Assembly: GCF_004310325.1 (NCBI RefSeq)
Contig: NZ_SIRT01000003.1
Coordinates: forward strand, 62,001-126,000
Reading direction: 5' to 3'
From: Hyunsoonleella flava
GTDB taxonomy: Bacteria > Bacteroidota > Bacteroidia > Flavobacteriales > Flavobacteriaceae
DNA length: 64,000 nucleotides
Numbering within the stretch: position 1 is the stretch's first letter; every line of letters begins with the position of its first letter. The translations under genes and the position numbers were made by a program. Shown here piece after piece: positions 1 to 64,000 of this stretch. The notes under the pieces were generated by a model, which had not been told where the DNA came from, did not search any database, and worked only from the letters and a program-made list of their open reading frames with translations.

Positions 1-1
1 C

Positions 2-139
2 ATAAAAGAATTTTCGGAATACTTTGGACATAAAATTGACGTTAAAGTCTCTAAAAATGGGAAAGGTAAAATTATTATCCCTTTTCATTCCGAAGAAGAT
101 TTCAACCGAATTAAAAAATTAGTGCAGCGTGCCAAATAA
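2..139 (+). CDS. parB: ParB partition protein, C-terminal fragment (cut by window start)
   Basis: Only the last 45 codons are present, read in frame from base 2 to the TAA at 137-139. The peptide has the pattern of the C-terminal dimerisation domain of chromosomal ParB: it includes YFGHKIDVKV, a basic stretch (SKNGKGKI) and a final amphipathic helix ending KKLVQRAK. ParB loads as a CTP-dependent clamp on parS sites and works with ParA in origin segregation. The following order DUF5683 - dapB - lepB is the arrangement seen next to parAB in Flavobacteriaceae, which supports the call. The stop overlaps the start of the next gene by 11 bases, so the two are translationally close. ParA should lie just to the left of the window. 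Confidence 0.85.
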   Translation: MKEFSEYFGHKIDVKVSKNGKGKIIIPFHSEEDFNRIKKLVQRAK

Positions 140-746
140 ACTCTTTTTAGCAGGTTTTATCACTCTGTTTTGTTGCTTTATTTCCTTTTCCCAAGAAAAA
201 GATAAACCAACACAAGATAGCATTCCAGAAGCTGTAGTAATTAAAGACACCATAGTAAAAACCAAACCAATTGACCCTTTAAGACCTGCAAAAGCGGCAT
301 TTCTATCTGCGGTTTTACCTGGTTTAGGGCAAGCTTACAACAAAAAATATTGGAAAATCCCCATTGTTTATGGTGCATTGGGTACTGGCATGTATTTCTA
401 TTTGACCAACGACAAAGAATACAGAAGGTATCGCGATGCGTATAGACGACGATTGGCTGGTTTCCAAGATGATGAGTTTTATTTCGATTCTCAAGGCAAT
501 CAGCTATCATCTCCAAGAGTTACCGATGATGGCTTAATTAGAGCGCAGGAGTTGTTTAGGCGAAATAAAGAGGTTTCGCTTTTGGTGACTATTGGGCTAT
601 ACGCCTTAAATATTATTGATGCCAACGTTGATGCGCATTTATTACAATATAATGTGGATGAAAATCTTACCTTAGCGCCACATTACGAACTGAACGACAT
701 GGATATGAGCAGTACCGTAGGACTGAGTTTAAACTGGAAATTTTAA
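129..746 (+). CDS. DUF5683 family exported protein
   Basis: This 205-residue protein begins at a GTG inside the last codons of parB. A hydrophobic N-terminus (about residues 4-21, ending at SFSQ) looks like a signal peptide. The middle part, about residues 50-120, contains KAAFLSAVLPGLGQAYN and a following membrane-like stretch (IPIVYGALGTGMYFYL), which are the marks of the DUF5683 family found beside parB in Flavobacteriia. A second hydrophobic stretch near residue 155 (LLVTIGLYALNIIDAN) suggests a small envelope protein. Its role is not known. No ATG would give a complete signal peptide, so the GTG start is preferred. Confidence 0.75.
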   Translation: MPNKLFLAGFITLFCCFISFSQEKDKPTQDSIPEAVVIKDTIVKTKPIDPLRPAKAAFLSAVLPGLGQAYNKKYWKIPIVYGALGTGMYFYLTNDKEYRRYRDAYRRRLAGFQDDEFYFDSQGNQLSSPRVTDDGLIRAQELFRRNKEVSLLVTIGLYALNIIDANVDAHLLQYNVDENLTLAPHYELNDMDMSSTVGLSLNWKF

Positions 747-772
747 TCCATAATGAACATTAAGTAAGACAT

Positions 773-1477
773 ATGAATATAGCTTTACTAGGATATGGCA
801 GAATGGGGCAAACCATTGAAAAAATTGCAATTAGCAGAGGGCACAACATTGTTTTAAAAATAGATAAGGACGATACCGATTACGACATCACAAAAGCCGA
901 TGTAGCTATTGATTTTAGTATACCATCAGTAGCATTCGGTAATATTTCAAATTGTTTAAAACATGGCGTTCCTGTGGTTTCTGGAACTACAGGATGGTTA
1001 GCAGATTACGATAACGCCGTGGCGTTATGCAAAGAGAAAAACGGTGCATTTATATATGCTTCAAATTTTAGTTTAGGTGTCAATATATTTTTTGAGTTGA
1101 ACAAAAACTTAGCTAAAATGATGAGCAATCTGTCTCAATATAAAGTTACCATGGAGGAAATCCATCACACTAAAAAATTGGATGCACCAAGCGGAACTGC
1201 TATTACTTTAGCGGAAGGTGTTATTGAAAACAATGAAAATTATAAAGCTTGGAAATTGGATGATGCAGCTGGAAAAACTATTCCTATTACGGCAAAACGT
1301 ATTGCTGATGTTCCTGGAACACACACCGTTAATTATGAAAGTGAAGTTGACACTATATCCATAGAACACATTGCCCATAATCGTCAAGGTTTTGCACTTG
1401 GTGCCGTTGTAGCAGCGGAATGGCTAGTTGGGAAAACAGGAATTTTCACTATGAACGATGTGTTAAATATTGGTTAA
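773..1477 (+). CDS. dapB: 4-hydroxy-tetrahydrodipicolinate reductase
   Basis: DapB reduces hydroxy-tetrahydrodipicolinate with NAD(P)H in the diaminopimelate/lysine pathway, in the cytoplasm. The 234-residue product starts with a Rossmann motif (GYGRMG, residues 7-12). It carries the active-site region EIHHTKKLDAPSGTA, with the proton donor His pair at 131-132, the catalytic Lys at 134-135, and the substrate-binding DAPSGT at 137-142. The length is slightly below the usual 240-270, typical of Bacteroidota versions. It follows the DUF5683 gene by 26 bases and precedes lepB by 67, probably one operon. The identification is firm. Confidence 0.96.
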   Translation: MNIALLGYGRMGQTIEKIAISRGHNIVLKIDKDDTDYDITKADVAIDFSIPSVAFGNISNCLKHGVPVVSGTTGWLADYDNAVALCKEKNGAFIYASNFSLGVNIFFELNKNLAKMMSNLSQYKVTMEEIHHTKKLDAPSGTAITLAEGVIENNENYKAWKLDDAAGKTIPITAKRIADVPGTHTVNYESEVDTISIEHIAHNRQGFALGAVVAAEWLVGKTGIFTMNDVLNIG

Positions 1478-1544
1478 CAGCATTAATTATTGTAACAAGA
1501 ATTACGTTTTTCGCTCTAATGAGCGTTTTAAAAAAGATTAAAAG

Positions 1545-3161
1545 ATGACTCTTACTCAGTGGCTTGTATTTTTATTAATCATTCAAATCATCCATGGATT
1601 AGGCACATGGAAACTTTATATTAAAGCTGGACGGCAAGCTTGGGAAGCATTTGTTCCTGTATACAATGGCGTTGTGTTAATGAAAATTATCAATCGCCCT
1701 TGGTGGTGGATTATTTTGCTCTTCTTACCTATTGTAAATCTCATTATGCTCATGGTAGTTTGGGTAGAAACCGCCAGAAGCTTTGGTAAAAACACATATC
1801 TAGATACCTTTTTAGCTATTGTTACTTTAGGGTTTTACAATTATTATTTGAATTATCTAGCTGATGTAACGTACGTTGAAGACAGAAGCTTGATGCCAAA
1901 ATCCAGCTCTGGAGAGTGGACAAGCTCTATATTATTCGCAATAGTAGCTGCAACTATAGTACATACCTATTTTATGCAGCCATTCACTATTCCATCTTCA
2001 TCTTTAGAAAAATCGCTATTGGTTGGAGATTTTCTGTTTGTAAGCAAGTTTCATTACGGTGCCAGAGTACCTATGACTACCGTTGCATTACCAATGGTTC
2101 ATGATAGCATTCCTAAACGAATTAAAATTAAAGGTGTAAAAATCCCTATTCCCTTTGGAGGTAAGAAATCTTATTTATTTGATGATCATATAGAAAGTGG
2201 CTCATGGAAAAACAAATTACAGCTACCATACACTAGAATCCCGGGATTTCAAAAAATTAATCGCAACGATATTGTGGTGTTCAATCAACCAGCGGATACA
2301 TTGCTGGATATGAATGATTTTACACCAGATAGAAACTATTATAAACCAATAGATAAAAAAACTAACTTAGTAAAGCGATGTGTTGGCCTGCCAGGAGATT
2401 CTTTAGAAGTAAGAAATGGTTTTGTCTTCATCAATGGTAAACAGAATGAATTACCTGACAGGGCTAGGCTTCAATTTAGTTACCTGGTTCAGCCAAAAAC
2501 AAATCAATTTAATCCAAAATACTTAAAGGAACGGTATGATATCACAGATGGTTTTGGGATTATAAATCAGCAAAACACATATTACTTCTCGGCAATTTCG
2601 GATGAAGCCGCTGCACAATTCAAAAATCATCCAAATGTTCAAAATATTGTTATAAACAAAAAAGAAAAAGGTGTTAAGGGAGCAGATATTTTTCCTGACC
2701 ACCCTGACTACAATTGGAATATAGATTTTTTCGGTCCATTATATATCCCTAAAAAAGACGCTACAATCGATATTAATTTAGAGGTTTTACCATTATACAA
2801 ACGTGTTATTACTGAATATGAAGGCAACACCTTAAAAGTTCAAGGGAATCAAATTCTAATTAATGGCGAAGTAGCTAACACTTATACATTCAAGCAAGAT
2901 TACTATTGGATGATGGGTGATAACCGCCATAATTCCATAGATGCCAGACGTTGGGGCTTTGTACCATTTGACCATGTGTTTGGAAAAGCTGTTTTTGTGT
3001 GGATGAGTTGGGACGGCTTCCCAAATGCAAGATGGGAACGTTTCTTTACCACAGTTCATGGAGAAGGTAAACCAATTTCATACTTAATTCCATTTTTGGT
3101 GTTGTTATTGGGTTGGATTGGGTTTAACAAGTGGCGCAAACGTAAAAAAGCGAAGTCATAA
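1545..3161 (+). CDS. lepB: Signal peptidase I, long Bacteroidota form
   Basis: This is the membrane serine protease that removes signal peptides from exported proteins. At 538 residues it is far longer than the E. coli enzyme. Residues 1-110 hold several hydrophobic segments of a DUF5684-like N-terminus, then another membrane segment near 128-142. The nucleophile is Ser153 in the motif PSSSLEKSLLVGD. The general base is Lys277 in VKRCVGLPGD. The spacing between the two (about 124 residues) is more than twice that of E. coli LepB, so the intervening domain is enlarged. The box GDNRHNSIDARRWG and a C-terminal membrane helix followed by a basic tail complete the family pattern. It lies in the dapB - wbqC-like run. 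Confidence 0.95.
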   Translation: MTLTQWLVFLLIIQIIHGLGTWKLYIKAGRQAWEAFVPVYNGVVLMKIINRPWWWIILLFLPIVNLIMLMVVWVETARSFGKNTYLDTFLAIVTLGFYNYYLNYLADVTYVEDRSLMPKSSSGEWTSSILFAIVAATIVHTYFMQPFTIPSSSLEKSLLVGDFLFVSKFHYGARVPMTTVALPMVHDSIPKRIKIKGVKIPIPFGGKKSYLFDDHIESGSWKNKLQLPYTRIPGFQKINRNDIVVFNQPADTLLDMNDFTPDRNYYKPIDKKTNLVKRCVGLPGDSLEVRNGFVFINGKQNELPDRARLQFSYLVQPKTNQFNPKYLKERYDITDGFGIINQQNTYYFSAISDEAAAQFKNHPNVQNIVINKKEKGVKGADIFPDHPDYNWNIDFFGPLYIPKKDATIDINLEVLPLYKRVITEYEGNTLKVQGNQILINGEVANTYTFKQDYYWMMGDNRHNSIDARRWGFVPFDHVFGKAVFVWMSWDGFPNARWERFFTTVHGEGKPISYLIPFLVLLLGWIGFNKWRKRKKAKS

Positions 3162-3187
3162 AACATAAACTGGAAAATTGAAGTTTA

Positions 3188-3808
3188 ATGGATATACTCA
3201 TTCATCCCACATATTTTCCAAATATTGCTCACTTTTCGGCTATTGCACAATCTGAACAAACCACTTTTGAACTTGCCGATAGTTTTGTAAAACAAACCTA
3301 TCGCAACAGATGCTATATTTATGGCGCCAATGGTAAATTATCCTTGACTATCCCCGTAATTTATTCCCAAAAAAACAGACAACTTTACAAGGATGTAAAG
3401 ATTTTTAATGCCGAAAAATGGCAATTGCAACATTGGAAATCATTAGAATCTGCCTACCGCACCTCTCCCTTTTTTGAATTTTATGAAGACGAACTAAGGC
3501 CTTTGTTTTTTGAAGCCGAAACACATTTAATGAACTTTAATTTGAAATGTTTTCAAACCATATGTGATTGCTTACAACTGGAAATAGAAACTACAAGAAC
3601 TAAATCTTTTGAAAAAACATTAATCGACCAAACCGATTTTAGGTTTTTGGTTGATGCCAAAAATGAACTTGATTTTGGTTTTGAAAATTACACGCAAGTG
3701 TTCCACAATAAGCATGGTTTTATACCAAATCTTAGTATTCTAGATTTGTTGTTTAATGAAGGCCCTAATACCTTAAATTATTTAGAGTCTCAAGCCATCG
3801 CTATATAA
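3188..3808 (+). CDS. WbqC family protein
   Basis: This is a 206-residue soluble protein of the WbqC/WbpP-associated family. The diagnostic N-terminal part is IHPTYFPNIAHFSAIAQSE, followed by SFVKQTYRNRCYIYGANG and LSLTIPV. The family is linked to O-antigen biosynthesis by genetic context in Gram-negatives, but its reaction is uncertain. Here it sits 26 bases after lepB and one base before the DUF6122 gene, the usual flavobacterial order. No signal peptide or membrane segment is visible. Family membership is clear; function is not. Confidence 0.85.
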   Translation: MDILIHPTYFPNIAHFSAIAQSEQTTFELADSFVKQTYRNRCYIYGANGKLSLTIPVIYSQKNRQLYKDVKIFNAEKWQLQHWKSLESAYRTSPFFEFYEDELRPLFFEAETHLMNFNLKCFQTICDCLQLEIETTRTKSFEKTLIDQTDFRFLVDAKNELDFGFENYTQVFHNKHGFIPNLSILDLLFNEGPNTLNYLESQAIAI

Positions 3809-3809
3809 T

Positions 3810-4118
3810 ATGATTCAGCCCATAGCACATTACGGTTGTCATCTTCTGTTACCTCTTTTGGTAGCAGTACTCTTTTTTAAAGTAAATTGGAAAATAGCAT
3901 ATCTCATCATGCTTGCTGGATTTTTGATTGATATAGATCATTTACTGGCTAGCCCAATTTTCGATCCCAACAGATGCAGTATAGGCTTCCATCCGTTGCA
4001 CTCCTCTTTCGCTATTTTGTTTTATATTTTTTTATGCTTCCCAAAGAAATCTCGAATAGTAGGCTTAGGATTGGTAATTCACATTATTGCTGATGTGGTA
4101 GATTGCACTTTTATCTAA
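3810..4118 (+). CDS. DUF6122 family small membrane protein
   Basis: This 102-residue protein is mostly hydrophobic and has about four membrane segments. It has conserved-looking polar residues between them: HYGCH near residue 7, DIDHLLASPIFDPNRC around 41-56, FHPLHS and a C-terminal HIIADVVDC. The His/Asp pattern resembles membrane proteins with a metal site, such as the YdjM-like hydrolases, but that is inference. It starts one base after the stop of the WbqC-like gene, so it is almost surely co-translated. It is a conserved hypothetical of Flavobacteriia. Confidence 0.75.
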   Translation: MIQPIAHYGCHLLLPLLVAVLFFKVNWKIAYLIMLAGFLIDIDHLLASPIFDPNRCSIGFHPLHSSFAILFYIFLCFPKKSRIVGLGLVIHIIADVVDCTFI

Positions 4119-4124
4119 TAAGAT

Positions 4125-5150
4125 TTAACCCTTCAAATCTAAAGTAGTCATAATAGGATAATGGTCTGAATAATGCGCATTATATGCCTTAAACCCGTTT
4201 ACATCAAAGTCTTCATCAGCTAAGATAAAATCAATTCTAATAGGAAAAAATTTAAAATCATAGGTGCGTCCAAATCCATTACCAGCCTCCTTGAAGGTGT
4301 CATTTAAATCGCCTTTAATATTCCTGTAAACATATGAAAAGGCAGTATTATTAAAATCGCCGCAAATAATCATTCTGTAAGGACATTGCTCTTTATGCAA
4401 TAAGAATAGTTCCGTTTGAAATTGCTGCATCTTAAATGTGTTTCCTACACGCTTAAACAGTCGCTCCGAATTTTCCTTTTTTAGACTTTCTGCTTTTGTA
4501 TCTATTCGCATAGATTCCAGGTGCACATTATATACGCGAACCGTATCTGATTGTATTTGAACATCGGCATATATGGCATTATTGGATGTTTCAGGAAACT
4601 CTACCGAACCAGAATTCACTATTGGAAAATTTGAGAAAATGGCTTGTCCGTATTTGGTCTTTTTTCCAGATAGCTTTTCATATTTATACTTGTAAAAAGA
4701 CAAATCTACATTTTTATGGGGATGATATTCCTGTAAGCTTAAAATGTCTGGAGCTTCTGTTTTTATCAGGTCAACAATTTTAGTTTCAATACTATCTTTA
4801 GGAATCCATTTGTACAAATTAAACAAGCGCACGTTAAAATTCATCACTTTAAAATTCCCTTCGGTGTCCACCTGCTTTGAGGATGAAAACTTGTAAAGCG
4901 ACCCAAATGAAAAGTAACCAATAGCCAAAACCACAAGGGATAACATAAACTTTTTTTTCAACTTTACCAGCCAATACAAAAAGAACAGGACATTTATTAG
5001 AATTAAAAATGCTACACCTAAACTTAAAACGGAAAGTATAGAAAATGTTTTTGGAGGCAAGAAGGGCAAAACATAAGATAGCAGGAGCACTATAGCTAAT
5101 ATTCTATTGATGAACCAAAGTACTTTATCAATAAAACTTGCTTTTTTCAT
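4125..5150 (-). CDS. Membrane-anchored endonuclease/exonuclease/phosphatase family protein
   Basis: The product has 341 residues. Residues 1-100 contain three hydrophobic segments, so the catalytic domain is membrane anchored. The EEP fold motifs follow in order: MNFNVRLFN, SLQEYHP with the metal-binding Glu, VYNVHLES, ICGDFNNT with the Asp/Asn pair, RIDFILAD, and YSDHYPIMTTL with the Asp-His pair. All catalytic residues appear intact. Substrates in this family range from DNA to phospholipids and phosphoproteins, and the sequence does not tell which applies. It faces the DUF6122 gene convergently with a 6-base gap and no hairpin between them. Confidence 0.85.
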   Translation of the reverse strand: MKKASFIDKVLWFINRILAIVLLLSYVLPFLPPKTFSILSVLSLGVAFLILINVLFFLYWLVKLKKKFMLSLVVLAIGYFSFGSLYKFSSSKQVDTEGNFKVMNFNVRLFNLYKWIPKDSIETKIVDLIKTEAPDILSLQEYHPHKNVDLSFYKYKYEKLSGKKTKYGQAIFSNFPIVNSGSVEFPETSNNAIYADVQIQSDTVRVYNVHLESMRIDTKAESLKKENSERLFKRVGNTFKMQQFQTELFLLHKEQCPYRMIICGDFNNTAFSYVYRNIKGDLNDTFKEAGNGFGRTYDFKFFPIRIDFILADEDFDVNGFKAYNAHYSDHYPIMTTLDLKG

Positions 5151-5163
5151 AGTTATTCAACGC

Positions 5164-5191
5164 TTGATGACCGTTGCTTGGTGACCGAAGT
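5164..5191. repeat. Decayed heptamer repeat, left of the four-helix-bundle gene
   Basis: Reading in sevens gives TTGATGA, CCGTTGC, TTGGTGA, CCGAAGT. The two units ending in TGA are near copies, and the two starting with CCG are related. The core TGACCGTTG (5168-5176) is the reverse complement of CAACGGTCA at 5572-5580, so this tract and its partner form inverted flanks around the gene between them. Confidence 0.6.
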
Positions 5192-5544
5192 TATTTAAGG
5201 TTATTCCTGAAAGCGACCATCATATTCATGAGATAAAACGCCTCATCATAATACTTTTCAAATTGACTTTCATTTATATAACTCCTGTATTTAGCTTTAT
5301 GTAAACAAGTCACCACCTCAGCCAATGATCTGATGGCATATCCGACAAATTTATTTTGCTCCAAATTCGATTGCCCTATTGAACCTTCTGAAATATTAAG
5401 TGCAACTGAATCCATTGCTCGTAAAAGTTGCGAAGATAAATTATATTTCTCCTTAGCTGGAAATCTATCTACAAGAAGATTTACATCTTCACCCATTTCC
5501 ATTGACTTCTGCCATATTTTTAGTTTTTCAAACTTAAACTTCAT
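5191..5544 (-). CDS. Four-helix-bundle protein (23S rRNA intervening-sequence protein family)
   Basis: This is a 117-residue protein when begun at the ATG at 5544, giving MKFKFEKLKIWQKSMEM. An upstream in-frame start at 5574 exists but adds residues unlike the family. Hallmarks are IWQKSMEMGEDVNLL, SSQLLRAMDSVALNISEGS and KFVGYAIRSLAEVVTCLHKA, all amphipathic helices. Relatives were first found encoded within intervening sequences of 23S rRNA genes and resemble the avd accessory protein of diversity-generating retroelements. Here there is no rRNA and no reverse transcriptase. The gene stands alone between two unrelated genes and is bracketed by inverted short repeats. A nucleic-acid-binding role is plausible but unproven. 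Confidence 0.8.
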   Translation of the reverse strand: MKFKFEKLKIWQKSMEMGEDVNLLVDRFPAKEKYNLSSQLLRAMDSVALNISEGSIGQSNLEQNKFVGYAIRSLAEVVTCLHKAKYRSYINESQFEKYYDEAFYLMNMMVAFRNNLK

Positions 5545-5567
5545 ATTACAACATAAATTAAAGGCTT

Positions 5568-5588
5568 CCGTCAACGGTCAACTATCAA
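5568..5588. repeat. Decayed heptamer repeat, right of the four-helix-bundle gene
   Basis: Three clear units of seven are visible: CCGTCAA, CGGTCAA, CTATCAA. The stretch CAACGGTCA at 5572-5580 is complementary to TGACCGTTG at 5168-5176 on the other side of the gene. It lies between the four-helix-bundle start and the stop of the rhomboid gene. Confidence 0.6.
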
Positions 5589-5598
5589 ATACCATTTA

Positions 5599-6444
5599 CT
5601 ATTTTCCTGCTCTAAAGAGAAAATCCTTTTCTTCAGCGGTTAGACTATCATAACCACTTTTACTGATTTTATCTAAGATAACATCCACTTTCTTCTGGTT
5701 GTTAAACTCTTTAAAATCGGCTTTAGTATATCCACCAACCTTACTTTTATTTTTGTGTACGGTTTTAAGAGGACTTTTCTTTTTAAACTTAAAAAAACTG
5801 ATGATAGTATCCATGAATTTTTCAAATCCTTTACCAATATCATTCCCTTTGGTAAGTTGTTTTGCATAAACAAAACCCAATAACGCACCTCCCAAATGTG
5901 CTAAATAACCACCACCATTATCTCCAAAAAGCCTTAGTGCATCAATAGTAACAAAAAAAGCACCTATATACCATAATTTAATATTGAATGTGAAAATGCG
6001 CACTTCCTGTTGCGGCATATAAGTACATAAAAAAATTAATACTGCTATTACTGAAGCTGATGCACCGACCAAAGCATCTCTTGGATTACTCTTTGGTAAA
6101 AAATCGTAAAACAATAGATATATAATTGCCCCACTAATACCTCCTAAAAAGTAAATATTCAATGCCATTTTAGACGAAAACAAGTTTAAAAACATCCGCC
6201 CAACAAAGTACAACAGCAACATATTGAAAATTATGTGCGACCAACCACTATGCACAAAAGCATAAGTAATAATACTCCATGGCTTTAAGATTAGCTTACT
6301 AAATTCAACAGGTAATTGCAACCAAGATATTAAGGGAGAAAACACTAAACTTAAAAGAAAAACAGCAACGTTAATCACGATTATTTTCTCTAATATATTT
6401 AATCGTGACAGTTTATCTTTTATGTCTTGATTTAAAGATGTCAT
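5599..6444 (-). CDS. Rhomboid family intramembrane serine protease (first of two)
   Basis: The product has 281 residues from the ATG at 6444, which overlaps the stop of the upstream rhomboid gene as TAATG. An upstream TTG at 6453 is less likely. Membrane segments fill residues 20-200. The nucleophile motif is GASAS (in LVGASASVIA), and the partner histidine is in YLAHLGGALLG. A hydrophilic tail of about 80 residues, rich in Lys (KFKKKSPLKTVHKNKS), ends the protein and probably faces the cytoplasm. The motif GASA replaces the commoner GxSG. Rhomboids cleave membrane proteins within or beside the bilayer; the targets here are unknown. Confidence 0.88.
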   Translation of the reverse strand: MTSLNQDIKDKLSRLNILEKIIVINVAVFLLSLVFSPLISWLQLPVEFSKLILKPWSIITYAFVHSGWSHIIFNMLLLYFVGRMFLNLFSSKMALNIYFLGGISGAIIYLLFYDFLPKSNPRDALVGASASVIAVLIFLCTYMPQQEVRIFTFNIKLWYIGAFFVTIDALRLFGDNGGGYLAHLGGALLGFVYAKQLTKGNDIGKGFEKFMDTIISFFKFKKKSPLKTVHKNKSKVGGYTKADFKEFNNQKKVDVILDKISKSGYDSLTAEEKDFLFRAGK

Positions 6445-7190
6445 TAATACCAACGATTTCGGTTAAACTGTGTTTTTTTCCAGTACCACATGATGATTGC
6501 TCCTGTTATAGCTCCACCTACGTGGGCAAAGTGTGCAATGTTTACACCTCCAAAAATAGATTGTCCTGAAAGACCCAGAAAAGTTTCAAGAATAAGTATA
6601 CCTGGAATAAAATATTTTGCTTTTACAGGTATTGGTAAAAAAATCAACATTAATTCAGCATTGGGGTTCATAATACCGAAAGCTGCTATGATTCCCATTA
6701 AACATCCCGATGCCCCTACCATACCAGTATTAAAAATTTGAAAAATATCTTCCAACTGCTCAAATTGAACTCTAGAAACACCTGTTGGAGGAACCCCTGA
6801 TGACAGTGATTTAATAAGTTCCGATTCAGTATAACCTGAAGTCACTAATTCGTTAAATGTTGGTAAAAACCTAAAATAATATTCCCCTAACTGTAAAGCT
6901 AAAGCCCCTAATCCAGCCGAAAAGTAAATGAATAAAAAACGCTTGGAACCTAAAGCTTGCTCCACAGGAGAGCCAAACATCCACAATCCAAACATATTAA
7001 GTGCTAAGTGCATTAACCCACCATGCATAAACATGTGTGTTACAATTTGCCACGGCTGAAACGCCGGGTTTTTTGGAAAATACATTGTAAACCAATTAGA
7101 AAAAAGGTCATTCCCAATTGCTATTGTCCCCACAAACATTATCACATTAATGATAATTAAATGCTTTACGGTATCTGTAATCCTCATCAT
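6444..7190 (-). CDS. Rhomboid family intramembrane serine protease (second of two)
   Basis: This is a 248-residue polytopic membrane protein. It shows the rhomboid Ser motif GASG in GMVGASGCLMG, the N-terminal loop with HMFMHGGLMHLALNM, and the catalytic His in FAHVGGAITG. The loop between the second and third helices carries an insert of about 40 residues (FNELVTSGYTESELIK and onward). It is transcribed from the mutL side, 3 bases after the mutL stop, and overlaps the next rhomboid gene by one base. The mutL - rhomboid - rhomboid run is therefore likely one operon. Confidence 0.9.
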   Translation of the reverse strand: MMRITDTVKHLIIINVIMFVGTIAIGNDLFSNWFTMYFPKNPAFQPWQIVTHMFMHGGLMHLALNMFGLWMFGSPVEQALGSKRFLFIYFSAGLGALALQLGEYYFRFLPTFNELVTSGYTESELIKSLSSGVPPTGVSRVQFEQLEDIFQIFNTGMVGASGCLMGIIAAFGIMNPNAELMLIFLPIPVKAKYFIPGILILETFLGLSGQSIFGGVNIAHFAHVGGAITGAIIMWYWKKTQFNRNRWY

Positions 7191-7193
7191 AAT

Positions 7194-9044
7194 CTAAATA
7201 AACTTTTTATCTAATTCATCTGTACCCACAGTAATAAAAGTAACTCTATTAGTAGGTGAAACATTAGGTTCTTTACAAGCAAATAACTTGTTTACAATAT
7301 GTTCTTGCTCATCTTTTTGCAGTGATTGCCCTGTCTTGATGGCTAAACTTTTTGCCATGGATTTTGCTAACAAATCGGTAGCACTAAAATTAGCATCAGG
7401 CACTTCATTTTGCACATCACTAATCAACTGCTCTAAAATGATAGAAATTTCACTTTCAGGTACTGTTACAGGCACACCTTTAATTTCTATGGATTCATCC
7501 GTGACATTTGAAAACACAAAACCTGTATGTTCCAAATCCTGCTGCAAGTGCTTCACTATTTCCATTTCTTGCGATGAAAAATGTAATTCCAATGGAAACA
7601 ATAATTGCTGACTTACTCCTTCCTTAACCGTTATGTCCTTTAAAAAATCCTCATACAAAATTCGCTGATGTGCCCTGTGCTGATCTATAACCAACATACC
7701 AGATTTTATGGCGCTTATAATGTATTTATTATGCAATTGAAAGGTAGAATTTGCAGTGTCAGAAGTTTCGTTTTCTTCAAATAATGCACTGGTTTTTTCT
7801 TCACTTTCAAAAGTAAGTTCACTAAAATCGGAAGGCTCACCGTTACTTTTGGACTCTAATCCCACATACAAACTATCCCAATTATCTGGAGTTTGTTTAA
7901 ATGTGGTAGTTTGTCTGCCATGTTTTGGTTTAGCTTCCTGAAACGGATTAAAATTACTATCCACTTCTATTTTTGGTGGACTGGTTCCAACATTATTTTT
8001 ATTGTAAGGTGTATCTAAAGTAGCATCACGTTCAAAATCTAGAACCGGCGCAATATTAAACTGGCCCAAACTATGTTTTACCGCCGAACGTAAAATGGCG
8101 TATAAGGTATGTTCATCGTCAAACTTAATTTCTGTTTTAGTTGGATGAATGTTAATATCAATAGTTTGTGGATTTACCTTTAGATTTAAAAAGTAACTTG
8201 GGTGCGTGCCCGTTTTCAAAAGCCCTTCAAAAGCAGATAAAATGGCATGATTGAGATAGGCACTTTTGATAAATCGATTGTTGACGAAAAAGTATTGCTC
8301 TCCCCTTGTTTTCTTAGCAAATTCTGGCTTTCCCACAAATCCTGAAATCTTTAAAACCTCAGTATCCTCTTCAACAGGCACTAACTTCTCATTGGTTTTA
8401 TTGCCAAAAATGTTTACAATGCGCTGGCGATAATTACTAACTGGTAAATTAAAGGTTTCACTTCCATTATTGAACAATGAGAAACTAATATTAGGATGCG
8501 CAAGCGCTACCCTATGAAATTCATCAATAATATGACGTAATTCTACTGTATTGGATTTTAAAAAATTACGACGCGCTGGCATATTAAAAAACAGATTTTT
8601 TACTGAAATCGAAGTGCCTTTTGGCGTCACTACAACGTCTTGAGACGTTACTTCGCTTCCTTCAATCACAATACTAGTACCAACATCATCAACTTCCTGT
8701 TTTGTTTTCAATTCCACATGGGCAATGGCAGCTATACTCGCCAAAGCCTCTCCTCTAAATCCTTTGGTGTTTAATTGAAATAAATCATCGGCATTTCTAA
8801 TTTTCGAGGTAGCATGACGCTCAAAACTTAAACGGGCATCGGTAACACTCATGCCTTTGCCATTGTCTATAACTTGAATAAGCGTCTTTCCTGCATCTTT
8901 AACAATGAGTTTAATAACATCTGCCCCAGCATCAATAGCGTTTTCCAATAATTCCTTAACCACTGAAGAAGGCCGTTGTACAACTTCTCCAGCGGCTATT
9001 TGGTTAGCAACGTGGTCTGGTAAAAGTTGAATGACATCTGACAT
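7194..9044 (-). CDS. mutL: DNA mismatch repair protein MutL
   Basis: MutL couples mismatch recognition by MutS to strand removal. The 616-residue protein has the GHKL ATPase motifs near the N-terminus: VKELLENAIDAGAD (about 29-42), DNGKGM and TKGFRGEALASIA. A central linker rich in Ser, Thr and Glu follows, then the C-terminal dimerisation domain. In endonuclease-type MutL the C-terminus carries DQHAxxExxxxE. Here the matching site, residues 454-465, reads DQHRAHQRILYE, with Arg for Ala and Gln for the first Glu. The later ACR and CPHGR motifs correspond to AKSLAIK and SPTNR. The nicking centre therefore looks degenerate. The gene leads the mutL - rhomboid run. Confidence 0.95.
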   Translation of the reverse strand: MSDVIQLLPDHVANQIAAGEVVQRPSSVVKELLENAIDAGADVIKLIVKDAGKTLIQVIDNGKGMSVTDARLSFERHATSKIRNADDLFQLNTKGFRGEALASIAAIAHVELKTKQEVDDVGTSIVIEGSEVTSQDVVVTPKGTSISVKNLFFNMPARRNFLKSNTVELRHIIDEFHRVALAHPNISFSLFNNGSETFNLPVSNYRQRIVNIFGNKTNEKLVPVEEDTEVLKISGFVGKPEFAKKTRGEQYFFVNNRFIKSAYLNHAILSAFEGLLKTGTHPSYFLNLKVNPQTIDINIHPTKTEIKFDDEHTLYAILRSAVKHSLGQFNIAPVLDFERDATLDTPYNKNNVGTSPPKIEVDSNFNPFQEAKPKHGRQTTTFKQTPDNWDSLYVGLESKSNGEPSDFSELTFESEEKTSALFEENETSDTANSTFQLHNKYIISAIKSGMLVIDQHRAHQRILYEDFLKDITVKEGVSQQLLFPLELHFSSQEMEIVKHLQQDLEHTGFVFSNVTDESIEIKGVPVTVPESEISIILEQLISDVQNEVPDANFSATDLLAKSMAKSLAIKTGQSLQKDEQEHIVNKLFACKEPNVSPTNRVTFITVGTDELDKKFI

Positions 9045-9058
9045 ATAAAATTATGAAA

Positions 9059-9071
9059 GCCCATAATGGGC
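9059..9071 (-). terminator. Small hairpin upstream of mutL, possible weak terminator
   Basis: The palindrome GCCCATAATGGGC forms a five-pair stem with a three-base loop. Read on the minus strand it follows the two small membrane-protein genes and is followed by a short T-rich stretch. It may end their transcript before mutL. The T tract is poor, so the call is tentative. Confidence 0.35.
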
Positions 9072-9141
9072 ATTTAAAAATTAAAAATTGTTTTGCTCTA
9101 AATTAACAACACCTTGATGATACAAACTCAGTAAAGCTTCG

Positions 9142-9444
9142 TTATGATGAAAAGAAAATAGATAAATCGAAATCGATAATGAATAAAAAAATTAGAACAA
9201 AAACTAAAACTAAAAATAGGATTGTTTTATTAAATCCAGAATTATCTCTGTTTCTACTCTTTTGTCTGATTTCATGCCATTGTCCCGAAAAGTCATTTTT
9301 GTTATAGTTGTCAGCGTAGGCATCGAACTTTGTTGCATACTGCAATTCATCAGTATCTTCTTTTCCTTTGTAATGGCGTGGGGTATAATTAAACCTTTTA
9401 TTTCTAGGCAATCTCTTAATTAAAGTAAATTTTATAGGTCCCAT
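9142..9444 (-). CDS. Small membrane protein, conserved hypothetical
   Basis: This is a 100-residue protein with a basic N-terminal half (LIKRLPRNKRFNYTPRHYKG) and one membrane segment at about residues 74-95 close to the C-terminus, so it is probably tail anchored. Such proteins often carry the label riboflavin synthase subunit beta in flavobacterial annotations. That label seems to be spill-over from the nearby ribH, since no lumazine-synthase feature is present. The neighbour at 9461-9679 has the same plan (basic head with FDYKPRF, C-terminal helix), so the two look like diverged paralogues. Function unknown. Confidence 0.6.
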   Translation of the reverse strand: MGPIKFTLIKRLPRNKRFNYTPRHYKGKEDTDELQYATKFDAYADNYNKNDFSGQWHEIRQKSRNRDNSGFNKTILFLVLVFVLIFLFIIDFDLSIFFSS

Positions 9445-9460
9445 AATCTTAAGTTTTTAA

Positions 9461-9679
9461 TTAGTTGATTTTCGACTCCAACCAAATCATACAAATCAAT
9501 AATAATACCAAAGCCAAAATTAAAAAGCGTATCGACATACCTCCTCTAACTTTACTGCCCTTTTCTTTTCGCCATTTTGATACGAATTCCCTTTTTTCTT
9601 CTTCTACTTCATCCTCAGCATTATCTTTTGAAAAACGGGGTTTATAATCAAAGGTTTTATGTTTTCGCTGCTTAAACAC
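9461..9679 (-). CDS. Small membrane protein, conserved hypothetical
   Basis: A 72-residue product with a charged N-terminal part (HKTFDYKPRFSKDN, then an acidic EDEVEEEKRE stretch). One hydrophobic helix at about residues 49-67 ends in ESKIN. The layout matches the next gene downstream (9142-9444), 16 bases away, which suggests a co-transcribed pair of tail-anchored proteins. No enzymatic motif is visible. The 160-base spacer on its other side, up to ribH, holds only AT-rich sequence and no clear signal. Confidence 0.55.
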   Translation of the reverse strand: MFKQRKHKTFDYKPRFSKDNAEDEVEEEKREFVSKWRKEKGSKVRGGMSIRFLILALVLLLICMIWLESKIN

Positions 9680-9840
9680 GTTATGCTCTTATCTCTCAAA
9701 AATACTTAAAAAACTACAGAAAAAATGGTGTTTACTGCTAAAAATTGTTAACAAAACCGAAGCAAAATCGTAAAAAACAAAATTTCAAAATCCAAAGACG
9801 ATACTCTAGAAATCTAGTTTTTTAAGTTATTAAATTAAGG

Positions 9841-10320
9841 TTAGCTATTTCTACGAAGTTCCGCCATTTTAATAGCAGCAATAGCAGCCTCTGTACCTTT
9901 ATTTCCATGTTTACCTCCAGAACGCTCAATAGCCTGTTGCATGGTATTATCTGTAAGAACACAAAAAATGACCGGAGTTTCACGCATTACGTTAAGGTCT
10001 TTTATACCCTGTGCTACGCCTTCGCAAACAAAATCGAAGTGTTTCGTTTCCCCTTGAATTACACTACCAATGGCGATAACAGCATTAACCATTTGTTCCT
10101 GCATTTTTTTGCAGCCATAAATCAACTCGAAACTTCCTGGAACATCCCAACGCACAATATTAGCTGGTAGCACACCATGGTCTATCAACGTGTCGTAAGC
10201 TCCCTTGTACAAACCTTCAGTAATACTACTGTTCCATTCTGAAACAACAATCCCAAACCGAAATTTATTCGCGTCTGGGACCGTATTTTTATCGTAATCT
10301 GATAAGTTTGTAGTTGCCAT
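9841..10320 (-). CDS. ribH: 6,7-dimethyl-8-ribityllumazine synthase
   Basis: RibH condenses 5-amino-6-ribitylaminouracil with dihydroxybutanone phosphate, the penultimate step of riboflavin synthesis, in the cytoplasm as a large oligomer. The 159-residue length is standard. Visible family marks are the substrate-binding SEWNSSITE (about residues 27-35), DVPGSFELIYG, AIGSVIQGETKHFDFVC with the catalytic His, and FCVLTDNT. The C-terminal helix has GNKGTEAAIAAIKM. It follows the TPR gene by 12 bases on the same strand and is probably in its operon. No FMN riboswitch is visible upstream. Confidence 0.96.
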   Translation of the reverse strand: MATTNLSDYDKNTVPDANKFRFGIVVSEWNSSITEGLYKGAYDTLIDHGVLPANIVRWDVPGSFELIYGCKKMQEQMVNAVIAIGSVIQGETKHFDFVCEGVAQGIKDLNVMRETPVIFCVLTDNTMQQAIERSGGKHGNKGTEAAIAAIKMAELRRNS

Positions 10321-10332
10321 ATGTTTATGGAA

Positions 10333-11103
10333 TTACTTACTCGCTAAAACCTCTGCTTTTCCAATAAAAACATCTATAGTAGACGCTTCGCTAGAATCTG
10401 GGTAATCTTCTTTTATGCGTTTAAAATACTCCAATGCTTTATCCGCTTGACCTAACTTTAAAGATAAAGCTCCTGCTTTGTATAAATACATTGGTGTTGT
10501 GTAACCGTTATCTCTAAGCGCGATGGCTTTTTCATAATACCCTAAGGCATCCTCAGGTTGGTTAAGCTGTACAAAAGCATCACCAATATTCCCTTTAGCT
10601 AAAGGAGCTAAAACCTCATCATCACTTTCAAATTCGCTTAAATACGCTACCGCGTTTTTATAATCTTTTAATCTTAAATATGCAGTGCCAGCATAATAAT
10701 TAGCAAGATTTGCAGCCTGCGTACCACTGTATTCATTAATTATGTCCAACATCCCATATTTACCTTCACCACCATTTAGTGCCAAATTGAACAACGAATC
10801 TTTTGCAACACCATTTACGGCATCGTTAAAAAACTTTTGTGCCTGAAACATATCGTTCATAGCATTAACTTGCTTGGGTTTAGCAACATATTCTTTGTAA
10901 GCTAGTGAGCCTAAAACAGCTGCCGCTACAACACCAACAATAATGAAAATATACTTTTGATTTTTGGCTACAAATGCTTCTGTTTTCGAAGCCGTTTCAT
11001 CTAGCGTATTAAAAACCTCAGCAGTTGTTGATCCCTCTTCTATATTTTGCTCCTTCTCAGCCTTGGTTTTTGGTTTATATCCTCGTTTCTTATAAGTTGC
11101 CAT
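10333..11103 (-). CDS. TPR-repeat membrane protein (YfgM-like)
   Basis: The protein has 256 residues from the ATG at 11103 (MATYKKRGYKPK). A TTG 24 bases upstream is ruled out because it lies inside the probable promoter box TATTTTTG (11132 to 11125, minus strand). A basic, charged N-terminus of about 50 residues precedes one membrane helix (FIIVGVVAAAVLGSLAY). Several tetratricopeptide-like repeats follow, with the pattern ANYYAGTAYLRLKDYKNAV and FVQLNQPEDALGYYEKAI. This plan (cytoplasmic head, helix, periplasmic TPR) is that of YfgM-type translocon-associated proteins. It is divergent from recF. Confidence 0.8.
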   Translation of the reverse strand: MATYKKRGYKPKTKAEKEQNIEEGSTTAEVFNTLDETASKTEAFVAKNQKYIFIIVGVVAAAVLGSLAYKEYVAKPKQVNAMNDMFQAQKFFNDAVNGVAKDSLFNLALNGGEGKYGMLDIINEYSGTQAANLANYYAGTAYLRLKDYKNAVAYLSEFESDDEVLAPLAKGNIGDAFVQLNQPEDALGYYEKAIALRDNGYTTPMYLYKAGALSLKLGQADKALEYFKRIKEDYPDSSEASTIDVFIGKAEVLASK

Positions 11104-11238
11104 ATCTTGAAAATTATCGTCGCGCAAAAATATAATTTTTCTTCATAACTAAAAGGCTATTTATTTGTTATTTTTCAATAATTTGCACTTCTTTTTGCTA
11201 TATTTTTCGAATTTTAACCCATTTAAGTTGGCATCTGC

Positions 11239-12318
11239 ATGATTTTAAAATCACTTTCATTAGTAAACTATAAAAATTTTGAAAGTCAATCCTTTAATTT
11301 CAATGAAAAAATAAACTGTTTCGTTGGGAACAATGGCGTTGGAAAAACAAATATTTTAGATGCCATTTATCATCTGTCCTTCGGAAAAAGTTATTTCAAC
11401 CCCATTGCACTTCAAAATATAAAGCACGCGGAAGATTTTTTTGTGATTAACGGCGATTATGAAAAGGAAGAAAAGCATGAAAAAGTAAGTGTTAGCTTAA
11501 AACGTGGACAAAAAAAAGTGATAAAGCGCAATGGTAAAGCTTATGAAAAGTTTAGCGATCATATTGGCTTTTTGCCTCTTGTAATTATTTCGCCTGCCGA
11601 TAGAGACTTGATTATTGAGGGCAGTAGTACGCGCCGAAAATTTGTGGATAGTGTTATCTCGCAAAGCGATAAAAGCTATTTAGTACAACTTATTAATTAC
11701 AATAAGGTTTTAGCGCAACGCAATGCGCTTTTAAAGTATTTTGCTCTAAACCATACGTTTAATGCAGACACTCTAGAAGTTTACAATGAGCAATTAACTA
11801 AATATGGTACTGTTATTTTTGAAAAAAGAGATGCGTTTTTAAAGGAATTTATTCCTATTTTTAAAATGCGTTATGAAGCCATAAGCAACGGAAACGAGCA
11901 GGTAAATTTGGTATATGAAAGTCATTTATCAAAAGATAATTTAAACATCTTGCTAAACGAAAGCCTTGCAAAAGACAAGGCATTACAATACACAAATGTG
12001 GGGATTCATAAAGATGATTTAGTGTTTCATATTGAAGGACATCCTGTTAAAAAATTTGGAAGTCAAGGACAACAAAAATCATTTTTAATTGCACTGAAAT
12101 TGGCACAATTTGATTTTATTAAAACGCAAAGCGGGGTAAATCCTATTCTGCTATTGGATGATATTTTTGATAAGCTTGATGAACAACGCGTTGCACAAAT
12201 TATTAAATTAGTGGATGATGAAAATTTCGGACAGTTATTTATAAGTGACACCCATGCTGAAAGAACAGAAGAGGCTGTGAAACAGGTGCATCAAAGTTAT
12301 GAGATATTTAAGCTGTAG
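11239..12318 (+). CDS. recF: DNA replication and repair protein RecF
   Basis: RecF is an SMC-like ATPase that with RecO and RecR loads RecA at single-strand gaps. The 359-residue product has the N-terminal [14 protein letters not shown], Walker [10 protein letters not shown] (about residues 29-37), the internal [20 protein letters not shown], the signature region [19 protein letters not shown] and Walker [14 protein letters not shown]. All are typical of RecF. It is transcribed away from the TPR gene and is followed by the DUF721 gene 79 bases later. It is not beside dnaA or dnaN, which is usual for Bacteroidota. Confidence 0.95.
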
Positions 12319-12397
12319 TTAGATTTCAGATTTGAGAAAAGTATTAAATTTGTAAAACACAGCAAAACTTCAGAATCCTAAATAGTTAATAGTAATT

Positions 12398-12694
12398 ATG
12401 CCCAAACGCCACAACGAACATATCAGCATAAAAGATGCTTTAAAAGAATTTGTTGAAACCAATAAACTGGAAAAAGGTTTAGACAAAGTAAATGCTGCTG
12501 AAGCATGGGCAAAACTTATGGGAAATGGCGTTAATAATTACACTACTGCTGTAAAATTGGAACGTAATACCCTTTATATTCAGTTGAGTTCAAGCGTCCT
12601 TAGAGAAGAGTTAAGTTATGGTAAGCAAAAAATAATTGCGATGCTAAATGAAGAATTGGGTAAAGAAGTTATAAAAAAACTGGTATTGCGCTAG
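12398..12694 (+). CDS. DUF721 (DciA-like) protein
   Basis: A 98-residue protein of the DUF721 family, to which the bacterial helicase-loading factor DciA belongs. The core shows ISIKDALKEFVETNKLEKG, then NAAEAWAKLMGNGVNNYT and the beta-hairpin region LYIQLSSSVLREELSY, ending with KQKIIAMLNEELG. In Bacteroidota this gene commonly follows recF, as here. DciA proteins interact with the replicative helicase DnaB, so a replication role is plausible. It is inferred from the family only. Confidence 0.8.
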   Translation: MPKRHNEHISIKDALKEFVETNKLEKGLDKVNAAEAWAKLMGNGVNNYTTAVKLERNTLYIQLSSSVLREELSYGKQKIIAMLNEELGKEVIKKLVLR

Positions 12695-12788
12695 TACACC
12701 CTAACACTTTTAAAATAGTTTTTCAAACTTATACTACTGTTTACAAGCCTTTTAAACATTATTTACGTGCTTAAACAAAATAAAACGT

Positions 12789-12811
12789 AAATAATTGATT
12801 TACAATTATTT
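12789..12811. promoter_or_regulatory. 9-bp perfect inverted repeat over the csp1 promoter
   Basis: AAATAATTG (12789-12797) and CAATTATTT (12803-12811) are exact reverse complements separated by five bases. The left arm contains the TTG that would serve as the -33 element of the cold-shock promoter. This is where an operator or a cold-sensitive structure would act. Confidence 0.45.
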
Positions 12812-12826
12812 TAAACACTACCTTTG
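12795..12826 (+). promoter_or_regulatory. Promoter of the first cold-shock gene
   Basis: TTG at 12795-12797, a 21-base spacer and TACCTTTG at 12819-12826 fit the Bacteroidota TTTG / TAnnTTTG promoter. The start codon lies 27 bases after the -7 box, giving a short leader of about 20 bases. Confidence 0.65.
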
Positions 12827-12853
12827 TGGCTTTAATAATTTAATTTTTTTAAC

Positions 12854-13045
12854 ATGAGTACAGGAACAGTAAAATTCTTTAATGATTCAAAAGGATATGG
12901 ATTCATTACTGAAGAAGGTTCAAACAAAGAACATTTTGTTCACATTTCTGGATTAATTGACGAAGTTCGTGAAGGCGATAACGTTGAATTTGACCTTCAG
13001 GAAGGGAGAAAAGGTTTAAACGCAGTAAACGTAAAAGTTATTTAA
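12854..13045 (+). CDS. Cold-shock domain protein (first of tandem pair)
   Basis: This 63-residue single cold-shock domain binds single-stranded RNA or DNA and usually acts as an RNA chaperone. RNP1 is KGYGFIT (about residues 13-19) and RNP2 is HFVHIS (about 27-32). The start MSTGTVKFFNDSKG is typical. It differs from the second copy at only a few positions (Tyr15/Phe, Asn24/Glu, Lys25 conserved, Val36/Ile), so the two are recent tandem duplicates. A hairpin terminator follows each copy. Confidence 0.93.
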   Translation: MSTGTVKFFNDSKGYGFITEEGSNKEHFVHISGLIDEVREGDNVEFDLQEGRKGLNAVNVKVI

Positions 13046-13070
13046 TATATATACTTTAAGATTTACAATG

Positions 13071-13105
13071 AAAAGTCTATTGCTTTTTGAAATAGGCTTT
13101 TTTTT
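13071..13105 (+). terminator. Terminator between the two cold-shock genes
   Basis: AAGTCTATT (13073-13081) pairs with AATAGGCTT (13091-13099), allowing one G-T pair. A run of T follows to 13105. It lies 26 bases after the first cold-shock stop and should end that transcript. A box TAATTTTG (13113-13120) just after it could start the second gene separately. Confidence 0.7.
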
Positions 13106-13154
13106 GTGGCATTAATTTTGATTACACAATTACATTAATTTAATATTTAACACA

Positions 13155-13346
13155 ATGAGTACAGGAACAGTAAAATTCTTCAACGATTCAAAAGGATTCG
13201 GATTTATAACAGAAGAAGGTTCAGAAAAGGAACATTTTGTTCACATTTCTGGTTTAATCGATGAAATTCGCGAAGGTGACAATGTAGAATTCGATTTACA
13301 GGAAGGAAGAAAAGGTTTAAACGCAGTAAACGTAAAAGTAATCTAA
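13155..13346 (+). CDS. Cold-shock domain protein (second of tandem pair)
   Basis: A 63-residue cold-shock protein nearly identical to the copy 300 bases upstream. RNP1 is KGFGFIT and RNP2 is HFVHIS, both intact. The few changes are conservative (Tyr to Phe in RNP1, Asn to Glu near residue 24, Val to Ile near 36). The DNA has diverged at silent positions as well, so the duplication is not brand new. A strong bidirectional terminator separates it from ndk. Confidence 0.93.
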   Translation: MSTGTVKFFNDSKGFGFITEEGSEKEHFVHISGLIDEIREGDNVEFDLQEGRKGLNAVNVKVI

Positions 13347-13376
13347 TATATATTATTTCACTTTTTTTCTTACAAG

Positions 13377-13405
13377 AAAGCCCGAGACTTGGTCTCGGGC
13401 TTTTT
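13377..13405. terminator. Strong bidirectional terminator between csp2 and ndk
   Basis: AAAGCCCGAGAC (13377-13388) and GTCTCGGGCTTT (13392-13403) form a perfect 12-pair stem with a three-base loop. Ts follow on the plus strand, and there is an A/T flank for the minus strand. It serves the convergent cold-shock and ndk genes. Confidence 0.92.
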
Positions 13406-13428
13406 CATTTTTTAAAATGCTTTGTATC

Positions 13429-13848
13429 TTAAAATTGCTCTCTCCCAGAAAAATGGAAAGCACCTTCAATGGCAGCGTTGTCATCACTATCACTTCCGTG
13501 TACCGCATTTTCGCTAATTGAATCTGCATACATTTTTCTAATTGTACCTTCAGCAGCATCAGCTGGATTTGTAGCTCCAATTAACGTTCTAAAATCTTCA
13601 ACTGCGTTATCTTTCTCCAAAATTGCCGCCACAATAGGACCACGTGTCATATATTCTACTAACTCAGAAAAAAATGGACGCTCTTTATGTATCGCATAAA
13701 ACTCTTGAGCGTCTGCTTTTGTCATTTGTGTTAATTTCATCGCCACAATTCTAAATCCTGAAGCTGTAATTTTTTCTAATATTGCACCAATATGCCCTTT
13801 TTCAACTGCATCTGGTTTAAGCATTGTAAATGTTCTGTTTGTTGCCAT
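13429..13848 (-). CDS. ndk: Nucleoside-diphosphate kinase
   Basis: Ndk transfers the gamma phosphate between nucleoside triphosphates and diphosphates through a phospho-histidine. The product has 139 residues from the ATG at 13848 ([18 protein letters not shown]). A longer reading frame upstream is not part of the gene, since it crosses the probable -7 box TACTTTTG (13874 to 13867). The active-site motif NAVHGSD puts the catalytic His at residue 117, as in the family. The gene is divergent from nrnA, with promoters facing apart in a 75-base gap. Confidence 0.96.
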
Positions 13849-13923
13849 TTCATTTTTTATTTGGCGCAAAAGTAACGTATTTTCAATAAAAAGCAAGTTT
13901 AAAAAATTGTATCTTCGTTCCTT

Positions 13924-14943
13924 ATGGATACAAACGACATTACGGCGATTAAACAGCTATTAAGTACGCCAAAAAACATAGTAATAGTGCCTCACAAGAA
14001 CCCTGATGGAGACGCTATCGGTTCAACTTTAGGGCTATATCATTTTCTAAATAAATACAATCATAATACGCAAGTTATCACACCAAATGATTATCCTGGA
14101 TTTCTAAAATGGGCTCCTGGAGAAAGCTTTATTCTAAAGTATGATTCTCAATCAGAAGAGTGCAATAAGGTGATCGAAAAAGCTGATATTATCTTTACTT
14201 TAGATTTTAACGCATTCCACAGAACTGGTGCAATGGCACCTATGCTTGAAACTTCAAAAGCCCTTAAAATCTTAATAGACCATCACCAAGAACCTGATGA
14301 TTATGCTACTTTTATGTATAGTGATGTGAATATGAGTTCTACATGCGAGATGATATACCATTTTATTGATATGCTGGGCAGCACAGATAAGATTGATGTT
14401 GATATTGCTACTTGCTTGTATTTAGGAATAATGACAGATACAGGATCATTTAGATTTCCATCTACAACAAGTACAACACATCGCATAGTTGCAGAACTTA
14501 TTGACAAAGGGGCAAAAAACGCCAACATACACAACAATGTTTACGACACCAACAGCTACAACCGCCTACAATTACTAGGGTGTGCTTTAACCAATTTGAA
14601 AGTGCTACCTGAATTAAGAACTGCATATATTACACTGTCTCAAGATGAATTACGGAAGTTTGACTATAAAAAAGGAGATACTGAAGGTGTGGTAAATTAT
14701 GCGCTTTCCTTAAACAACATCATTTTTGCGGCCATCTTCATTGAAGATAAACAGGAAGGCATTATTAAAATCTCACTGCGCTCAAAAGGTGGTTTTTCAG
14801 TAAACGAATTCTCTAGAGCACATTTTAACGGTGGCGGACATAACAATGCAGCCGGTGGACGCAGCGAAACACCACTAAAATCAACGGTTGAAAAATTTCT
14901 TAGTATATTGCCTCAATATAAAAATGCCCTAAATCATGAATAA
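13924..14943 (+). CDS. nrnA: Bifunctional oligoribonuclease / PAP phosphatase, DHH family
   Basis: NrnA degrades short RNA oligomers and dephosphorylates phosphoadenosine phosphate. The 339-residue protein has the DHH-family motifs in order: [12 protein letters not shown] (about residues 22-33), LDFNAFHR, the signature IDHHQEPDD, and a DTGSFRF stretch. The C-terminal DHHA1 domain carries [10 protein letters not shown]. The metal ligands appear complete. It overlaps gldI by 8 bases, so the two are co-translated. This is the first gene of the run leading to DUF192. Confidence 0.92.
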
Positions 14944-15484
14944 ATTTTATGCCCTAATACTTTTAGCAATTTTTTGCTTTGGTTGCAAAACCCCAGAAGC
15001 TCGTAAACCTGTCTCTGTAAAATCAGGTTCTTTTATTGACGAATCTGTAGAACGTAATAAAAAACTGAATGCCAAGGAACAGGCCTTGATTCAAGATATA
15101 ATGGCGGCTAACGATAGCAACGAATACATTGCTTCAGAAAACGGATTTTGGTATTACTACAATACAAAAACCATAGAAGAGACTGCATTAACACCTGGTT
15201 TTGGTGATATCGTTAACTACTCATATCATCTTAAAAACTTGAAAGGCGATTTGATTTATCCTGCGGATTATTTCAAAAACCTCAACTATACTATGGATAA
15301 ACAAGAATTGTTCACAGGGCTTCGCGAAGGTTTAAAATTGATGAAACCTGGAGAAACCGTTACATTTCTTTTTCCTTCACAAAAGGCATATGGTTACTAT
15401 GGGGACGAAAACAAAATTGGCACAAATGTACCTCTAATTGCTGAAGTTACTTTAAACTCTATTACCAAAGTACAAGATAACTAG
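14936..15484 (+). CDS. gldI: Gliding-motility lipoprotein GldI, FKBP-type PPIase
   Basis: GldI is a lipoprotein with a peptidyl-prolyl isomerase domain needed for gliding in Flavobacterium, probably by folding components of the gliding/T9SS machinery. The 182-residue product has a lipobox (FCFGC, Cys17), a flexible region, then the FKBP domain, with GDIVNYSYHLKNLKG, the GLREGLKLMKPGETVTFL loop and FPSQKAYGYYGD. It starts inside the end of nrnA and is followed by a second PPIase lipoprotein one base after its stop. Recognition rests on the GldI-specific N-terminal region as well as the FKBP fold. Confidence 0.85.
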   Translation: MNKFYALILLAIFCFGCKTPEARKPVSVKSGSFIDESVERNKKLNAKEQALIQDIMAANDSNEYIASENGFWYYYNTKTIEETALTPGFGDIVNYSYHLKNLKGDLIYPADYFKNLNYTMDKQELFTGLREGLKLMKPGETVTFLFPSQKAYGYYGDENKIGTNVPLIAEVTLNSITKVQDN

Positions 15485-15485
15485 T

Positions 15486-16613
15486 ATGGTTAAGTTTAAT
15501 ATTGCCTGCAATTTATATATTGCAGTTTTCATTGTAAGTCTATCAAGTTGTAAATCGCAATATCCAGAATTAGAAGATGGTATTTATGCCGAATTCAATA
15601 CTACAAAAGGCAAAATGGTTGCGAAATTGCATTACGAGAAGGCACCAGTAACTTCCGCAAATTTCATTTCACTTGCCGAAGGTACGAACACATTGGTAAC
15701 AGATTCACTCAAAGAAAAAAAATTTTATAACGGACTCATTTTCCACAGAGTGAAAGATAAATTCATGATTCAAGGCGGAGACCCTTTGGGTACAGGTCTA
15801 GGAGGACCTGGTTACCGTTTTATGGACGAATTTCATCCTGATTTAAAACATAATAAACCTGGGATTCTTGCTATGGCAAACCCTGGACCTAACTCTAATG
15901 GCAGTCAGTTTTACATTACCGAAGTACCAAGACCAGATTTAGATAACCGCTATAGTGTTTTTGGTGAATTGGTTATGGGTTTGGATATACAAGATTCCAT
16001 CTCAAATGTTGCTACTGACGCTAAAGATAAACCGCTAGACAGTGTGGTTATCAACCAACTAAATATTATACGAAAAGGCAAAGCAGCAAAACAGTTTGAT
16101 GCTCCGGAAGTATTTAAAAATCATTTTGCTGAAAGAGAAAAAAGAGAAAAAGCTGAAAAAGCCCGAAAAGAAAAGATTTTAAAAGAGACTGTTGAAAAAC
16201 ATGCAAAACAAAAAGAAGAAGCGGTAACCTTGGAATCTGGTTTAAAATATTTTATCGCTGAAAAAGGAAATGGCGAACCTCTAAAAGTATTCTCCAAAGC
16301 AAAAACACATTATGCATTGTATTTTGAAGATGGCAGATTGCTTGACACAAGTAATTTAACCTTGGCTGAAGCGCTTGGAGCAGTCAATCAAAGAAAAAAA
16401 GCAGCGAACAGGTATGTACCCATTACTGCAGATTTGAGTCCAGACTCACCTATGATTGCTGGATTTAAAGAAGGCTTACAAAAACTTAATGTTGGAGATA
16501 AGGCTACTTTATTCATACCATACCATTTAGCTTACGGAGAAGCTGGTAACCGTGGCATCCCCCCAAAAACAAATCTTATTTTTGAAGTTGAAATTTTAAG
16601 TTTGGCAAAATAG
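15486..16613 (+). CDS. Lipoprotein PPIase with cyclophilin and FKBP domains
   Basis: The 375-residue protein begins with a lipoprotein signal (lipobox LSSC, about residues 19-22). Residues about 33-200 are a cyclophilin domain: FHRVKDKFMIQGGDP, GILAMANPGPNSNGSQFYIT, NRYSVFGELVMG. A charged linker rich in Lys and Glu (about 210-245) joins it to a C-terminal FKBP domain with LQKLNVGDKATLFIP and YHLAYGEAGNRGIPP. It starts one base after the gldI stop. A cytoplasmic relative with the same two domains is encoded at 41250-42182. Work on exported or gliding proteins is likely given the neighbour. Confidence 0.88.
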   Translation: MVKFNIACNLYIAVFIVSLSSCKSQYPELEDGIYAEFNTTKGKMVAKLHYEKAPVTSANFISLAEGTNTLVTDSLKEKKFYNGLIFHRVKDKFMIQGGDPLGTGLGGPGYRFMDEFHPDLKHNKPGILAMANPGPNSNGSQFYITEVPRPDLDNRYSVFGELVMGLDIQDSISNVATDAKDKPLDSVVINQLNIIRKGKAAKQFDAPEVFKNHFAEREKREKAEKARKEKILKETVEKHAKQKEEAVTLESGLKYFIAEKGNGEPLKVFSKAKTHYALYFEDGRLLDTSNLTLAEALGAVNQRKKAANRYVPITADLSPDSPMIAGFKEGLQKLNVGDKATLFIPYHLAYGEAGNRGIPPKTNLIFEVEILSLAK

Positions 16614-16677
16614 CTAAACAAAATTTTAACAGATAAGTGTTGTTAAACCTTTATATTTACGCAGTAAAACAATTTTC

Positions 16678-17601
16678 ATGCACGTATTAAAGTTCGACTG
16701 GAATCCTGTTACAGGAATTGATATAGTTGGTAATTTCAAGCTACATTTTTATAGCCTTATGTGGGTTATCGCTTTTATTTTAGGTTGGTACATAATGAAA
16801 CGTATTTATACCAAAGAAAAAGTAAAGCTGGAATACCTAGACCCCATGTTTATTTATGTGGTATTATCCACAATGCTTGGTGCGCGTTTAGGGCATGTAT
16901 TGTTTTATCAACGTGAATTAATTCAACAAGATTTTTTTAGCATATTCCTTCCGTTTAGCTTTAAAGATGGGATAGAATTTACTGGATTTCAAGGATTGGC
17001 AAGCCATGGTGCTGCAATTGGCGTAATAATTGGCATGTACCTATATAGAAGAAAATACAACTACAAATCTTTACTTTGGATCTTAGATAGATTGGTGATA
17101 CCAGTAGCATCAGGTGCTGTTTTCGTTAGAATAGGTAATTTTATAAATTCTGAAATTATTGGAAAAGTATCGGGAGATTTTCCATTGGGTGTTCGTTTTG
17201 TTCAAGATCATTACAATAAATACGAAGTTACCAGAAAAACAGGCATTAAAGATGTACAAGAAGCATACAATGCCATTGCCAATAATGAAGAATGGTTAGC
17301 AGCCGTTCCTTACAGACATCCAGCACAACTCTACGAATCGTTTTTATATATTTTCGTATTTCTTGCTTTATGGTATTTTTATTCCAAGACTTCTAAAAAA
17401 GACCAAACAGGATTTCTTTTTGGATTATTTTTAGTGTGCCTTTGGTCTATCCGCTTTTTTGTGGAACGCTTCAAAGAACCCCAAGGAGATGAATACATCA
17501 ACTGGTTCAATTTAAACACAGGCCAATGGTTAAGCATACCGTTTATACTAATTGGGTTGTATTTTATGTTTCTTTATAAACCTAAAAAACCAATTTCCTA
17601 A
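16678..17601 (+). CDS. lgt: Prolipoprotein diacylglyceryl transferase
   Basis: Lgt adds diacylglycerol to the lipobox cysteine, the first step of lipoprotein maturation, in the inner membrane. The 307-residue protein has about seven membrane helices. Conserved regions are GARLGHVLFY, LASHGAAIG with the essential His, the Lgt signature VRIGNFINSEIIG, and RHPAQLYES. A region of about 40 residues between the signature and RHPAQ (VRFVQDHYNKYEV and onward) is longer than in E. coli. It lies between two lipoprotein genes, 64 bases after the PPIase and one base before DUF192. Confidence 0.95.
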   Translation: MHVLKFDWNPVTGIDIVGNFKLHFYSLMWVIAFILGWYIMKRIYTKEKVKLEYLDPMFIYVVLSTMLGARLGHVLFYQRELIQQDFFSIFLPFSFKDGIEFTGFQGLASHGAAIGVIIGMYLYRRKYNYKSLLWILDRLVIPVASGAVFVRIGNFINSEIIGKVSGDFPLGVRFVQDHYNKYEVTRKTGIKDVQEAYNAIANNEEWLAAVPYRHPAQLYESFLYIFVFLALWYFYSKTSKKDQTGFLFGLFLVCLWSIRFFVERFKEPQGDEYINWFNLNTGQWLSIPFILIGLYFMFLYKPKKPIS

Positions 17602-17602
17602 A

Positions 17603-18094
17603 ATGAAACAGGGAAGTTTTATTTATCTTCTAATTTTCGCTTTCTTAAGCATCAGCTTTACGTCATGCAAGAAAGAAACTAAGGCTGTAAAACAAACTGA
17701 AGTAACTTTTACAAAAGAAGGCGAGCTTTCTATTTTTAAGGCTGAAAATGATTCTTTAAAAGTAACTTTAGATATTGAAATTGCTGAAACTGATTTTGAT
17801 ATACAAACAGGATTGATGTACCGCGATAGCATGAAAAATACACAAGGCATGTTATTTATTTTTGAAGATGAACGCGAGCGCTTTTTTTATATGAAGAATA
17901 CCAGAATTCCATTAGATATAATTTACATCAATGCGAATAAAGCCATCGTAAGTTTTCAAAAAAATGCCAAACCTTTTGATGAATCTTCACTTCCGTCAGG
18001 AGGGCCTGCAAAATATGTACTTGAAGTTAATTCTGGTTTGGTAGATGAATGGCATCTTGAAGTGGCAGATTCTATCGTATTCAACCGCAAATAA
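17603..18094 (+). CDS. DUF192 lipoprotein
   Basis: A 163-residue lipoprotein starting at the ATG just after the lgt stop. A longer frame into lgt is not needed. The lipobox is ISFTSC at about residues 14-19. The DUF192 core follows: TDFDIQTGLMYRDSM, GMLFIFEDERERFFYMKNT, IPLDIIYI and PAKYVLEVNSG. DUF192 proteins are small beta-barrel-like domains of unknown function found in envelopes and archaea. It ends 6 bases before the stop of the convergent TonB-receptor gene, with no hairpin between. Confidence 0.88.
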   Translation: MKQGSFIYLLIFAFLSISFTSCKKETKAVKQTEVTFTKEGELSIFKAENDSLKVTLDIEIAETDFDIQTGLMYRDSMKNTQGMLFIFEDERERFFYMKNTRIPLDIIYINANKAIVSFQKNAKPFDESSLPSGGPAKYVLEVNSGLVDEWHLEVADSIVFNRK

Positions 18095-18100
18095 AGGAAG

Positions 18101-20476
18101 TTATCGCCTTTTGCCTCCTGAATACTCCATAGCTTCACCTTTACCAAATCCGTAGCTAAAACCTATGGCTATAAATCTTCCTCGCCTACTCCAACTATAG
18201 GCTTCAGAGTTACCTTGCGTAATAAAGTTCTCAAAAAATCGAGATTTAAATACATCCCTGATGCTTAAATTAATTACACCTTTATCTTTTAATATTTTTT
18301 TGCGAACACCAATATCTAAAAAGGTATTTGCACTTCTTACACCTTGGACGGTCTTAACTTTAGACCTATGATTTCCTACCGCCTCTAAATCTATTTCTGC
18401 AGGAAGCTTAAATTTTGCCATAAGTTTTGAGCTCCATTGGTTGCCATTAAAATCAAAAACGGTTGACTCAAACGTTCCTTTTCTATTAAATTGATTGTAA
18501 TTAAAATCAAAATTAAAGGTTAACCATTTGGCAGGACTGTACTTTGTATTAAACTCAGCTCCCAAAGTACTGTTTGTCCCAATATTCTCAGGCATACTTA
18601 TGTTCACATTATTTTCAAATACGGAGATACGCTCAATAACATCTGTTGTATAGCGATGAAATACACCGAAATTTAAAGAGGTTTTCCCTATATCAAAAAT
18701 ACTGGTCAACTCATAAGAATCTGTGAACTCTGGCATAAGCGCTGGGTTACCTTGACGAATATTAAAATTATTTCTAATATTAAAAAACGGGTTTAACTCG
18801 CGCATTCCTGGTCTATTTATTCTTGCCGAATAACCTGCCTGTAGCGATACCGCATCTGATATTTTATAAGAGGTATGAACACTTGGAAACAAATTGGTGT
18901 AGTTTTGCTTGTTGGATTCATTGGTTGTAACGAGCACTGTGGTTAAATCTGTTTGCTCTAAGCGCAAACCTACTTTTAAACCCCAATTCTCATACTCATA
19001 TCCCCCAATCAAATAAGCACCCAACACTTTTTGATCAAACTCAAAATTGTTGGTTAAACCTTGGTCAGTCTCAAATACACCATTAACTAAGTTTTGCACT
19101 TCAAAATCATTCCCAATATCATTTATCACATACTGTGCGCCAGTTTCCATAGTCCAAACCTCAGAAAATGGTTTTGTATAATCGAGCTTAAATGTATATG
19201 TGTTATCAGAGTAATCTGTTCTTGTATTTTGTGTATTATCCCTATCTGTTCCAGAAATGGTGGTATCTTGAAACAATGAGGTAAGATCCTTTCCAAAAGA
19301 ATTACCTGTGGCACTTAGTAATAAGTCATGATCTTCGTGGTCTTCGAAATCTCGCTTATATACCAATTCGTATTGCCACTTAGGGTTGGTTGCTTCAGTG
19401 TTTTCAGAACGATTCCATTCTGAAGTTAAGTTATCATCAGCATCTAGTGCTCTAAAATTAATGTCAGAGGGTTGGTCCTCAATTTCATAAGCGAAATTTC
19501 CAGACAAGGTAATTACATTATTAGCGTTGATATAATAATCGGTACCTAAAGTGATATTATAAAACTTTTCAATCCTAAAATCATCACCTACACTAAGAAT
19601 TGACGTACCGGTATCCAAATCCTCATTAATATTTTCAGATTCTCGAGGATACACCCTTCTTCCTAAACCGAGTTGTGTAAACAGATTAAACTTCTCTGAA
19701 CGACGATTTAAACTTAGCCCAAAACTATTGTTGTCAGGAATACCAGTGTTTAAGCTAAAGGCTCCGTTAAGCCCCTTACGTTCGTCTTTTTTAATAACGA
19801 TGTTTATGATGCCAGACGTACCCTCGGCATCATATTTGGCAGATGGATTGGTAATCACCTCTATTCTATCAATCATATCAGCTGTAATACTCCCTAAGGC
19901 ACCGCCATCATCCGTTAATATTGAAGGTTTTCCATTTATTAAAACCTGAACTCCTGAACTACCTCGTAAACTGATAGCTCCTTCAATATCCACATTAACT
20001 GAGGGTACATTGTTCAATACTTCCAAAGCACTTGCTCCTGTACTACTTAAATCCTTTCCTATGTTAAATACGCGCTTGTCTAACTTAAACTGAGATGAAG
20101 ACACCTCGGCCTCAACTAAAACAGCATCAAGCTGTTCGGTATCTTCTTTTAGAGAAATTATACCTAAATCAATTTTCCGCCTTGATCTATCAAAATTTGT
20201 TATGGTTTTTGAGACGAAGCCCATAAAGCTTATCTGCACATGAAATTGGTCGTATGTAGTTTCTATTTTAAATGTCCCATCTTCGGCAGTGATAACACCT
20301 GTAATGGTTTCTTGCGTTGTACTATCTACCAAAGCCACGGTTGCATAGGCCAATGACTGTTTAGTGGTTTCTTCAACTACCTTTCCCTTAATTTCAATAT
20401 TTTGTGCAAAAACAATGTTTCCGAAGAAATAAATAGAAGCTAAAAGAAATGTGAAACATAAACGCATTAAACCCAT
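18101..20476 (-). CDS. TonB-dependent outer-membrane receptor, outer membrane beta-barrel family
   Basis: The product has 791 residues. A signal peptide (about 1-24, ending VFAQN) is followed by a carboxypeptidase-regulatory-like domain (about 27-110, IEIKGKVVEETTKQSLAYA). Then come the plug domain with VEVSSSQFKLDKR-type sequence and IDRIEVITNPSAKYDAEG, and a long beta barrel rich in alternating aromatic residues. This is the CarboxypepD_reg / OMP_b-brl_3 class common in Bacteroidota. The ligand cannot be told: no SusD partner, riboswitch or substrate gene is adjacent. A start four residues in (second Met) is equally possible. Confidence 0.88.
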   Translation of the reverse strand: MGLMRLCFTFLLASIYFFGNIVFAQNIEIKGKVVEETTKQSLAYATVALVDSTTQETITGVITAEDGTFKIETTYDQFHVQISFMGFVSKTITNFDRSRRKIDLGIISLKEDTEQLDAVLVEAEVSSSQFKLDKRVFNIGKDLSSTGASALEVLNNVPSVNVDIEGAISLRGSSGVQVLINGKPSILTDDGGALGSITADMIDRIEVITNPSAKYDAEGTSGIINIVIKKDERKGLNGAFSLNTGIPDNNSFGLSLNRRSEKFNLFTQLGLGRRVYPRESENINEDLDTGTSILSVGDDFRIEKFYNITLGTDYYINANNVITLSGNFAYEIEDQPSDINFRALDADDNLTSEWNRSENTEATNPKWQYELVYKRDFEDHEDHDLLLSATGNSFGKDLTSLFQDTTISGTDRDNTQNTRTDYSDNTYTFKLDYTKPFSEVWTMETGAQYVINDIGNDFEVQNLVNGVFETDQGLTNNFEFDQKVLGAYLIGGYEYENWGLKVGLRLEQTDLTTVLVTTNESNKQNYTNLFPSVHTSYKISDAVSLQAGYSARINRPGMRELNPFFNIRNNFNIRQGNPALMPEFTDSYELTSIFDIGKTSLNFGVFHRYTTDVIERISVFENNVNISMPENIGTNSTLGAEFNTKYSPAKWLTFNFDFNYNQFNRKGTFESTVFDFNGNQWSSKLMAKFKLPAEIDLEAVGNHRSKVKTVQGVRSANTFLDIGVRKKILKDKGVINLSIRDVFKSRFFENFITQGNSEAYSWSRRGRFIAIGFSYGFGKGEAMEYSGGKRR

Positions 20477-20633
20477 TTACAAGAATATCCATATCGCCTT
20501 AGAACGATAATGTAATTTTTGAGCGAAGTTATAAACTATTAGCTATTGCCTCCTAGTATCTTTTCAAAGTTTTAACAAAAATTTTTGATAACAATCTTAA
20601 AGATACATTTGACTAGAAAGTAGTTTGTTTAAT

Positions 20634-22106
20634 CTATCTGGAATAATTAGGAGATTCCTTAGTAATGGTGACATCATGCGGATGACTTTCATTAATGCCA
20701 CTAGCAGTAATTTTCACAAATTGGCCAGTTTCTTTTAATGTCTCTATATCCTTTGCACCACAATACCCCATACCAGCTCGAAGTCCTCCAATAAATTGGT
20801 GAATGCTTTCATATAAATCGCCTTTATATGGCACACGACCAACAATACCCTCAGGTACTAGTTTTTTAATATCATCTTCAACATCTTGAAAGTATCTATC
20901 TTTACTACCTTCTTTCATAGCTTCCACAGAACCCATGCCTCGGTAAGATTTAAACTTTCTGCCTTCATAAATAATGGTTTCTCCTGGTGATTCTTTAGTT
21001 CCAGCTAGAAGTGACCCTAACATTACCGTATCTGCACCGGCAGCAATAGCTTTTGGAATATCACCTGTGTAACGTATACCACCATCTGCAATTACGGGAA
21101 CTCCCGTACCTTTTAAAGCAGCAGCAACTTCTAAAACTGCAGAGAATTGTGGGAATCCAACTCCTGCAACCACTCGTGTAGTACAAATAGAACCTGGACC
21201 AATACCCACTTTAACTGCGTCAGCACCAGCTTCTACTAAATATTTTGCTGCAGCACCAGTTGCAATATTACCTACTATAACATCTAGCTCTGGGAACTTT
21301 TTCTTTATGTCCTTTAATACGGAAACTACACCCTTGGTATGTCCGTGGGCAGTATCTATTACAACAGCATCAACACCTGCATTTACCAAAGCTTCTGCCC
21401 TATTAACTGCATCGGCTGTAACGCCAATGGCAGCAGCAACTCGTAAGCGCCCGTATTGGTCCTTGTTAGCATTTGGTTTCTGACTTAGTTTTGTAATATC
21501 CCGAAATGTTATTAAACCAGATAGTTTATAATTATCATCAACTATCAATAACTTTTCAATTTTATTCTCTTGTAAAATTAATTCGGCATCTTTTAATGAA
21601 GTTCCTACTGAAGCAGTTACAAGGTTTTCGCTTGTCATAACCTCTGTGATGGGCTTTTCATTTTCGTGCTCGAAGCGCAAATCACGATTTGTAACAATGC
21701 CCTTAAGTGTTCCATCCTTTGTAACTATAGGTATACCACCAATACTATGTTCAGCCATTGCACGTTTTGCATCTTTCACTTTGGCATCCATGGATAGCGT
21801 TACGGGATCGATAATCATACCACTTTCTGCTCTCTTTACTCGGCGCACCTTCATCGCTTGGGCTTCTATCGTCATATTTTTATGAAGTACACCAATACCG
21901 CCTTCTTGCGCCATGGCTATTGCCATTTTGCTTTCGGTAACAGTATCCATAGCGGCCGAAACCACAGGTACATTTATAGTAATGTTTCGTGTAAATTTTG
22001 ATTGAATATTAACTTCGCGAGGTAAAACTTCAGAAAAGGCTGGAACTAAAAGGACGTCGTCGTAGGTAAGACCTTCTCCTAGAATTTTATTTTGGTGTGC
22101 AGTCAT
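20634..22106 (-). CDS. guaB: Inosine-5'-monophosphate dehydrogenase
   Basis: GuaB oxidises IMP to XMP, the committed step of GMP synthesis. The product has 490 residues from the ATG at 22106. An in-frame extension to 22145 lacks family similarity and covers the likely -7 box TAAATTTG. The TIM barrel starts at [11 protein letters not shown]. Two CBS domains (about residues 95-205) are inserted, as usual. The active site shows GNIATG, the catalytic Cys loop [11 protein letters not shown], and the flap GMGSVEAMK with YRGMGS. It is a single gene with its own upstream region. Confidence 0.96.
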
Positions 22107-22224
22107 GATGCAATTACAATTATAATTGCGTGCAAATTTACGCATTTTTTACAGACTTGATGTTAAATACTTAATTAATATAAAAAGCATACAAAAATTT
22201 AACATTAGTAAAATATTGTAATTC

Positions 22225-22263
22225 AAATTGTTATGGAATTTATTTTTATTTATTCTAAATAAG
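22225..22263 (+). promoter_or_regulatory. Possible operator: motif shared with the pepT upstream region, with 17-bp palindrome
   Basis: AAATTGTTATGGA (22225-22237), then 16 bases, then TCTAAATAAG (22254-22263). The same 13-mer and 10-mer occur ahead of pepT at 29736-29767, 9 bases apart. The right half is within a palindrome TTATTTA-TTC-TAAATAA (22246-22262). The site ends just upstream of the receptor's -33 box. Confidence 0.45.
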
Positions 22264-22264
22264 C

Positions 22265-22295
22265 TTTGGAGAAGTAAAATTCATTGCTATTTTTG
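22265..22295 (+). promoter_or_regulatory. Promoter of the FecA-like receptor gene
   Basis: TTTG at 22265-22268, 19 bases, then TATTTTTG at 22288-22295 match the Bacteroidota promoter. A further TCTAAATAA lies at 22329-22337, touching the start codon. Confidence 0.65.
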
Positions 22296-22336
22296 CACTC
22301 GAAAACTAAACCTTATTTTTAATCAGTCTAAATAAA

Positions 22337-24550
22337 ATGAAAGCCGGAACTACGCTATTAGCCCTACTATTTGTAAGTACATTATTTGCTCAAGAAAAGG
22401 AAAAAGACTCTATTCAAAAATTAGATCAAGTTCTTATTAGTACAAAGGTAATTTTCGGAAATAAGTATGAAGCTAAAAACAGAACTGGATCTTCATATTA
22501 CATTGCTCCAGAAGAATTAGCCAAATTTAACTATACCGACATTAACAGGGTATTAAGAACAGTACCAGGGGTTAATATTTATGAGGAAGATGGTTTTGGA
22601 CTTAGGCCAAACATCAGTTTACGAGGAACCTCTCCTGAACGCAGTGCAAAAATATCCATAATGGAAGACGGGATACTTATTGCCCCTGCACCTTATAGTG
22701 CCCCTGCAGCATATTATTTTCCTTCGGTTGCTAGAATGCAAGCTGTAGAAATTTTAAAAGGAAGTAGCCAAATACAATATGGACCATTTACCACTGGAGG
22801 TGCTATTAACTTAGTGAGCACACAAATACCAAATTCATTTCAAGGTGCTATAAGAGCTAGCTTTGGAAGTTTTAATACAGGACAAATTCATGCTAGGATT
22901 GGTGACAACAAACGAAACTTTGGTTATTCTCTTGAGTTTTTGAATTTCAATTCTGATGGTTTCAAAGACTTACCTGACGGGAGCAATACTGGGTTTGATA
23001 AAAATGATGTGGTAGCAAAATTTAGGTTAAACTCTAATCCTGAGGCATCCATAAAACAAGCTGTCAATTTTAAATTTCAATATTCTGATGAAGTTTCAAA
23101 TGAAACCTATCTTGGGTTAAGTCAAAACGACTTTAATGCCAATCCGTTCAGTCGATATGCTAGTTCACAAGATGATAAAATGACTAACGACCATATTCAA
23201 TTTACAGTGAGCCACGAATTGGAGTTTTCAAAAAACTTTAGAATTACAACTGACGCATACTATAATGGTTTCTCAAGAAACTGGTATAAACTAAATGATG
23301 TTGTTTTTAATGGTGATAAAATCGCAATTTCTTCAGTAGTGGAAAACCCTGAAGCCTATCCCAATCATTTTTCAATAGTGAACGGTATGTCAAATTCTGA
23401 TAGTGATGCACTTTTGTTAAAGGCAAACAATAGAAGATATACCTCGCAAGGTGTTCAAACTAAATTTGATATTCATTGGTCAGGAGCAAATGTTTTTCAT
23501 GATTTGGAGATAGGTTTACGCTATCATTATGATGAAGAAGATCGTTTTCAATGGAAAGATGGTTACAATATAATTAATGGAGAAATGAACGTCACTTCAA
23601 ACGGTGCTCCTGGGAGTGACGCCAATAGAATAAGTAGTGCCAAAGCATTTGCCGGATCTCTACTTTATAAATTAAAGTATGACAATCTTACTCTTACTCC
23701 AGGAATACGATATGAAAACGTCTCATTAAAAAGAGAAGATTTTGGAAAGGAAGATTCAAATAGGACAGGAAGAAACCTATCTGAAAGAGAAAACAATTTA
23801 GATATATTTATTCCAGGTATTGGGTTCAGTTTTAAATTCAATCCTTACACTTCTCTATACGGTGGCGTTCACAAAGGATTTTCACCTCCTGGAAATTCGC
23901 CGGACCAAAAACCTGAAGAGAGCATCAACTATGAATTAGGTTCTAGATTTAACTTTAAGGGACTGAGAGGTGATGTTGTGGCGTTTTACAATGATTATAG
24001 CAATCTACTAGGGAGTGATTTAGCTGCCACAGGCGGCACTGGTTCACTGGATCAATTTAATGCTGGTGAAGTAGCCGTTAGAGGTTTAGAACTATTATTG
24101 AATTATGATTTATTGAAGAAAAATTCACGCTTAAATTTGCCACTTACATTTGGCTACACATATACAGATACAGAATTTTTAAACAGTTTTGGTAGTGATG
24201 AGGATTTGTGGGGAGAAGTTACCGAAGGAGATGAATTACCATATATTGCCAAACACCAATTTAACACCTCTATCTCCCTAGAACATAAGAAATTTGAACT
24301 AAATTTAAATGGACGTTTAAACGGGGCATTTAGAACTACCGCAGGGACAGAAAAAATTACTGATGAAAATGGAGTTACATCTAACTTTATCTTAGACTTT
24401 TCAGGAAAATATCATTTCAATAAAAATCTCAGCTTAACAGGAAACATTATAAACCTTTTAGATGAAACTTATGCAGTTTCTCGAGTACCAGCCGGATTGC
24501 GTCCTGGGCATCCATTTGGTGCATATGCAGGACTAGAGTTTCAATTTTAA
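22337..24550 (+). CDS. TonB-dependent receptor, FecA-like (probable siderophore receptor)
   Basis: This 737-residue outer-membrane receptor begins with a signal peptide ending LFAQE. A short extension with a TonB-box-like LDQVLIST follows. The plug (about 45-160) shows INRVLRTVPGVNIYEEDG, LRPNISLRGTSPERS and VEILKGSSQIQYGPFTTGG. These are close to FecA / ferric citrate-type receptors. The barrel ends in AYAGLEFQF, with the terminal Phe used for outer-membrane assembly. There is no regulatory domain and no SusD neighbour. Palindromic AT-rich sites ahead of the promoter would fit control by a metal regulator, but this is inference. Confidence 0.85.
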   Translation: MKAGTTLLALLFVSTLFAQEKEKDSIQKLDQVLISTKVIFGNKYEAKNRTGSSYYIAPEELAKFNYTDINRVLRTVPGVNIYEEDGFGLRPNISLRGTSPERSAKISIMEDGILIAPAPYSAPAAYYFPSVARMQAVEILKGSSQIQYGPFTTGGAINLVSTQIPNSFQGAIRASFGSFNTGQIHARIGDNKRNFGYSLEFLNFNSDGFKDLPDGSNTGFDKNDVVAKFRLNSNPEASIKQAVNFKFQYSDEVSNETYLGLSQNDFNANPFSRYASSQDDKMTNDHIQFTVSHELEFSKNFRITTDAYYNGFSRNWYKLNDVVFNGDKIAISSVVENPEAYPNHFSIVNGMSNSDSDALLLKANNRRYTSQGVQTKFDIHWSGANVFHDLEIGLRYHYDEEDRFQWKDGYNIINGEMNVTSNGAPGSDANRISSAKAFAGSLLYKLKYDNLTLTPGIRYENVSLKREDFGKEDSNRTGRNLSERENNLDIFIPGIGFSFKFNPYTSLYGGVHKGFSPPGNSPDQKPEESINYELGSRFNFKGLRGDVVAFYNDYSNLLGSDLAATGGTGSLDQFNAGEVAVRGLELLLNYDLLKKNSRLNLPLTFGYTYTDTEFLNSFGSDEDLWGEVTEGDELPYIAKHQFNTSISLEHKKFELNLNGRLNGAFRTTAGTEKITDENGVTSNFILDFSGKYHFNKNLSLTGNIINLLDETYAVSRVPAGLRPGHPFGAYAGLEFQF

Positions 24551-24573
24551 AAATAAATGATAGACAATATATG

Positions 24574-24606
24574 TTAAGAAAGCTCCATGTTTATGGGCTT
24601 TCTTAA
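24574..24606. terminator. Bidirectional terminator between FecA-like receptor and HMG-CoA-lyase-like gene
   Basis: TTAAGAAAGC and GCTTTCTTAA form a ten-pair stem, extended by CCAT/ATGG after one bulged T, with loop GTTT. The right arm overlaps the stop codon of the convergent gene at 24603. T tracts are short. Confidence 0.65.
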
Positions 24607-25466
24607 TGAAAGTGATTGAAAATCTTAGAAGCTTCATTGTATGCACTTTCAAAACTTAGTGCATTAAGGTTGTTATTGCCGTTTGAAGTGAAATAGGATA
24701 ATAACTTTTCAGTAGGCATATTTCCTGTTAATTCATCTTTTGCCATAGGGCAGCCACCAAAACCTTGAATAGCCCCATCAAATCTATTGCATCCAGCTTT
24801 GTATGCTGCATCCACTTTTTCAAACCAAGAGGATGGCGTGGTATGTAAATGGGCTCCAAATTCAATATTAGGATATTTTGGGATTAAATTTGAAAATAAA
24901 TAATCTATGCTTTCAGGATTAGATGTTCCTACAGTATCACTAAGCGACAATATTTTTACACCCATACTAGCAAGTTTTTCAGTCCACTCTCCCACTATAT
25001 CCACATTCCAAGGGTCACCATAAGGATTTCCAAATCCCATAGAAATATAGACAACAACTTGCTTATTTGACACGTCGGCGATTTCTAAAATTTCTGAAAG
25101 GATATCTACAGATTGCGCTATAGTTTTGTGGGTATTACGCATCTGAAAGTTTTCAGAAATTGAAAATGGGTAACCTAAATAGTCAATCTGCTCATGCTTG
25201 CTGGCATCATTTGCCCCTCGTACATTAGCAATAATAGCCAAAAGTTTACTAGTAGTTTTGCTTAAGTCTAATCTTGACAGCACTTCGGCTGTATCAGCCA
25301 TCTGGGGAATTGCTTTAGGAGATACAAAACTCCCAAAATCTATGGTATCAAATCCAACACGTAATAGGGACTGTATATACTGCACTTTTTGCTCAGTTGG
25401 GATAAATTGTTTTATCCCCTGCATTGCATCACGTGGGCACTCAATTATTTTGATGGATTTAGCCAT
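24603..25466 (-). CDS. Hydroxymethylglutaryl-CoA lyase
   Basis: HMG-CoA lyase splits HMG-CoA to acetoacetate and acetyl-CoA, mostly in leucine breakdown. The 287-residue TIM-barrel protein has IIECPRDAMQGI at the N-terminus (the metal/substrate RDxxQ element). LSLSDTVGTSNPESI lies in the centre, then FGAHLHTTP with the metal histidines, and the C-terminal signature GFGGCPMAKDELTGN, which holds the catalytic Cys. No other leucine-degradation gene is adjacent. Other members of the DRE-TIM family are possible, but the GGCPMAK signature favours the lyase. Confidence 0.88.
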   Translation of the reverse strand: MAKSIKIIECPRDAMQGIKQFIPTEQKVQYIQSLLRVGFDTIDFGSFVSPKAIPQMADTAEVLSRLDLSKTTSKLLAIIANVRGANDASKHEQIDYLGYPFSISENFQMRNTHKTIAQSVDILSEILEIADVSNKQVVVYISMGFGNPYGDPWNVDIVGEWTEKLASMGVKILSLSDTVGTSNPESIDYLFSNLIPKYPNIEFGAHLHTTPSSWFEKVDAAYKAGCNRFDGAIQGFGGCPMAKDELTGNMPTEKLLSYFTSNGNNNLNALSFESAYNEASKIFNHFH

Positions 25467-25577
25467 AACATTCGAAAATTTCGAAAGTTAAAAATACTAT
25501 TATTTTTTTACGCCGTAAGGTTTTGGTTCTAGGAACGACGTAATCTAAATAGTTATTGATCTATCAAAATATTTACT

Positions 25578-26510
25578 ATGAACAAAACTACTTCATTTAT
25601 TTACCTACTTCTTTTCTTATTCAATTGTTCCCTCTTTAGTCAGAGCACAGCAAATTACACTATTACGGTTTCCACAATATGGAACGCCGGAGACCACACT
25701 TCTATTCCTAACGATCCGCATTGGTCTCCATTATCAGGGGCTACACATAAAAACATGAATGATATTTTAACCTTTGGGGCACCAGCGCCGCTTACCGATG
25801 GTATCAAGGATATAGCCGAAAGAGGTGTTACCTCAAATTTTCAATCGGAAATCAATGGAAATTCGAATGCCAACCAATATTTACAAGCTGGTTTTTCACC
25901 ACGCCAAGCAGAAGATAGTGTAGCAGAACTTAGTAGTGTTACCGTAAGCGAAGATTTCCCATACATTACGCTTGTATCTATGGTTGCTCCCAGCCCTGAC
26001 TGGTTTATTGCAGTAAACAGCGAAAACCTAAGATCTGGGAACCCTTCAGTAAACAATGGTTGGAAAGCTACTTTTACTATTGATATGTTTGCCTATGATG
26101 CTGGCACCGATTCTGGAACCGACTATGAATCAGGAAACTCAGTAACAAACCCTAGAGAAAATATAACTATGGTATCGGGCGCTCCTATTAATGGCAATAA
26201 AATGGGAACTATTACATTTACTTACAATTCTTCAACTTTGAGTAACAGTAATATTTCAGAGAATATAGAAAACATAAGAGTTTTTCCTAATCCGGCTTCA
26301 GATAAAATTACTATTTCCAATATTCAAAATACAAGACTAAAAAACATTGAAATCTTTTCAATTCTCGGTAAATTAAATCATCGATTTTTAGTTGAAAACA
26401 ATTATAATAAAATTGATTTAAATATATCAAACTTAACTTCAGGTATTTATCTTTTAAAGCTTAATAATGAAGACGGTAACAGTAAAACTCAAAAGCTAAT
26501 AGTCCGATAA
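25578..26510 (+). CDS. Secreted spondin-domain protein with T9SS type A sorting signal
   Basis: The 310-residue product has a signal peptide (about 1-22, ending SLFSQS). A spondin N-type domain follows over about residues 25-215: ITVSTIWNAGDHTSIPND, HWSPLSGATH, SLVSMVAPSPDWFIAV and WKATFTIDMFAYDAGTDSG. The last 80 residues are a T9SS type A domain: VFPNPASDKITI, IEIFSILGK, LTSGIYLLKL and a basic end. It should be exported through T9SS and attached to, or released from, the cell surface. Spondin domains in eukaryotes bind matrix; the bacterial role is unknown. The C-terminal stretch of about 75 codons is notably more AT-rich than the rest. Confidence 0.85.
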   Translation: MNKTTSFIYLLLFLFNCSLFSQSTANYTITVSTIWNAGDHTSIPNDPHWSPLSGATHKNMNDILTFGAPAPLTDGIKDIAERGVTSNFQSEINGNSNANQYLQAGFSPRQAEDSVAELSSVTVSEDFPYITLVSMVAPSPDWFIAVNSENLRSGNPSVNNGWKATFTIDMFAYDAGTDSGTDYESGNSVTNPRENITMVSGAPINGNKMGTITFTYNSSTLSNSNISENIENIRVFPNPASDKITISNIQNTRLKNIEIFSILGKLNHRFLVENNYNKIDLNISNLTSGIYLLKLNNEDGNSKTQKLIVR

Positions 26511-26552
26511 TCGCACATTATCGATAAAAATTTTACTGTTAACGTTTTTTTT
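26477..26552 (+). terminator. Two-tier terminator at the end of the spondin gene
   Basis: TAACAGTAAAA (26477-26487) pairs with TTTTACTGTTA (26531-26541). An inner hairpin CGATAAT/ATTATCG (26505-26523) lies between them. Eight Ts follow at 26545-26552. The left arm is inside the coding sequence, and the stop codon sits in the inner stem. Confidence 0.6.
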
Positions 26553-26591
26553 ACAAAATTCTAAAGCTGCGGGGTACATTTGATTTAAACT

Positions 26592-28607
26592 ATGTGCCCC
26601 ATGAAGTTTTGCCCAAATTTGAGTATTGTAGTACTTGCGATTTTTATGTCGTTCGTGCAATACAATTATGCTCAAAATTCTTCTAACTTTTGTGGCACTG
26701 AAATAACAGACGAATCACTATCCTATTTCCAAAGTTTTCAAGATAACATCAAACTATACGAAAAGGAGTTTGCTGCTCTTACTGCCACGGCAAGAAAGTC
26801 TGGCGCTAATAAAAATTCTACCCCTACGGTATTAAATTCCATTCCTGTTAAGGCACATATTATCCGTCCGTCCGATGGAAATGGTGGATTAAGTCTGAAA
26901 GGACTATATGATGCGATTGGGGATTTAAATGAAATTTATGCAGATGCCTACATGGAATTCTTTCTATGTGAAGAGGTGAATTACATTGACAATGATGATT
27001 TTTATTATGAGTTTAGCAGGTCTAAAGAAGCCGATTTAACTGCTGATAATTATACACATGGTGTTATAAACATTTATTTCACTCAATATGTTGAAGTAAA
27101 ACCAGGTGTTAGCTTATGCGGTTATTCCAATACTTTTGGAGGTTCTGACGTTGTTGTTATGAACAATGGCTGTGGACTTAATGGTACTTCTTTGGCTCAT
27201 GAAATAGGACATTTCTTTTCTTTGATGCATACCCACGGGCCTGACAATCATGCATTAACTACCGAATTAGTTGATGGCTCCAATTGTGATACCGATGGTG
27301 ATATGATTTGTGATACTCCCGCTGACCCAGGACTAGGAACTGATTGTGTGAATAACGATTGCGAATACACAGGAAATTTAAAGGATGCCAATGGTGATGT
27401 TTATACGCCAGATACAAAAAACATAATGTCTTATTCTCGATCTAGTTGTAAGTCGTACTTTTCAGAACAGCAATTGGCAAGAATTTATGCATTTTACAAA
27501 TCTGCCAGACAATATTTGTCCTGTCCATCCGCCAATGTGAATTTTACAGCAGATAACTACCAAGAATGTGGTGATGAACTCACAGTACAATTTACGGATT
27601 TAAGTATTGGCGCTACATCATGGCAGTGGGACGTAGATGGTGATAATGTAGTAGACTACACAGAACAGCATCCAACACACACCTACTCCGAAGGTATTTA
27701 CGATGTAACATTAACGGTTTCAGTAGGAAATTTAGTTTATAAAAATGGAGATGAAAATGAGAGTGCCCCAACAGGCCTTATAAGCAAAACATTTTCACAA
27801 GTTATCAAAGTAGGAACTCATGAAGACAGTTCTATGAATATAGGTTTTGATACATTTGATTTTGCTAGTTCTAACGGTTGGTCTGCCATTGATGTTTCTG
27901 GAAATGGTTTTAATTGGTTGGTTAATTCAGGGGAAACTATATCGAGCGATACTGGCCCTATGCTTGACAAAACGAGTGGTAAAACTTCTGGAAAGTACAT
28001 TTATGTAGAAGCTTCTGGATCAAAAGAAGGTGATGTTGCTGAGTTCATATCCCCCTGTATAAGTGTAAACGAAAAAAATGCGCTTTTAGAGTTTTACTAT
28101 CATATGTTTGGAGATAATATTGGAGAACTTCATATCGATATCGAAACTCCAAATGGCTATTTTGATGATGTTATTGCTCCTTTAATTGGTGAACAACAAA
28201 CCAATCAAACCGAGGATTTTATCGCGCAATCAATTAACTTATCTAGGTTTTACGGGCAAACTATAAACATACATTTTCGAGCTGTTCGCGGTGATGGATG
28301 GGCAGGTGATATTGCCATTGATGGCATTAGCATAAAAGGAAATGCCGTTACGCAAAAAGGTAATGATACTCCTGCTTTAAAATTGTTCCCTAATCCTGTA
28401 ACAGATAATATTTTAAATATTGTATCCACTTCAAAGAAGAAAAACGCAGAGGATTACTTTACAGTATCTAATCTCGTAGGACAAGTATTTTTAAAAGGCA
28501 GCTTGCAAGATAGTCGACAAATTAATGTTTCACAGTTACCCAAAGGTTCTTATCTAGTAACCGTAGTTAACGGTAAAAATATTGAAGTAAAACAGTTTAT
28601 AAAGTAA
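26592..28607 (+). CDS. Secreted M43-type metalloprotease with PKD and MAM-like domains and T9SS type A signal
   Basis: The product has 671 residues. A signal peptide ends near NYAQN (about residue 28). The catalytic domain has the extended zinc motif HEIGHFFSLMH (His203 onward) and a Met-turn region, NIMSYSRSSCKSYFS. This is the pappalysin/cytophagalysin M43 pattern, with many Cys and Asp residues for disulfides and calcium. A PKD domain follows (about 310-400, WQWDVDGDNVVDYTEQHPTH), then a MAM/jelly-roll-like domain (about 415-590, ending DIAIDGISIKG). The T9SS type A domain closes the protein (LFPNPVTDNIL, LPKGSYLVTV). A start three codons in (MKFCPN) is as likely. Probably a cell-surface or secreted protein degrader. 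Confidence 0.9.
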   Translation: MCPMKFCPNLSIVVLAIFMSFVQYNYAQNSSNFCGTEITDESLSYFQSFQDNIKLYEKEFAALTATARKSGANKNSTPTVLNSIPVKAHIIRPSDGNGGLSLKGLYDAIGDLNEIYADAYMEFFLCEEVNYIDNDDFYYEFSRSKEADLTADNYTHGVINIYFTQYVEVKPGVSLCGYSNTFGGSDVVVMNNGCGLNGTSLAHEIGHFFSLMHTHGPDNHALTTELVDGSNCDTDGDMICDTPADPGLGTDCVNNDCEYTGNLKDANGDVYTPDTKNIMSYSRSSCKSYFSEQQLARIYAFYKSARQYLSCPSANVNFTADNYQECGDELTVQFTDLSIGATSWQWDVDGDNVVDYTEQHPTHTYSEGIYDVTLTVSVGNLVYKNGDENESAPTGLISKTFSQVIKVGTHEDSSMNIGFDTFDFASSNGWSAIDVSGNGFNWLVNSGETISSDTGPMLDKTSGKTSGKYIYVEASGSKEGDVAEFISPCISVNEKNALLEFYYHMFGDNIGELHIDIETPNGYFDDVIAPLIGEQQTNQTEDFIAQSINLSRFYGQTINIHFRAVRGDGWAGDIAIDGISIKGNAVTQKGNDTPALKLFPNPVTDNILNIVSTSKKKNAEDYFTVSNLVGQVFLKGSLQDSRQINVSQLPKGSYLVTVVNGKNIEVKQFIK

Positions 28608-29642
28608 TTATTGTGCTTTCAGAATCGCAGTATTTATGCCCTTTATTAAACTTGGTCCTTCATAAATAAAGCCTGTGTAAATCTGTACCAAATCTGCTCC
28701 AGCATCTAATTTCTCTAATGCGTCTTCAGCAGAATGAATACCCCCAACACCAATAATTGGAAATGCCTTATTACTCTTTTCTGAAAGGTATTTGATAACT
28801 CTAGTACTTTTTTCCTTAATAGGCTGACCACTAAGCCCACCATTACCAATGTCATCAAGTTGTGCTTTTGAAGCCTTTAAGCCAGTCCTATCTGTAGATG
28901 TATTGCTGGCGATAACACCGTCAAGATTTGTATCCTTCACAAGTTCAACTATTTCATCTAATTGCCGATCATTTAAATCGGGAGCAATCTTTAACAAAAT
29001 TGGTTTTTGAGTTTCAAAAGCACTGTTCTCTTTTTTAACAGCTTTTATTAATTCTTCAAGATAATCCTTATCATTTAATTTTGCATGACTTCCCACGTTT
29101 GGGCAACTCACGTTCAGTACAAAATAATTTACATAAGGATGCAGTGCCTTAAAGCATTCTAAATAATCTCTGGTATAATCTTCAGGTTTTGTTGCTGTAT
29201 TCTTACCTATATTGCCCCCAATAATCAATTTTCCCTTATTCTTCTTTAACTGCGCTATAGCAGCATCCAAACCTTCATTATTGAATCCCATTCTATTGAT
29301 AATCCCTTTATCATCTTTTAAACGAAACAACCGCTTTTTCGGATTTCCGGGTTGCCCTTTTGGAGTTACGGTACCAATTTCAATAAAACCAAATCCGAAA
29401 TTGGCAAGCTCATTGTACAAAACTGCATTTTTATCAAATCCTGCAGCAAGACCTACTGGATTTTTAAATTTTAATCCGAAAACTTCACGCTCCAAACGTT
29501 TGTCTTCAATAGTATAAAGGCTTCTAAACAACGATGGAAACCCAGGAATTTTTGAAGAAAATTTAATTAAACTAAACGTAAAATGATGAATCTTTTCAGG
29601 ATCGAATGCAAAAAATAACGGTCGGAGAAGCGTTTTGTACAT
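28608..29642 (-). CDS. pyrD: Quinone-dependent dihydroorotate dehydrogenase (class 2)
   Basis: PyrD oxidises dihydroorotate to orotate using membrane quinone, in pyrimidine synthesis. The 344-residue length and the N-terminal helical extension ([19 protein letters not shown]) mark the membrane-associated class 2 enzyme. The catalytic base is the Ser in [12 protein letters not shown] contacts are seen in [41 protein letters not shown] and [10 protein letters not shown]. Its stop codon abuts that of the M43 protease gene (28605-28607 and 28608-28610). Confidence 0.96.
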
Positions 29643-29735
29643 CTATAATATTTATGCAAAAATAGGTTGAAATACTGTAAATAAAAAATTGATATTATGT
29701 TGCTTTCTTTCCCTACAAATTTCAATAAAAATTGT

Positions 29736-29767
29736 AAATTGTTATGGAGATTATCTCTCTAAATAAG
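29736..29767 (+). promoter_or_regulatory. Possible operator upstream of pepT, shared with the FecA-like receptor
   Basis: AAATTGTTATGGA (29736-29748) and TCTAAATAAG (29758-29767) repeat the pair seen at 22225-22263. The gap here is 9 bases instead of 16, a difference of exactly 7. The site is 27 bases before the start codon. Confidence 0.4.
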
Positions 29768-29793
29768 ACTAAAAACTTAAACCATAGTTCTAC

Positions 29794-31050
29794 ATGATTT
29801 CAAAAGAAGATATCATAAAACGTTTTGTAAGTTATGTTACCATTGACACGGAGTCCGATCCCAATTCGGACACAACACCTAGCACAAAAAAACAATGGGA
29901 CCTAGCCAATAAACTTGCCGAAGAATTAAAGCGCATAGGCATGCAAGATGTTTCTATTGATGACAATGCATATATTATGGCTACACTACCCAGCAATGTA
30001 GATCATGAAGTACCTACCATAGGTTTTATTGCTCATTTCGACACCTCTCCAGATTTTACTGGAGCCAATGTTAAACCTCAAATTGTAGAGAATTACCATG
30101 GTGGCGATCTTGTTTTAAACAAGGAAGAAAATATAATATTATCTCTTGATTATTTTGAAGATTTAAAACAATATATAGGTCAAACGTTGATTACAACAGA
30201 TGGCACAACCCTTTTAGGAGCTGATGATAAAGCAGGCATTTGTGAAATTATTTCAGCGATGGAATATTTAATCCAGCACCCTGAAATTAAACATGGTACG
30301 ATACGAGTAGGTTTCACCCCCGATGAGGAAATTGGTCGTGGCGCTCATAAATTTGATATTAAAAAGTTTGGTGCAGACTGGGCTTATACGATGGATGGTA
30401 GCCAAATTGGAGAACTGGAATACGAAAACTTTAATGCTGCCAGTGCTGTTGTAAAGGTAAAGGGTAAAATAGTACACCCAGGCTATGCGAAGGGGAAAAT
30501 GATAAACTCCATGTACATTGCTACGGAATTCATCAACTCTTTACCACGTATAGAAACCCCAGAGCACACCGAGGAATACCAAGGTTTTTTCCATTTGCAT
30601 GATATTGTGGGCGAGGTTGAAGAAACTACATTGCAATACATTATTCGCGACCATGATAAAGGCCATTTTGAAGCCCGAAAAGAAGTAATGCATAAATTGA
30701 CCAATGAGCTAAACTCCCAATATGGAAGAGAAGTTATAACTACTGAAATAAAAGATCAATATTACAACATGCGGGAGAAGATTGAACCTGTAATGCATAT
30801 TGTAGATATTGCCGAAGAAGCAATGAAACTCTTAGATATTGAACCTTTGATAAAAGCCATTCGCGGTGGAACGGACGGGTCGCAGTTAAGTTATATGGGA
30901 TTACCCTGTCCTAATATTTTTGCTGGTGGCCACAACTTTCATGGGCGTTATGAATATGTCCCTGTAGAAAGTATGATTAAAGCCACCGAAGTGATTTGTA
31001 AGATTGCAGAATTGACAGCTGAAAAAGCTAAGGGTGATTTGATTTCATAA
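29794..31050 (+). CDS. pepT: Peptidase T (tripeptide aminopeptidase)
   Basis: PepT removes the N-terminal residue from tripeptides in the cytoplasm with a two-zinc centre (M20 family). The 418-residue protein has the metal motifs AHFDTSPD (about residues 81-88), [19 protein letters not shown] with the catalytic Glu, and the later [10 protein letters not shown] and [11 protein letters not shown]. The lid domain lies in the middle. All ligands are present. The gene downstream begins 17 bases after its stop on the same strand. Confidence 0.95.
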
Positions 31051-31067
31051 ATACTTCAAAACATCAA

Positions 31068-31667
31068 ATGAAAAAAGTACACTCTGTAGAAGAATATATA
31101 GAAGAAAACACGCATTATAGTGAAGCATTAGAATTGTTACGTTCCATCATCCTATCCACAGAACTGGAAGAAACTATAAAATGGAGCTTCCCAGTGTATA
31201 CCCTTAAAAACAAAAATGTGGTAAGTATAGGCGCTTTTAAAAACCATTTTGGGATTTGGTTTTTTAACGGTGTCTTTCTAAAAGATAAACTACAAATTTT
31301 ACAAAACTCACAAGACGGCAAAACTAAAGCGATGCGACAAATGCGCTTTGAATCTATTGATGATATTGACAAAAACGTAGTTTTAGCTTATGTAAACGAA
31401 GCTATAGAAAACCAAAAACTAGGGAAGGAAATAAGACCAGATAGAAGTAAAAAAGAAGTTGTTATCCCAAAAGAGCTTAATGATGCACTTAAAGGCAATT
31501 CAGACTTAAGATCAGCCTTCACTAGTCTATCAAATTACAAGCAGCGCGAGTATTGTGAGCACATTTCAACAGCAAAACGTGAAGCAACCAAACAAGCGCG
31601 TTTAGAAAAAATTATGCCGATGATTTTAAATGGTATAGGACTGCATGATAAATATAAAAACTGCTAA
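31068..31667 (+). CDS. DUF1801 / YdeI-like protein
   Basis: A 199-residue soluble protein. The N-terminal part (about 10-120) has the DUF1801 pattern: LRSIILSTELEETIKWSFP, VVSIGAFKNHFGIWFF, RQMRFESIDDI. The C-terminal part (about 130-195) is a YdeI/OmpD-associated-type helix pair: VIPKELNDALKG, SAFTSLSNYKQREYCEHI, KREATKQARLEKIMPMI. YdeI-like proteins are tied to oxidative or peptide stress in some bacteria, without a known activity. It follows pepT by 17 bases and ends at a clear terminator. Confidence 0.8.
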   Translation: MKKVHSVEEYIEENTHYSEALELLRSIILSTELEETIKWSFPVYTLKNKNVVSIGAFKNHFGIWFFNGVFLKDKLQILQNSQDGKTKAMRQMRFESIDDIDKNVVLAYVNEAIENQKLGKEIRPDRSKKEVVIPKELNDALKGNSDLRSAFTSLSNYKQREYCEHISTAKREATKQARLEKIMPMILNGIGLHDKYKNC

Positions 31668-31672
31668 AAATC

Positions 31673-31702
31673 AAAAAAGCTTCCCGCAATAGGAAGCTTT
31701 TT
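31673..31702. terminator. Bidirectional terminator between YdeI-like gene and yajC
   Basis: AAAAGCTTCC and GGAAGCTTTT form a ten-pair stem around CGCAATA, with As before and Ts after. It serves the two convergent transcripts. Confidence 0.88.
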
Positions 31703-31721
31703 CAAAGTCAGTTTTTAGTCT

Positions 31722-32021
31722 TTATTTTTTGGAGCCTGCTGGAGCATTCAATTTATTACTCATCTCCATAGAAATTGCAGAACGGTCAAACTTTAACTTG
31801 CCGGCTAAAGTTTCAATGACGCACGAGTTATCTTTATCGTTTAGTTCGGCTATTTTACCATGCAAACCACTTTTGGTTATCACTCTATCACCTTTTTTTA
31901 ATTCTGCTGCAAATTTCTTTTCCTTTTTTGCACGTTTCATTTGAGGTGCTATCATAAAGAAATAGATAACCACAAACATTAATACAAATGGCAACAAACT
32001 GCCGAATCCTCCTTCTCCCAT
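31722..32021 (-). CDS. yajC: Preprotein translocase subunit YajC
   Basis: YajC is a small single-span protein of the SecDF-YajC complex. The 99-residue product has one membrane helix (LLPFVLMFVVIYFFMIAPQMKR, about residues 8-29, quoted in part: VLMFVVIYFFMIAP). A cytoplasmic domain follows with the family motif KKGDRVITKSGLHGKI and VIETLAGKLKFDRSAI. It is last in the nusB - DUF1573 - yajC run, a conserved flavobacterial order. Confidence 0.94.
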   Translation of the reverse strand: MGEGGFGSLLPFVLMFVVIYFFMIAPQMKRAKKEKKFAAELKKGDRVITKSGLHGKIAELNDKDNSCVIETLAGKLKFDRSAISMEMSNKLNAPAGSKK

Positions 32022-32033
32022 TGATTATGTAAT

Positions 32034-32507
32034 TTAGCTTTGCGCTGGTTTAGCTTTGTTTGGATCTGGCTTTACAAATGCCGTAATTTTAACACTTTCT
32101 CTACCACTTTCCGTATTAGCAGTAATGTTAATGGTTTTTGACACTTTATTGGTACCACTACCATTAAATTTCACAGTAAATTGCCCTTCTCCCCCTGGAG
32201 CTAAAGGTTCTCTACTCCAATCTTTTGGCACTGTACAACCGCAAGTACTTTTAATATCAGTAATTACTAAAGGCGCTTCTCCTGTATTTTTGTATTTAAA
32301 AACAGTTTCCACCTGAGTTTTAGCTTCAATCTCGCCGAAATCATGCTCTTTTTTGTCAAACTCTAAAACTGGAAATTTTGATGCTACAGCATCTCTTTCA
32401 GCAGCTTTTGCCACATTGGCTTCACTTATTTTTTTTGTAGCGTCCTCTTTGCAGCTTGTAAAAGCTACTAAGCATAATACACTTAATCCTAATATTACTT
32501 TTTTCAT
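32034..32507 (-). CDS. DUF1573 lipoprotein
   Basis: A 157-residue protein from the ATG at 32507 (MKKVILGLSVLC). Ten codons upstream in frame do not fit a signal peptide. The lipobox is VAFTSC. DUF1573 covers about residues 45-145, with KKEHDFGEIEAKTQV, FKYKNTGEAPLVI, STCGCTVPKDW and PGGEGQFTVKF. It is an ASH-like immunoglobulin fold with a conserved Cys pair that could bind metal or form a disulfide. It sits between nusB and yajC. Function unknown. Confidence 0.88.
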   Translation of the reverse strand: MKKVILGLSVLCLVAFTSCKEDATKKISEANVAKAAERDAVASKFPVLEFDKKEHDFGEIEAKTQVETVFKYKNTGEAPLVITDIKSTCGCTVPKDWSREPLAPGGEGQFTVKFNGSGTNKVSKTINITANTESGRESVKITAFVKPDPNKAKPAQS

Positions 32508-32594
32508 AATTCTTGTTTTTATGATTTGGTGCGTCAAAAATAGGAATAATTTAACTGTTTAAAAACTTTTATGAGCTTCTTAACAGGGTTTAGT

Positions 32595-33542
32595 CTACAT
32601 TAAACCACGCCCTACCTTATTTAATTTATCGGTTTTTTTGTATTCTTTTACCAGTTTGTCCAAAATACCATTAATAAAAATACTACTTTTGGGGGTCGAA
32701 TATTCCTTTGCTATTTCCAGGTACTCGTTTATGGTTACCTTTACTGGTATTGATGGAAAATGTTGCAATTCACATATACCCATTTGCAATAAAACATAGT
32801 CTAAACTTGCAATTCTATCAGCATCCCAATTTTTTGTTTTTTGCGCTATTTCTTCGTTAATACCCTTAGTATTCAAAATAGTTTTTGTAAACAAATCTAT
32901 CGCAAATTGTTTGTCCTCTGTGTCTTTATAAAGTTTTGGGGTAAAGTGTCCTTTAGAACTTGTCAATTTTAATTTTCTAAGTAGTTTTAAAATGGTGGTA
33001 TTTACAGTTGGCAAATCATCTAACCACGTTAAATTCTTATCCTCAATATAATCGTACAGCTTATCATTTGGTGCAACAACCTCCTTAAAAATATCAATAA
33101 AAACATCTTTATCTTCCTTAAAATCAGATGTTCTGGTTTGCATATAATCGTTATATACATCACTTTTAGTAATGGCTTTAAAAATGATATCTATATACTC
33201 GTTATCCAATTCCCAATTGATGGATGAATTGTCTTTTATCTGTTCCATAAACGCTTCATTTTGTGCTATCAGCTGAAACACTTGATTGTTCACAAACTTC
33301 CTGTTGGGATTTTTATCTTCTGAAGTAGCTAGATGCTTTTTCTGTTTGTTCTCAATATCTTGTACAGCTCTTTTTTGAACCTCTAACAACAAAGACATCA
33401 TTAGTAGATACAAACTGTACATATTCTCTATGCTAAACAACAGGAATTTTTCATCCTTTTTTAAATCATCACTTTCGCTGCCCCTAAAGGCATAAATGGT
33501 TTGCATCACCTTTACACGAATATGTCTTCTGTTTAGCATCAT
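32595..33542 (-). CDS. nusB: Transcription antitermination factor NusB, long form
   Basis: NusB binds boxA RNA with S10 in rRNA antitermination. The 315-residue protein is twice the E. coli length. The N-terminal end has the RNA-binding RRHIRVKVMQTIYAF, and the C-terminal half has the classic NusB helical fold: DWDADR-type sequence (NWDADRIASLDYVLLQMGI), VTINEYLEIAKEYSTPKS and FINGILDKLVKEY. The extra middle region is usual in Bacteroidota. Two consecutive Met codons can start it. It heads the nusB - DUF1573 - yajC run. Confidence 0.93.
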   Translation of the reverse strand: MMLNRRHIRVKVMQTIYAFRGSESDDLKKDEKFLLFSIENMYSLYLLMMSLLLEVQKRAVQDIENKQKKHLATSEDKNPNRKFVNNQVFQLIAQNEAFMEQIKDNSSINWELDNEYIDIIFKAITKSDVYNDYMQTRTSDFKEDKDVFIDIFKEVVAPNDKLYDYIEDKNLTWLDDLPTVNTTILKLLRKLKLTSSKGHFTPKLYKDTEDKQFAIDLFTKTILNTKGINEEIAQKTKNWDADRIASLDYVLLQMGICELQHFPSIPVKVTINEYLEIAKEYSTPKSSIFINGILDKLVKEYKKTDKLNKVGRGLM

Positions 33543-33715
33543 TACAAAGAACTTAAGTTAAAACGTATAGTAAGTTTTTTACCTTTTATGCTGGCAAAAA
33601 TAAGACTATTTTAATAAAACAAGCTTTCATTTATGGTTTTGTTCTGGTAAATTCTTTTATTGATTATTTAACAGTTCTTAAAACCCGCACCAAGGCAATT
33701 GTATTTATAATGGCG

Positions 33716-33723
33716 TATATTTG
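33716..33723 (+). promoter_or_regulatory. -7 box of the ABC exporter gene
   Basis: TATATTTG fits TAnnTTTG and lies 21 bases before the GTG start codon. No good TTTG is found at the standard distance, so only the -7 part is supported. Confidence 0.45.
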
Positions 33724-33744
33724 CTACTTATTTTTTTAATTTAA

Positions 33745-35505
33745 GTGAAAGAACTCAAGCACCTAAACAAGTATTTTTTAAAGTACAAAACCCACTTGCT
33801 AGTTGGGGTTGTAATTACTATTGTTGCTCGAATATTTTTGCTCTTTACACCACGTTATATCCGGCGTATTTTCGAAATTATTGAAAATAAAGCAGGATTG
33901 AGCGATACTGAAATAAAAGGCGAATTATTAGAAGCGATACTGTATATAATAGGTGCTGCAATAATTGCAGGGTTATTTACTTTCTTGATGCGCCAAACTA
34001 TTATCAATGTTTCCAGATACATTGAGTACGACCTTAAAAATGAGGTGTACGCGCAATACCAAAAACTCTCACTTAACTTTTATAAAAAAAACAGAACAGG
34101 TGATTTAATGAACCGAATAAGTGAAGATGTAGGTAGGGTTCGTATGTATGCTGGTCCAGCAATAATGTACAGTATCAATACTATTACCTTATTCGTCATT
34201 GCTTTGATTTATATGTATAATCAAGCACCAACGCTTACGTTGTACACAGTTATACCATTGCCAATTCTATCTGTAATTATCTATAAATTAAGTAAAGAAA
34301 TACATAAGCGCAGTACCATTGTACAAGAATATCTGTCAAAGCTTTCAACGTTTACACAAGAATCTTTTAGTGGTATATCAGTAATTAAAGCTTATGGTAT
34401 TGAGCCAAAAACCTCGGCAGATTTTGATGCACTTTCAACTACTAGTAAAGAGAAGCAACTACATCTTGTAAAAGTACAAGCTTTATTTTTCCCTATGATG
34501 ATATTGCTAATTGGCACCAGTAACCTTTTAGTAATTTACATAGGTGGCATGCAATACATTAACGGCGAGATTGAAAGTCTAGGTACTATTGCGGAATTTA
34601 TTATTTACGTAAATATGCTCACATGGCCAGTAGCAACTGTAGGTTGGGTGACATCCATTGTACAGCAAGCTGAGGCATCACAAAAGCGTATCAATGAATT
34701 TTTAAAAATTGAACCCGAAATTAGAAATGAGGTTGAGCACCCCACAAACATCACTGGAGATATTACTTTTAAAAATGTATCTTTCACTTACGATGATACG
34801 AATATTCAAGCCTTAAAAGGTGTTTCGTTTGAAATAAAAGCTGGAGAAACCTTAGCTATTTTGGGGAAAACAGGTTCAGGAAAATCTACAATATTAGATT
34901 TGGTAGGTAGGCTATATGATATCGATAAGGGACAAATTCTTTTAAATGATATTGAAATCAGCAAACATAATTTGTCTAGTTTGAGAGAAAACATAGGTTA
35001 TGTACCACAAGATGCCTTCTTATTTTCAGACTCTATTAAGAACAATATCAAATTTGGGAAAGAAGATGCTACTGATGAAGACGTCATTACTGCAGCAAAA
35101 AACGCCTACGTCCATAAAAACATAGTTAAGTTTAGTAAAGGTTATGACACTGTTTTGGGAGAACGTGGTATTACGCTATCAGGAGGTCAAAAGCAAAGAG
35201 TTTCCATAGCTAGAGCCATTATTAAATCTCCACAAATTTTATTGTTTGACGATTGCTTATCTGCTGTTGATACAGAAACTGAGGAAAAAATATTGAAAAA
35301 CCTTTTTAGAATTTCGAAAGGCAAAACCACAATCATAGTAAGCCATCGTGTGTCTTCTGCTAAAAATGCAGATAAAATTATTGTTTTAGATGATGGAAAA
35401 ATTATTCAAGAGGGCACACATGAAACTCTTATAAACGTTGAAGGCTACTATAAAGATTTGTACTTAAAGCAACTTAGCGAGTCTTCTGAAAACAAAATAA
35501 GCTAA
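33745..35505 (+). CDS. ABC exporter, fused membrane and ATPase domains
   Basis: The 586-residue half-transporter starts at a GTG (the -7 box lies just before it). Six membrane helices fill about residues 18-305. The ATPase domain has Walker A GKTGSGKST, Q-loop YVPQDAF, the signature LSGGQKQR, Walker B ILLFDD, D-loop SAVD and the H-loop SHRVSS. The residue after the Walker B Asp is Asp503 where the catalytic Glu normally stands. It resembles the MdlA/MdlB group, where one partner often has this change. No second half-transporter gene is nearby. The substrate is unknown; lipids or drugs are possible. Confidence 0.9.
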   Translation: MKELKHLNKYFLKYKTHLLVGVVITIVARIFLLFTPRYIRRIFEIIENKAGLSDTEIKGELLEAILYIIGAAIIAGLFTFLMRQTIINVSRYIEYDLKNEVYAQYQKLSLNFYKKNRTGDLMNRISEDVGRVRMYAGPAIMYSINTITLFVIALIYMYNQAPTLTLYTVIPLPILSVIIYKLSKEIHKRSTIVQEYLSKLSTFTQESFSGISVIKAYGIEPKTSADFDALSTTSKEKQLHLVKVQALFFPMMILLIGTSNLLVIYIGGMQYINGEIESLGTIAEFIIYVNMLTWPVATVGWVTSIVQQAEASQKRINEFLKIEPEIRNEVEHPTNITGDITFKNVSFTYDDTNIQALKGVSFEIKAGETLAILGKTGSGKSTILDLVGRLYDIDKGQILLNDIEISKHNLSSLRENIGYVPQDAFLFSDSIKNNIKFGKEDATDEDVITAAKNAYVHKNIVKFSKGYDTVLGERGITLSGGQKQRVSIARAIIKSPQILLFDDCLSAVDTETEEKILKNLFRISKGKTTIIVSHRVSSAKNADKIIVLDDGKIIQEGTHETLINVEGYYKDLYLKQLSESSENKIS

Positions 35506-35635
35506 CTTTCAATTTAAAATAAACCGTTGGATTTAATTCAATAAAAATCAGCATTTTAAAAAGAATATTTAAAAAATGTTGGTAAGTTTCGGTTTTTTTT
35601 AGATTTTTGAAGTAATCAATATTTAACAAAGTATA

Positions 35636-36025
35636 ATGAACAATAACGGTATGATGGAGAAAGAGGAAATTTTTTCTAAAGTATTAAGAGCAGGAAGACG
35701 CACCTATTTTTTTGATGTTAGAGCTACAAAAGCTGAAGATTATTACTTAACAATTACTGAGAGTAAAAAATTTACGAATGATGACGGGTCGTACCATTAC
35801 AAAAAGCACAAAATCTATATTTATAAGGAAGATTTCTCTGAGTTCAAGGAAATTCTAGCTGAAATGACTGATTTCATTATTAGAGAAAAAGGAAATGAAG
35901 TGATTAGTGAGCGTCATCAAAAAGACTTCAAAAAAGACTATGAAAAACCGACTGTTGAAAGTAGCGCAACAGAAGAAACAAAATCTACCGACAATTTTAC
36001 TGATATAGATTTTGACGATATTTAA
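35636..36025 (+). CDS. DUF3276 PUR-family nucleic-acid-binding protein
   Basis: A 129-residue protein with the PUR repeat-like core: FSKVLRAGRRTYFFDVRATKAEDYYLTITESKK (given by its ends, FSKVLRAGRRTYF and YYLTITESKK). HKIYIYKEDFSEFKEIL follows, then an acidic C-terminal tail (DNFTDIDFDDI). Bacterial PUR proteins (DUF3276, e.g. the Borrelia BpuR group) bind single-stranded DNA or RNA. The true start may be the Met at residue 6 or 7. A terminator follows directly. Confidence 0.82.
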   Translation: MNNNGMMEKEEIFSKVLRAGRRTYFFDVRATKAEDYYLTITESKKFTNDDGSYHYKKHKIYIYKEDFSEFKEILAEMTDFIIREKGNEVISERHQKDFKKDYEKPTVESSATEETKSTDNFTDIDFDDI

Positions 36026-36050
36026 GCTTTAACAAAGATTTATCATAATG

Positions 36051-36079
36051 AAACCGCCATTACTCATGGCGGTTTTTTT
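36051..36079 (+). terminator. Terminator after the PUR-family gene
   Basis: ACCGCCA (36053-36059) and TGGCGGT (36067-36073) form a seven-pair stem extended by A-T pairs, followed by seven Ts. Its presence shows that the M14 gene must start downstream of it, not at the in-frame ATG at 36048. Confidence 0.88.
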
Positions 36080-36104
36080 ATATTTATACGTCAAAAAATC
36101 TCTT

Positions 36105-38618
36105 ATGAAGAAGCTATTACTAGTTTGTTTTGTGATGTTTGCGTTGACTCTAACATCCCAAAACACGCCCGACTTATCGTATTACTTACCACAAAACGTT
36201 GCCTATAACAAAAATATACCAACACCTGAAAGCGTTGTTGGTCACCAAGTAGGAGAATGGCATATTACGCACGACAAATTGGTGCAATATATGTATGCTT
36301 TAGCAGATGCTTCAGATAGAATCACTATAGAGAATAGAGGTAAAACTTTTGAAGCCAGACCACTATTACTACTTACTATAAGTTCGCCTAAAAATCTCGC
36401 AAACATTGAAACTATTAGAACAAAACACATTGAAGCGACTAATAGCGATACATCGGTTGATAATAGCAAAAACCCAATCGTGGTGTACCAAGGCTACTCC
36501 ATACATGGAAATGAACCTAGTGGCTCCAATGCGGCTTTATTAGTGGCATACTATTTGGCTGCTGCAGAAGGAAACGAGATAGATAATCTACTGGATAATA
36601 CGGTGATTCTTTTTGATCCTTCATATAATCCGGACGGATTACAACGTTTTGCATATTGGGTGAATACTAACAAGAGCATTAATCTTAATCCAGACCCAAA
36701 CGACAGAGAGTATAGTGAGGTTTGGCCGGGAGGAAGAACCAACCACTATTGGTTTGACATGAACAGAGATTGGCTACCTGTACAATTACCAGAGTCTAGA
36801 GTTAGAATTAAAACCTTCCACAAGTGGCTGCCTAATATTTTAACCGACCATCATGAAATGGGTACGTATTCTACTTTCTTTTTTCAACCTGGTATCCCTT
36901 CAAGAACACACCCCTTAACCCCAAAACTGAATCAAGAATTAACTGCTAAAATTGGTAATTATCATGCAAAAGCCCTAGATAAAATAGGCTCCTTATACTT
37001 TACTGAAGAGAGCTATGATGATTTCTACTATGGTAAAGGCTCTACGTTTCCTGACATCAATGGCAGTATTGGTATTTTATTTGAGCAAGCCAGTTCCAGA
37101 GGTCATATTCAAGAAAGCGACAACGGAATTTTAACCTTTCCATTTACAATACGAAACCAGTTTACCACAAGTTTATCCACTTTAGAGGCTGCCGTTGAAA
37201 TGCGAGAAGACATCTTAACATATCAACAAAACTTCTATAAAAATGCCAGAAGCGAGAGTGCCAAAGACAAAGGAAAAGCCATTGTGTTTGGAGATGAAAA
37301 AGATGCTGCTAAAACGTTTCATTTGGCTGAAATTCTTAATCGTCACAACATAAGAATTCATGAGATAGACAATGACTTTAAAGCCAATGGAAAAACCTTT
37401 AAAAGAGGGTACAGCTTTATTGTTCCCAAAAACCAAAAGAACAGCAGGTTGATTAATGCCATGTTTGAAAAACGAACGTCGTTTCGAGATAGCTTGTTCT
37501 ATGACATTTCAGCATGGACGTTCCCGTTAGCTTTTAATTTAGACTACGCCAATAATGTTGCTACCTCAAACCTTGGAAATGAAGTTAAAGACTTAAAATT
37601 GAAGGACGGTGCGGTAACATCTAAAAGTAATTATGCATACCTGATGGAATGGCATGAGTACTATTCACCAAAGTTCCTTAATGAAGTTTTATCAAAAGGA
37701 ACCAGGGTAAAAGTAGCTTTAAAACAATTTAGCATAAATGGCATAGACTACGATTACGGCACTATTTTGATACCTGTTCAAAATCAAAAATTAAAGGCTG
37801 ATGAACTGCATAGTTTTCTCCAAAAAGTAGCAAAAGAAAGTCATGTAACTGTTAATTCAGTTAGCACAGGATTAACACAAGGTATAGATTTAGGCAGCCG
37901 AAATTTTAAAACTCTCGAAAAACCAGAAATTGCCCTTATTGTAGGTTCTGGAATTTCATCTTATGACGCTGGAGAAATTTGGCATTTGCTTGACACACGT
38001 TATGATGTAACCGTAACCAAACTAGATACAAAAAGTATTAGAAGAGCTAATTTAGATAGATACAATACGATTATCATTCCTAATTTAAGCAGATTGGGCG
38101 ATGCTGAAACAAAAAAATTAAAGGAATGGACTAAAAATGGAGGTACCATTATCGGGTATAGAAATACCGTGAAATGGCTTGAAAAACAAGAGTTTATAAA
38201 AGCCAAATTTGAAAAAATTGATATCCCAGCCAAAACTATAACTTTTGAAGATGTAAGTAGTTTTAAGGGTGCACAGCGTATTGGTGGCGCCATTTTTGAA
38301 ACAAAAATAGACCGTTCGCATCCCATAAATTTTGGTTACAAAAATGACAGACTTCCCATGTTTAGGAATACAACAATTTTTATGAAAGCAGATTCCCTTA
38401 GTTATAACAATCCAATTCAGTATGCTAAATCACCGCTTTTAAGTGGTTATATATCAAAACCTAATTTAGATGTATTGTCAGGAAGTGTTCCCTTAAAAAT
38501 ACAAAAATCTGGTAATGGGAAAGTTGTGGCATTTACTGATAATACCAACTTTAGAGCGTTTTGGTATGGTACAAATAAGCTTTTAATGAACGCTATATTT
38601 TTTAGGGATGAGCTTTAA
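36105..38618 (+). CDS. Secreted M14 family zinc carboxypeptidase
   Basis: The product has 837 residues from the ATG at 36105, which gives a proper signal peptide (MKKLLLVCFVMFALTLTSQ). The M14 domain covers about residues 60-380. Zinc ligands are in GYSIHGNEPSG (His and Glu) and the later LTDHHEMGTYS. Substrate-binding residues appear in SYNPDGLQRF and MNRDWLP, and a Glu is in LFEQASSRG. The remaining half has a class I glutamine-amidotransferase-like Rossmann domain (about 610-720, IALIVGSGISSYDAGE and IIIPNLSRLGDAET). Such large M14 proteins are common in Bacteroidota. No T9SS signal is seen, so it is probably periplasmic. Its end overlaps csaA by 3 bases. Confidence 0.9.
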   Translation: MKKLLLVCFVMFALTLTSQNTPDLSYYLPQNVAYNKNIPTPESVVGHQVGEWHITHDKLVQYMYALADASDRITIENRGKTFEARPLLLLTISSPKNLANIETIRTKHIEATNSDTSVDNSKNPIVVYQGYSIHGNEPSGSNAALLVAYYLAAAEGNEIDNLLDNTVILFDPSYNPDGLQRFAYWVNTNKSINLNPDPNDREYSEVWPGGRTNHYWFDMNRDWLPVQLPESRVRIKTFHKWLPNILTDHHEMGTYSTFFFQPGIPSRTHPLTPKLNQELTAKIGNYHAKALDKIGSLYFTEESYDDFYYGKGSTFPDINGSIGILFEQASSRGHIQESDNGILTFPFTIRNQFTTSLSTLEAAVEMREDILTYQQNFYKNARSESAKDKGKAIVFGDEKDAAKTFHLAEILNRHNIRIHEIDNDFKANGKTFKRGYSFIVPKNQKNSRLINAMFEKRTSFRDSLFYDISAWTFPLAFNLDYANNVATSNLGNEVKDLKLKDGAVTSKSNYAYLMEWHEYYSPKFLNEVLSKGTRVKVALKQFSINGIDYDYGTILIPVQNQKLKADELHSFLQKVAKESHVTVNSVSTGLTQGIDLGSRNFKTLEKPEIALIVGSGISSYDAGEIWHLLDTRYDVTVTKLDTKSIRRANLDRYNTIIIPNLSRLGDAETKKLKEWTKNGGTIIGYRNTVKWLEKQEFIKAKFEKIDIPAKTITFEDVSSFKGAQRIGGAIFETKIDRSHPINFGYKNDRLPMFRNTTIFMKADSLSYNNPIQYAKSPLLSGYISKPNLDVLSGSVPLKIQKSGNGKVVAFTDNTNFRAFWYGTNKLLMNAIFFRDEL

Positions 38619-38950
38619 GAAACAGTGCTACCGTTTTTTACCTTAGTTTCTGGGTTCAACAAAATAACGTCTTTACCGTTAACAGCGCCCAAAACCAAAC
38701 ACTCGCTCATAAATTTGGCGATTTGTTTGTTTGGGAAATTCACAACTGCAACAATTTGCCTGTTAAGTAAATCGTCTTTGGTGTACAGGGTTGTTATTTG
38801 TGCAGAAGACTTCTTGATACCCAAATCTCCAAAATCAATAGTTAATTGATATGCTGGATTTCTGGCTTCAGGAAAATCATTTACTTCAATAATAGTTCCT
38901 ACTCTTAAATCAACTTTGGTAAAATCTTCAAAAGATATTGTATCGCTCAT
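38615..38950 (-). CDS. csaA: tRNA-binding domain protein CsaA
   Basis: A 111-residue OB-fold protein of the CsaA/tRNA-binding group. The motifs are FTKVDLRVGTIIEVNDFP, NPAYQLTIDFGDLGIKKSSAQIT, and VNFPNKQIAKFMSECLVLG. CsaA has been described as a chaperone-like factor in Bacillus and is related to the C-terminal domain of MetG. A probable TATTTTTG box lies 5 bases before the start, suggesting a leaderless or nearly leaderless mRNA. It is convergent with the M14 gene. Confidence 0.92.
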   Translation of the reverse strand: MSDTISFEDFTKVDLRVGTIIEVNDFPEARNPAYQLTIDFGDLGIKKSSAQITTLYTKDDLLNRQIVAVVNFPNKQIAKFMSECLVLGAVNGKDVILLNPETKVKNGSTVS

Positions 38951-38996
38951 TTTTCAAAAATATAAATAATTCCGACATTTGAAGAAACAAAACGTT

Positions 38997-39554
38997 ATGG
39001 CAAGAACTCCATCAAATATGCTTCCGTTAGGAACTAAAGCTCCAGATTTCTCACTTTTAGATACTGTTTCTAATTCCGTTTTAAGTTTAAACGCACTTAA
39101 GGGCGAAAGAGGCATGGTTATTCTATTTATTTGCAACCACTGCCCTTTTGTAATACATGTGAATTCAGAATTGGTCGCTATTGCAAATGAATACAAATCT
39201 AAAGGCATTAATGTTATTGCGATTTCTAGTAATGATGTCGAAAATTACCCTCAGGATAGTCCTGAGAAAATGAAAGTTCATGCACAAACAGAAGGTTATC
39301 CATTTCCCTATTTATACGATGAAACGCAGGATGTTGCTAAAGCTTACGATGCAGCATGCACGCCTGATTTTTATGTATTTGATGATAATTTAGAGTTAGT
39401 ATATCGCGGACAATTGGATGATTCCAGACCTGGAAATGATATTCCTCTCACAGGAAAAGATTTAAGGCATGCCTTAGATTGTTTAATTGAAAACAAAGAA
39501 AACACGGCAAATCAAAAACCAAGTATCGGTTGTAATATTAAATGGAAAGTTTAA
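38997..39554 (+). CDS. Thioredoxin-like redoxin (AhpC/TSA type)
   Basis: A 185-residue cytoplasmic thioredoxin-fold protein from the ATG at 38997 (MARTPSNMLPLG). An upstream TTG adds only six residues. The core has APDFSLLDT, MVILFICNHCPFVIHV with a CxxC redox pair (Cys-Asn-His-Cys), NVIAISSNDVENYP, FPYLYDETQDVAKAY and the cis-Pro region ACTPDFYVFD. It belongs to the thioredoxin-family group often called alkyl hydroperoxide reductase-like. Its last 17 bases overlap the end of the convergent acetyltransferase gene. Confidence 0.88.
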   Translation: MARTPSNMLPLGTKAPDFSLLDTVSNSVLSLNALKGERGMVILFICNHCPFVIHVNSELVAIANEYKSKGINVIAISSNDVENYPQDSPEKMKVHAQTEGYPFPYLYDETQDVAKAYDAACTPDFYVFDDNLELVYRGQLDDSRPGNDIPLTGKDLRHALDCLIENKENTANQKPSIGCNIKWKV

Positions 39555-40026
39555 GTTGGTAGATACCTACATCGTGCCACTTGCCAAATTTTAAGCCTAC
39601 TTCTTTTAAAAGTGCTACTTCTTTAAATCCAAACTTCTCATGAAGTTTAACGCTAGCATCATTTGGGATCGTTAAAACACCCAATACTGTATGTGCGTCT
39701 GTAAACTTCAATTTGTCTAGTAGCTCCTTATAAAGTTTTGTCCCTATCTGCTGTCCATGTGCATCGTGTTTTACATATACCGTAGATTCAACCGTAAAAT
39801 TGTATGCTGGTTTCGGTCTAAACCTACTGGCGTATGCAAATCCTAAAATCTCATTGCCCTCTTCAAAAACCAAAAATGGATATTCAGAATCTATACGATT
39901 CACTTTTGCCTGAAATGTGTCAAATGTTAAAGGTTCAATATCAAAAGTAGAGACCGTATTGGTTACATAATAATTGTATATATCCAACAATGCTTTGATA
40001 TCCTCTTTAGTAAAACGTCTTATCAT
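39538..40026 (-). CDS. GNAT N-acetyltransferase, phosphinothricin-acetyltransferase-like
   Basis: A 162-residue GNAT-fold enzyme. The features are IRRFTKEDIKALLDIYNYYV, with the NYYVTNTVSTFD element of the Pat/MnaT group. The body has PFLVFEEGNEILGFAYASRFR and the acetyl-CoA loop HDAHGQQIGTKLYKELL. The end has VLGVLTIPNDASVKLHEKFGF and KEVGLKFGKWHDVGIYQLKL. The group acetylates small amines such as methionine sulfone or phosphinothricin. It follows the DinB-like gene by one base on the same strand, so both are likely co-transcribed. Confidence 0.88.
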   Translation of the reverse strand: MIRRFTKEDIKALLDIYNYYVTNTVSTFDIEPLTFDTFQAKVNRIDSEYPFLVFEEGNEILGFAYASRFRPKPAYNFTVESTVYVKHDAHGQQIGTKLYKELLDKLKFTDAHTVLGVLTIPNDASVKLHEKFGFKEVALLKEVGLKFGKWHDVGIYQLKLSI

Positions 40027-40027
40027 T

Positions 40028-40573
40028 TTAAAGCCACCCTTTTTGCTTCATTACGTTTTCAATATGTGCATAATGATGGTTGCTATGCCACGCGTAATTG
40101 CCAATGTTATAATCTAGTGGCACTTCGCTATTGGTTTCGGGATGTCTAAAGCTTTTTTTCAAATCGTCTTTTGACAAACCTTTTAACAGATACACCAATT
40201 TATAGTGAATAGCTTTTAAATGCTCAAGAGACATCTGTATTGGCGCTGTTCTGCTATCGAACAATTCTGCCCAATCTGCCTCATTATAAGCTTTTATCAA
40301 AGGTTTATCCTCAGTAAGTGCCCATTTGAATCGTGTGTAACTATGATGATGACTGTCAGAAACATGATGCACTGTTTGCCTTATAGTCCAACCGTCTGGT
40401 CTGTATGGCGTATCAAGTTGTTCCTTATTTAAATGCTTTACCAAAGCCTCAAACCGAATAGGGAAGGTTTCTAAAATAGCAATCCATTCATTAATATGAG
40501 CTTGGGTAATTAGTTCAGGACATTGAAATTGCCCTATTGGATATTTTAGTTTTTCAAGTTTTTCAGCGTCCAC
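40028..40573 (-). CDS. YfiT/BstA-type DinB-fold metal-dependent protein
   Basis: A 181-residue four-helix DinB-fold protein. YPIGQFQCP and PYRPDGWTIRQTVHHVSDSHHHS, then NYAWHSNHHYAHI near the end, hold the three metal-binding histidines. It is closest to YfiT of Bacillus, whose relatives include the bacillithiol S-transferase BstA. Whether this organism makes bacillithiol cannot be seen here. It precedes the acetyltransferase gene on the same strand. Confidence 0.88.
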   Translation of the reverse strand: MDAEKLEKLKYPIGQFQCPELITQAHINEWIAILETFPIRFEALVKHLNKEQLDTPYRPDGWTIRQTVHHVSDSHHHSYTRFKWALTEDKPLIKAYNEADWAELFDSRTAPIQMSLEHLKAIHYKLVYLLKGLSKDDLKKSFRHPETNSEVPLDYNIGNYAWHSNHHYAHIENVMKQKGWL

Positions 40574-40619
40574 AATAATAGATTTATATATGTGGTTCTA
40601 AAATAAGTATTAATTATGA

Positions 40620-41042
40620 TTATGCGACCTCGTCAAGCTCTTTTTTAACCCAATTAATTGCCTCGTATAAAGACATAAAATGCTTTATTTTATTGTTGAA
40701 GAATAAATTCTCTACCATCAAATTCATCTTGTTCATCGGGTTATTGGAAACCACACAATAGGCTTTCATACTATAGTCGCTTTTGAAGAACTTTAACCAG
40801 TCAACCGCCTTTACCGAGTACGAATTTATACGGTTGGAAATGTAAACCACATCCTTTCCATCTGTACCTAGATAATATGCCACATCTTGCACAAAATGTC
40901 TTGCGTGTTCCATCCAGCTTACAACAACACCTTGTTTTATTTCTGCAACAACAAAACCTTTAAATATGAAAACATCTCCAAAAGGATAATTGAGTTCTTT
41001 GAGAACTTCGGAGTAAAAATGAGTTTGTTTTACGCTTTCCAC
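40620..41042 (-). CDS. Conserved hypothetical protein (SpoIIAA/STAS-like)
   Basis: A 140-residue soluble protein with alternating strands and helices. FGDVFIFKGFVVAEIKQG, then ARHFVQDVAYYLGTDGKDVVYISNRINSYSV (ends quoted as ARHFVQDV and VVYISNRINSYSV) and KAYCVVSNN, ending in an acidic helix. The pattern resembles the SpoIIAA-like fold, but no phosphorylatable Ser motif is evident. No function can be assigned. It has its own upstream region beyond the terminator at 41126-41156. Confidence 0.6.
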   Translation of the reverse strand: MESVKQTHFYSEVLKELNYPFGDVFIFKGFVVAEIKQGVVVSWMEHARHFVQDVAYYLGTDGKDVVYISNRINSYSVKAVDWLKFFKSDYSMKAYCVVSNNPMNKMNLMVENLFFNNKIKHFMSLYEAINWVKKELDEVA

Positions 41043-41125
41043 GGTGCAAAATTACATAGACAAAATAAGTTGCTTAAAAAAACTCGATAAATCTATTAAT
41101 TTAACGTCAGACTGCTATTATTCGC

Positions 41126-41156
41126 AAAAAAGGCGCTCATTTAAAGCGCCCTTTTG
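41126..41156 (-). terminator. Terminator downstream of the cyclophilin-FKBP gene
   Basis: GGCGCT (41132-41137) and AGCGCC (41145-41150) pair around a seven-base loop. On the minus strand a run of six Ts follows (41131 to 41126). It lies 94 bases beyond the stop of the PPIase gene. Confidence 0.85.
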
Positions 41157-41249
41157 ATAATTTATAAATAATCCGTTGGCTTTTTTACAAAAGCTTTGAT
41201 TTTGAAGATAACAAGCAATGCACAAACTTGTATAAAAGCTGTGCCTCGC

Positions 41250-42182
41250 TTATTTCACATTCATCAATTCTACATCAAAAATTAAATTTGCATCTGGAGG
41301 AATTACGCCACCAGCGCCGCGACTTCCGTAGGCTAAATGACTTGGAATTACCAAACGTGCTTTATCACCAACATTCAGTAAGCCAATACCTTCATCCCAA
41401 CCCGGAATTACTTGACCAACACCTAATGGAAAATCTATTGGTTGGTTTCTCTTATATGAAGAATCGAAAACCGTACCGTCCATTAACTGGCCCTTATAAT
41501 GTACAGAAACTGTTTTACCCTTTTCTGCCTTTACACCATCACCTTTTTGAATAATTTGGTAGCGCAAACCACTATCTGTTTTTTCAAATCCCGCAGCCAC
41601 TTTTTCTAGCTCTGCTTCTTGTTTTGCTTTTTCTTCGGCTAATCTTTTTTCTCTTGAGCCTTCAAAAGTTCTAAACGCTTCAATCGCATTAAATGCCTCT
41701 GCGTCTGCCCCTTCCCTTATAATTTCTACGCTCTCAATTTCGTCACCCTGTGCAATAGCATCCACAACCTCTTGCCCATGTTCTACTTTACCAAAAACTG
41801 TATGATTATTATCCAACCATGGTGTTTCTACATGAGTAATAAAAAACTGACTCCCGTTAGTACCAGGGCCAGCATTTGCCATAGATAAAACACCTGGACC
41901 GTCATGTTTTAAATCTGGGTGAAATTCATCATCAAACTGATAACCAGGGTTTCCAGCACCTGTTCCGTTTGGACAGCCACCTTGAATCATAAAATCAGGA
42001 ATTACCCTATGAAATTTTAAGCCATCATAATATGGTGTACCTTGAGGTTTTACCGAATTTTCTAGATTACCCTCTGCCAAAGCCACGAAGTTACCCACGG
42101 TTCCTGGCGTCTTTTTATATTCTAAAGCTACTAATATTTCGCCTTTTGAAGTATTGAATTTTGCGTATAATCCGTCTTGCAT
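41250..42182 (-). CDS. Cytoplasmic PPIase with cyclophilin and FKBP domains
   Basis: The 310-residue protein has no signal peptide. The cyclophilin domain (about 1-150) shows [37 protein letters not shown] and [14 protein letters not shown] helical linker rich in Glu, Lys and Ala (about 165-200) leads to the FKBP domain (about 205-310), with [38 protein letters not shown] and [17 protein letters not shown]. It has the same two-domain plan as the lipoprotein at 15486-16613, so the two may be cytoplasmic and periplasmic counterparts. The active-site residues of both domains look intact. Confidence 0.92.
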
Positions 42183-42420
42183 TGTTCTGTTTTTTAATGA
42201 GGTGCAAATATAGGACGAATTTTAAACTTAAACCGAAGGATTTTGCGTTTTTGTAATGTGTATCATAGTAAAAACAAGAGTGTTTATATGAGCGATGACA
42301 CTTTACTTTAAACTGCAAGAAAATTTAACTAACTTCGTTTGTTATGAGATATAAGTCACTAAAAAGACGTATCTACACTAAATTTCGATGCATTATCGAA
42401 AATATTAATATGAATTGTCA

Positions 42421-42759
42421 ATGGGCGAAATATTTGGAGAAATATTTGCGAGATGGATTCTTGCTGGAATTTGGTTGGTATTAAATGCGATTTATGATTG
42501 GATTAAAGCATTGATTTTCGGAATTCCCAAAAAAGAGGTTGAACGGAAACGACTTGAGAAAAAATGGCTTTATAAAAAAGTTAGTCTTAAAGAAAAACTT
42601 AAAAACGGAATAGAAATTGGGACGATTGGAACTGTTATGGAGATTATTGATAGAAAAACTGCATTTGTAGAGTTTTATGATCAAAATGGAAAATTCATTG
42701 AAATTGATGGTGAATTAGCATTTAAAGTGGGGTTGAAAAATATTAAACTGAAAAGATAG
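42421..42759 (+). CDS. Hypothetical small membrane-associated protein
   Basis: The product has 112 residues from the ATG at 42421; a TTG two codons earlier is possible. An N-terminal hydrophobic stretch (FARWILAGIWLVLNAIYDW, about residues 9-27) is followed by a strongly basic region (KKEVERKRLEKKWLYKK). A beta-rich end resembles a small KOW/SH3-like domain (IGTIGTVMEIIDRKTAFVEF). I do not recognise the family. It stands alone on the plus strand between spacer stretches of 238 and 153 bases that hold no other clear feature. Confidence 0.55.
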   Translation: MGEIFGEIFARWILAGIWLVLNAIYDWIKALIFGIPKKEVERKRLEKKWLYKKVSLKEKLKNGIEIGTIGTVMEIIDRKTAFVEFYDQNGKFIEIDGELAFKVGLKNIKLKR

Positions 42760-42912
42760 CGTATTACAACAATTTATAATCGCAATTACTACCTGTTCGA
42801 ATCCGCTCGGAATTGCTAACCTCTGTGACAAACCTAAAATTAATTTATATTAAATCACTACTGAAGGTTATACTAGACCATTGTATGGTATTTAAGAAAA
42901 CGAAAACAGATT

Positions 42913-43374
42913 ATGATTAAAGGACTTTATGAAACTCACCTCTATGTTGAAAACTTAGAGAAATCAATTGAATTTTACTCTAAAGTTCTTGGTTTAAAAC
43001 AGTGTCGATTTGAATCAGAAAGGAGAGCTGCCTTTTTCTGGATTGGAAGTGACAAACAAGCAATGCTTGGCTTATGGGAAAAACCTAAAAAAGAAATTGA
43101 TTTAAGGCATTTTGCTTTTGAATGTGATCCCGAATGGGTAATAAATGAATCTATTGATTTTTTAAAATCTCATAACTTAAATTATTGGAATTTTCTGCAA
43201 GACGACAATGAAGAACCAATGGTTTTTTGTTGGGTGCCAGCAGTCTCAATATATTTTAGCGATCCAGATGGACATTATCTCGAATTCATAGGGATTTTAC
43301 CAGGAAAGACCAAAGGAGATAACGAAAAACGAGTTATAACCTATGAACAATGGCTCGAAATAAAGGATGAATAA
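42913..43374 (+). CDS. VOC-superfamily (glyoxalase-like) protein
   Basis: A 153-residue vicinal-oxygen-chelate protein. The N-terminal motif LYETHLYVENLEKSIEFYSKVLGL is quoted as THLYVENLEKSIEFYSKVLG. AAFFWIGSDKQAMLGLWE, LRHFAFECD and the C-terminal PDGHYLEFIGILPG hold the His and Glu positions used as metal ligands. It could be a dioxygenase, a glyoxalase or an antibiotic-binding protein. Nothing in the neighbourhood decides among these. Confidence 0.82.
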   Translation: MIKGLYETHLYVENLEKSIEFYSKVLGLKQCRFESERRAAFFWIGSDKQAMLGLWEKPKKEIDLRHFAFECDPEWVINESIDFLKSHNLNYWNFLQDDNEEPMVFCWVPAVSIYFSDPDGHYLEFIGILPGKTKGDNEKRVITYEQWLEIKDE

Positions 43375-43514
43375 AGATGCCATACCATAAAGAACTGAGG
43401 TAAAAACCAAGTTTTTCTAGGTTAATTTATCTGTAACTGACTGTTATAAGAGACCGATAAACAAACCTTTCCAAAAAGAAAATGTATTTCAACTTAAAAA
43501 TAAAGCTAACAAAC

Positions 43515-43610
43515 GAGCGCGTGTTAGGGATTGAATACTTTGGCTCCACTCAACACAGGCTCTATGTTTGCCCTCTTTCCCGATAGCTACTGGGAAAGGA
43601 ACATGTCTAC
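43515..43610. repeat. Degenerate extragenic repeat with hairpin
   Basis: The tract contains GCGTGTTAGGGATTGAA (about 43521-43537). Its reverse complement matches the end of the GC-rich element at 53537-53630 (TTCAATCCCTTACGC), with small changes. A hairpin follows, TTTCCCGATAGCTACTGGGAAA, at about 43578-43599. The spacer (43375-43637) has no gene; the few open frames here lack support. Confidence 0.45.
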
Positions 43611-43637
43611 CAGTAGGCGGGTACCCAAACTAAAAAA

Positions 43638-46600
43638 CTACCTAATTAAACTAAAGTGTCCTTTGAAAATCCTAGTAGCACCTGTATCGTCTACTAAATT
43701 TACCACGTACCAATAATCGTTTGAAGCAAGCAACTGCCCATTAAACGTACCGTTCCAACCTTCGGCTGAAGGCTTTAATTGTTTGATAAGCTTACCATAC
43801 CTATCATAAATAAAAACAGTGGTATTTTGCAAATACGCATTGCTTAGGCCTTTAACATTCCAAGTGTCGTTGGCACCATCTCCATTGGGCGTAAAAAACT
43901 TTGGAAATCCCATAACGAACACCTGAAGGCTAATCACCCCACAACCGTTTTTATCTCTCACATCTACAGTATGCTCACCCGCAAATACATTTTGAAATAA
44001 AGGACTATCTTGAAATGGTCCAAACTCATTATCCAAAGCAAACTCATAGTCTCCAATACCAATATTGGAGTCGTCAATGGTGATGGTATTGTTGTTTGAT
44101 AAATCTTTAACAGTAATATCTGTTTCTGTAATTGTAGAAATTCCCGATGCTTTCACTTGAAACGACACAGGAAATGACTCACAGCCTTCTACTGATGTTG
44201 CCACTACGGTATAGATATCTTCGGTCGCTACTGTGGCAGTTTCAGAAGTACTGACGATATTGTTGTTTGAATCTCGCCATTCATATGAATAAACCCCGTT
44301 AGGATTAAAGGTATTTAAAATAACAGATCCTCCATTTAAACAAAAGGTTTCTGATTGGTCCACCTCAAATTCTGGACGCGGAAAAACTGTCAACACTAAA
44401 TTTGGCCCTATACCAAAACAATCACCATTATCTTCACTTTCAACCCTAACATACAAAGTTTCGGAAAACGGAGTACCATTGGTGTAATTTGTTGGATTCA
44501 GAATTTCATTTTCTTCTAATTGAGCATCAGACAAACTCTTAAAATAGTGTACTGTTAAATTTTGACCTGTTGGAAATTGGTTTATGAAATCTGCAGAAAC
44601 TGTGGTTAAATCGAACACATAAAAACCATCAGGAATATCGTCATCGTCGCATGTATCTAACTCTCTAATAAAATTTGGTGAAAGCGCTGTTGTGGAAACA
44701 TCAAGGGTTATCATCGTAACATCATAACAGCCAGTTGCGTTATTCTCCACACGACCATAAATGGTATTTGAGGTTTGATTATTATAGGGTAACGGATTTA
44801 ACGGGTTATTGGCCATATTAGCATCATTTAGAGACGCATGGTACGTAATATTGAAATTAGCAGGAGATTCGGTAGTGATGATATCATCCAATTCATTTAA
44901 ATTAAAATTTGTAAACCCATCAGGGTTACCATCCTCATCACAATTTTGAAACGTTACTGCGGGTTGAACACTTGGCAGCGGATTTACCCGCACATTAAAT
45001 GACACATCGGTGTAGCAGTTGACATTTAAATTATTCTCTATTCTAACATATATGGTTTGTTCATTTGTTACAGTATTTTCGAAAGATTCAGGAGCTGTAA
45101 CAATAGGTGTAAGTCTTGACGCATCAGTAAAGTACTGAAAGCTAAATTCAGAAGCATTGCTTCCATTCAATAATGTTGGTTCATATGTGGTTAAATCAAA
45201 TAGAGCCAGTCCGTTATTGTCATCTCCATCTAGGTCAGAATCGCAGGTTTCCATCACATCTATTTCTGAGGGCTGTAATGGTACTACTGTTTCATAAACA
45301 AACACCAAAACCTGTAATCTATCTGCACTTTCACATCCTGAAATTGTCTGAGATGCATAATATGTAGTATTATTTTGCGCCACCGCAGATGAACTTATTT
45401 GAGTACCTCCTGTTGGAGTTTCGTACCATTTTATGTCAGTTCCTATTACATCCAAACCAGCTAGAGTTGTGCTTTCAATATCACAAAACTCCTGAACACC
45501 ATTTCCTGTGGGCGCCATTGTTTGCTGTACCGTTACAGTAACTGGTGTTCGTGCTGCTGTTGTACAACCATTTGCAGTGGCTTCTACATAATAAGTGGTG
45601 GTATTTGTAAGCATAGGAGTATTAAACAAACTACCACTTGTGATAGCAGTTCCACCAGTGGGTACGGAATACCAATTGACAATACCTATGGAAGCATTGG
45701 CACCTAAAGTTCCTGTTTCCCCAAAACAAATAGTAGTTTCGTTTACACTCACTATATCTGGAATAGGATTCACTTGCGCAATTACCGCTGTCCTTTCTCC
45801 TATGTAGCAACCATTAACTGATGCCATAGCGTAATAGCTAGAAGTTGTATTTATTACAGGAGTAGTAAATATTGATCCAGTAAAAACTGGTGTTGTAGCT
45901 ATTGGGCTATCAAACCAAGCTACATCGCCATCTGAAGCTGTTGCTTCCAAAGTAAAGCTTCCAGAGCCACATATAGCAGGTGGTGTGACAACATTTGTGA
46001 TTTCAGGAATATTTATTCTTGTACTGGCAGAAATATCGACAATCGGATCTCCAGGTGTGCCACCATATTCTACTATGTAGCCTTGAGGATGGTATGGACT
46101 GGATGGATTTGCATCTCCAGTATTTGGCAAATCGTTCCATGACCCTAGATTACCAACATTTGGACTGGTTACATGTGCATAATTCTCTTCTCTAGGCACA
46201 TTGGAGCAACAATCATTGGGTTCGTTTGCATTCCAGTTGGCATAATTAGGTGTAGCACCATTAACACCGCCATTCCAAAATATGGTTCCAGCTTCAGGTC
46301 CAGTCATCCATCTCCAAACCCCTTCTGTTTGCTCGTCACTTCCACCTATCCAACCGGCACCTGCAGCTTGTTCTCCAGACAGTTGTGCCTCCTCAGGTGT
46401 AGTGATAGTAGCTAAATAGCCTTTTAAGCCAAAGTAAGTTCTTGCATCAGCGGCAGCACGGGCGGCAGTCCAAGTAATCCCTAAATCAGGAACATATTCA
46501 TAGTAGTGGTCTGTAGATGGCAAATAATTTGCGCTTCCAATGGTGAATGAAAACAGCTTGTCACCTCCTTCTGTATTTGTTGTACCTTCAAAGACAACAT

Positions 46601-47018
46601 TATTAACTGCAGCTATTAGATCTGTATAATTCATTGGTAAATTGGAAACACCAGCTAATGAAAGTTTTCCTTGGTTAGCGTCCCAACCCCAGAGAATATT
46701 TGGGTGGCTCCCTGTTAATATGAGCCGATCTTCTCCTAAAGTGTATCCTTCAGAAATTTGAATGAAAAACGCATCAATTTGTGTATCATCAGGATCAATA
46801 ATATCAAAACTTGTAGTGATGTTTATTTGAGTACCTGGGCAATAACTTTGATCGCCAGTTGCCATTAGATTAGGCGGCACATTTTGACACGTTGCCCTAA
46901 ATACACAGAACACAATGATGAACGCTAAAAAACCTTTACAATGAAAATTCAATACAATTTTTTTTATAAAGTTAACTATTATCAATGATTTTACAGAAAG
47001 ATCTAGATATGATACCAA
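43638..47018 (-). CDS. Giant surface protein: C-type lectin domain, Ig-like repeats, T9SS type B signal
   Basis: The 1126-residue product has an N-terminal hydrophobic segment (about 25-44, ending ATCQN) that should act as a signal peptide. A cadherin-like region follows. A C-type lectin domain covers about 168-320: TWTAARAAADARTYFG, GYLATITTPEEAQL, GWIGGSDEQTEGVWRW, NWNANEPNDCCSN. Three Ig-like repeats follow, each with a YY.A....GC pattern (TSSYYAMASVNGC, TTYYVEATANGC, TTYYASQTISGC). Several longer repeats contain CDDDDIPDGFYVFDLT-type motifs. The C-terminal gliding-motility-associated domain has FTPNGDGANDTWNV and IYDRYGKLI. It is likely a T9SS-exported adhesin. The lectin part retains the EPN motif. 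Confidence 0.9.
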   Translation of the reverse strand: MVSYLDLSVKSLIIVNFIKKIVLNFHCKGFLAFIIVFCVFRATCQNVPPNLMATGDQSYCPGTQINITTSFDIIDPDDTQIDAFFIQISEGYTLGEDRLILTGSHPNILWGWDANQGKLSLAGVSNLPMNYTDLIAAVNNVVFEGTTNTEGGDKLFSFTIGSANYLPSTDHYYEYVPDLGITWTAARAAADARTYFGLKGYLATITTPEEAQLSGEQAAGAGWIGGSDEQTEGVWRWMTGPEAGTIFWNGGVNGATPNYANWNANEPNDCCSNVPREENYAHVTSPNVGNLGSWNDLPNTGDANPSSPYHPQGYIVEYGGTPGDPIVDISASTRINIPEITNVVTPPAICGSGSFTLEATASDGDVAWFDSPIATTPVFTGSIFTTPVINTTSSYYAMASVNGCYIGERTAVIAQVNPIPDIVSVNETTICFGETGTLGANASIGIVNWYSVPTGGTAITSGSLFNTPMLTNTTTYYVEATANGCTTAARTPVTVTVQQTMAPTGNGVQEFCDIESTTLAGLDVIGTDIKWYETPTGGTQISSSAVAQNNTTYYASQTISGCESADRLQVLVFVYETVVPLQPSEIDVMETCDSDLDGDDNNGLALFDLTTYEPTLLNGSNASEFSFQYFTDASRLTPIVTAPESFENTVTNEQTIYVRIENNLNVNCYTDVSFNVRVNPLPSVQPAVTFQNCDEDGNPDGFTNFNLNELDDIITTESPANFNITYHASLNDANMANNPLNPLPYNNQTSNTIYGRVENNATGCYDVTMITLDVSTTALSPNFIRELDTCDDDDIPDGFYVFDLTTVSADFINQFPTGQNLTVHYFKSLSDAQLEENEILNPTNYTNGTPFSETLYVRVESEDNGDCFGIGPNLVLTVFPRPEFEVDQSETFCLNGGSVILNTFNPNGVYSYEWRDSNNNIVSTSETATVATEDIYTVVATSVEGCESFPVSFQVKASGISTITETDITVKDLSNNNTITIDDSNIGIGDYEFALDNEFGPFQDSPLFQNVFAGEHTVDVRDKNGCGVISLQVFVMGFPKFFTPNGDGANDTWNVKGLSNAYLQNTTVFIYDRYGKLIKQLKPSAEGWNGTFNGQLLASNDYWYVVNLVDDTGATRIFKGHFSLIR

Positions 47019-47085
47019 AATAGCTGATGAGCTTTTATAATGAACACTAATTTAAAGTACTGAATTACAACTTCTAAATGAAAAT

Positions 47086-48318
47086 TTATTTATTCTTCTC
47101 CTCGATCCATTTACTCAAATACTTTGTGCTTTGTAAGGTGTGATGCACTAGCATTTGTCCAATGAAATTATTTTGACGCTTTTTTTCAAGATTGTCTAAA
47201 GTCTCACTTAATACATCCAGGAAAGTATTCTTGTGATGGTTTTTATTGAAATATGTATTGAAAATTTGAGGAATCACCTTGTGTTTTTCGCTCCATAGTT
47301 GATTATCCTGATAGAGCTTAACTGCTTTTTCAGCAATATCTTCAGGAGTATCACCAATAGATCCGCAAGCCATTATTTGAGCAACCATTCCTTCTGCCCC
47401 AACTTTAGTTGTAACTATCGGTGTACCATTTTTCATAGCATCAATAAATTTACCTTTTAGTCCAGCTCCAAATCTGATAGGTGCCAGACATACCTTAGCG
47501 TTTTGCATCACTTCATTTACATCCTGAGCAAATCCCTTTATTAAAAATCCTTGCTTCTCATTCTGCAACTGAGTTACTTTTTCAGTACCATACGCTCCGT
47601 AAACGTGCAACTCAGCTTTTGGTAATTGGTTTCTAATTAAAGGCCAGACAGCTTCCTTTAAATACAAGACAACATCATAATTTGGAGGATGCAAAAAATT
47701 CCCGATAGTAATAAAATGTTCTCGCTCTTCAAATCTTGGGAGTTCAGAAAAATGGTGTTCTAAAATTTCATCTTCCAGAAAAGGTAAATACAGCAATAAT
47801 GATTCATCAACTTTAAAATCATTTTTTAGTATTTCCATTTCAGACTTAGAAATAATTAAACTTAAATCACAGCGGTAAATACTTGCAATTTCACGTTTTG
47901 CAACATCATTGAACAAATACTTTTTATCAAATGCCCGCTTGTCCTTTAAAGCTTGCTGTCTCCCTTTGCGCAAAAAATGTAAATCCTCGGTATCTAAAAT
48001 TCTAATGGCATTGGGGCATTGTTCTGCAACCCGCCATCCAAATTGTTCTTCCATCATAAACCTATCGAACATAACGATTTGAGGATGCAATGTTTTTACG
48101 AAATCATCAAAACTTGGGTCATTCAACGCAATAGTTTTTGAGGTAACGCCAATAGTATCTAAATCAAAAGCATTTTGAGTTTTAGCACAGGGACTAGCAA
48201 ATGTTATATTGTAGTTTTCAGAAAGAAATACATCAATTAACTGCAACATTCGGCTTCCAGCCGCAGAACTATTGGGCTCTGGCCATACGTAGCCTATAAT
48301 CAATAATTTTTTCTCCAT
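47086..48318 (-). CDS. Glycosyltransferase, GT4-like
   Basis: A 410-residue enzyme with two Rossmann halves. The N-terminal half begins LLIIGYVWPEPNSSAAGSRM, the usual GT-B acceptor domain. The C-terminal half (from about residue 210) has ITIGNFLHPPNYD, AELHVYGAYG, GFAQDVNEVMQNAKVCLAPI and FGAGLKGKFIDAMKNGTPIVTT. The last region is the nucleotide-sugar site with the E/D-type motif of the family. It is a lone glycosyltransferase next to the lectin gene (67-base gap, same strand), so a link to surface glycans is possible but not shown. Confidence 0.85.
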   Translation of the reverse strand: MEKKLLIIGYVWPEPNSSAAGSRMLQLIDVFLSENYNITFASPCAKTQNAFDLDTIGVTSKTIALNDPSFDDFVKTLHPQIVMFDRFMMEEQFGWRVAEQCPNAIRILDTEDLHFLRKGRQQALKDKRAFDKKYLFNDVAKREIASIYRCDLSLIISKSEMEILKNDFKVDESLLLYLPFLEDEILEHHFSELPRFEEREHFITIGNFLHPPNYDVVLYLKEAVWPLIRNQLPKAELHVYGAYGTEKVTQLQNEKQGFLIKGFAQDVNEVMQNAKVCLAPIRFGAGLKGKFIDAMKNGTPIVTTKVGAEGMVAQIMACGSIGDTPEDIAEKAVKLYQDNQLWSEKHKVIPQIFNTYFNKNHHKNTFLDVLSETLDNLEKKRQNNFIGQMLVHHTLQSTKYLSKWIEEKNK

Positions 48319-48396
48319 AAATACACACGAAACTCAAATATCAAACTTCAAATAAATTTCATAATACTAAAGTTTGTTCTATTGGATTTTGGAATC

Positions 48397-48870
48397 TTAT
48401 TCAGGCTTTGGTTGTAATCCGTACATAACACGTACTTGTTTTGCCCAATCTATTACGGTTTTAACCTGCGCTTCGGTTAATTTCGCATCGCCATGCGTCC
48501 AAGTATAAGAATTTAATGGCATCTCTCCTTCTTCAACTTCCTCAATCAATTCCTCAAATTTATGGTCTTTTCGTTTAACGGAATTACCTTCCCACTTAGA
48601 TACATTAAAATGTTTTTTTCCGTCTTTAACATGTCCAGCCAACCAATAATTTACTGGAGTAATACTATTATACCATGGATAACGGGTAGCATCGCTATGG
48701 CAATCATAACAAGCATTTCTTAAAATGAGTTTTACATCTTCTGGTGGGTTTGTTTCAGCTTCAAAAGCAGATACGGAGGCGATATCGCCATCATTTTTTT
48801 CTGGTCCGAAAAATTGAGCAATTATAAAGACCATGAGAAGCACTAAACCTATTTTTTTTACTATTTTCAT
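48397..48870 (-). CDS. Membrane-anchored haem-binding (cytochrome c-like) protein
   Basis: A 157-residue protein with an N-terminal membrane helix (about residues 5-22) and one haem c attachment motif CYDCH (in LRNACYDCHSD). SDATRYPWYNSITPVNYWLAGH follows, quoted as RYPWYNSITPVNYWL, which marks the Haem_bd domain family. The C-terminal half includes GEMPLNSYTWTH with a possible Met ligand and TEAQVKTVIDWAKQV. It probably works in electron transfer or sensing in the periplasm. It is monocistronic and divergent from the HEAT-like gene. Confidence 0.85.
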   Translation of the reverse strand: MKIVKKIGLVLLMVFIIAQFFGPEKNDGDIASVSAFEAETNPPEDVKLILRNACYDCHSDATRYPWYNSITPVNYWLAGHVKDGKKHFNVSKWEGNSVKRKDHKFEELIEEVEEGEMPLNSYTWTHGDAKLTEAQVKTVIDWAKQVRVMYGLQPKPE

Positions 48871-48907
48871 ACAGGTAAAATTTAGATTTTAAAAATAAGA
48901 AAACCTT

Positions 48908-49498
48908 TTGACTACGGCTGAACTTTATAAAGAATTAAATTATGTAAATCACTCTCGTGAGAAACGTCTCTATTATGCGAATTTAGTGATTGAACATCCT
49001 GAACTGGTTCCGAAACTTCTAGATATTCTTTTTATGGTAGATGACAAAACGTCTACCAGAGCAGCATGGGTTTTGGAGTTTATGTGCAGTAACAAACTAG
49101 AAGCTATTATTCCGTATTTGGATACATTTACTTCCAATATAAAAAAAGTACACTTAGATTCAGCTGTACGACCTGTTGCAAAAATTTGCGAACTGCTGGC
49201 AAAAGCATATGCATCAAAAGAAGATAATGTAATAAAACACCACTTAACAGAAGTTCATAAAGAACACATCATCGAAACCTGTTTCGACTATATGATTAAT
49301 GATGAAAAAGTAGCCCCAAAAGCCTATTCCATGAATACCTTATTTTTATTTGGAAAGGGTTACGATTGGGTATATCCAGAATTAGTTCTAATCTTAGAGC
49401 GCGATTTCCATTCTCAAAGTGCAGCCTTTAAAGCGCGTGCAAGACATATTTTGAAAAAGATAAAGAAATCATCCAAAGAAAAACCATCTAAAAAATAA
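48908..49498 (+). CDS. HEAT-like helical protein upstream of purB
   Basis: A 196-residue all-helical protein starting at a TTG, since no ATG fits. Repeated helix pairs look like HEAT/ARM units: LVPKLLDILFMVDDKTSTRAAWVLEF (its core TSTRAAWVLEF), then IIPYLDTF, RPVAKICELLA and KARARHILKKIKK. The C-terminus is very basic. Flavobacterial relatives are often labelled adenylosuccinate lyase, but none of the lyase motifs is here. That label seems to come from the real purB 67 bases downstream. A protein-binding role is possible. Confidence 0.65.
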   Translation: MTTAELYKELNYVNHSREKRLYYANLVIEHPELVPKLLDILFMVDDKTSTRAAWVLEFMCSNKLEAIIPYLDTFTSNIKKVHLDSAVRPVAKICELLAKAYASKEDNVIKHHLTEVHKEHIIETCFDYMINDEKVAPKAYSMNTLFLFGKGYDWVYPELVLILERDFHSQSAAFKARARHILKKIKKSSKEKPSKK

Positions 49499-49531
49499 TA
49501 CATCTTATATCACAAATCGTAAATCAAAACG

Positions 49532-49539
49532 TATCTTTG
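49532..49539 (+). promoter_or_regulatory. -7 box of purB
   Basis: TATCTTTG fits TAnnTTTG and is followed by the same GTGGC as the csp1 box. It lies 25 bases before the purB start. No convincing -33 TTTG is seen. Confidence 0.5.
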
Positions 49540-49564
49540 TGGCTTTCCAAAAAATCGAACAAAA

Positions 49565-50908
49565 ATGTCTTTATCATCACTAAACGCCATTTCTCCAATT
49601 GATGGTCGTTACAGAAACAAAATTGACGCATTAGGTGCATATTTTTCAGAAGAAGCTTTAATTAAATATCGTGTTTTAGTTGAAATAGAATATTTCATCG
49701 CCCTTTGCGAAATTCCTTTACCTCAGTTAGAAAAGGTAAATCACAGCATTTTTGAAGATTTAAGAGCCATTTACAAAGATTTCTCTTCTGAAAATGCAGA
49801 GGCTATAAAAAAGATAGAGAGCATAACCAATCACGACGTTAAAGCTGTTGAGTATTTTATAAAAGAAAAGTTTGATGCTTTAGGGCTTTCAGAATATAAA
49901 GAGTTTATCCATTTTGGATTAACATCGCAGGACATTAACAATACGGCAATTCCATTAAGTATTAAAGAAGCCATGAATGATGTTTATGTTCCAGAATATT
50001 TTAATGTTTTAAATAGATTAAAGGAACTAGTAAAAGATTGGGCTAAAGTTTCAATGCTAGCACGAACCCATGGACAACCTGCCTCTCCTACCCGTTTAGG
50101 CAAGGAAATTGAGGTATTTGTTGTGCGTCTTGAAGAACAATTTAATTTACTAAATGATGTTCCAAGTGCCGCTAAATTTGGAGGCGCAACAGGTAATTTT
50201 AATGCACACCACGTAGCCTATCCCAATATTGACTGGAAGGCCTTTGGAAATACATTTGTTCAAGAAAAGTTAGGATTGCAGCACTCTTTCCCAACTACAC
50301 AGATTGAACATTACGATCATATGGCTGCCTTGTTCGACACTTTAAAACGCATCAATACTATTTTAATTGATTTGGATAGGGATGTTTGGACCTATGTATC
50401 CATGGACTACTTTAAGCAAAAAATTAAAAAAGGAGAAGTTGGTAGTTCTGCTATGCCACATAAAGTAAACCCTATAGATTTTGAGAATTCTGAAGGAAAC
50501 TTAGGTATTGCCAATGCTATTTTTGAGCACCTCTCAGCTAAATTACCAATATCAAGATTACAGCGCGACTTAACGGATAGTACGGTTTTAAGAAACGTTG
50601 GTGTCCCTTTTGGCCATACGATCATAGGTTTTAAATCCACCTTAAAAGGCTTAAACAAATTATTACTGAATGAAAGTAAGTTTGCTGAAGATTTAGAAAA
50701 CAATTGGGCAGTGGTAGCTGAAGCTATTCAAACCATCCTAAGAAGAGAAGGGTACCCAAACCCATATGAGGCTTTAAAAGGACTTACCAGAACCAATGAA
50801 AAAATAAATCAAACTTCAATTTCAAATTTTATCGATACCTTAGAGGTTTCTGATGAAATTAAAACAGAATTAAAACAAATTACTCCAGGTAATTATACCG
50901 GAATTTAA
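49565..50908 (+). CDS. purB: Adenylosuccinate lyase
   Basis: PurB catalyses two fumarate-releasing steps of purine synthesis (SAICAR to AICAR, adenylosuccinate to AMP). The 447-residue length and motifs fit the long E. coli-type enzyme: LNAISPIDGRYRNK at the start, TNHDVKAVEYF, HFGLTSQDINNTA, ARTHGQPASPTRLG with the catalytic His, and the fumarase-superfamily signature GEVGSSAMPHKVNPIDFENSEG (its core GSSAMPHKVNP). The late catalytic Ser loop is intact. Confidence 0.96.
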   Translation: MSLSSLNAISPIDGRYRNKIDALGAYFSEEALIKYRVLVEIEYFIALCEIPLPQLEKVNHSIFEDLRAIYKDFSSENAEAIKKIESITNHDVKAVEYFIKEKFDALGLSEYKEFIHFGLTSQDINNTAIPLSIKEAMNDVYVPEYFNVLNRLKELVKDWAKVSMLARTHGQPASPTRLGKEIEVFVVRLEEQFNLLNDVPSAAKFGGATGNFNAHHVAYPNIDWKAFGNTFVQEKLGLQHSFPTTQIEHYDHMAALFDTLKRINTILIDLDRDVWTYVSMDYFKQKIKKGEVGSSAMPHKVNPIDFENSEGNLGIANAIFEHLSAKLPISRLQRDLTDSTVLRNVGVPFGHTIIGFKSTLKGLNKLLLNESKFAEDLENNWAVVAEAIQTILRREGYPNPYEALKGLTRTNEKINQTSISNFIDTLEVSDEIKTELKQITPGNYTGI

Positions 50909-50917
50909 TTGATAATT

Positions 50918-51091
50918 ATGTTAAGCGACAAACAATCATTAGTGCTTACCGGTTTAATGGCAGTTGGTATCTTTGTGTTCGGTGTGCTGGATATTCTGGA
51001 TAATTTTTTAGTGCTTACCATTTTAACGCTGGTGTTTTTTGCAATACTTATAAATTTGCTTTATTCCAATTATCGGCACAAACAAGACTAG
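50918..51091 (+). CDS. Small two-helix membrane protein
   Basis: A 57-residue protein starting at the ATG 10 bases after purB. Two hydrophobic helices, about residues 8-24 and 29-47, are joined by DILDN, and a basic end (YSNYRHKQD) follows. It is probably co-transcribed with purB, as the terminator follows only after it. No family recognised. Confidence 0.6.
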   Translation: MLSDKQSLVLTGLMAVGIFVFGVLDILDNFLVLTILTLVFFAILINLLYSNYRHKQD

Positions 51092-51121
51092 CTCATTTCT
51101 ATAGTCTATAAAAGAATAAAT

Positions 51122-51153
51122 AAAAAAGGGTTCCAATTTCGGAAACCTTTTTT
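51122..51153 (+). terminator. Terminator after the purB operon
   Basis: AAAAAGGGTTCC and GGAAACCTTTTTT pair with one mismatch around AATTTC, ending in a run of Ts. It also has As on the left, so it can work for the convergent DUF4252 gene. Confidence 0.88.
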
Positions 51154-51184
51154 CTATTAACATTATAATCTATTACTAAATTAT

Positions 51185-51727
51185 CTACTTAAAAAAATCG
51201 AGCATTTCTTGCATTTGTGTCTCATCAAGATTTGATGTTTTTAATGCTTCACTAAGGGTTACCATTTTTTCAGGACTCATGTCACTACCTAAAATTCTCA
51301 CTACTGCAAAACCCATATCTTCTGCACTTCCAAAAAGCACCACTTCATCCGCTTCATCATCATCACCAATATATTTTACCAAAATCTTTCTGCCTTTGTC
51401 ACTAAATTCCATTAAGTCCTGATATTTGTCCTGCTTTAAAATGGATTTCACCTTACCTAGCTCTGTTGCATATACATCCTTGTTAGTATCGTTTATATTA
51501 AAACCTAAGAAATTCAACCTGCGTACTGAATTAAAAGCTTCATTCTGCTCTTCAGTGAAATTAGTTTTATCTAATTTTACCATAGATACCGGTAAATCCT
51601 GAGATATAAAATTTGGCTGTTCTTGATGATCTACAAAGTATCGTTGTAAGCTTGGTTCACTATTACAGCTTACCAAAACAACACTTAATAAAGCTGTTAT
51701 AAAAAAGGTTTTAACTGTTCGTTTCAT
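51185..51727 (-). CDS. DUF4252 lipoprotein
   Basis: A 180-residue lipoprotein with lipobox LVSC (about residues 18-21). The DUF4252 body has VSMVKLDKTNFTEEQNEAFNSVRRLNFLGF (ends quoted as VSMVKLDKTNF and SVRRLNFLGF), then YIGDDDEADEVVLFGSAEDMGFAVVRILG and an end rich in Met. DUF4252 proteins are found behind ECF sigma factors in Bacteroidota; their role is unknown. It is the last gene of the sigma run, 130 bases after the other DUF4252 gene. Confidence 0.85.
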   Translation of the reverse strand: MKRTVKTFFITALLSVVLVSCNSEPSLQRYFVDHQEQPNFISQDLPVSMVKLDKTNFTEEQNEAFNSVRRLNFLGFNINDTNKDVYATELGKVKSILKQDKYQDLMEFSDKGRKILVKYIGDDDEADEVVLFGSAEDMGFAVVRILGSDMSPEKMVTLSEALKTSNLDETQMQEMLDFFK

Positions 51728-51857
51728 TTGTTTGATGATTAACTAAGCCTTTTAATGCTTAAATATTAATAAGTTACACAAATTTTCTTCATTCTAAATT
51801 TAAAAGATAGAATGAAGAAAATATATGTTCATTTTATGATTGAAATTTGATGATATC

Positions 51858-52418
51858 TTATTTATCTTTCTCTAAATGCTGCCCTCCAGGGATATTCATT
51901 TTTTGAGTTAACTTAGAGATTTCATTCAAATCGATATCTCCTGTCATAGATACTACTACAGTTTCTATTTTACGCTCTTTTCCATTAATCTCAACTTTCT
52001 CATCCATTTTTTTATCAATACCTGTTACAAATATTAACAACTCTTCTACGTGGTCTGCATCCTTTCCTTCTTTTACGTAAAACATCACTTCGGTACCATC
52101 GTCCTTCACTTCCATAAGCTCTTCTAACTTACTAGAACGAGATTTTACCCATTTTGTGATATCTGCTGAAATTGCTGAATTGTCAGTAACTATAGTTTTA
52201 AAACTGGTAATGCTTTTTACCATATCCATATAAGCTTGCGCCTCAGGATCATCAACATCAATATTTATTTTTGCCAACATCTGGAACATCTTTGGTTTAA
52301 TGTTCACAAAGGTTACATTAGGGTCGTCACTGTACTTCTCAAAAACATTTTTTTGAGCCATTCCTGTTAACGGCAACAACATAATTGCCATAATTACTAC
52401 TATTAATCGTGTTTTCAT
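51858..52418 (-). CDS. DUF4252 exported protein
   Basis: The product has 186 residues from the ATG at 52418, which yields a clean signal peptide ending LTGMAQ. A longer in-frame start at 52451 would spoil it. The body has VTFVNIKPKMFQMLAKIN, then KSITSFKTIVTD, VMFYVKEGKDADHVEELLIFVTG (quoted in part), and VVVSMTGDIDLNEISKLTQKM. It is a paralogue of the next gene, without a lipobox. It lies 43 bases after the small membrane gene of the sigma operon. Confidence 0.85.
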   Translation of the reverse strand: MKTRLIVVIMAIMLLPLTGMAQKNVFEKYSDDPNVTFVNIKPKMFQMLAKINIDVDDPEAQAYMDMVKSITSFKTIVTDNSAISADITKWVKSRSSKLEELMEVKDDGTEVMFYVKEGKDADHVEELLIFVTGIDKKMDEKVEINGKERKIETVVVSMTGDIDLNEISKLTQKMNIPGGQHLEKDK

Positions 52419-52461
52419 CTTATTTGTGTTAAGTGTATTTAAAGTTTTCATTTTTGTTTTT

Positions 52462-52932
52462 TTACTGATCTTTCTTAAAAATTATACTTGTTGAATTTTC
52501 AATTTCATTCAAATAATTTAAGGTTGATGCGCCTTTGTTTACCTCGTCTAGGTAGCCCACAGTAGCCGTACCTTTGTTAAAATGATTTGAAATCATTGCT
52601 AGCTGTTTTGATACTTCGTTAAACGCTAGTTCTGGGTCTTCAATCGTACCTAAATCATCAGGCTGATTAAAATAAACCCCCAACATTATAACCGCCACTG
52701 CTGCAACCGATAACCACCTGTAATTAAATCTCTTTTTAGTTTTTAATGGAAGGGTTTTAGTAAACTGTTCTTGTTGGTTTCCCAAAAAATACATAAACAT
52801 GGGTTTATAGTGCTCTAAGTGTGGCGCAACGTTGTCTCCAGAAAAATAGTTTTTTAACACTTGCTCTTCCTTAAGGCTCGTTTCCCCGTTCTCGTACTTT
52901 TCAAGTAATTTTTCTATACTATTTAATACCAT
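52462..52932 (-). CDS. Small membrane protein paired with ECF sigma factor (possible anti-sigma)
   Basis: A 156-residue protein. A charged N-terminal helical region (about 1-68, IEKLLEKYENGETSLKEEQ) is followed by one membrane helix (WLSVAAVAVIMLGVYFN, about 73-89) and a periplasmic part. Its start overlaps the end of the sigma gene by 14 bases, so both are translated together. The gene position and topology match anti-sigma factors. The N-terminal pattern (YENGETSLKEEQ) is seen in small regulators with sigma factors in Bacteroidota. The anti-sigma role is inference. Confidence 0.7.
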   Translation of the reverse strand: MVLNSIEKLLEKYENGETSLKEEQVLKNYFSGDNVAPHLEHYKPMFMYFLGNQQEQFTKTLPLKTKKRFNYRWLSVAAVAVIMLGVYFNQPDDLGTIEDPELAFNEVSKQLAMISNHFNKGTATVGYLDEVNKGASTLNYLNEIENSTSIIFKKDQ

Positions 52933-53428
52933 AATTATGTGTATTAGTTAATCGTTCTCTTATTGTTTTTCTCGCTCTCGATAAGGCTACTCTCACTGCA
53001 GTATTGTTCATATCCAACATTTTTGCTATCTCATCAAAATCGTATTCTTCTATATCTCTTAGCTGTATTATCATGCGTTGTTGTTCGGGCAACTCCTCAA
53101 TTATACGCTCTACCCAACTTACGCTATCATTCAGTTCCACTTGTTTTTGCAGTGGTGTGTTTTTCTCCTCATAGTTGCTATGTACAATCTTTAAATTTTG
53201 TGCTTGTTTCGATTTTAGTTTGTCAAAACAAAAATTCTTTGTCATTGTCATAGAAAACGCCTCCACATTCTTATACTCACCAATCTTACTTTTATTTCGC
53301 CATAGTTTCAACAGCACCTCTTGGGTGGCGTCTTCAGCCTCTTCAGTAGAAACCAGCAGTCGTTTTGCCAAACGAAACACTTTATCCTTAAAAGGCATTA
53401 CTATGTTTAAAAACTCGTTCTGAGTCAT
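52919..53428 (-). CDS. ECF-family RNA polymerase sigma factor
   Basis: A 169-residue sigma-70 family factor. Region 2 has RLAKRLLVSTEEAEDATQEVLLKLWRN (its core AEDATQEVLLKLW), with FSMTMTKNFCFDKL after it. Region 4 has LPEQQRMIIQLRDIEEYDF, then DEIAKMLDMNNTAVRVALSRARK, the helix-turn-helix. It heads a four-gene run: sigma, small membrane protein, and two DUF4252 proteins. Auto-control of the run is likely but no matching promoter could be confirmed by eye. Confidence 0.93.
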   Translation of the reverse strand: MTQNEFLNIVMPFKDKVFRLAKRLLVSTEEAEDATQEVLLKLWRNKSKIGEYKNVEAFSMTMTKNFCFDKLKSKQAQNLKIVHSNYEEKNTPLQKQVELNDSVSWVERIIEELPEQQRMIIQLRDIEEYDFDEIAKMLDMNNTAVRVALSRARKTIRERLTNTHNYGIK

Positions 53429-53536
53429 TTTGGTTATGGTTAATGTTGTGGTTATAATAACTTTATTACTGCTATTTGTCTTTACGACGACCCACTATTT
53501 GTTTTGTTACATCAAAAAATAAAAAATTTTAAAATT

Positions 53537-53630
53537 TGGGCGTAACCCACAAGGGGTCGGGCTTTCACTACTCGCTCCCTCCTGCGTCGGGGAGCTCAAA
53601 CATGCCGTTCAATCCCTTACGCGGGGTCTT
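53537..53630. repeat. GC-rich extragenic repeat with inverted ends
   Basis: A GC-rich island in AT-rich DNA. It begins TTGGGCGTAACCC and ends TTCAATCCCTTACGCGGGG. The ends GCGTAA and TTACGC are inverted copies. The middle has GGGGTCGGGCTTTC and CGTCGGGGAGCTC. From memory, elements with this GGGTCGGGCTTTC...CAATCCCT pattern recur between genes in many Flavobacteriaceae. A partial copy seems to lie at 43515-43540. Confidence 0.6.
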
Positions 53631-53673
53631 TTTGCCAGTACCTTCATATTAATTCTTACACCTGTCCAATCTT

Positions 53674-53701
53674 CTGTCTACTGCCTATCGTCTCTTGTCT
53701 C
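53674..53701. repeat. Decayed heptamer repeat (28 bases)
   Basis: Four units of seven read CTGTCTA, CTGCCTA, TCGTCTC, TTGTCTC. Positions 3-6 of the unit (GYCT) are constant. It follows the GC-rich extragenic repeat. Confidence 0.65.
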
Positions 53702-53862
53702 GGAAACCACAATTCATCGATTAATTTTTTTATTGTACAATAATGTAAGTAAATTTAGGGTTTAATAGACTACTATATAAAAATTGCGAAAAAGATGAAA
53801 TCAAAGAAACATTATGTTTCTGAGATTGTATGTGTTATAAATAAAAAATAAAAAGCTATCAC

Positions 53863-55293
53863 ATGAAAAAGATAAAAGCCCTAGCACTAATTTTAGCTGC
53901 CCTAGTTTTAACAAGTTGTTTTGAGGATAGAGACGATAATACTGTACAAGCCAGCAGTATTAATGATTTTGTATGGAAAGCAATGAATGCTGTGTATTTG
54001 TACAAAAGTGAAATTCCAAATTTGGCCAATGATAGATTCACGAACAATGCTGAATATGCAGAGTATTTAAACTCTTTCTCGTCTCCCGAAGCCCTATTTG
54101 AAAGCTTAATTTTTCAAAGACAAACAGTCGATAGGTTTAGTATTATTGTCGACGACTACATAGCATTAGAGCAACGACAACAGGGTATTTTTAAAACGAA
54201 TGGTATGGAGTTTGCTCTTTATGCAGCTCCAAATAGTGATACAGAATTGGTAGGTGTGGTTCGGTTGGTAATAAATGGCAGTGAAGCAGATACTAAAGGC
54301 GTAAAAAGAGGAGATTTATTCAGTCAAGTTAACGGAACAACAATCACTAGAACTAATGCTGGAGATTTATTAGGTCCAGATGTATATACCATTAATTTAA
54401 GTACTTACGATGATAAAGGCACCCCTGAAAATACGGATGATACTATTGAACCTAATGGCACCAATATTACTTTAGAAAAATTTCAGTTTACTGAGAACCC
54501 AATTCATATCAATAAAATTTTTCAGGTAGGTGGAGAAAATGTGGGGTATTTAATGTACAATGGTTTTATAGGCGATTCTGAAATTGGCTTGAATACTGTT
54601 TTTGGAGATTTTAAATCAAGTAATGTGCAACACCTAGTGATAGATTTACGATATAATCCAGGAGGCTTTGTATCAACAATGACCTTTTTGGCTAGCATGG
54701 TTACTGGGCAATTTACAGGACAAGTATTTGAAAAATTAATTTATAATGAAAATTTACAGGAAAGAAATAGAGACTTCCTATATGCAGATAACATAAGCGG
54801 AAACACAATTAACAGTCTGGGCTTAAGCAAAGTTTATGTGCTTACAACTGATAGATCAGCATCTGCCAGTGAAGGACTAATAAATGGTTTAAGTGCTTAT
54901 ATTGAAGTGGTACAAATTGGCACAAACACCACCGGCAAAACCCAAGCGTCCAGTATATTTTACGATTCCTCCAATTTTGGTCGCCAAGGTGCAAATCCAG
55001 CACATACTTATGCAATACGACCTCTAATAGCAAATGGGATAAATAAAAACCTAGAGGCTGTACCAGGCACTGGGTTGCCACCTTCTATTGGTTTTGAATA
55101 CGAAGAAAGACCACTGAATTTAGGTGTTTTGGGAGAGGTAAACGAGCCGATGTTGGCCTTGGCACTAGCGGATATTGAAAATTCTACTAGTAAAAGAAAT
55201 CTAATAAAAGAAAAACCTGTATTGCTTGCTAAATCAGAAATAGACAGCAACGATTTTCTACCATTTGAAAAAGGTGGTTTAATAGCAGATTAA
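53863..55293 (+). CDS. S41 family peptidase lipoprotein with PDZ domain
   Basis: A 476-residue lipoprotein (lipobox LTSC, about residues 16-19). A helical N-terminal domain (about 25-110) precedes a PDZ domain (about 120-205, GSEADTKGVKRGDLFSQVNG). The S41 tail-specific protease domain (about 215-440) has VGYLMYNGF, HLVIDLRYNPGGFV, the nucleophile in TTDRSASASEGLING, and TGKTQASSIFYD with a Lys that can serve as general base. Such proteins degrade periplasmic polypeptides. It is followed by the PP-loop gene after 9 bases. Confidence 0.9.
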   Translation: MKKIKALALILAALVLTSCFEDRDDNTVQASSINDFVWKAMNAVYLYKSEIPNLANDRFTNNAEYAEYLNSFSSPEALFESLIFQRQTVDRFSIIVDDYIALEQRQQGIFKTNGMEFALYAAPNSDTELVGVVRLVINGSEADTKGVKRGDLFSQVNGTTITRTNAGDLLGPDVYTINLSTYDDKGTPENTDDTIEPNGTNITLEKFQFTENPIHINKIFQVGGENVGYLMYNGFIGDSEIGLNTVFGDFKSSNVQHLVIDLRYNPGGFVSTMTFLASMVTGQFTGQVFEKLIYNENLQERNRDFLYADNISGNTINSLGLSKVYVLTTDRSASASEGLINGLSAYIEVVQIGTNTTGKTQASSIFYDSSNFGRQGANPAHTYAIRPLIANGINKNLEAVPGTGLPPSIGFEYEERPLNLGVLGEVNEPMLALALADIENSTSKRNLIKEKPVLLAKSEIDSNDFLPFEKGGLIAD

Positions 55294-55302
55294 TTTTATT
55301 TC

Positions 55303-56025
55303 TTGAAACCTCACAAAACCTATTTCAATTGGAGCTCTGGTAAAGATTCTGCTCTAGCTTTATACCATCTGTTGCAAGATAAACGCTATTCAGTTGATGA
55401 ACTTGTTACGACCGTAAATTCATATTATAATCGTGTGTCCATGCATGGTTTACGCAAAGCACTACTTGTCGAACAAACCAATGCCATTAATATTCCTGTA
55501 AGCTTTATAGAACTTCCTGAAATGCCAAGTATGGAAGTGTACGAACAAAAAATGAATGATACGGTTGCAAGGTTAAAACTTAAAGGCTTTACACATTCAG
55601 CTTTTGGCGATATTTTTCTTGAAGATTTACGTAAATATCGTGAAGAACAACTGGACAAACAGGGGTTTAAAGCTATTTTTCCAATTTGGAAGAGAGATAC
55701 AAGAGCGCTAATGAATGAATTTTTAGATTTAGGTTTTAAAACGATTATAGTCTGTGCTAATTCCAAATATTTTGATGAAAACTTTGTGGGAACGGTTATG
55801 GACAAACACTTCGTAAACAATCTCCCAAAAGAAGTTGACCCTTGCGGTGAAAACGGAGAATTTCACACCTTTTGTTTTGAAGGCCCTATCTTTAAAAACC
55901 CAATAGATTTTACAATTGGCGAAAAGGTATATCGAGAATACGACCATCCAAACACTGATGATTCCATTTGTGGTGCCGACAAATATGGCGTTTGGTATTG
56001 CGATTTAATTCCAAAAAACTCATAA
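55303..56025 (+). CDS. Dph6-like PP-loop ATP pyrophosphatase
   Basis: A 240-residue enzyme starting at a TTG 9 bases after the S41 gene. The PP-loop motif is WSSGKDSALALYHL (about residues 8-21). Further family regions are TTVNSYYNRVSMHGLRKALL, HSAFGDIFLEDLRKYRE, AIFPIWKRDTRALMNEFLDLGFKTIIVC (quoted as FPIWKRDTRALMNEF) and EVDPCGENGEFHTF. Eukaryotic and archaeal relatives make diphthamide on EF-2, which bacteria lack, so the name diphthine-ammonia ligase cannot be right for this protein. It lies beside the B12 uptake genes. A role in cobamide or another amidation is possible but unproven. Confidence 0.85.
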   Translation: MKPHKTYFNWSSGKDSALALYHLLQDKRYSVDELVTTVNSYYNRVSMHGLRKALLVEQTNAINIPVSFIELPEMPSMEVYEQKMNDTVARLKLKGFTHSAFGDIFLEDLRKYREEQLDKQGFKAIFPIWKRDTRALMNEFLDLGFKTIIVCANSKYFDENFVGTVMDKHFVNNLPKEVDPCGENGEFHTFCFEGPIFKNPIDFTIGEKVYREYDHPNTDDSICGADKYGVWYCDLIPKNS

Positions 56026-56081
56026 GTATTTATAATAAAGTTTCAATTCAAACTATCATTTTCTTAAAAATAGGAGTACAT

Positions 56082-56108
56082 AAAAAAGCCACTAAATAGT
56101 GGCCTTTT
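56082..56108. terminator. Bidirectional terminator between the PP-loop gene and the PAS gene
   Basis: GCCACT and AGTGGC form a six-pair stem with loop AAAT, with six As on the left and Ts on the right. It ends the S41/PP-loop transcript and the btuB/PAS transcript. Confidence 0.9.
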
Positions 56109-56126
56109 ATTTGCTGTAAATACGAA

Positions 56127-56696
56127 CTATGCTACCTGTCGCTCTAAAGCTACAAAGTGTGTTTTCTTGTTATTAACTTTTAATGGAAAAATCTTCACCT
56201 CACATTTATACGGCGTACCATCCTTTTTATAATTTGTAATCACCTCAGTAAAAGCTAAATTGGTTTTAAGTTTTTCCTTAATATTACTCCTAGATGTATC
56301 TGATGTTTTCGAACCCTGTAACACTCTAGGCGTTTTATTTAAAACTTCACGCTTTAAATATCCTGTCATTTTAGTAAATCCCTTATTCACCCAGATTATT
56401 TTCTGCTTTAAGTCTGTTATCAAAATTGCTTCAAATGTTTCTTTTTCAAATATAAAATCGATATCATTATCCCAATTCATTTTTTTTGCATAAGACTTCA
56501 CCTTTCGTATATCCTGTAAACGCTCAGCTTCCTGCAATTTTTCAATATTTCCTTGACTATAAATATCCCAACTTGTAAGTGGTGTAATTATCCTAGAACC
56601 CTTGGATATAGTTTTAGAAACTGCTTCATATTCTGTTTTATTTAACGATGACAGATATATGTCCAAACACATCATCTTATATAAATTATACTTCAT
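56127..56696 (-). CDS. PAS-domain protein, LOV-like without the photo-active cysteine
   Basis: A 189-residue protein with a helical N-terminal part (about 1-75) and one PAS domain (about 80-187). The domain has ILITDLKQKIIWVNKGFTKMTGYLKREVL (its core WVNKGFTKMTGY), NKTPRVLQGSKTS, VITNYKKDGTPYKCEVKIFP and a final THFVALERQ. The layout is that of LOV domains, but at the GRNCRFLQ position it reads KTPRVLQG, so the flavin-adduct Cys is a Pro. There is no output domain. It starts 10 bases after the btuB stop, so it is probably in the riboswitch-controlled transcript. The ligand and role are unknown. Confidence 0.82.
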   Translation of the reverse strand: MKYNLYKMMCLDIYLSSLNKTEYEAVSKTISKGSRIITPLTSWDIYSQGNIEKLQEAERLQDIRKVKSYAKKMNWDNDIDFIFEKETFEAILITDLKQKIIWVNKGFTKMTGYLKREVLNKTPRVLQGSKTSDTSRSNIKEKLKTNLAFTEVITNYKKDGTPYKCEVKIFPLKVNNKKTHFVALERQVA

Positions 56697-56706
56697 AACT
56701 CAAAGT

Positions 56707-58575
56707 TTATAAATTCAAGTTCATACCCAAACTCACATTTCTACCTCTCGTTGTATACCCTAATATTTCAAAGTAATCTTCGTTAAAAAAATTGGTGATA
56801 TTTGCAAAAAGCTTCACCTTGTTTTTAAGCATTTTATGACTGAAATATAAATCGATTAAAGAGTAGGCACTTAAATCCTCGTTAGCAAACGTAGAGAAAT
56901 TGGTATCTGTTCGCTTTCCAACAAATTGATAACTCAATGATGCAAAGGTGTTTTCGCAAATATCATAGCCCAAACTAGCATTTGCTTTATGCTTCGGAAT
57001 TCTTAAACGCACACCGTCCTTAACTTCCGTAAATGTATAATTTGTAGAAATAGCTAAGTTTTTCACCACATCAATTTGCGCCTCAAGCTCAAATCCATGA
57101 ACAGTAGCGTCAGTAGTAGCATTTTCATAAGCTGAGGTGAATATGATGGTATGCACTTCATTTCGGTTAAAATAAACACCATTAATACGAACGCCCGTTG
57201 TTGTATTATATTCAATACCCCCTTCAATAGTAGTGTTCTCTTCTGGCTTTAAATCGGGATTTGCGCCAAAAAAACCGAACAGTTGTGACAAATTTGGTGC
57301 AATAAAGGACGTAGCATAAGATCCAAATGCCTTTACATAAGCCTCGTCAATTGAAATACTATAAGACGGATTCAAACTATACACAAAATGCGAACCATAT
57401 TCGCTATGGTTGTTCAATCGTCCACCTACGTTCATATTCAGTCCAAAATCCGAGACATATACCACATTTAAATACGGATCGGTGTTGGTAAAACTTTCTT
57501 CTTCAGCAAATAAACTATTATAGTCACCATAGTTTAAACCAACAATAGTATAAAAAGTGTCGTTAAAATTATACTTGTTAAATGCATCAACAACATAACT
57601 ATCCGCTTCATTGGTTGAGCCAAAAGCCGAAATAGTTTCCCTATCAATTTTTGTGTATGCCGCATTTACTTGAAATGTTCCATTCTTGTAGGTAAACTTT
57701 GGAGACAACCCAACTCTTTTCTGTTGCGAAATATACTCATCGTTAGTATCTGCAAATGCAAAATTTGGAGGCGGAAACCCGTCAATATCCGTTTTAAATT
57801 TATCTAAACTGGCATATGCGATCAATTCAAAATTATCACAAAACTCATAGCCTAATTTTAAGTTGGTGTTGTATCTAGAGAACGGATCTTTTTCCGCGTC
57901 TTCAGACTTGAAAGCAGACAAGCCATCTGCAAATTGGTTACCAAAACTTGCTAAGTAGGTAAATTTATCTAAAGTACCGTTTACCGAAACATTATTGGTA
58001 AAACTCGCGCCGTTATAATTTAAATCATCTTGAGTTTGATTGGTACCAACCACGGTTAAAAAATTTCCTGAGATTTTATCTTTTGAAGCCTTTTTGGTAG
58101 TAATGTTTATTACAGCCGTTGCTGCACCGTTTCCATAAAGGGTACTGGCTGCACCTTTTATAATTTCAATAGAGGCAATGGTATTTAAGTCTATCAACCT
58201 TAAATCTAATTCATTATTTACTAAGGATGGATCGTTAATTTGAACACCATCAATTAAAACTAAAACCTGTCTGTTATTTCCACCACGCACAAAACTTGAG
58301 ATATTTTGTCCTGCCACACTGCGCGTACCGTTTATTTCAATACCACTTTTGGTGTTTATTAAATCTGTAAGCGTTCTGCCTTGGTTACGCTCAATTTCAT
58401 TTTGAGAAATTTTAATAACGGTTTTTCCTGAATTTTCTCGTTTCAAGGCAAAACGAGAGTCTGAAATAACAACTTCATCAAGTTGCTCTACTTTAGTTGA
58501 ATCAGTTTGCTGCTGTGCAAAACTAAACAACGAGCATCCTAAGCATAGGACACCAAAAACATTTGTGTGTTTCAT
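56707..58575 (-). CDS. btuB: TonB-dependent vitamin B12 receptor, BtuB type
   Basis: BtuB carries cobalamin across the outer membrane with energy from TonB. The 622-residue length is that of E. coli BtuB. The signal peptide ends FSFAQ. The TonB-box-like LDEVVIS is at about residues 31-37. The plug has TLTDLINTKSGIEINGTRS, FVRGGNNRQVLVLIDGVQIND and IEIIKGAASTLYGNGAATAV (each quoted within the family pattern). The barrel ends GRNVSLGMNLNL. The cobalamin riboswitch on the same strand 240 bases upstream, and the divergent ABC importer, make the B12 ligand well supported. The PAS gene follows. Confidence 0.9.
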   Translation of the reverse strand: MKHTNVFGVLCLGCSLFSFAQQQTDSTKVEQLDEVVISDSRFALKRENSGKTVIKISQNEIERNQGRTLTDLINTKSGIEINGTRSVAGQNISSFVRGGNNRQVLVLIDGVQINDPSLVNNELDLRLIDLNTIASIEIIKGAASTLYGNGAATAVINITTKKASKDKISGNFLTVVGTNQTQDDLNYNGASFTNNVSVNGTLDKFTYLASFGNQFADGLSAFKSEDAEKDPFSRYNTNLKLGYEFCDNFELIAYASLDKFKTDIDGFPPPNFAFADTNDEYISQQKRVGLSPKFTYKNGTFQVNAAYTKIDRETISAFGSTNEADSYVVDAFNKYNFNDTFYTIVGLNYGDYNSLFAEEESFTNTDPYLNVVYVSDFGLNMNVGGRLNNHSEYGSHFVYSLNPSYSISIDEAYVKAFGSYATSFIAPNLSQLFGFFGANPDLKPEENTTIEGGIEYNTTTGVRINGVYFNRNEVHTIIFTSAYENATTDATVHGFELEAQIDVVKNLAISTNYTFTEVKDGVRLRIPKHKANASLGYDICENTFASLSYQFVGKRTDTNFSTFANEDLSAYSLIDLYFSHKMLKNKVKLFANITNFFNEDYFEILGYTTRGRNVSLGMNLNL

Positions 58576-58681
58576 TTTAATGAATAATTACTCGAGAATC
58601 GCATGGATTATCATACAATATATTATTCATAAATCGAATTAACTTAAATAAAACTATGCTTTAGTATTTATGCTTCAAAAT

Positions 58682-58710
58682 AAAAAACGCCATAGCTAAT
58701 GCTATGTCTT
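58682..58710 (-). terminator. Intrinsic terminator of the B12 riboswitch expression platform
   Basis: CATAGC and GCTATG form a six-pair stem with loop ATTA, followed on the minus strand by six Ts (58687 to 58682). It lies between the aptamer and btuB, about 107 bases before the start codon. Ligand-dependent termination is the likely mode of control. Confidence 0.75.
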
Positions 58711-58816
58711 ATTTTTCTTTTTTGCCTAAACAACAAAAATTTTAGTTTTCTTTTCAGCGAATTCAATTAATGACTAACATCAACTTTTATCCCGAAAGTT
58801 TAACTTATTTGTTTGA

Positions 58817-59046
58817 AAATGGCAGGTCTCCTGACTTGCGTCTTCATGTTGGTCTTCCCATCAAAATTGACAGTGACATTAGAAGTATAACATGAAGCTT
58901 TGTAGCTTACAGTTGCGGGAACAGTTCTGGAATTAACGATTTACGATTTACGATGTTTAAAAATTTCAACATCAAATCTTAAATCTGTAATCATAAATCA
59001 TTGCACCAGATTCCCTTTTAATTCCGCCGAAGCGGAAACCAAAATT
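58817..59046 (-). ncRNA. Cobalamin riboswitch upstream of btuB
   Basis: Read on the minus strand, the sequence has the classic elements in order. A UUCG-type hairpin (59037-59022) comes first, then AAAAGGGAA at about 59019-59011. The loop element CTGGTGCAA follows, then CCCGCAACTGTAAGC (58921 to 58907), GTCACTG (58877 to 58871) and the B12 box AAGTCAGGAGACCTGCC (58837 to 58821). It lies ahead of btuB on the same strand and is followed by an intrinsic terminator. The loop after GGTGCAA is enlarged by about 65 bases of inverted heptamer repeats (58936-59001). The exact ends are estimates. Confidence 0.93.
58936..59001. repeat. Inverted heptamer repeats inserted in the riboswitch aptamer
   Basis: On the plus strand three units ACGATTT, ACGATTT, ACGATGT (58936-58956) are followed by a 17-base spacer. 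Four units AAATCTT, AAATCTG, TAATCAT, AAATCAT (58974-59001) come next. The two arms are roughly complementary and would fold into an imperfect hairpin in the RNA. Confidence 0.7.
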
Positions 59047-59051
59047 CGATG

Positions 59052-59059
59052 CAAATATA
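59052..59059 (-). promoter_or_regulatory. -7 box of the riboswitch-btuB transcript
   Basis: TATATTTG on the minus strand fits TAnnTTTG. It ends a few bases before the predicted 5' end of the aptamer, so transcription would begin right at the riboswitch. The -33 element is not clear. Confidence 0.6.
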
Positions 59060-59090
59060 CTTTATTAAAAACAATACCTTCTTAGAAAGG

Positions 59091-59198
59091 CTACTTTTTC
59101 CTATTCAGCTTATATATAAGATAAATAAACCCTACAAGAAAATGAATTATTATAACTCCAGCTACTATATATATTGTTAAATTTGAACTGTCTCTCAT
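59091..59198 (-). CDS. Very small membrane protein (35 residues), possible gene
   Basis: An ATG at 59198 opens a 35-codon frame ending in TAG at 59091. The peptide has a short polar start (MRDSSNLT), a single hydrophobic helix (IYIVAGVIIIHFLVGFIYLI, about residues 9-28) and a basic tail (YKLNRKK). This positive-inside plan is typical of real single-span miniproteins. It lies upstream of the riboswitch promoter, on the same strand, and divergent from the ABC importer. I do not know a family for it, and chance cannot be excluded. Confidence 0.45.
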   Translation of the reverse strand: MRDSSNLTIYIVAGVIIIHFLVGFIYLIYKLNRKK

Positions 59199-59264
59199 TG
59201 TTTATTTTTTTCGAAATTAACAATGAATACCCAAATCAAACATGACATAAGTCACTTTGCTTTT

Positions 59265-60413
59265 ATGATATATAAAATTTTCATCGTTGCAACCTTTCTA
59301 AGTATTACGTCTTGTAAAGAAGACAAGGGTATTACTAGAAAACTTCCACTATCGGACGTTGAAATTGTTGATTTAAAATATGCAAAAGGGTTTTTAGTAA
59401 CTCATTTTGATAAGTACAAAGTAATTAAAGTGAATCACCCATGGCCCGATGCAAAAAAGGTGTATAAATATGTGATAATTGACAATAAAAATCTTGCTAA
59501 GACAAGTTTTATGAGTGGTGAATATGACGGTATTATTGTAACACCCATTAGTAAAATTGTTGCTACCTCCACTACGCACCTCCCAGCCCTAGAGTTATTA
59601 CAGGTTGAAAACACCTTAGTAGGTTTTCCTGGAACAGATTATGTGTCCTCGAAAAAAATACGCACTCAAATTGATAATGGAACTATTAGAGAACTAGGTA
59701 AAAACGAAAGTTTAAACACCGAAGTGTTGCTAGAATTAAATCCTGATGTCGTCGCTGGGTTTGGTATTGACGGCGGCAACCGCTCATTAGAAACCATTAG
59801 TAAATCTGGTATTCCGGTAATGTTTAATGGTGATTGGGTAGAAAGTTCCCCACTTGCTAAAGCAGAATGGATTAAGTTTTTTGGTGTACTTTACAATAAA
59901 GAAAAGGAGGCAGATTCTATTTTTAATCAAATTGAAAAAGATTATTTAGATGCTAAAATGCTAGCTCAAAATGTAACGTCAAAACCTACCGTTTTAAGTG
60001 GTGCCATGCACAACGATATTTGGTATTTACCTAATGGAACTAGTACAGAGGCGCAATTATTAAAAGATGCCAACGTCAACTATCTGTGGCAAAACACCGA
60101 GGGTGTAGGAAGCTTAAAACTAAATTTTGAATCGGTGTTTGTAAAAGCAAAAAACGCTGATATTTGGTTGAGCCCTTCAAATTATTCCACTTATGAAAAT
60201 TTAAAAAACGGTAATGAAAACCATACGTTGTTTGATGCTTTTCAAAATAAAAAAATATATACCTTTAACAAAACAACCGGGGCAACAGGAGGTGTTACCT
60301 ATTATGAATTGGGAATGACAAGACCAGATTTAGTTTTGAAGGATATTATAAAAATTTGTCACCCAGATTTACTTGAAAATTATCAACCCTATTTTTTTAA
60401 ACCTTTAGAATAA
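59265..60413 (+). CDS. btuF: ABC transporter substrate-binding lipoprotein, probably for cobalamin
   Basis: The product has 382 residues from the ATG at 59265, which gives a good lipoprotein signal (lipobox SITSC, Cys17). The start at 59223 would place 14 extra polar residues before it. It belongs to the BtuF/FepB-type binding proteins: GIIVTPISKIVATSTTHLPALELL (quoted as KIVATSTTHLPALELL), LVGFPGTDYVSS, LLELNPDVVAGFG, and the late NADIWLSPSNYST. It is followed directly by the permease gene (no gap). B12 as ligand is inferred from the divergent btuB and riboswitch; iron chelates are the alternative. Confidence 0.82.
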   Translation: MIYKIFIVATFLSITSCKEDKGITRKLPLSDVEIVDLKYAKGFLVTHFDKYKVIKVNHPWPDAKKVYKYVIIDNKNLAKTSFMSGEYDGIIVTPISKIVATSTTHLPALELLQVENTLVGFPGTDYVSSKKIRTQIDNGTIRELGKNESLNTEVLLELNPDVVAGFGIDGGNRSLETISKSGIPVMFNGDWVESSPLAKAEWIKFFGVLYNKEKEADSIFNQIEKDYLDAKMLAQNVTSKPTVLSGAMHNDIWYLPNGTSTEAQLLKDANVNYLWQNTEGVGSLKLNFESVFVKAKNADIWLSPSNYSTYENLKNGNENHTLFDAFQNKKIYTFNKTTGATGGVTYYELGMTRPDLVLKDIIKICHPDLLENYQPYFFKPLE

Positions 60414-61445
60414 TTGTCTAATCAAAACACATATCGCACTGCTTTTGGTTGGCTTATTCTGGCATTGATAATTTGTTTTTTATTAAATATCAGCCTTGGG
60501 TCTGTATCTATTCCTTTAAAAGACATTTTTAATAGCCTTATCGGAAAGAATGTTGAGCAAGAGTCGTGGCAATTTATTATTCAAAATTACCGACTTCCAA
60601 AAGCCCTAACAGCGATAATAGTAGGTTCTGGTTTGGGCATTTCTGGTCTGCTCATGCAAACCTTATTTAGAAATCCACTTGCAGGCCCTTTTGTTCTGGG
60701 CATAAGTTCTGGTGCAAGTTTAGGGGTAGCCTTAGTAATTTTGGGCTCAGGCGTTATAGGGGGTGTTTTAGCTTCAGCATTTCAATCAAAATGGGGAATC
60801 GTATTAGCCGCTAGTTTAGGTAGTTTTTTAGTGTTATTAGCTGTATTAATTGTATCCATAAAAGTTAGGGATACCATGGCTATTTTAATTATAGGATTAA
60901 TGTTTGCCAGCATAACAGCTGCCATAGTAAGTGTTCTCTCATACTTCGGTTCAGCCGAACAATTACAACAGTACATTTTCTGGGGTTTTGGCAGTTTAGG
61001 CAACCTGTCTTGGGACGAGCTTTTTATTTTACTGCTGATGTACGGAATAGGCATTTTTCTTGGAATCATTTCCATAAAATCATTAAACACACTACTCCTA
61101 GGAGAAAATTATGCTAAAAGTTTAGGGGTAAATATTAAAAAAAGTAGGTTTATTATAATTATTACTACAAGTTTACTAGCTGGCAGTATTACCGCTTTTA
61201 CTGGCCCAATAGCTTTTATTGGTTTAGCCATACCCCATATCACCAGACAAATATTTAATACATCTAATCATAGGATTTTATTGCCTGCAGTTTTCTTATC
61301 TGGCGCAATAGTGATGCTATTATGCGATAGTGTCTCACAGCTACCAAACAGTGATTATACATTGCCTATTAACGCTATCACCGCATTGGTAGGCGCCCCA
61401 GTGGTAATATGGTTATTAGTTAGAAAACGAAAAATGGTATTTTAA
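60414..61445 (+). CDS. btuC: FecCD/BtuC-type ABC transporter permease
   Basis: A 343-residue polytopic membrane protein starting at a TTG that abuts the stop of the binding-protein gene. About ten membrane helices are visible. Family marks are NYRLPKALTAIIVGSGLGISG, QTLFRNPLAGPFVLGISSGASLG (core NPLAGPFVLGISSGASLG), IIGLMFASITAAI, FWGFGSLGNLSWDE and GPIAFIGLAIPHITR, the last being the ATPase-contact loop. With the genes on each side it forms a complete importer of the vitamin B12 / siderophore class. Confidence 0.88.
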   Translation: MSNQNTYRTAFGWLILALIICFLLNISLGSVSIPLKDIFNSLIGKNVEQESWQFIIQNYRLPKALTAIIVGSGLGISGLLMQTLFRNPLAGPFVLGISSGASLGVALVILGSGVIGGVLASAFQSKWGIVLAASLGSFLVLLAVLIVSIKVRDTMAILIIGLMFASITAAIVSVLSYFGSAEQLQQYIFWGFGSLGNLSWDELFILLLMYGIGIFLGIISIKSLNTLLLGENYAKSLGVNIKKSRFIIIITTSLLAGSITAFTGPIAFIGLAIPHITRQIFNTSNHRILLPAVFLSGAIVMLLCDSVSQLPNSDYTLPINAITALVGAPVVIWLLVRKRKMVF

Positions 61446-62239
61446 TGAAAAGTGAAACAAAAAATATCATTCTTAAAACTGAAAACCTGTCTATTGGATA
61501 TACTTCAAAAAAAGACAACATTGTTGTGGCTTCAAACATAAATGTAGCGTTGGAAAAGGGAAAGCTAATAGGATTGATTGGTGCCAATGGCATTGGAAAA
61601 TCTACATTATTACGAACTTTAACCAAGGTACAATCACCCCTGAAAGGAGCGATTTATATTAATGATACCGAATTGAAAGACTTCTCCTCTGTTGACTTAG
61701 CTAAGGCATTGAGTTTGGTTTTAACCGAGCCAGTTGCTGCAAAGAATTTATCAGTATTGGAGCTTGTTGCCCTTGGGCGTCAGCCTTATACAAATTGGAT
61801 TGGTAATCTTTCAAAAGCCGATATAGAGATTACTGAACGTGCTATTTCACAGGTAAACATTAACCATTTAAAGCATAAAAAGTGTTTTGAACTAAGCGAT
61901 GGACAATTACAAAACGTGATGATAGCCAGAGCTTTAGCGCAGGACACAGATTTAATTATTTTGGATGAACCTACCACGCATCTGGACATGTACCATAAAG
62001 CCTATATTTTAAAATTACTTCAAGAATTAGCTAAGGATACGGGCAAAACTATCTTATTTTCATCTCATGAAATCGATTTAGCCATTCAACTATGTGATGC
62101 ACTAATTGTGATGACTGAAAACGAAGTTGTTACAGATGAACCTTGTAACCTGATTACAAAAGGCACTTTTGAAAAACTATTCCCAAAGGATTTGATTGCG
62201 TTTGATGAAGCTACAGGAAGTTTTCGAGTGAAAAAGTAG
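61445..62239 (+). CDS. btuD: ABC transporter ATPase of the B12/siderophore class
   Basis: A 264-residue ATPase whose ATG overlaps the stop of the permease gene (TAATG). Walker A is GANGIGKST (about residues 43-51). The Q-loop region is SLVLTEPVAAKNLSVLELVALGR (core LSVLELVALGRQPY), the signature LSDGQLQ stands for LSGGQ, Walker B is LIILDEPTTHLD, and the H-loop is FSSHE. It closes the btuFCD run. The second Gly of the signature is Asp-Gly shifted (ELSDGQLQN), as in many family members. Confidence 0.9.
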   Translation: MKSETKNIILKTENLSIGYTSKKDNIVVASNINVALEKGKLIGLIGANGIGKSTLLRTLTKVQSPLKGAIYINDTELKDFSSVDLAKALSLVLTEPVAAKNLSVLELVALGRQPYTNWIGNLSKADIEITERAISQVNINHLKHKKCFELSDGQLQNVMIARALAQDTDLIILDEPTTHLDMYHKAYILKLLQELAKDTGKTILFSSHEIDLAIQLCDALIVMTENEVVTDEPCNLITKGTFEKLFPKDLIAFDEATGSFRVKK

Positions 62240-62242
62240 TTT

Positions 62243-62327
62243 CCAGTCGCAGTCACAGTATTCAGTACTCTTAAAATATAACCTTGCTACTTTTTGGAAT
62301 TTGGTTTTTGTTATTTGATATTTGTTA
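62243..62327. repeat. Two decayed short-period repeats between btuD and rmuC
   Basis: At 62243-62270, AGT recurs at 62245, 62251, 62257 and 62264 (steps of 6, 6, 7). At 62293-62327 five units of seven read TTTGGAA, TTTGGTT, TTTGTTA, TTTGATA, TTTGTTA. The second tract ends one base before the likely rmuC start codon. Confidence 0.65.
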
Positions 62328-62328
62328 T

Positions 62329-63648
62329 ATGAACGATAATTTAATAATAATTCTCGCTGCCTTAGTCTTTGCAGGAATCGGTTTCTTCTTAGGAAATTAC
62401 TTTTCGAAGTTGAAAAACAAAAGTGAACAGAGCACCTTAGAGGAACGTCAAAACCAAATGCAGCGTACCATTGAGGAGCTAAAACAAAACCTAAGCAAGA
62501 TAGAAGGTGAACGCGAGGAAATTCGTCGAGAAAAGGAGTTGTTAAATACCGAATTAGCTAGAAAGAATTCTGAATATGAAAATCTGCAAGAGTTAAACTT
62601 AAAGCGGGACAAAGAGCTAGAACAGCGTCAAGAACAACTGCGTAAAGATTTTGAATTATTAGCCAATAAAATACTTGAAGAAAAGTCAAATAAATTCACA
62701 GAGCAGAATAAAGAAAATATCAAGAATATTTTAAATCCGCTTCAAGAAAAAATCCAAGGATTTGAGAAAAAAGTAGAAGCTTCACAAAAGGAAAGTATCA
62801 GCATGCATTCTGCTTTAAAAGAGCAGTTATTAGGTTTAAAAGACCTTAATCAACAAATGACTAAAGAGGCTACCAATTTAACTAGAGCTTTAAAAGGCGA
62901 TAGTAAAATGCAAGGAAATTGGGGCGAGTTGGTTTTGGAGCGAGTACTTGAAAAATCAGGTTTAGAAAAAGACCGTGAGTATTTTGTGCAACAAAGTTTT
63001 ACTCGTGACGATAACTCGCGGGTGATGCCGGATGTGGTGTTGCATTTACCTGATGGTAAGAAAATGATAATTGATTCAAAAGTATCCTTAACGGATTACG
63101 AACGTATGGTAAATGCAGATGAGGACGACAGACCTCAATTTCTAAAAGCCCATGTAAATTCCATAAGAAAGCATGTAGAGCAGCTATCTGCTAAAAATTA
63201 TCAGGATTTATACGATATTGAATCGCCTGATTTTGTATTACTTTTTATTCCCATAGAGCCAGCGTTTGCCGTGGTTGTCAATGAGGACAATAGCATTTAC
63301 AATAAAGCTTTTGAAAAGAATATTGTAATTGTGACACCTTCTACCCTTCTGGCTACGTTGCGTACCATTGATACCATGTGGAATAATGAAAAACAGCAAC
63401 GTAATGCTATAGAAATAGCACGACAAGCTGGTGCGCTTTACGACAAGTTTGAAGGCTTGGTAAAAGATTTAACTGGCGTTGGCAAAAAGATTGATGCAGC
63501 AAAAACCGATTATTCTGCGGCTATGAATAAACTAGTTGATGGTAGAGGCAACCTCATCACTAGCGTTGAAAAGCTTAAAAAAATGGGCGCAAAAGCTAAA
63601 AAATCATTACCTGAAGCTATTATAAAACGTGCCGAAGAGGACGAATAA
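62329..63648 (+). CDS. rmuC: DNA recombination protein RmuC
   Basis: The 439-residue protein starts at the ATG at 62329. An upstream in-frame start lies within the heptamer repeat tract and is unlikely. A membrane helix (about residues 4-22, LIIILAALVFAGIGFFLG) is followed by a long coiled coil (about 30-185) rich in Glu, Lys and Gln. The RmuC nuclease-like domain comes next: MQGNWGELVLERVLEKSGL, VMPDVVLHLPDGKKMIIDSKVSL (core PDVVLHLPDG and IDSKVSL), FVLLFIPIEPAF and TPSTLLATLRTI. RmuC limits DNA inversions in E. coli. Confidence 0.93.
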   Translation: MNDNLIIILAALVFAGIGFFLGNYFSKLKNKSEQSTLEERQNQMQRTIEELKQNLSKIEGEREEIRREKELLNTELARKNSEYENLQELNLKRDKELEQRQEQLRKDFELLANKILEEKSNKFTEQNKENIKNILNPLQEKIQGFEKKVEASQKESISMHSALKEQLLGLKDLNQQMTKEATNLTRALKGDSKMQGNWGELVLERVLEKSGLEKDREYFVQQSFTRDDNSRVMPDVVLHLPDGKKMIIDSKVSLTDYERMVNADEDDRPQFLKAHVNSIRKHVEQLSAKNYQDLYDIESPDFVLLFIPIEPAFAVVVNEDNSIYNKAFEKNIVIVTPSTLLATLRTIDTMWNNEKQQRNAIEIARQAGALYDKFEGLVKDLTGVGKKIDAAKTDYSAAMNKLVDGRGNLITSVEKLKKMGAKAKKSLPEAIIKRAEEDE

Positions 63649-63680
63649 TTTGTTTATCATCTAAAAACGTGATATATTTG
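63649..63680 (+). promoter_or_regulatory. Near-perfect Bacteroidota promoter of the SatD-like gene
   Basis: TTTG at 63649-63652, a 20-base spacer and TATATTTG at 63673-63680 match TTTG / TAnnTTTG. The expected start point, about 7 bases on, falls within the first palindrome of the operator array. Confidence 0.75.
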
Positions 63681-63683
63681 ATT

Positions 63684-63757
63684 ATTCCATAATTAAGGAA
63701 TAATTATATTTATTCCATTTTAAAGGAATTTTATATATTATTCTATTTAAACGGAAT
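63684..63757 (+). promoter_or_regulatory. Array of three 18-bp palindromes with 28-base period (operator array)
   Basis: Three sites ATTCC-N8-GGAAT type lie at 63684-63701 (ATTCCATAATTAAGGAAT), 63712-63729 (ATTCCATTTTAAAGGAAT) and 63740-63757 (ATTCTATTTAAACGGAAT). Start-to-start spacing is 28 in both cases. The array spans exactly from the predicted transcription start to 3 bases before the ATG. It is best read as a set of repressor sites or RNA hairpins. Confidence 0.75.
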
Positions 63758-63760
63758 ATT

Positions 63761-64000
63761 ATGACAACAAGCGTTATTACTGGTGATATTATAAGGTCGA
63801 ATAAATTTAAAAACCCAAAAGTTTGGTTAGATCCTTTAAAAAAGGCGCTAATAAAAACAGAAACAGACCAAAAATATTGGGAAATTTTTCGTGGAGACAG
63901 TTTTCAAATCGAAGTGCGCGATAATCAAAAAGCATTTCTTACAGCCATATATATCAAGGCATGCATAAAATCAGTAAAAGGTTTAGATGTCCGTATGGCT
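63761..64000 (+). CDS. SatD-like protein, N-terminal part (cut by window end)
   Basis: Eighty codons are visible from the ATG at 63761. The N-terminus MTTSVITGDIIRSN and the stretch YWEIFRGDSFQIEV, followed by FLTAIYIKACIK, resemble the SatD family. SatD was named in Streptococcus for acid tolerance, and flavobacterial members often stand before a DUF3307 membrane protein. The molecular role is not known. The strong promoter and the three-site palindromic array directly ahead show that the gene is tightly regulated, possibly by its own product. The stop is outside the window. Confidence 0.65.
   Translation, partial: MTTSVITGDIIRSNKFKNPKVWLDPLKKALIKTETDQKYWEIFRGDSFQIEVRDNQKAFLTAIYIKACIKSVKGLDVRMA

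Follow-up and report, generated by a model that had tools for sequence, protein, structure and literature searches.

The satD-like gene of Hyunsoonleella flava, which begins close to the 3′ end of the window (the whole stretch of 64,000 nucleotides that was analysed), is preceded by an array of four 20-bp palindromes arranged at a step of exactly 28 bp. Comparison of such arrays with the SatD proteins encoded behind them predicts with good confidence that SatD autoregulates the satD-DUF3307 operon through array binding, most likely as a repressor. Binding of SatD to the array is the firmest part of this prediction and is very probable, chiefly because the arm letters of the operators follow the recognition helix of SatD. 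Repression of its own operon by SatD is probable, and the palm domain of SatD may well place the protein under ligand control. The features of the window on which the analysis centers are listed in Table 1.

Table 1. Features at the satD end of the window.
Feature	Position	Strand	Description
rmuC, upstream neighbour outside the system	62284–63648	+	PF02646, E 3.5e-106; stop codon (63646–63648) abuts the promoter
sigma-ABfr type promoter	63649–63680	+	-33 TTTG (63649–63652), 20-bp spacer, -7 TATATTTG (63673–63680)
operator 1	63655–63674	.	TATCATCTAAAAACGTGATA; within the promoter spacer; ATCAY/RTGAT arm type, mismatched to the helix class of the window SatD
operator 2	63683–63702	.	TATTCCATAATTAAGGAATA; cognate arm type
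operator 3	63711–63730	.	TATTCCATTTTAAAGGAATT; cognate arm type
operator 4	63739–63758	.	TATTCTATTTAAACGGAATA; cognate arm type, with a single mismatch between the arms; ATG 2 bases further on
satD-like gene	63761–64000, continues past the window end	+	212 aa, complete in L002:362-1000; palm and C-terminal HTH

Three of the four operators in the window have arms of the TATTCC-N8-GGAATA type, and operator 1 has TATCAT-N8-GTGATA arms. The inner 18 bases of operators 2 and 3 are exact copies of ATTCC-N8-GGAAT (63684–63701 and 63712–63729), and those of operator 4 are the one-mismatch form ATTCTATTTAAACGGAAT (63740–63757). An earlier note, made from the window sequence, had described three palindromes with a 28-base step, the last of which ends 3 bases before the ATG. 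These three exist, and the distance holds for the inner 18-mer of operator 4, which ends at 63757 in front of the ATG at 63761; the count was too low, and the palindrome at 63655–63674 had been missed. The four-palindrome chain scores 21.0, the highest value for a 28-step chain on the + strand of the window; the next unrelated chain there scores 11.0. When the upstream region of 230 bp was resampled 20,000 times with a first-order Markov model, the chain score was never matched (maximum 16.4). At the other steps from 21 to 40, no chain in the window scores above 15.9. The number of single sites in the whole window, counted with one mismatch, is unremarkable (5 versus 2.54 expected, with at least 5 in 13 of 100 shuffles). 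A general repeat finder reported no direct or inverted repeat within 63400–64000, a null result that is uninformative either way because the 9 exact bases of its seed are longer than the palindrome arms. Further upstream, positions 56707–62239 contain a putative TonB-type receptor gene on the - strand, followed on the + strand by genes for the substrate-binding protein, permease and ATPase of an ABC importer, all named by sequence appearance.

The protein encoded behind the array belongs to the SatD family. Its residues 6–185 match PF16264 with 31 bits (cut-off, 29), and the same profile is matched by 68 of 85 homologues at E 0.01. Matches below the cut-off to sigma-70 region 4 and to other HTH models are located at residues ∼164–185. 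NCBIfam gives just matches in the HTH region, all under the cut-off, and PADLOC gives a weak HTH match alone (E 0.0013). An AlphaFold2 model of SatD that was built with the 85 homologues (pLDDT 97.8, pTM 0.93) predicts a βαββαβ palm (approximately residues 1–125) that is followed by helices. In the model, the helices of residues 164–171 and 175–184 form an HTH pair, with residues 175–184 as the predicted recognition helix. A Foldseek search with the SatD model found two matches at E ≤ 0.001, the best of which is a diguanylate cyclase GGEEF domain (E 7.9e-4). The 50 best rows listed by VIA-align have Z values of 8.6–9.8 over 113–148 residues (best Z 9.8, with an rmsd of 3.1 over 113 aligned residues), on a scale where a best Z of 7–8 is common without true kinship. 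The D9 and D46 residues are invariant in all 85 SatD sequences. In the AlphaFold2 model, D9 is located in the strand of residues 2–11, and D46 is located between the strands of residues 40–43 and 47–52; by topology rather than by superposition, the two residues would correspond to the metal-holding acids of cyclase-type palms.

The satD gene is followed on the same strand by a DUF3307 gene in 147 of 149 loci, and among 157 loci, there are 84 in which the beginning of DUF3307, at its start codon, and the end of satD share 4 nt. The DUF3307 protein is multi-helical and contains eight residues (H10, D14, H39, H67, D71, D90, Q91 and H94) that are invariant in 77 sequences. A representative gene on the + strand (L032:2136-2834) encodes the motifs HxxxD, H, HxxxD and DQxxH and a conserved C-terminal half. 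A search with a DUF3307 model (pLDDT 89.1) found no useful fold in the PDB (best Foldseek E 1.3), and its sequence has no PDB match at E 1. No mechanism for the SatD family or DUF3307 was found in the accessible full-text literature, which covers subscription papers thinly and has preprints outside its scope; the few matching papers concern annotation, streptococci or unrelated subjects. A paper on DUF2652 cyclase-like proteins (PMC4886424) does not use the terms 'SatD' or 'DUF3307' in its main text.

Arrays upstream of satD are conserved. Within the family, 149 genomes were searched and satD was found in 87; one locus from each of the 87 genomes was collected, of which 85 were usable (L104 and L117 were left out for want of a usable start). 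A phylum sample was derived from 95 listed places, 70 of which made loci; one of these (L055) was already in the first set, and the removal of 5 duplicates from the other 69 left 64 loci. The remaining 25 places include the weakest matches. A held-out set of 73 named loci was obtained by removal of 7 duplicates from the 80 top-ranking stretches among 577 related ones; it includes Mariniflexile, Winogradskyella, Gelidibacter, Pedobacter, Chitinophaga, Algoriphagus and Flavobacterium and has clades in common with the first sets. Array scores were judged against first-order Markov resampling, not against an exact shuffle. With a first motif-free score that has no TAT..ATA anchor, 28- or 29-step chains above the 99% null were observed in 60 of the 85 family upstream regions and in 4 of 424 controls. 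A second score, with the outer TAT..ATA as its anchor, which was chosen after the family sequences had been viewed and is thus applied here to the data that shaped it, found arrays in 81 of 85 family upstream regions and in 1 of 424 controls from the same loci. With both score and threshold fixed beforehand, arrays were found in 70 of the 73 held-out loci. The phylum sample contains arrays at 40 of 64 loci, and the family and phylum samples together contain them at 121 of 149. Most of the 28 satD genes scored as lacking an array (24) come from the phylum sample, whose reach is wider, and some satD genes without a scored array carry arrays with other outer letters (e.g. L161).

A step of 29 bp occurs mostly in one sub-group (L102-L118) and also in L149, L153, L155, L157, L160 and L174. 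The L160 chain contains six units, the largest number among the SatD chains observed. Distant SatD proteins of one family (f17, L176-L182) have an HTH region with additional residues and are encoded without a convincing upstream array.

The promoter of the window is in register with the array. Bacteroidota promoters have the -33/-7 consensus TTTG/TANNTTTG, and transcription starts 4–5 nt past the -7 box, as described in the accessible part of PMC6847099; for this reason, transcription in the window is expected to start at approximately 63685. The -7 box TATATTTG is the sole TAnnTTTG on the + strand from window position 62000 to the ATG. The promoter TTTG-N20-TATATTTG that the earlier note had placed in front of the first palindrome is present, but its spacer is occupied by operator 1. 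A general sigma-70 scan returned promoter-like sites at shuffle level and no terminator, as is expected for this phylum. Among the 121 array regions, TAnnTTTG was found in 64, with 101 matches in total. Fifty-three of these matches start exactly at the TA that closes an operator slot, and a further 14 start two bases earlier. For comparison, 19 of 84 TAnnTTTA matches start at that slot position, and the 18 TAnnTTTC matches have no peak. The TAnnTTTA share arises because the operators themselves end in ATA, and this property accounts for part of the TAnnTTTG register as well. The -33 TTTG is weakly visible across the same array set. The TTTG-N20-TATATTTG distance is 28 bp, and a promoter in this register therefore has its spacer filled by an operator. 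Moreover, since the operator step equals the -33/-7 distance, an array can shift by one unit relative to the promoter with its phase kept.

The proposed mechanism builds on the computed array, promoter register, helix–operator co-variation, domain folds and operon, from which we infer dimeric binding, repression, cooperativity and ligand control. A SatD dimer would read each 20-bp palindrome, with residue 180, aided by residues 176 and 177, selecting the variable arm letters. Several SatD dimers would coat the run of operators, whose 28-bp step is the -33 to -7 distance of a Bacteroidota promoter. Both in the window and in the register found most often, the promoter spacer would be occupied by one operator with the -7 box adjoining it. 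Coating of the promoter spacer by SatD would most likely turn off satD-DUF3307, and SatD would let go once its palm domain binds or turns over a ligand. Among the observations that run counter to the model are the mismatch between operator 1 of the window, the unit in the promoter spacer, and the class of its own SatD, the non-cognate ATG-proximal block of L197, the correlation of residue 194 and the 28 satD genes that lack a scored array.

The array could also be bound by SatD mainly for activation or as an assembly platform, through promoter re-phasing or oligomer nucleation. Activators of the MerR type bind in the promoter spacer, and the single operator within the -33/-7 spacer resembles their sites. 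This reading also draws on the distribution of operators around the in-register -7 boxes (n = 69, with several in some arrays), which have 0, 1, 2, 3 and 4 detected downstream operators in 35, 21, 8, 4 and 1 cases, respectively. Thus, 35 of the 69 boxes are without a detected downstream operator, and many arrays end before the last -7 box. However, the promoter is overlapped by operators, and so is the expected leader of the window, where three operators lie downstream of the -7 box. HipB, the closest analogue known, is a repressor according to the accessible part of PMC3376134. Activation or assembly as the main role of the bound array is unlikely, and repression by SatD remains the preferred reading.

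The assignment of SatD as the protein that binds the array is derived from co-variation of the operators with the SatD sequence. The operator arms differ between species and include TATTCC, TATCAC, TATCG, TATCTG, TATTAG, TATTACC, TATATGC and TATAAG types. In a scan of 205 SatD columns, with near-invariant columns skipped, each column was compared with the operator distance between species after removal of the palm-domain distance. Residue 180 is the top predictor of the operator arms (partial r 0.484), followed by residues 194 (0.313), 177 (0.264) and 176 (0.179), of which residue 194 is located outside the recognition helix. The best 7-residue window of SatD spans residues 174–180 (0.369), and the overlapping residues 175–181 score 0.305, compared with a maximum of 0.108 over 1000 row permutations. 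An acidic residue 180 (E or D) pairs with C at operator position 4 (29 of 30), a basic one (K or R) with C at position 6 (26 of 27), and Q or L with A at position 5 (42 of 44). The SatD protein of the window contains E176, A177 and K180 and falls into the TATTCC class, the type of three of its four operators.

Shared descent was stripped from these associations by the use of non-overlapping paths on the palm-domain tree as independent pairs. Among 12 pairs that differ in an acidic residue 180, 10 are for the rule, 0 are against it and 2 are uninformative (p 0.002). The corresponding numbers for a basic residue 180 are 12, 0 and 2 of 14 pairs (p 0.0005), and those for Q or L are 5, 0 and 6 of 11, which is not significant (p 0.06). 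In the held-out loci, the acidic rule holds in 21 of 21 cases and the basic rule in 32 of 32, with the same letters found outside their own classes in 21 of 49 (C at position 4) and 16 of 38 cases (C at position 6); none of the held-out loci has Q or L at residue 180. S or T at residue 177 accompanies G at position 5 in 20 of 25 held-out loci, compared with 0 of 45 otherwise. An operator array bound by the SatD-like protein itself had been proposed in the earlier note, and the conservation of the arrays and the helix–operator co-variation strongly support it as a sequence-based prediction. The comparison of satD upstream regions within the family, in line with a check suggested in the note, reveals arrays that are kept (81 of 85) with arm letters that vary between species.

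Two operator types are mixed, in blocks, in 13 of 147 arrays that have at least two clear units (the window, L034, L043, L066, L188, L196, L197, L199, L210, L213, L225, L255 and L263), where arrays that mix CG and CT half-sites alone were not scored as mixed. As judged by eye, the ATG-proximal block fits residue 180 in 12 of the 13, including the window, and the other block is upstream; for three of these 12 (L034, L043 and L213), the judgement leans on what is expected when residue 180 is small or of another kind, an expectation that is less firm. L197 is reversed, with an ATG-proximal block of the non-cognate type, and L203, outside the 13, resembles it under looser operator classes. Both L197 and L203 encode an N176 and K180 helix that is intermediate between the TATCAC and TATTCC classes, and both operator types occur in their arrays. 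By inference, the upstream block is a relic of an earlier specificity or of an earlier satD gene at the site.

Mixed arrays also bear on the view that a regulator other than SatD binds the array. A second binding protein may read the other block, and the window has one such unit. The arms nevertheless follow the SatD helix over independent switches and in held-out loci, and, among the matches listed in a genome-wide scan, runs of sites occur at satD alone. Binding of the array by another regulator is accordingly quite improbable, and SatD is retained as its predicted reader. The scan counted one-mismatch sites in eight genomes of the TATTCC type and six of the TATCAC type. These sites are near parity with a reversed control in the window's genome (28 versus 16), G028 (7 versus 7) and G121 (12 versus 12) and exceed it in G085 (14 versus 4) and G013 (15 versus 2). 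The exact 18-base pattern occurs at 12 places in the window's genome, compared with 3 for the reversed control. The matches listed, inspected by eye, cover 5 of the 8 and 5 of the 6 genomes, that is, all except G028, G132, G069 and G071, and comprise 24 of the 28 for the window's genome, on the + strand. Among them, no second 28-step run was observed outside satD. The genome-wide motif search that the earlier note had suggested thus finds scattered single sites, without a second 28-step cluster among the matches listed. Single well-formed operator-like sites off the array are located at G008:C83:48592-48611 and G019:C1:714409-714428 and are possible second targets.

The earlier note had also considered a chain of RNA hairpins that covers the ribosome site; in this reading, hairpins in the leader would govern translation. 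The arms of each palindrome are complementary, three palindromes of the window lie downstream of the promoter, and the minimum free energy of the leader is lower than the shuffle mean (-16.4 versus -11.91). However, the fold has a z value of only -1.64 and is equalled by 17 of 200 shuffles, and the four single stems of the window are weak (-2.1 to -4.5 kcal/mol). At arm positions 4–7 of 414 operator units, G-T mismatches (109) are not in excess of A-C mismatches (127), contrary to what G-U pairing in RNA would lead one to see. In 35 of the 69 in-register -7 boxes, the detected operators lie upstream and hence are untranscribed from that box. Rfam has no family at gathering score in 63400–64000, and the arm letters track the HTH rather than a constant structure. 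The hairpin reading was rejected on the basis of the mismatch types, the weak fold and the upstream position of operators, and its probability is very small. A chance origin of the array from low-complexity, AT-rich repeats, which the AT-rich region, the commonness of single palindromes (5 versus 2.54 expected) and the empty repeat-finder output would suit, has a negligible probability and is refuted by conservation in 81 of 85 orthologues, along with the absence of a matching score among 20,000 resamplings.

Autoregulation of satD-DUF3307 by SatD would provide a common family with a concrete mechanism and named reading residues, those of a regulator that controls itself by recognition of its own promoter. 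The question of SatD function would narrow to one ligand and one operon, satD-DUF3307. Moreover, the natural helix–operator pairs are material for a protein–DNA recognition code and for orthogonal Bacteroidota regulators. In a broader and tentative picture, which we consider possible rather than probable, SatD would be a one-component regulator that is widespread among Bacteroidota; its palm, which would bind or make nucleotides, would control how HTH dimers load onto an array whose step matches the -33/-7 distance. Specificity would be switched by replacement of the ATG-proximal block with old blocks left upstream, and each species would maintain an insulated, orthogonal copy with a two- to three-residue code.

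The predicted features of SatD were compared with those of known systems. The palm of the SatD model resembles the GGDEF, class III nucleotidyl cyclase and Cas10 palms, and its listed VIA-align relatives include GTP cyclohydrolase III, DosC, mycobacterial cyclases and Cmr2. The SatD palm differs from these cyclase-type palms in its fusion to an HTH and has a sequence identity of 8–17% to them in the listed rows. As described in the accessible part of PMC10653801, Legionella HipBST resembles the SatD system in its three evenly spaced inverted-repeat operators, which vary from unit to unit, but has 53-bp gaps between operators and carries HipS and HipT as separate proteins.

The closest likeness is to E. 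coli hipBA, in which an autoregulated operon is preceded by four operators of 18 bp, each with N8 between arms of 5 bp. In the E. coli record, TATCC-N8-GGATA occurs in the hipBA promoter at -134, -106, -67 and -39 relative to the start of hipB as annotated. The resulting steps are 28, 39 and 28 bp, and the 28-bp step of the SatD arrays is thus shared by two of the three intervals. According to the accessible part of PMC3376134, HipB represses hipBA and binds the four operators cooperatively, and the O1O2 oligonucleotide contains an AT-rich 10-bp linker; general background on HipB is given in the accessible part of PMC8262856. The presence of 28-bp steps in hipBA together with cooperative HipB indicates that a 28-bp spacing of bound dimers need not be strange. 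The earlier note was correct on the 28-base step, and its view of this step as unusual for cooperative repressors is weakened. HipB is also the best match of the SatD profile among PDB sequences, albeit a weak one (E 0.011, residues 147–182), and has an HTH profile match of 25.4 bits in a search of one sequence.

SatD differs from HipB in several respects. HipB is a small antitoxin that is paired with the kinase HipA, whereas SatD combines its HTH with a cyclase-like palm in one protein and shares its operon with DUF3307 (147 of 149 loci) rather than with a HipA-like kinase. The window operators deviate from the HipB consensus TATCC-N8-GGATA. Across species, the SatD operator letters vary widely, and the steps are regular at 28 or 29 bp, in contrast to the 28, 39 and 28 bp of hipBA. 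By analogy, SatD would act like HipB; yet it is not classed as HipB, because its operators depart from the HipB consensus and its partner is not a kinase. The features particular to SatD are its fused palm domain, its DUF3307 partner and the species-by-species change of its operator letters.
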